Origin: Allobaculum sp.
Lineage (GTDB): Bacteria; Bacillota_I; Bacilli_A; Erysipelotrichales; Erysipelotrichaceae
DNA: 7,038 nt
NCBI GenBank assembly: GCA_014803815.1
Contig: JAAVAY010000130.1
Span: 1 to 7,038, forward strand
Direction: 5' to 3'
This document shows, one piece after another, positions 1 through 7,038 of this stretch (its first letter is position 1; every line of letters starts with the position of its first letter). Below the pieces are notes generated by a model. That model was not told the origin of the DNA and searched no databases. It saw only the letters and a list, made by a program, of their open reading frames with translations. A program made the position numbers and the translations under genes.

Positions 1-354
1 GTAGAAGTTATTCTTCCTGCTAACGAAGAAATGGACATTACCATCAATGGCCAACCCGCTACTCTTCTCGTGGCAGATTCTACTGATGCAGCTGTAGAAA
101 AACACGTTCCTGATGTAAAAGTAGAAGATGGAAAAGTAAAAGTTCAAGTGGGTTCCACGGCTCATCCAATGCTTCCTGCCCACTGGATTACTAACATTTG
201 GATGGAATATCCTGATGGTAGCGTAGAAAAAGCAACTTTGCTTCCTGGTGAAGAACCTGTAGCTGAATTCGCTCTCAAAGGTGGAAACGGAACTGCTACG
301 GTTTACGAATACTGCAACTTACACGGTCTTTGGAAAAAAGACATCGAAATCTAA
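1..354 (+). CDS. Superoxide reductase, desulfoferrodoxin family (5' end outside window)
   Basis: This is the C-terminal part (117 residues visible, open to the left edge) of a superoxide reductase, which reduces superoxide to hydrogen peroxide in the cytoplasm of anaerobes without making oxygen. The catalytic iron site of the family is four His and one Cys, and all are present: H35 in EKHVP, H55 and H61 in HPMLPAHW, and C105 and H108 in EYCNLHGLWK (fragment numbering). The conserved E33-K34 pair before the first His is also there. Upstream of this domain, desulfoferrodoxins carry a small rubredoxin-like domain ending in CCGQPMxLL; here the aligned stretch is ITINGQPATLL, so the CysCys pair is absent. 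That suggests a class III-like enzyme with a vestigial N-terminal domain, as known from Treponema. An internal ATG at 31 is in frame, but the sequence before it still matches the family, so the true start is to the left. A terminator follows directly. Confidence 0.93.
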   Translation, partial: VEVILPANEEMDITINGQPATLLVADSTDAAVEKHVPDVKVEDGKVKVQVGSTAHPMLPAHWITNIWMEYPDGSVEKATLLPGEEPVAEFALKGGNGTATVYEYCNLHGLWKKDIEI

Positions 355-360
355 TCCCCC

Positions 361-384
361 AAAAGCAGCGTAAGCTGCTTTTTT
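361..384 (+). terminator. Rho-independent terminator of the superoxide reductase gene
   Basis: A perfect stem, AAAAGCAGC (361-369) with GCTGCTTTT (374-382), closes a GTAA loop and runs into a T-tract of six. It starts 6 bases after the stop codon. Confidence 0.9.
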
Positions 385-417
385 GTTGATCAAAAGGAGT
401 TCTTTTCCTTTCAGGCT

Positions 418-446
418 TTCAAACGGCTTTTTAAAGATTCTATAGG
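418..446 (+). promoter_or_regulatory. Weak candidate promoter for the coiled-coil protein gene
   Basis: TTCAAA (418-423) and TATAGG (441-446) are 17 bases apart, each matching 4 of 6 consensus positions. A CATAAT at 447-452 is a better -10 but has no good -35 partner. Since a terminator lies upstream at 361-384, some promoter must lie in 385-465; this is the best candidate I see. Confidence 0.3.
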
Positions 447-482
447 CATAATAGAGAAAAGAAAGTGGGAGGTTTGAATTGT

Positions 483-1082
483 ATGGAAGAAAATAAAGCT
501 CCAATCGAAGAAACAAAAGAAACAACAACGACTCCAGATGAAAAATTAGCGGGTCCTGCTAAAAACCCTATTAAGGAAGCGGAAGCAGCTATCTCCAAAG
601 TGGAAACTGAAGCTAAAGAACGGGAAGCTAAATTTAAAGAAGAAATGGATGCGAAGTTTAAATCATTAAGTGAAAAAGTCGAAGCTGACCAAGAAAAAGC
701 TGCGGAAAAAATTCACAAAGAGCTTCAAATCGATCGCTCTAACATTGAAAAATTGCAAGATCAAATCAATGCGAAAGCCAAAGAAGCTCAAGAAAACTTT
801 GATCGCACTTCCCGTCGTACGGGCGAAGAATTAGAACAAGTTGCCAGCAAAGTAAACAGAGAAGCGGAAAAATTGGGTGACAAGCTTGCAAGCAATCACA
901 ATGAATTCTCTCAAAAAGCTAGCGATGCTTATAACACTTTACGTGAAAATGCCTATACCCAAGTAGATGATTTTGCTTTAGAAATGCAAAGCGATCCCAC
1001 AAAGGCCTTTACCGAAGTGGTAAAAGTGGTCTTGATGTGCATCGGTGTGATTGCTATTCTCAAAGAGATCTTCCGTCATTAA
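483..1082 (+). CDS. Charged coiled-coil protein with a C-terminal membrane anchor, function unknown
   Basis: I do not recognise a named family. The 199 residues fall into three parts. Residues 1-30 are an acidic, Thr-rich disordered head. About 31-165 is a Glu/Lys/Ala-rich helical region with heptad-like spacing, probably a long coiled coil. Residues 178-193 are a short hydrophobic segment (core VVLMCIGVIAIL) flanked by K181 and K194, five residues from the end. This suggests a tail-anchored protein with its body in the cytoplasm; there is no signal peptide. A GTG at 465 extends the frame by six codons, but it overlaps the ribosome binding site GGGAGG (467-472), which sits 10 bases before ATG 483, so I chose ATG 483. 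It stands between two terminators and is probably monocistronic. It resembles in style the YtxH or apolipoprotein-like helical envelope proteins, but such similarity is compositional and weak. Confidence 0.85.
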   Translation: MEENKAPIEETKETTTTPDEKLAGPAKNPIKEAEAAISKVETEAKEREAKFKEEMDAKFKSLSEKVEADQEKAAEKIHKELQIDRSNIEKLQDQINAKAKEAQENFDRTSRRTGEELEQVASKVNREAEKLGDKLASNHNEFSQKASDAYNTLRENAYTQVDDFALEMQSDPTKAFTEVVKVVLMCIGVIAILKEIFRH

Positions 1083-1094
1083 TTTCTTGGATTT

Positions 1095-1128
1095 AAAACG
1101 CCTTAGACCTCTCTAAGGCGTTTTCTTC
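1095..1128 (+). terminator. Rho-independent terminator after the coiled-coil protein gene
   Basis: A perfect 13-bp stem (1095-1107 with 1112-1124, core ACGCCTTAGA/TCTAAGGCGT) closes a CCTC loop and is followed by TTTTCTTC. It begins 12 bases after the stop codon. Confidence 0.93.
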
Positions 1129-1246
1129 TATTTCTCCATTTTTTCTTTCTAAAAAAAAAGAGTAGGAAGTTAAGGAAAAGAAAAAAGAAAAAGGAAGAAA
1201 AGGACAGCGGCTTGAGCCTCTTTTCAAACGAGGCGAGGAAACGAAT

Positions 1247-1275
1247 TTGACCGAATACGGTTGTCTTAGCATAAT
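1247..1275 (+). promoter_or_regulatory. Sigma-A-type promoter for the 381-residue protein gene
   Basis: TTGACC (1247-1252) and CATAAT (1270-1275) are exactly 17 bases apart, each matching 5 of 6 consensus positions. Transcription would start near 1282, giving a leader of about 50 bases. Between the upstream terminator and this promoter (1129-1246) the sequence is A/T-rich with purine runs, and I see no gene in it. Confidence 0.72.
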
Positions 1276-1294
1276 TGAAAAGAACTTCCATCCG

Positions 1295-1317
1295 CATTTC
1301 TTTTCCAAAAAGAAATG
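1295..1317 (+). promoter_or_regulatory. Perfect hairpin in the leader just before the ribosome binding site
   Basis: CATTTCTTTT (1295-1304) pairs perfectly with AAAAGAAATG (1308-1317) across a 3-base loop. It lies between the predicted transcription start and the AAGGAGG at 1322-1328, ending 4 bases before it. It has no T-tract, so it is not a terminator. It may stabilise the mRNA 5' region or affect ribosome access. Confidence 0.5.
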
Positions 1318-1333
1318 GTGCAAGGAGGCTTAG

Positions 1334-2479
1334 ATGCCTAAAACGAAGCGAAAGGGCTTTAAAGCCCACAAGAAAAAAAAGTTCGTTTCTTCCTTGCCTC
1401 GGCAAGAAGATCCGATTCAAGAAAGGAAAACCATGGCCAGTATATCTGATGTGAAAGCTTGGAAAGAGATTCTCAACGAACTTAAGTCGAGTAGCGAACA
1501 AAATGAAGTTGTGATTAGTGAAATAAAAGAGGAGATTGCGTTGCAAGAACAACGCAATAAACAAGAAGTCCAAAAACAATATGAACAATTGCGTGAGCAG
1601 ACACAAGCACTTGAAAACTTGCTTCAAACGCTTAAAACTGGAACCTTGTTCTCCCTTCCCTCTGACCAGGATACCTTAAGCTCCTTTGAGCAGACTCTCA
1701 ATGAACGCCTTGAATTCTCCCGCCAGTTGATGGAAGATGCTAAAACTCTTCTCGATAGCCAAACTACAGCGACAGAGACACTCGAAAAATTACGCAATGG
1801 CAGTCGTCGCGAACGCAATCGGAGCCTACTGCGTACTAGTACCAATAAGGAGCAACTCTCTAAGGAAGATCGAGAAGCCAAAGCAGCGCAAAGTTTAACC
1901 GCTATTGCCAATATTTCCACGACAGGCTTTCCCAGTTTAAATGAAGACAATGAATCTCATGAGTCCTCCCCAAGTGTTAGTACCAAAGAGGCTAAAATCA
2001 TCCGCCGTAATAACCGCACTTCGCAAACCCAAAGCCAAGATCAAAAAGCCCTACCAATGCGAACCAATTCTTCAAGTGTTGCTAAAGCGAGTAAATCTTC
2101 ATGGGAAAATCGCTTAAGTAACAATCAAGAAGAACTCGCAGTCAGAGCTAAATTCCCACGCCAAGCATTGCTCGGAAACTGGATTCATTATTTCAGCAAG
2201 GATATGTTTACTTGTCAATGCTTCTGGGACGACAGTGAATTTAAAGAGTATGACTTTAAAAACAACGAATTGGTCGAAGAGCGCAGTGGAAAATTTCATG
2301 TCAAAGATGGAAAGGTGTACATGGATTATGATGAAGGAAGTCAAGCCATCTACACTGTGACGGGATATTCCAATGACTGCTTGGATTATTTGATTAACCG
2401 CACTCCCATTCGCTTTGACTATATGCCTGAAGAGCTCTTAAATAACTTATTGGAAAATACGTCCCATTATGCCAATTAA
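1334..2479 (+). CDS. Basic coiled-coil protein with a C-terminal lipocalin-like domain, function unknown
   Basis: I cannot name this 381-residue protein. The N-terminus (1-17) is strongly basic (KTKRKGFKAHKKKK) and is not a signal peptide, so it may contact nucleic acid or membrane phosphates. About 38-102 is a Glu/Gln-rich coiled coil, and 115-155 a second helical stretch. Residues 155-275 are Ser/Asn/Thr/Arg-rich and look disordered. From about 278 to 362 comes a compact beta-rich domain with alternating hydrophobic strands: it opens LLGNWIHYF, continues through YDFKNNELVEE, a GKFHVKDGKVYMDYD pair and IYTVTGY, and ends DCLDYLI. The GxW opening and strand order resemble small lipocalin-like (calycin) domains; that is inference. 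It has three Cys (294, 296, 349). AAGGAGG (1322-1328) five bases before ATG 1334 fixes the start; the in-frame ATG at 1433 lacks such a site. It has its own promoter and looks monocistronic. Confidence 0.85.
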   Translation: MPKTKRKGFKAHKKKKFVSSLPRQEDPIQERKTMASISDVKAWKEILNELKSSSEQNEVVISEIKEEIALQEQRNKQEVQKQYEQLREQTQALENLLQTLKTGTLFSLPSDQDTLSSFEQTLNERLEFSRQLMEDAKTLLDSQTTATETLEKLRNGSRRERNRSLLRTSTNKEQLSKEDREAKAAQSLTAIANISTTGFPSLNEDNESHESSPSVSTKEAKIIRRNNRTSQTQSQDQKALPMRTNSSSVAKASKSSWENRLSNNQEELAVRAKFPRQALLGNWIHYFSKDMFTCQCFWDDSEFKEYDFKNNELVEERSGKFHVKDGKVYMDYDEGSQAIYTVTGYSNDCLDYLINRTPIRFDYMPEELLNNLLENTSHYAN

Positions 2480-2480
2480 A

Positions 2481-2531
2481 GCGATGGCTTTTTCAAACGT
2501 CTTATTTTTTGAAGAAAACTCATCGCATTTT
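2481..2531 (+). terminator. Probable terminator: long imperfect stem-loop after the 381-residue gene
   Basis: GCGATG (2481-2486) pairs with CATCGC (2521-2526). Inside, TTTTTCAAA (2489-2497) pairs with TTTGAA and AAA (2508-2517) around one bulged G at 2514. A short ATTTTG follows, so the T-tract is weak. It begins right after the stop codon. Confidence 0.5.
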
Positions 2532-2575
2532 GATTCGTATTGAGATTTCATAGAGATCTTCTTTTTGACTTTTTC

Positions 2576-2587
2576 CCCTCTAGAGGG
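2576..2587. repeat. Perfect 12-bp palindrome upstream of the small CGCGC protein promoter
   Basis: CCCTCTAGAGGG reads identically on both strands and ends 8 bases before the -35 box of the next gene, a position where an operator or activator site would be expected. A 9-base direct repeat, GAGATTTCA, also flanks this area (2542-2550 and 2601-2609). No regulator can be named. Confidence 0.4.
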
Positions 2588-2595
2588 CGGATTAT

Positions 2596-2624
2596 TTGGC
2601 GAGATTTCAAAATACTGCTATAGT
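2596..2624 (+). promoter_or_regulatory. Promoter with extended -10 for the 90-residue protein gene
   Basis: TTGGCG (2596-2601) and TATAGT (2619-2624) are 17 bases apart, and a TG at 2616-2617 gives an extended -10 (TGCTATAGT). Transcription would start near 2631, about 28 bases before the start codon. Confidence 0.75.
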
Positions 2625-2658
2625 AAGCGTGTACAGTAAATGTAAGGAGGCTAACCTC

Positions 2659-2931
2659 ATGGCTGATTTTTTTAAAAAAGTGGAAGATAAAATTCTGGAA
2701 GCTGAAGTTCGTCACGACGAACGCGTTATCGAAAAGAAACGTGAAGATTTGAATGAACATGTAGTGGAAGAAGGCTACGACAAAACTGGCATGATGAAAG
2801 ATCTTCGTAAAGACGAAATCTCTCATGATGAAAAAGTAATCGCTCGTAAAGAAGCGGACGCTGCAAAACACGACGAAAAAATCAAATCCAACGAACAAGC
2901 TATTTGCGGTTGTGGATGCGATAAGAAATAG
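2659..2931 (+). CDS. Small charged helical protein with HDE repeats and a CGCGC tail, function unknown
   Basis: A 90-residue soluble protein of no family I can name. It is almost entirely charged and probably helical, with a repeated motif: RHDERVIEKKRED at 18-30, SHDEKVIARKEAD at 55-67 and KHDEKIK at 70-76. His residues at 19/34 and 56/71 are 15 apart. The C-terminus is ICGCGCDKK, three Cys at 83, 85 and 87 separated by single Gly, which suggests metal or thiol chemistry, for example a metal-binding or redox-sensing tail; this is inference. An in-frame TTG at 2596 would add 21 residues, but it lies on the -35 box. AAGGAGG (2644-2650) eight bases before ATG 2659 fixes the start. The GAGG of that site can pair with CCTC (2655-2658) in a small 4-bp hairpin. 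It is monocistronic, with a strong promoter and terminator, so it is probably well expressed. Confidence 0.85.
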   Translation: MADFFKKVEDKILEAEVRHDERVIEKKREDLNEHVVEEGYDKTGMMKDLRKDEISHDEKVIARKEADAAKHDEKIKSNEQAICGCGCDKK

Positions 2932-2951
2932 TTCTCAATCTTTTGGTGATT

Positions 2952-2978
2952 AAACCGCCTCATAGGCGGTTTTTTTTT
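2952..2978 (+). terminator. Strong rho-independent terminator after the small CGCGC protein gene
   Basis: AACCGCCT (2953-2960) pairs with AGGCGGTT (2964-2971) across a 3-base CAT loop and runs into nine T (2970-2978). Confidence 0.95.
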
Positions 2979-3031
2979 CGATGTTTTCTGAAACTTTTAT
3001 GGAAACTCCTCTTCAATTTATCCCAAAGAAT

Positions 3032-3059
3032 TTCAGAGTTGTGGGCAATTGTGTAAAAT
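3032..3059 (+). promoter_or_regulatory. Candidate promoter of the ABC importer operon
   Basis: TTCAGA (3032-3037, 4 of 6 matches) and TAAAAT (3054-3059, 5 of 6) are 16 bases apart. Transcription would begin near 3066, exactly where the first helix of the structured leader (GCATTGA, 3066-3072) starts, which supports the assignment. Between the upstream terminator and here (2979-3031) I see nothing else. Confidence 0.5.
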
Positions 3060-3216
3060 TAGAGCGCATTGATTTTCATTTGTGGCCTATTCAAAGCCTC
3101 TTTTGAATGCTTTAGACCGTTCAATGCACAACAGTTTTATCGTGTAGAGATAAATCGTTGTTTTTACTTTGCAGGAGAAAAAAACCAAAAAAGCAGAGAA
3201 GAAAGGAAAGCTCGCA

Positions 3217-3282
3217 ATGACCTGCAAAGTCGTATCTCTCTTGTCTAAGAAAAACGCTGGCTACGTTTTTTCTTTTTTTTAA
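3217..3282 (+). CDS. Possible 21-codon leader peptide overlapping the attenuator
   Basis: An ATG at 3217 opens a 21-codon frame that starts MTCKVVSLL and ends AGYVFSFF, closing at TAA 3280-3282. It has a good ribosome binding site, AAAGGA (3202-3207), nine bases upstream and lying in the A-rich loop of helix P5, so it should be accessible. Translation would melt the 3' strand of P5 and run through the terminator hairpin. The last six codons hold one Tyr and three Phe, fitting the aromatic amino acid theme of the downstream transporter, but the Phe codons are simply the T-tract read in frame, so this may be coincidence. Its stop is 25 bases before the lipoprotein ATG, close enough for reinitiation. 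It could also be a chance ORF. Confidence 0.4.
   Translation: MTCKVVSLLSKKNAGYVFSFF
3247..3280 (+). terminator. Intrinsic terminator inside the operon leader (attenuator)
   Basis: AAGAAAAACG (3247-3256) pairs with CGTTTTTTCTT (3264-3274) around one bulged T, with a 7-base CTGGCTA loop, and continues into a T-run to 3280. The stem is A/U-rich with only a few G-C pairs, so termination may be partial or condition-dependent. It lies between the candidate promoter and the first structural gene, with no promoter after it, so operon expression must read through. Confidence 0.65.
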
Positions 3283-3307
3283 AACTATTGCGAGTTGATT
3301 GTTGTTT

Positions 3308-4333
3308 ATGAAACTGATTCATTCTTTTTCAACTGCTTTGCTCGGAGCCGCTTTATTGATGGCGGGATGTTCTTCCGATACAAGCACAACTTCTTCCACT
3401 TCCTCCACAGCGAAAAGTGATGCCGTAAGCAATGAAAGTGAAGTGACTATCGGTATTTTACAATATGTCGAACATCCCGCTTTGGATGCTGCTACTGAAG
3501 GATTTGAAGACTACTTAAAAGACAATGGCTATGCGGATGCCAAAATCGATTTTAAATCTGCTCAAGGTGAAATCGCTAACTGCACCTCTATTGCTCAAAA
3601 ATTTGTCAACGATGATGTGAGCTTAATTTTTGCGGTGGCTACTCCTGCAGCCCAAGCAGCAGCCAATGAAACCAAAGATATCCCTATCGTTCTTTCCGCT
3701 GTTACCGATCCTGCGGATTCGGGTTTAGTAAAATCCAATGAAGAACCAGGTGGGAATGTCACTGGAAGTTCTGATTTAACTCCCGTGGAAGCCCAATTCG
3801 ATTTGTTACAAGAAATCTTACCTGATGTAAAAACCATTGGTCTGCTTTACTGCAACGCCGAAGCCAACTCCGTATTCCAAATTAATTTGGCCAAAGAACA
3901 ATGCGAAGAACGTGGATTAGAGTATAAAGAAGCCAGTGTAACGGACTCCAATCAAATTCAACAAGTTGTAGAATCTCTCAATGGCAAAGTGGATGCCATT
4001 TATGTTCCAACCGATAATATGATGGCCGAAAGTATGGCTACGGTTACTCAAGCCGCTTCCCAATATGGTATTCCTTGCATCGTGGGAGAAGAAGGAATGG
4101 TTGAAAATGGTGGATTGGCCACTTATGGCATTAATTATTATGAATTAGGTCAATTGGCTGGTGCTCAAGCTGTAGCCATTTTAAAAGATGGAGATAAACC
4201 AGCGGAGATGGCGATTGCCTACTTGCCTGCCGATCAATGCACTTTAACTATCAACAAAAAGACGGCTGAAACCTTGAATCTTGATATTCCACAATCTGTC
4301 TTAGACCGTGCCACTGTTGTAGGGGAAGAATAA
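3308..4333 (+). CDS. ABC importer substrate-binding lipoprotein (TrpX-like, COG2984 family)
   Basis: This is the solute receptor of an ABC importer, 341 residues, anchored outside the membrane. A signal peptide (1-20) ends in the lipobox LMAG before C21, which would be lipidated, followed by a Ser/Thr-rich linker to about residue 45. The periplasmic-binding-protein fold then starts VTIGILQYVEHPALD, with family-typical blocks ATPAAQAA (111-118), VTDPADSGLV (132-141), PGGNVTGSSD (147-156), YVPTDN (232-237) and GEEGMVENGG leading to YGINYYELG (260-281). Known members bind aromatic amino acids (streptococcal TrpX, C. difficile tyrosine-binding CD0873); the ligand here cannot be read from sequence. 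ATG 3308 gives a normal signal peptide; TTG codons at 3299 and 3302 are in frame. There is no good ribosome binding site, only GCGAG 13 bases upstream. The stop overlaps the permease ATG (TAATG). Confidence 0.93.
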   Translation: MKLIHSFSTALLGAALLMAGCSSDTSTTSSTSSTAKSDAVSNESEVTIGILQYVEHPALDAATEGFEDYLKDNGYADAKIDFKSAQGEIANCTSIAQKFVNDDVSLIFAVATPAAQAAANETKDIPIVLSAVTDPADSGLVKSNEEPGGNVTGSSDLTPVEAQFDLLQEILPDVKTIGLLYCNAEANSVFQINLAKEQCEERGLEYKEASVTDSNQIQQVVESLNGKVDAIYVPTDNMMAESMATVTQAASQYGIPCIVGEEGMVENGGLATYGINYYELGQLAGAQAVAILKDGDKPAEMAIAYLPADQCTLTINKKTAETLNLDIPQSVLDRATVVGEE

Positions 4334-5280
4334 TGTCCATTCTTTACTCTTTAGAAGGAGCCATTGGCCAAGGAATTCTTTGGGGAATTATGGCTCTAGG
4401 GGTTTACATTACGTTTCGCCTTTTGGATTTTGCAGATCTAACTGTAGATGGCTCGTTTGCCACGGGAGGAGCTGTAGCGGCTGTTTTGGTCGTCATGGGG
4501 GTCAATTCCTATTTGGCGGTGTTAATTGCCATGATTTGTGGCTTTTTGGCTGGAGCTGTGACCGGCTTTTTCAACACGGTATGCAAAATTCCTCCCATTT
4601 TAGCAGGAATTTTATCCCAAATCGGTTTATACTCCATCAACTTAATCATTATGGGCCAATCCAACATTCCACTTTTAAATTACCCCAATATGTTTAATAC
4701 CTTAGCTCAATCGATTCCAGCTCTAGGTTGGATTACGCCTCAAACACTCTCTATCATTGCCATTGGTCTTTTGTTTGTCGTAGTCACAATTGCTCTTCTT
4801 TACTGGTTTTTTGGAACAGAACTTGGGATGTCGATTCGTGCTACAGGAAACAATCCTCATATGGTTCGAGCGAATGGCGTGTCTACCAACTGGACTACGA
4901 TGGTGGCTTTAATGCTTTCCAATGGTTTGATTGCGATGTCAGGTGCGCTTGTTTGTCAACAACAAGGCTATGCTGATGTCAAGATGGGAATTGGAGCCAT
5001 CGTTATGGCCTTAGCTTCCATCGTCATTGGGGAAACGATCTTTGGTCGGCAAGGAGGCTTTTTGCGTCGTTTAGCCTCTATCGTGATCGGAAGTGTTCTT
5101 TATCGCATTATCGTATCCATTGTTTTACAACTTGGCTTAAATCCAGATAACTTAAAACTCTTTACCGCTTTACTTGTGGCTGTGGCTTTGAGCATTCCTG
5201 TAATGCTGGAATCTCGTGCCCAAACTGCCGCTTATAAACGCTTAACTGCGGCGGTCGAAGATGTGGAGGACAAATTTTAA
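4333..5280 (+). CDS. ABC importer permease (TrpY-like, COG4120 family)
   Basis: This 315-residue membrane protein forms the transport channel for the solute bound by the upstream lipoprotein. It has about eight or nine hydrophobic segments, roughly at 10-30, 45-80, 88-108, 138-160, 188-208, 218-235, 245-266 and 275-292. The early motif DFADLTVDGSFATGGAV (32-48) and the cytoplasmic loop GTELGMSIRATGNNPHMVRANG (about 161-182), which docks on the ATPase, are typical of the branched-chain-type permease fold (BPD_transp_2) and of this subfamily. Length is normal for the family. It starts at the ATG overlapping the lipoprotein stop by one base, with AGGGGAA (4321-4327) five bases upstream, and its own stop overlaps the ATPase ATG, so the three proteins are translationally coupled. 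A single permease gene suggests a homodimeric channel. Confidence 0.95.
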   Translation: MSILYSLEGAIGQGILWGIMALGVYITFRLLDFADLTVDGSFATGGAVAAVLVVMGVNSYLAVLIAMICGFLAGAVTGFFNTVCKIPPILAGILSQIGLYSINLIIMGQSNIPLLNYPNMFNTLAQSIPALGWITPQTLSIIAIGLLFVVVTIALLYWFFGTELGMSIRATGNNPHMVRANGVSTNWTTMVALMLSNGLIAMSGALVCQQQGYADVKMGIGAIVMALASIVIGETIFGRQGGFLRRLASIVIGSVLYRIIVSIVLQLGLNPDNLKLFTALLVAVALSIPVMLESRAQTAAYKRLTAAVEDVEDKF

Positions 5281-6074
5281 TGCTTGAAATCAAACATGTG
5301 TCCAAAACCTTCAATCCGGGAACCGTAACGGAGAAAAAAGCCATTCAAGATTTGAACTTAGTGATCGAAGATGGTCAATTTGTCACAGTTATTGGGGGCA
5401 ATGGCGCTGGAAAATCCACCTTATTGAATCTCATTGCTGGTGTCTATCCTCCCGATTGTGGCAAGATCATTTTGGATAATAAAGACATCTCCCTACTTCC
5501 CGAGCACAAACGCGCTGCCTACATTGGTCGTGTCTTCCAAGATCCTTTACGTGGAACGGCCGCTGATATGGAAATCAGCGAAAACTTAGCCTTTGCTACA
5601 AGACGTGGAAAATCAAGAACGCTTCGCTGGGGACAAACGAAAGACGAAAAACAGCAATATCACGATTTGCTGGCTCCTCTTGGTTTAGGCTTAGAAGATC
5701 GCCTCCATACCAAAATGGGTTTGCTTTCTGGAGGACAACGCCAAGCGCTCACCCTTTTAATGGCTTCGCTTAAAAAGCCAGAGCTTTTGTTACTTGATGA
5801 GCATACGGCCGCTTTAGATCCACTTACGGCTAAAAAGGTCTTGGATTTAACCAAGCGCATTGTTGAAAAAGACAATCTCACAACTTTAATGATTACTCAC
5901 AACATGAAAGATGCGATCCGATTGGGAAATCGATTGATCATGATGTACGATGGGAAAATCATTTTTGATGTCTCAGGCGAAGAAAAAGCTGCTTTAACCG
6001 TTGAAGATTTGCACCAGAAATTCAAAGAAGCAGCGGGCCAAGAATTCTCTGATGACCGAGCGGTTTTGATCTAG
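5280..6074 (+). CDS. ABC importer ATP-binding protein (TrpZ-like, COG1101 family)
   Basis: The 264-residue ATPase that drives the importer, acting as a dimer on the cytoplasmic face of the permease. All catalytic motifs are intact: Walker A GGNGAGKST (39-47, K45), Q-loop VFQDP (Q87), signature LSGGQRQ (149-155), Walker B LLLLDEHTAALD (169-180, catalytic E174), and switch His H207 in MITHN. The DEHTAALDP version of Walker B plus D-loop, and the DPLRGTAADMEISENLAFA segment after the Q-loop, are characteristic of the COG1101 group paired with COG2984 receptors and COG4120 permeases. GGAGG (5265-5269) ten bases before the ATG gives it its own strong ribosome binding site in addition to coupling. 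It is the last gene of the operon, followed by a terminator. The substrate is inferred from the family to be an aromatic amino acid. Confidence 0.96.
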   Translation: MLEIKHVSKTFNPGTVTEKKAIQDLNLVIEDGQFVTVIGGNGAGKSTLLNLIAGVYPPDCGKIILDNKDISLLPEHKRAAYIGRVFQDPLRGTAADMEISENLAFATRRGKSRTLRWGQTKDEKQQYHDLLAPLGLGLEDRLHTKMGLLSGGQRQALTLLMASLKKPELLLLDEHTAALDPLTAKKVLDLTKRIVEKDNLTTLMITHNMKDAIRLGNRLIMMYDGKIIFDVSGEEKAALTVEDLHQKFKEAAGQEFSDDRAVLI

Positions 6075-6079
6075 TTTTT

Positions 6080-6113
6080 AAACTATGAACACATGTGTTC
6101 ATAGTTTTTTTTT
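6080..6113 (+). terminator. Operon terminator formed by a perfect 28-bp palindrome
   Basis: Positions 6080-6093 (AAACTATGAACACA) are perfectly complementary to 6094-6107, with no spacer, and run into nine T (6105-6113). It starts 5 bases after the ATPase stop codon. The opposite strand lacks a clean T-tract, so it works mainly in the + direction. Confidence 0.9.
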
Positions 6114-6154
6114 CGCTATTTTACTTTTTGTAGAGCCAAAGAGAAGAGAAAAAA

Positions 6155-6204
6155 AGAAAAAAATAAGACCAAAGTGTTCTTGATCATCAAAAAAGACACT
6201 TTGG
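6155..6204 (-). terminator. Possible minus-strand terminator in the gene-free stretch 6114-6406
   Basis: CCAAAGTGT (6169-6177) and ACACTTTGG (6196-6204) form a perfect 9-bp stem with an 18-base loop. On the minus strand the stem is followed by TCTTATTTTTTTCTTTTTTT, a terminator layout; on the plus strand it has no T-tract. There is no supported minus-strand gene to the right, so it would end an RNA or read-through of unknown origin. The rest of 6114-6406 holds further small inverted repeats, at 6240-6254 (CCTTCCT/AGGAAGG) and 6339-6364 (AGCCGA/TCGGCT), and no credible protein gene. Confidence 0.4.
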
Positions 6205-6406
6205 AAAAGGAAGCTTATTCTACAAAGTAGGGATTCATTCCTTCCTAAGGAAGGCCTAGCTATTCTCTTTTTCGAAAAATCAGAATTTAAGGGAAAATAA
6301 CGGTAAAGTCTATAGAAACAGCTTTCACTTTTGAATAAAGCCGACAATTAAGAAAAAATCGGCTAAAGTAATAGGGAAGGAATAAATAAATCCGATAAAT
6401 CCGAAT

Positions 6407-6457
6407 TTGACAAAGCAAAAGAGTGATTATAAAAGCTCTGAATGTAAGTGCTATAAT
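6407..6457 (+). promoter_or_regulatory. glgC promoter region, possibly two overlapping promoters
   Basis: The clearest element is TATAAT (6452-6457) preceded by TG at 6449-6450, a perfect extended -10, but with a poor -35 (ATAAAA, 6429-6434). Upstream, a consensus TTGACA (6407-6412) stands 15 bases before TATAAA (6428-6433), a short spacer. Either or both could be used. The extended -10 would start RNA near 6464, leaving about 20 untranslated bases. Confidence 0.65.
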
Positions 6458-6460
6458 CAC
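6423..6460. repeat. Perfect 9-bp inverted repeat spanning the glgC promoter, candidate operator
   Basis: GTGATTATA (6423-6431) and TATAATCAC (6452-6460) are exact inverted copies with 20 bases between and centres 29 bp apart. One arm covers the upstream -10 candidate and the other covers the extended -10, so a dimeric or tetrameric regulator bound here would block transcription; in RNA it could fold as a hairpin only if the upstream promoter is used. Confidence 0.55.
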
Positions 6461-6484
6461 AGTTGAAATTCAGGAGGAAAACTA

Positions 6485-7038
6485 ATGGAAAATAACAATA
6501 TGCTCGCCATGATTTTGGCTGGCGGGCGTGGCACTCGTTTGTACGACCTGACAAACAAGACTGCCAAACCTGCTGTCTATTTTGGCGGCAAGTATCGCAT
6601 CATCGATTTCCCCCTCAGCAACTGCGCTAACTCCAACATTAACGTGGTAGGAGTTTTAACGCAGTATGAACCCGTTCAGCTCAATGCCTATGCAGGAGCA
6701 GGGCAGCGCTGGGGCCTAGACTCTCGTGGTAGTGGCGTGTATGTTTTACCACCAAGTGAAAAAGATGGTACAAACTTCGGCGTGTATAAAGGGACAGCCG
6801 ATGCCATTTATCAAAACATCGATTTCATTGATGAATTTGATCCTGACTACGTTTTAATTCTTTCTGGCGACCACATCTATAAGATGGACTACGACAAGAT
6901 GCTCGCAGATCACCGCAAAAACAATGCCGATTTGACCGTAGCAGTTCGTCCGGTTCCATGGGAAGAAGCTCCACGCTTTGGAATCATGAATACCGACATG
7001 ACCAATCGTATCCTCGAGTTCCAAGAGAAACCTGCAGA
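6485..7038 (+). CDS. glgC: Glucose-1-phosphate adenylyltransferase GlgC (3' end outside window)
   Basis: ADP-glucose pyrophosphorylase makes ADP-glucose from glucose 1-phosphate and ATP, the committed step of bacterial glycogen synthesis in the cytoplasm. The visible 184 residues cover most of the nucleotidyltransferase domain: the nucleotide loop LAGGRGTRL (11-19), [22 protein letters not shown] (25-46), GVLTQYEP (56-63), the QRWGLD and GSGVYVLPP blocks (74-90), [11 protein letters not shown] (101-111), the metal-binding [11 protein letters not shown] (126-136, D129), RFGIM (164-168) and FQEKPA at the edge (K182 matches the glucose-1-phosphate-binding Lys). The segments match the Bacillus-type enzyme better than the E. 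coli type. AGGAGG (6472-6477) seven bases before ATG 6485 fixes the start. It is transcribed alone from the left and in such genomes usually heads a glgC-glgD-glgA operon, which would lie to the right. Confidence 0.97.

Follow-up and report, generated by a model that had tools for sequence, protein, structure and literature searches.

Does the leader of the importer operon in the window (the whole stretch of 7,038 nucleotides of Allobaculum sp. DNA analyzed here, from a bacterium of a gut-associated family) act as a regulatory element, and if so, of what kind? The operon is a TrpX/TrpY/TrpZ-like three-gene ABC importer operon on the plus strand. Pfam matches identify the genes for the substrate-binding protein (3308..4333, PF04392), which is preceded by a weak Shine-Dalgarno sequence, the permease (4333..5280, PF02653), and the ATPase (5280..6074, PF00005). 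The initial annotation had described the region upstream (3066-3307) as a structured attenuator of a new type, composed of helices P1-P5, an alternative pairing that excludes P4, and a terminator. We compared this region with its counterparts in related genomes, searched for homologs, and assessed its folding and coding potential against shuffled sequences.

The closest genomes compared were those of Erysipelotrichaceae bacterium RD49 (L001), Allobaculum (L002 and L014), and G005, in which the permease is 79-84% identical to that of the window and the binding protein, where present, 72-82% identical. The relatives of the binding protein in the protein database include P0002 (92% identical, encoded on a 7367-bp contig) and P0003 (87%, encoded on nine contigs); the protein of the window itself is recorded there on a single 7038-bp contig and belongs to a cluster with 12 member sequences.

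The candidate operon promoter (3032..3059, plus strand) consists of a -35-like TTCAGA and an extended -10 element, TGTGTAAAAT (TTCAGA-16-TAAAAT, ending at 3059). Taken alone, such a site is no evidence because promoter-like sites are rarer in the window than in its shuffles (3 versus a mean of 12). L001, L002, and L014 share its 13-nt core, AATTGTGTARAAT, in front of the orthologous gene. The upstream sequence of the window is alignable with that of RD49 from the terminator of the preceding gene to the -10 element (local score 77 versus the best score of 48 among 200 shuffles), so the added stretch described below sits downstream of the shared promoter; the scores for L002 (34) and L014 (48) did not exceed those of the best shuffles (50 and 56, respectively). 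Given that the promoter is kept in relatives, the leader should belong to the transcript and is probably transcribed from this site. As the initial annotation had proposed, no promoter follows the terminator: no further promoter-like site was scored from 3059 to the first gene. A transcription start downstream of 3280 is also not favored, the shared promoter lying upstream of the leader.

Eight operons of the family encode a permease at least 70% identical to that of the window and were considered near orthologs. One of these, in G005, was left out of the leader comparison, its contig ending inside the binding-protein gene, so that seven were readable (L001, L002, L014, L026, L027, L028, and L029). 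All seven contain a -10 element of the same type (GTGTARAAT; GTGTAAACT in L026) 27-34 nt before the start codon (taken as GTG in L028), with a GGAG-type Shine-Dalgarno sequence in between, versus 248 nt from the -10 element to the start codon in the window. Thus, a comparable leader is absent in all seven readable near orthologs; there is no room for it between promoter and start. The promoter and the added length can be read directly from the sequence, and the short leaders of the near orthologs suggest that about 220 bp were inserted in the lineage of the window downstream of an older promoter, which is the simplest reading; we infer a gain here, not a loss elsewhere. The insertion would extend approximately from 3072 to 3286 (plus strand; boundaries drawn by eye and uncertain by about 10 nt). 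The sequences at its two ends, 3054-3072 and 3280-3298, are alike (about 14 of 19 bases by eye), perhaps as a trace of the origin of the insertion, or by chance.

Homologs of the leader were sought in several ways. None was detected by blastn in phages and plasmids or by whole-genome DNA searches of sets of 3 and 97 genomes. A DNA search of 395 genomes of the class gave matches at E<=0.01 in 58 genomes, with two candidates scored per genome; among the matches listed, lengths were 19-49 nt, mostly in A-rich or T-rich stretches, and these were taken as chance. In 16 viral contigs, a 17-base stretch of P5 is matched, but over no more than 20 nt, and this was likewise attributed to chance; among viral contigs, no relative of the binding protein was found. 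Two single-sequence covariance models of the leader were scored against 272 genomes of the family with the stricter filters used for more than 40 genomes. Model R1 found no match, and model R2 matched two genomes (E 0.003-0.005 per genome), which we judged to be chance: one match (L094) falls within a 299-aa ORF, most of the other (L095) is located beyond the listed ORFs, and both contain several non-standard pairs in P5. Comparison of the insert with the rest of the window revealed short matches only, and the open-access literature searched contained no publication on this leader. The homologous leaders that would speak for a conserved structured RNA were, accordingly, not found in these searches, and a conserved RNA switch appears unsupported because the stretch is shared by no relative examined.

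All helices named in the initial annotation are present in the sequence at their positions: the P1-P3 stem-loop region (3066..3127; P1 3066-3072/3121-3127, P3 3089-3096/3101-3108), the P4 hairpin (3128..3161; 3128-3132/3157-3161 plus 3136-3141/3149-3154), and P5 (3166..3230), a perfect 10-bp stem (3166-3175/3221-3230) with a purine-rich loop of 45 nt, all on the plus strand. Equilibrium base-pair probabilities were computed for ten transcript lengths. P1-P3 are the only helices predicted to be likely at every length (0.82-1.00 at all ten). Up to 3240, the probability of P4 is 0.74-0.97 and that of P5 0.97-0.98; in transcripts beyond 3240, both lose to other pairings (0.01-0.30 and 0.00-0.12, respectively), so that P4 is transient in the fold model. 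The alternative pairing of 3146-3152 with 3233-3239 can be found in the sequence, but its probability is at most 0.02 and it does not involve the terminator, which leaves the proposed attenuator logic incomplete.

Measured against chance, the structure is mostly marginal. The whole leader (3066-3320) does not fold better than expected (z -0.45, with 59 of 200 shuffles as good), and in a sliding 100-nt scan of 347 positions, the best leader z was -1.6, with no leader position among the 20 lowest. Individual segments do better against their own shuffles, namely 3066-3161 (z -3.3; 3 of 300 as good), P1-P3 at 3066-3127 (z -2.4; 5/300), P5 at 3166-3230 (4/300), and P4 at 3128-3161 (8/300), values that are favored by cutting at helix ends. 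Among 2000 shuffles of 3066-3307, an equally stable first 96 nt was obtained in 53 and a 10-bp inverted repeat with a loop of at most 60 nt in 112.

The terminator claimed at 3247-3280 holds as a hairpin followed by a U tract, but it is weak. The terminator-like hairpin (3249..3280, plus strand) has 7-8 bp, two of them G-C (stem 3250-3256/3264-3270, then TC and eight T), and an energy of -4.2 to -4.8 kcal/mol, versus -12.0, -16.9, -12.1, and -12.2 kcal/mol for four other terminator-like hairpins after genes of the window. The segment 3247-3280 has a z of -0.8, with 57 of 300 shuffles as good, and a terminator-like hairpin appeared in 130 of 2000 shuffles of 3066-3307. The computed terminator probability is 0.88 at 3272, 0.03 at 3282, and 0.30-0.44 at 3330-3400. 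The purine tract at 3178-3210 and the U tract at 3266-3280 can pair, and when the transcript is folded to 3282, they do so at the expense of both P5 and the terminator; such pairing arises only after the termination point.

Is the leader a T-box? No match to a known Rfam family was found in 3066-3307 even at E<=5 (4227 families). The statement in the initial annotation that it has no T-box consensus was borne out: RF00230 was not matched at E<=5, and GGTGGNACC does not occur in the 300 nt upstream of the gene. The window also contains weak Rfam matches to Phe_leader and BTnc231 (minus strand, within 1091-1287); these fall short of the gathering scores and are located over T/A-rich sequence. 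We then counted T-boxes, with coordinates turned to the strand of the gene, in 29 relatives of the operon (L001, L002, L014, and L026-L051; L048, which has no scored start, enters through the Rfam and motif searches alone). A T-box precedes the binding-protein gene in three of them, L042 and L043 by motif and Rfam, and L049 by Rfam at threshold; none was found before the first gene in the remaining 26. Seven genomes (G001-G005, G176, and G182) additionally encode a second binding protein, about 40% identical, and the T-box motif GGTGGTACCGC is present in all seven paralogous leaders (L073, L074, L075, L077, L078, L079, and L081); therefore, the motif belongs to the paralog in these genomes. 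None of the seven reaches the Rfam gathering score for RF00230, and these T-boxes may represent a divergent form. The contrast that the initial annotation had drawn with T-box-controlled streptococcal operons is thus misplaced, with the motif on the paralogous operon in seven genomes and 26 of 29 relatives without a T-box. According to the relevant part of PMC9382623, trpXYZ of Streptococcus suis is under T-box control. That leader resembles the one in the window in its position between the promoter and the first gene of a comparable three-gene importer operon, but it is 461 nt long, versus about 240 nt in the window, which has neither the T-box motif nor an RF00230 match. The T-box transporter passages of PMC2494555 make no mention of COG2984 or TrpX.

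The least chance-like element of the leader, absent from the initial annotation, is a putative leader ORF of 21 codons, MTCKVVSLLSKKNAGYVFSFF (3217..3282, plus strand), with a TAA stop at 3280-3282 directly after the U tract. The ORF runs through the hairpin and ends 25 nt before the first gene. It is preceded, within the P5 loop, by the Shine-Dalgarno sequence AGAAAGGA (3200..3207, plus strand), with an anti-Shine-Dalgarno duplex energy of -10.3 kcal/mol, the same as for glgC. Its ATG is the only one of the 15 possible starts (ATG, GTG, or TTG) in 3060-3307 with a strong Shine-Dalgarno sequence; in the whole window, on both strands and including true starts, one that strong precedes 10 of 234 ATG triplets. 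By a statistic defined after the ORF had been seen, an ATG ORF of at least 20 codons with a Shine-Dalgarno sequence that strong occurred in 3 of 2000 dinucleotide shuffles (16 at a threshold of -8). With any start allowed (GTG and TTG included), the count at the same Shine-Dalgarno strength was 12 of 2000 for at least 20 codons and 36 of 2000 for at least 10 codons, the latter rising to 196 of 2000 at -8. Near its end, in or beside the U tract, the ORF contains TAC and three TTT codons; it has no Trp codon. A 59-aa ORF with a TTG start (3069-3248) was also considered and dropped; it has no Shine-Dalgarno sequence (-2.1) and gave weak matches in 3 of 266 cases, at 30-32% identity.

The first importer gene, for its part, has a weak, non-canonical Shine-Dalgarno sequence (GAG..TGAT, -7.4), versus -9.3 to -11.1 in L001, L002, and L014 (in L014, where the frame is broken, AAGGAG was read by eye). 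A script that looks for GGAG, AGGA, GAGG, or AAGG found no such motif for this gene and found one for 27 of 29 relatives, although a downstream ATG was possibly picked for L027, L028, L042, and L050. The ORF and the difference in Shine-Dalgarno strength are, again, properties of the sequence itself; the competing pairings described next are computed. The two arms of an inverted repeat (3211..3294, plus strand), CTCGCAAT (3211-3218, reaching into the first two bases of the leader ORF) and ATTGCGAG (3287-3294), could pair the start region of the ORF with the weak ribosome-binding region ahead of the first gene. The predicted probability of this pairing is 0.23 in the transcript to 3330, 0.59 to 3360, and 0.55 to 3400, and 0 when the ORF start is blocked. 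In transcripts ending at 3360-3400, the region 3287-3296 is open with a probability of 0.22-0.28; placing a ribosome on the start of the ORF would raise this value from 0.28 to 0.59 in the transcript to 3400, but only from 0.47 to 0.60 in the transcript to 3330. No opening is computed for the region around the start codon (3300-3312), with values of 0.29-0.49 for the free transcript and 0.27-0.28 with the ribosome. Repeats of this kind are common, an 8-bp repeat with a loop of at most 100 nt occurring in 1204 of 2000 shuffles and one with the 3' arm in the last 30 nt in 460.

Ribosome-mediated leader-peptide attenuators are described in Firmicutes for ilv-leu of Staphylococcus aureus, in the passages of PMC5794164 on this operon, and for Rli60/ilv-leu of Listeria monocytogenes in those of PMC5864092. 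Like these two leaders, as presented there, that of the window combines a short putative leader ORF, a terminator-like hairpin, and computed competing structures. In the S. aureus leader, an alternative fold ties up the poly-U of the terminator, and the same was computed for the window leader at 3282; however, the S. aureus terminator-like structure lies 52 nt after the peptide stop, whereas the ORF of the window overlaps the hairpin (PMC5794164). The hairpin of the window is also far from the -17.1 kcal/mol given for Rli60, at about -4 (PMC5864092). Furthermore, unlike the ilv-leu attenuators as these passages portray them, the ORF of the window has no clear run of codons for one regulated amino acid, and its conservation is not seen in the relatives examined.

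In translational coupling, a known mechanism, a short upstream ORF is linked to the gene that follows it. The arrangement in the window looks similar, with a strong start on the small ORF and a weak start on the gene that begins 25 nt after its stop.

Considering these observations together, our tentative preference is for a young leader-peptide or translational-coupling region on a lineage-specific insertion, as opposed to a ligand-binding RNA. The insertion would have separated the older, shared promoter from the first gene, lengthening the leader from about 20-30 to about 240 nt, and the leader would act through translation of the 21-codon ORF. A ribosome starting at 3217 would break the pairing between 3211-3218 and 3287-3294, thereby opening the poor ribosome-binding region ahead of the first gene, and would then run over the weak hairpin and keep it open, most of all if it slowed on the Tyr and Phe codons. 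If the leader went untranslated, the first gene would be masked in part, and a fraction of the transcripts may terminate at the U tract. That the ORF is translated, that it is coupled to the first gene, and that termination occurs are all inferred here, as is a response to aromatic amino acids, which could operate via the terminal Tyr and Phe codons of the ORF. Against this mechanism, these codons follow from the U tract and may have no regulatory role, and with only about 30 nt between the start of the ORF and the hairpin, the ribosome may arrive too late. The initial annotation had left the signal open among a ligand, a tRNA, and translation; of these, translation sensing fits the leader ORF, but a structured attenuator class is not supported. 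Nearly equal in likelihood to a leader-peptide or coupling region is a neutral insertion, in which the helices, hairpin, and short ORF are chance features of A/T-rich DNA and the operon simply has a longer, somewhat worse leader. The unremarkable whole-leader fold and sliding scan fit this account, as do the shuffles, 3-7% of which yield a P5-like repeat, a terminator-like hairpin, or a stable first 96 nt and up to 196 of 2000 of which satisfy the looser ORF definitions; no homolog of the insert was found either. It is countered by the rarity of the ORF with its strong Shine-Dalgarno sequence under the strict definition (3/2000) and by the open frames of all three importer genes despite the poor Shine-Dalgarno sequence of the first.

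Other readings are considerably less probable. A structured transcription attenuator of a new class, sensing a ligand or tRNA via P1-P5 and the alternative pairing, is unlikely: the P1-P4 segment beats its own shuffles and P5 is predicted to form up to 3240 before yielding to other pairings, but none of the seven readable near orthologs has the leader, no homolog was found elsewhere, the covariance models gave only two chance-level matches in 272 family genomes, and the alternative pairing is all but absent from the computed folds and does not engage the terminator. The claim of a structured attenuator is also weak in view of the whole-leader fold, the energy of the terminator hairpin, and the loss of P4 and P5 in longer transcripts. 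Less likely again is control of first-gene translation by leader structure alone, with 3287-3294 masked by 3211-3218 or other segments and no peptide involved; the masking pairing reaches 0.55-0.59 in transcripts to 3360-3400 and the Shine-Dalgarno sequence of the first gene is weak, set against a repeat that is common in shuffles, a pairing that is rare in the transcript to 3330, and the lack of conservation. An assembly chimera, in which foreign sequence was placed between promoter and gene, is highly improbable; the protein of the window is recorded on a single contig and no second DNA copy of the junctions was found (the 12 cluster members of the binding protein carry no information on the leader), but no foreign source of the insert was detected in phages, plasmids, or the 395 genomes of the class. 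A more specific form of the leader-peptide reading, a regulator at birth in which a recent insertion made a working leader-peptide control, with the ORF running through its own terminator and its start region masking the ribosome-binding region of the importer, in place of the short leader of the relatives, also seems rather unlikely. If the leader ORF works, the locus would offer a datable gain of a leader regulator at an operon with a short leader in near relatives, in a family with genomes that have T-box motifs on the paralog. If it does not, the locus calls for caution, in that a leader may contain several helices, alternative pairings, and a hairpin followed by a U tract and still not be a conserved RNA element.

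Upstream of the promoter, the window encodes a small charged protein (2659-2931) with no Pfam match. A similar gene was seen by eye before the importer operon in RD49 and in Allobaculum sp. Allo2 (L014), so the neighborhood is kept. A glgC-like nucleotidyltransferase gene (6485-7036) lies 3' of the operon; in G002, G003, G005, G176, and G182, its best match shares a contig with the operon and is close to it, and in G001 it lies on a different contig. In Allobaculum sp. Allo2 (L014 in G003), the binding-protein gene, its paralog, and the glgC-like gene are each in two pieces, which looks more like sequencing indels in this assembly than three separate gene losses.
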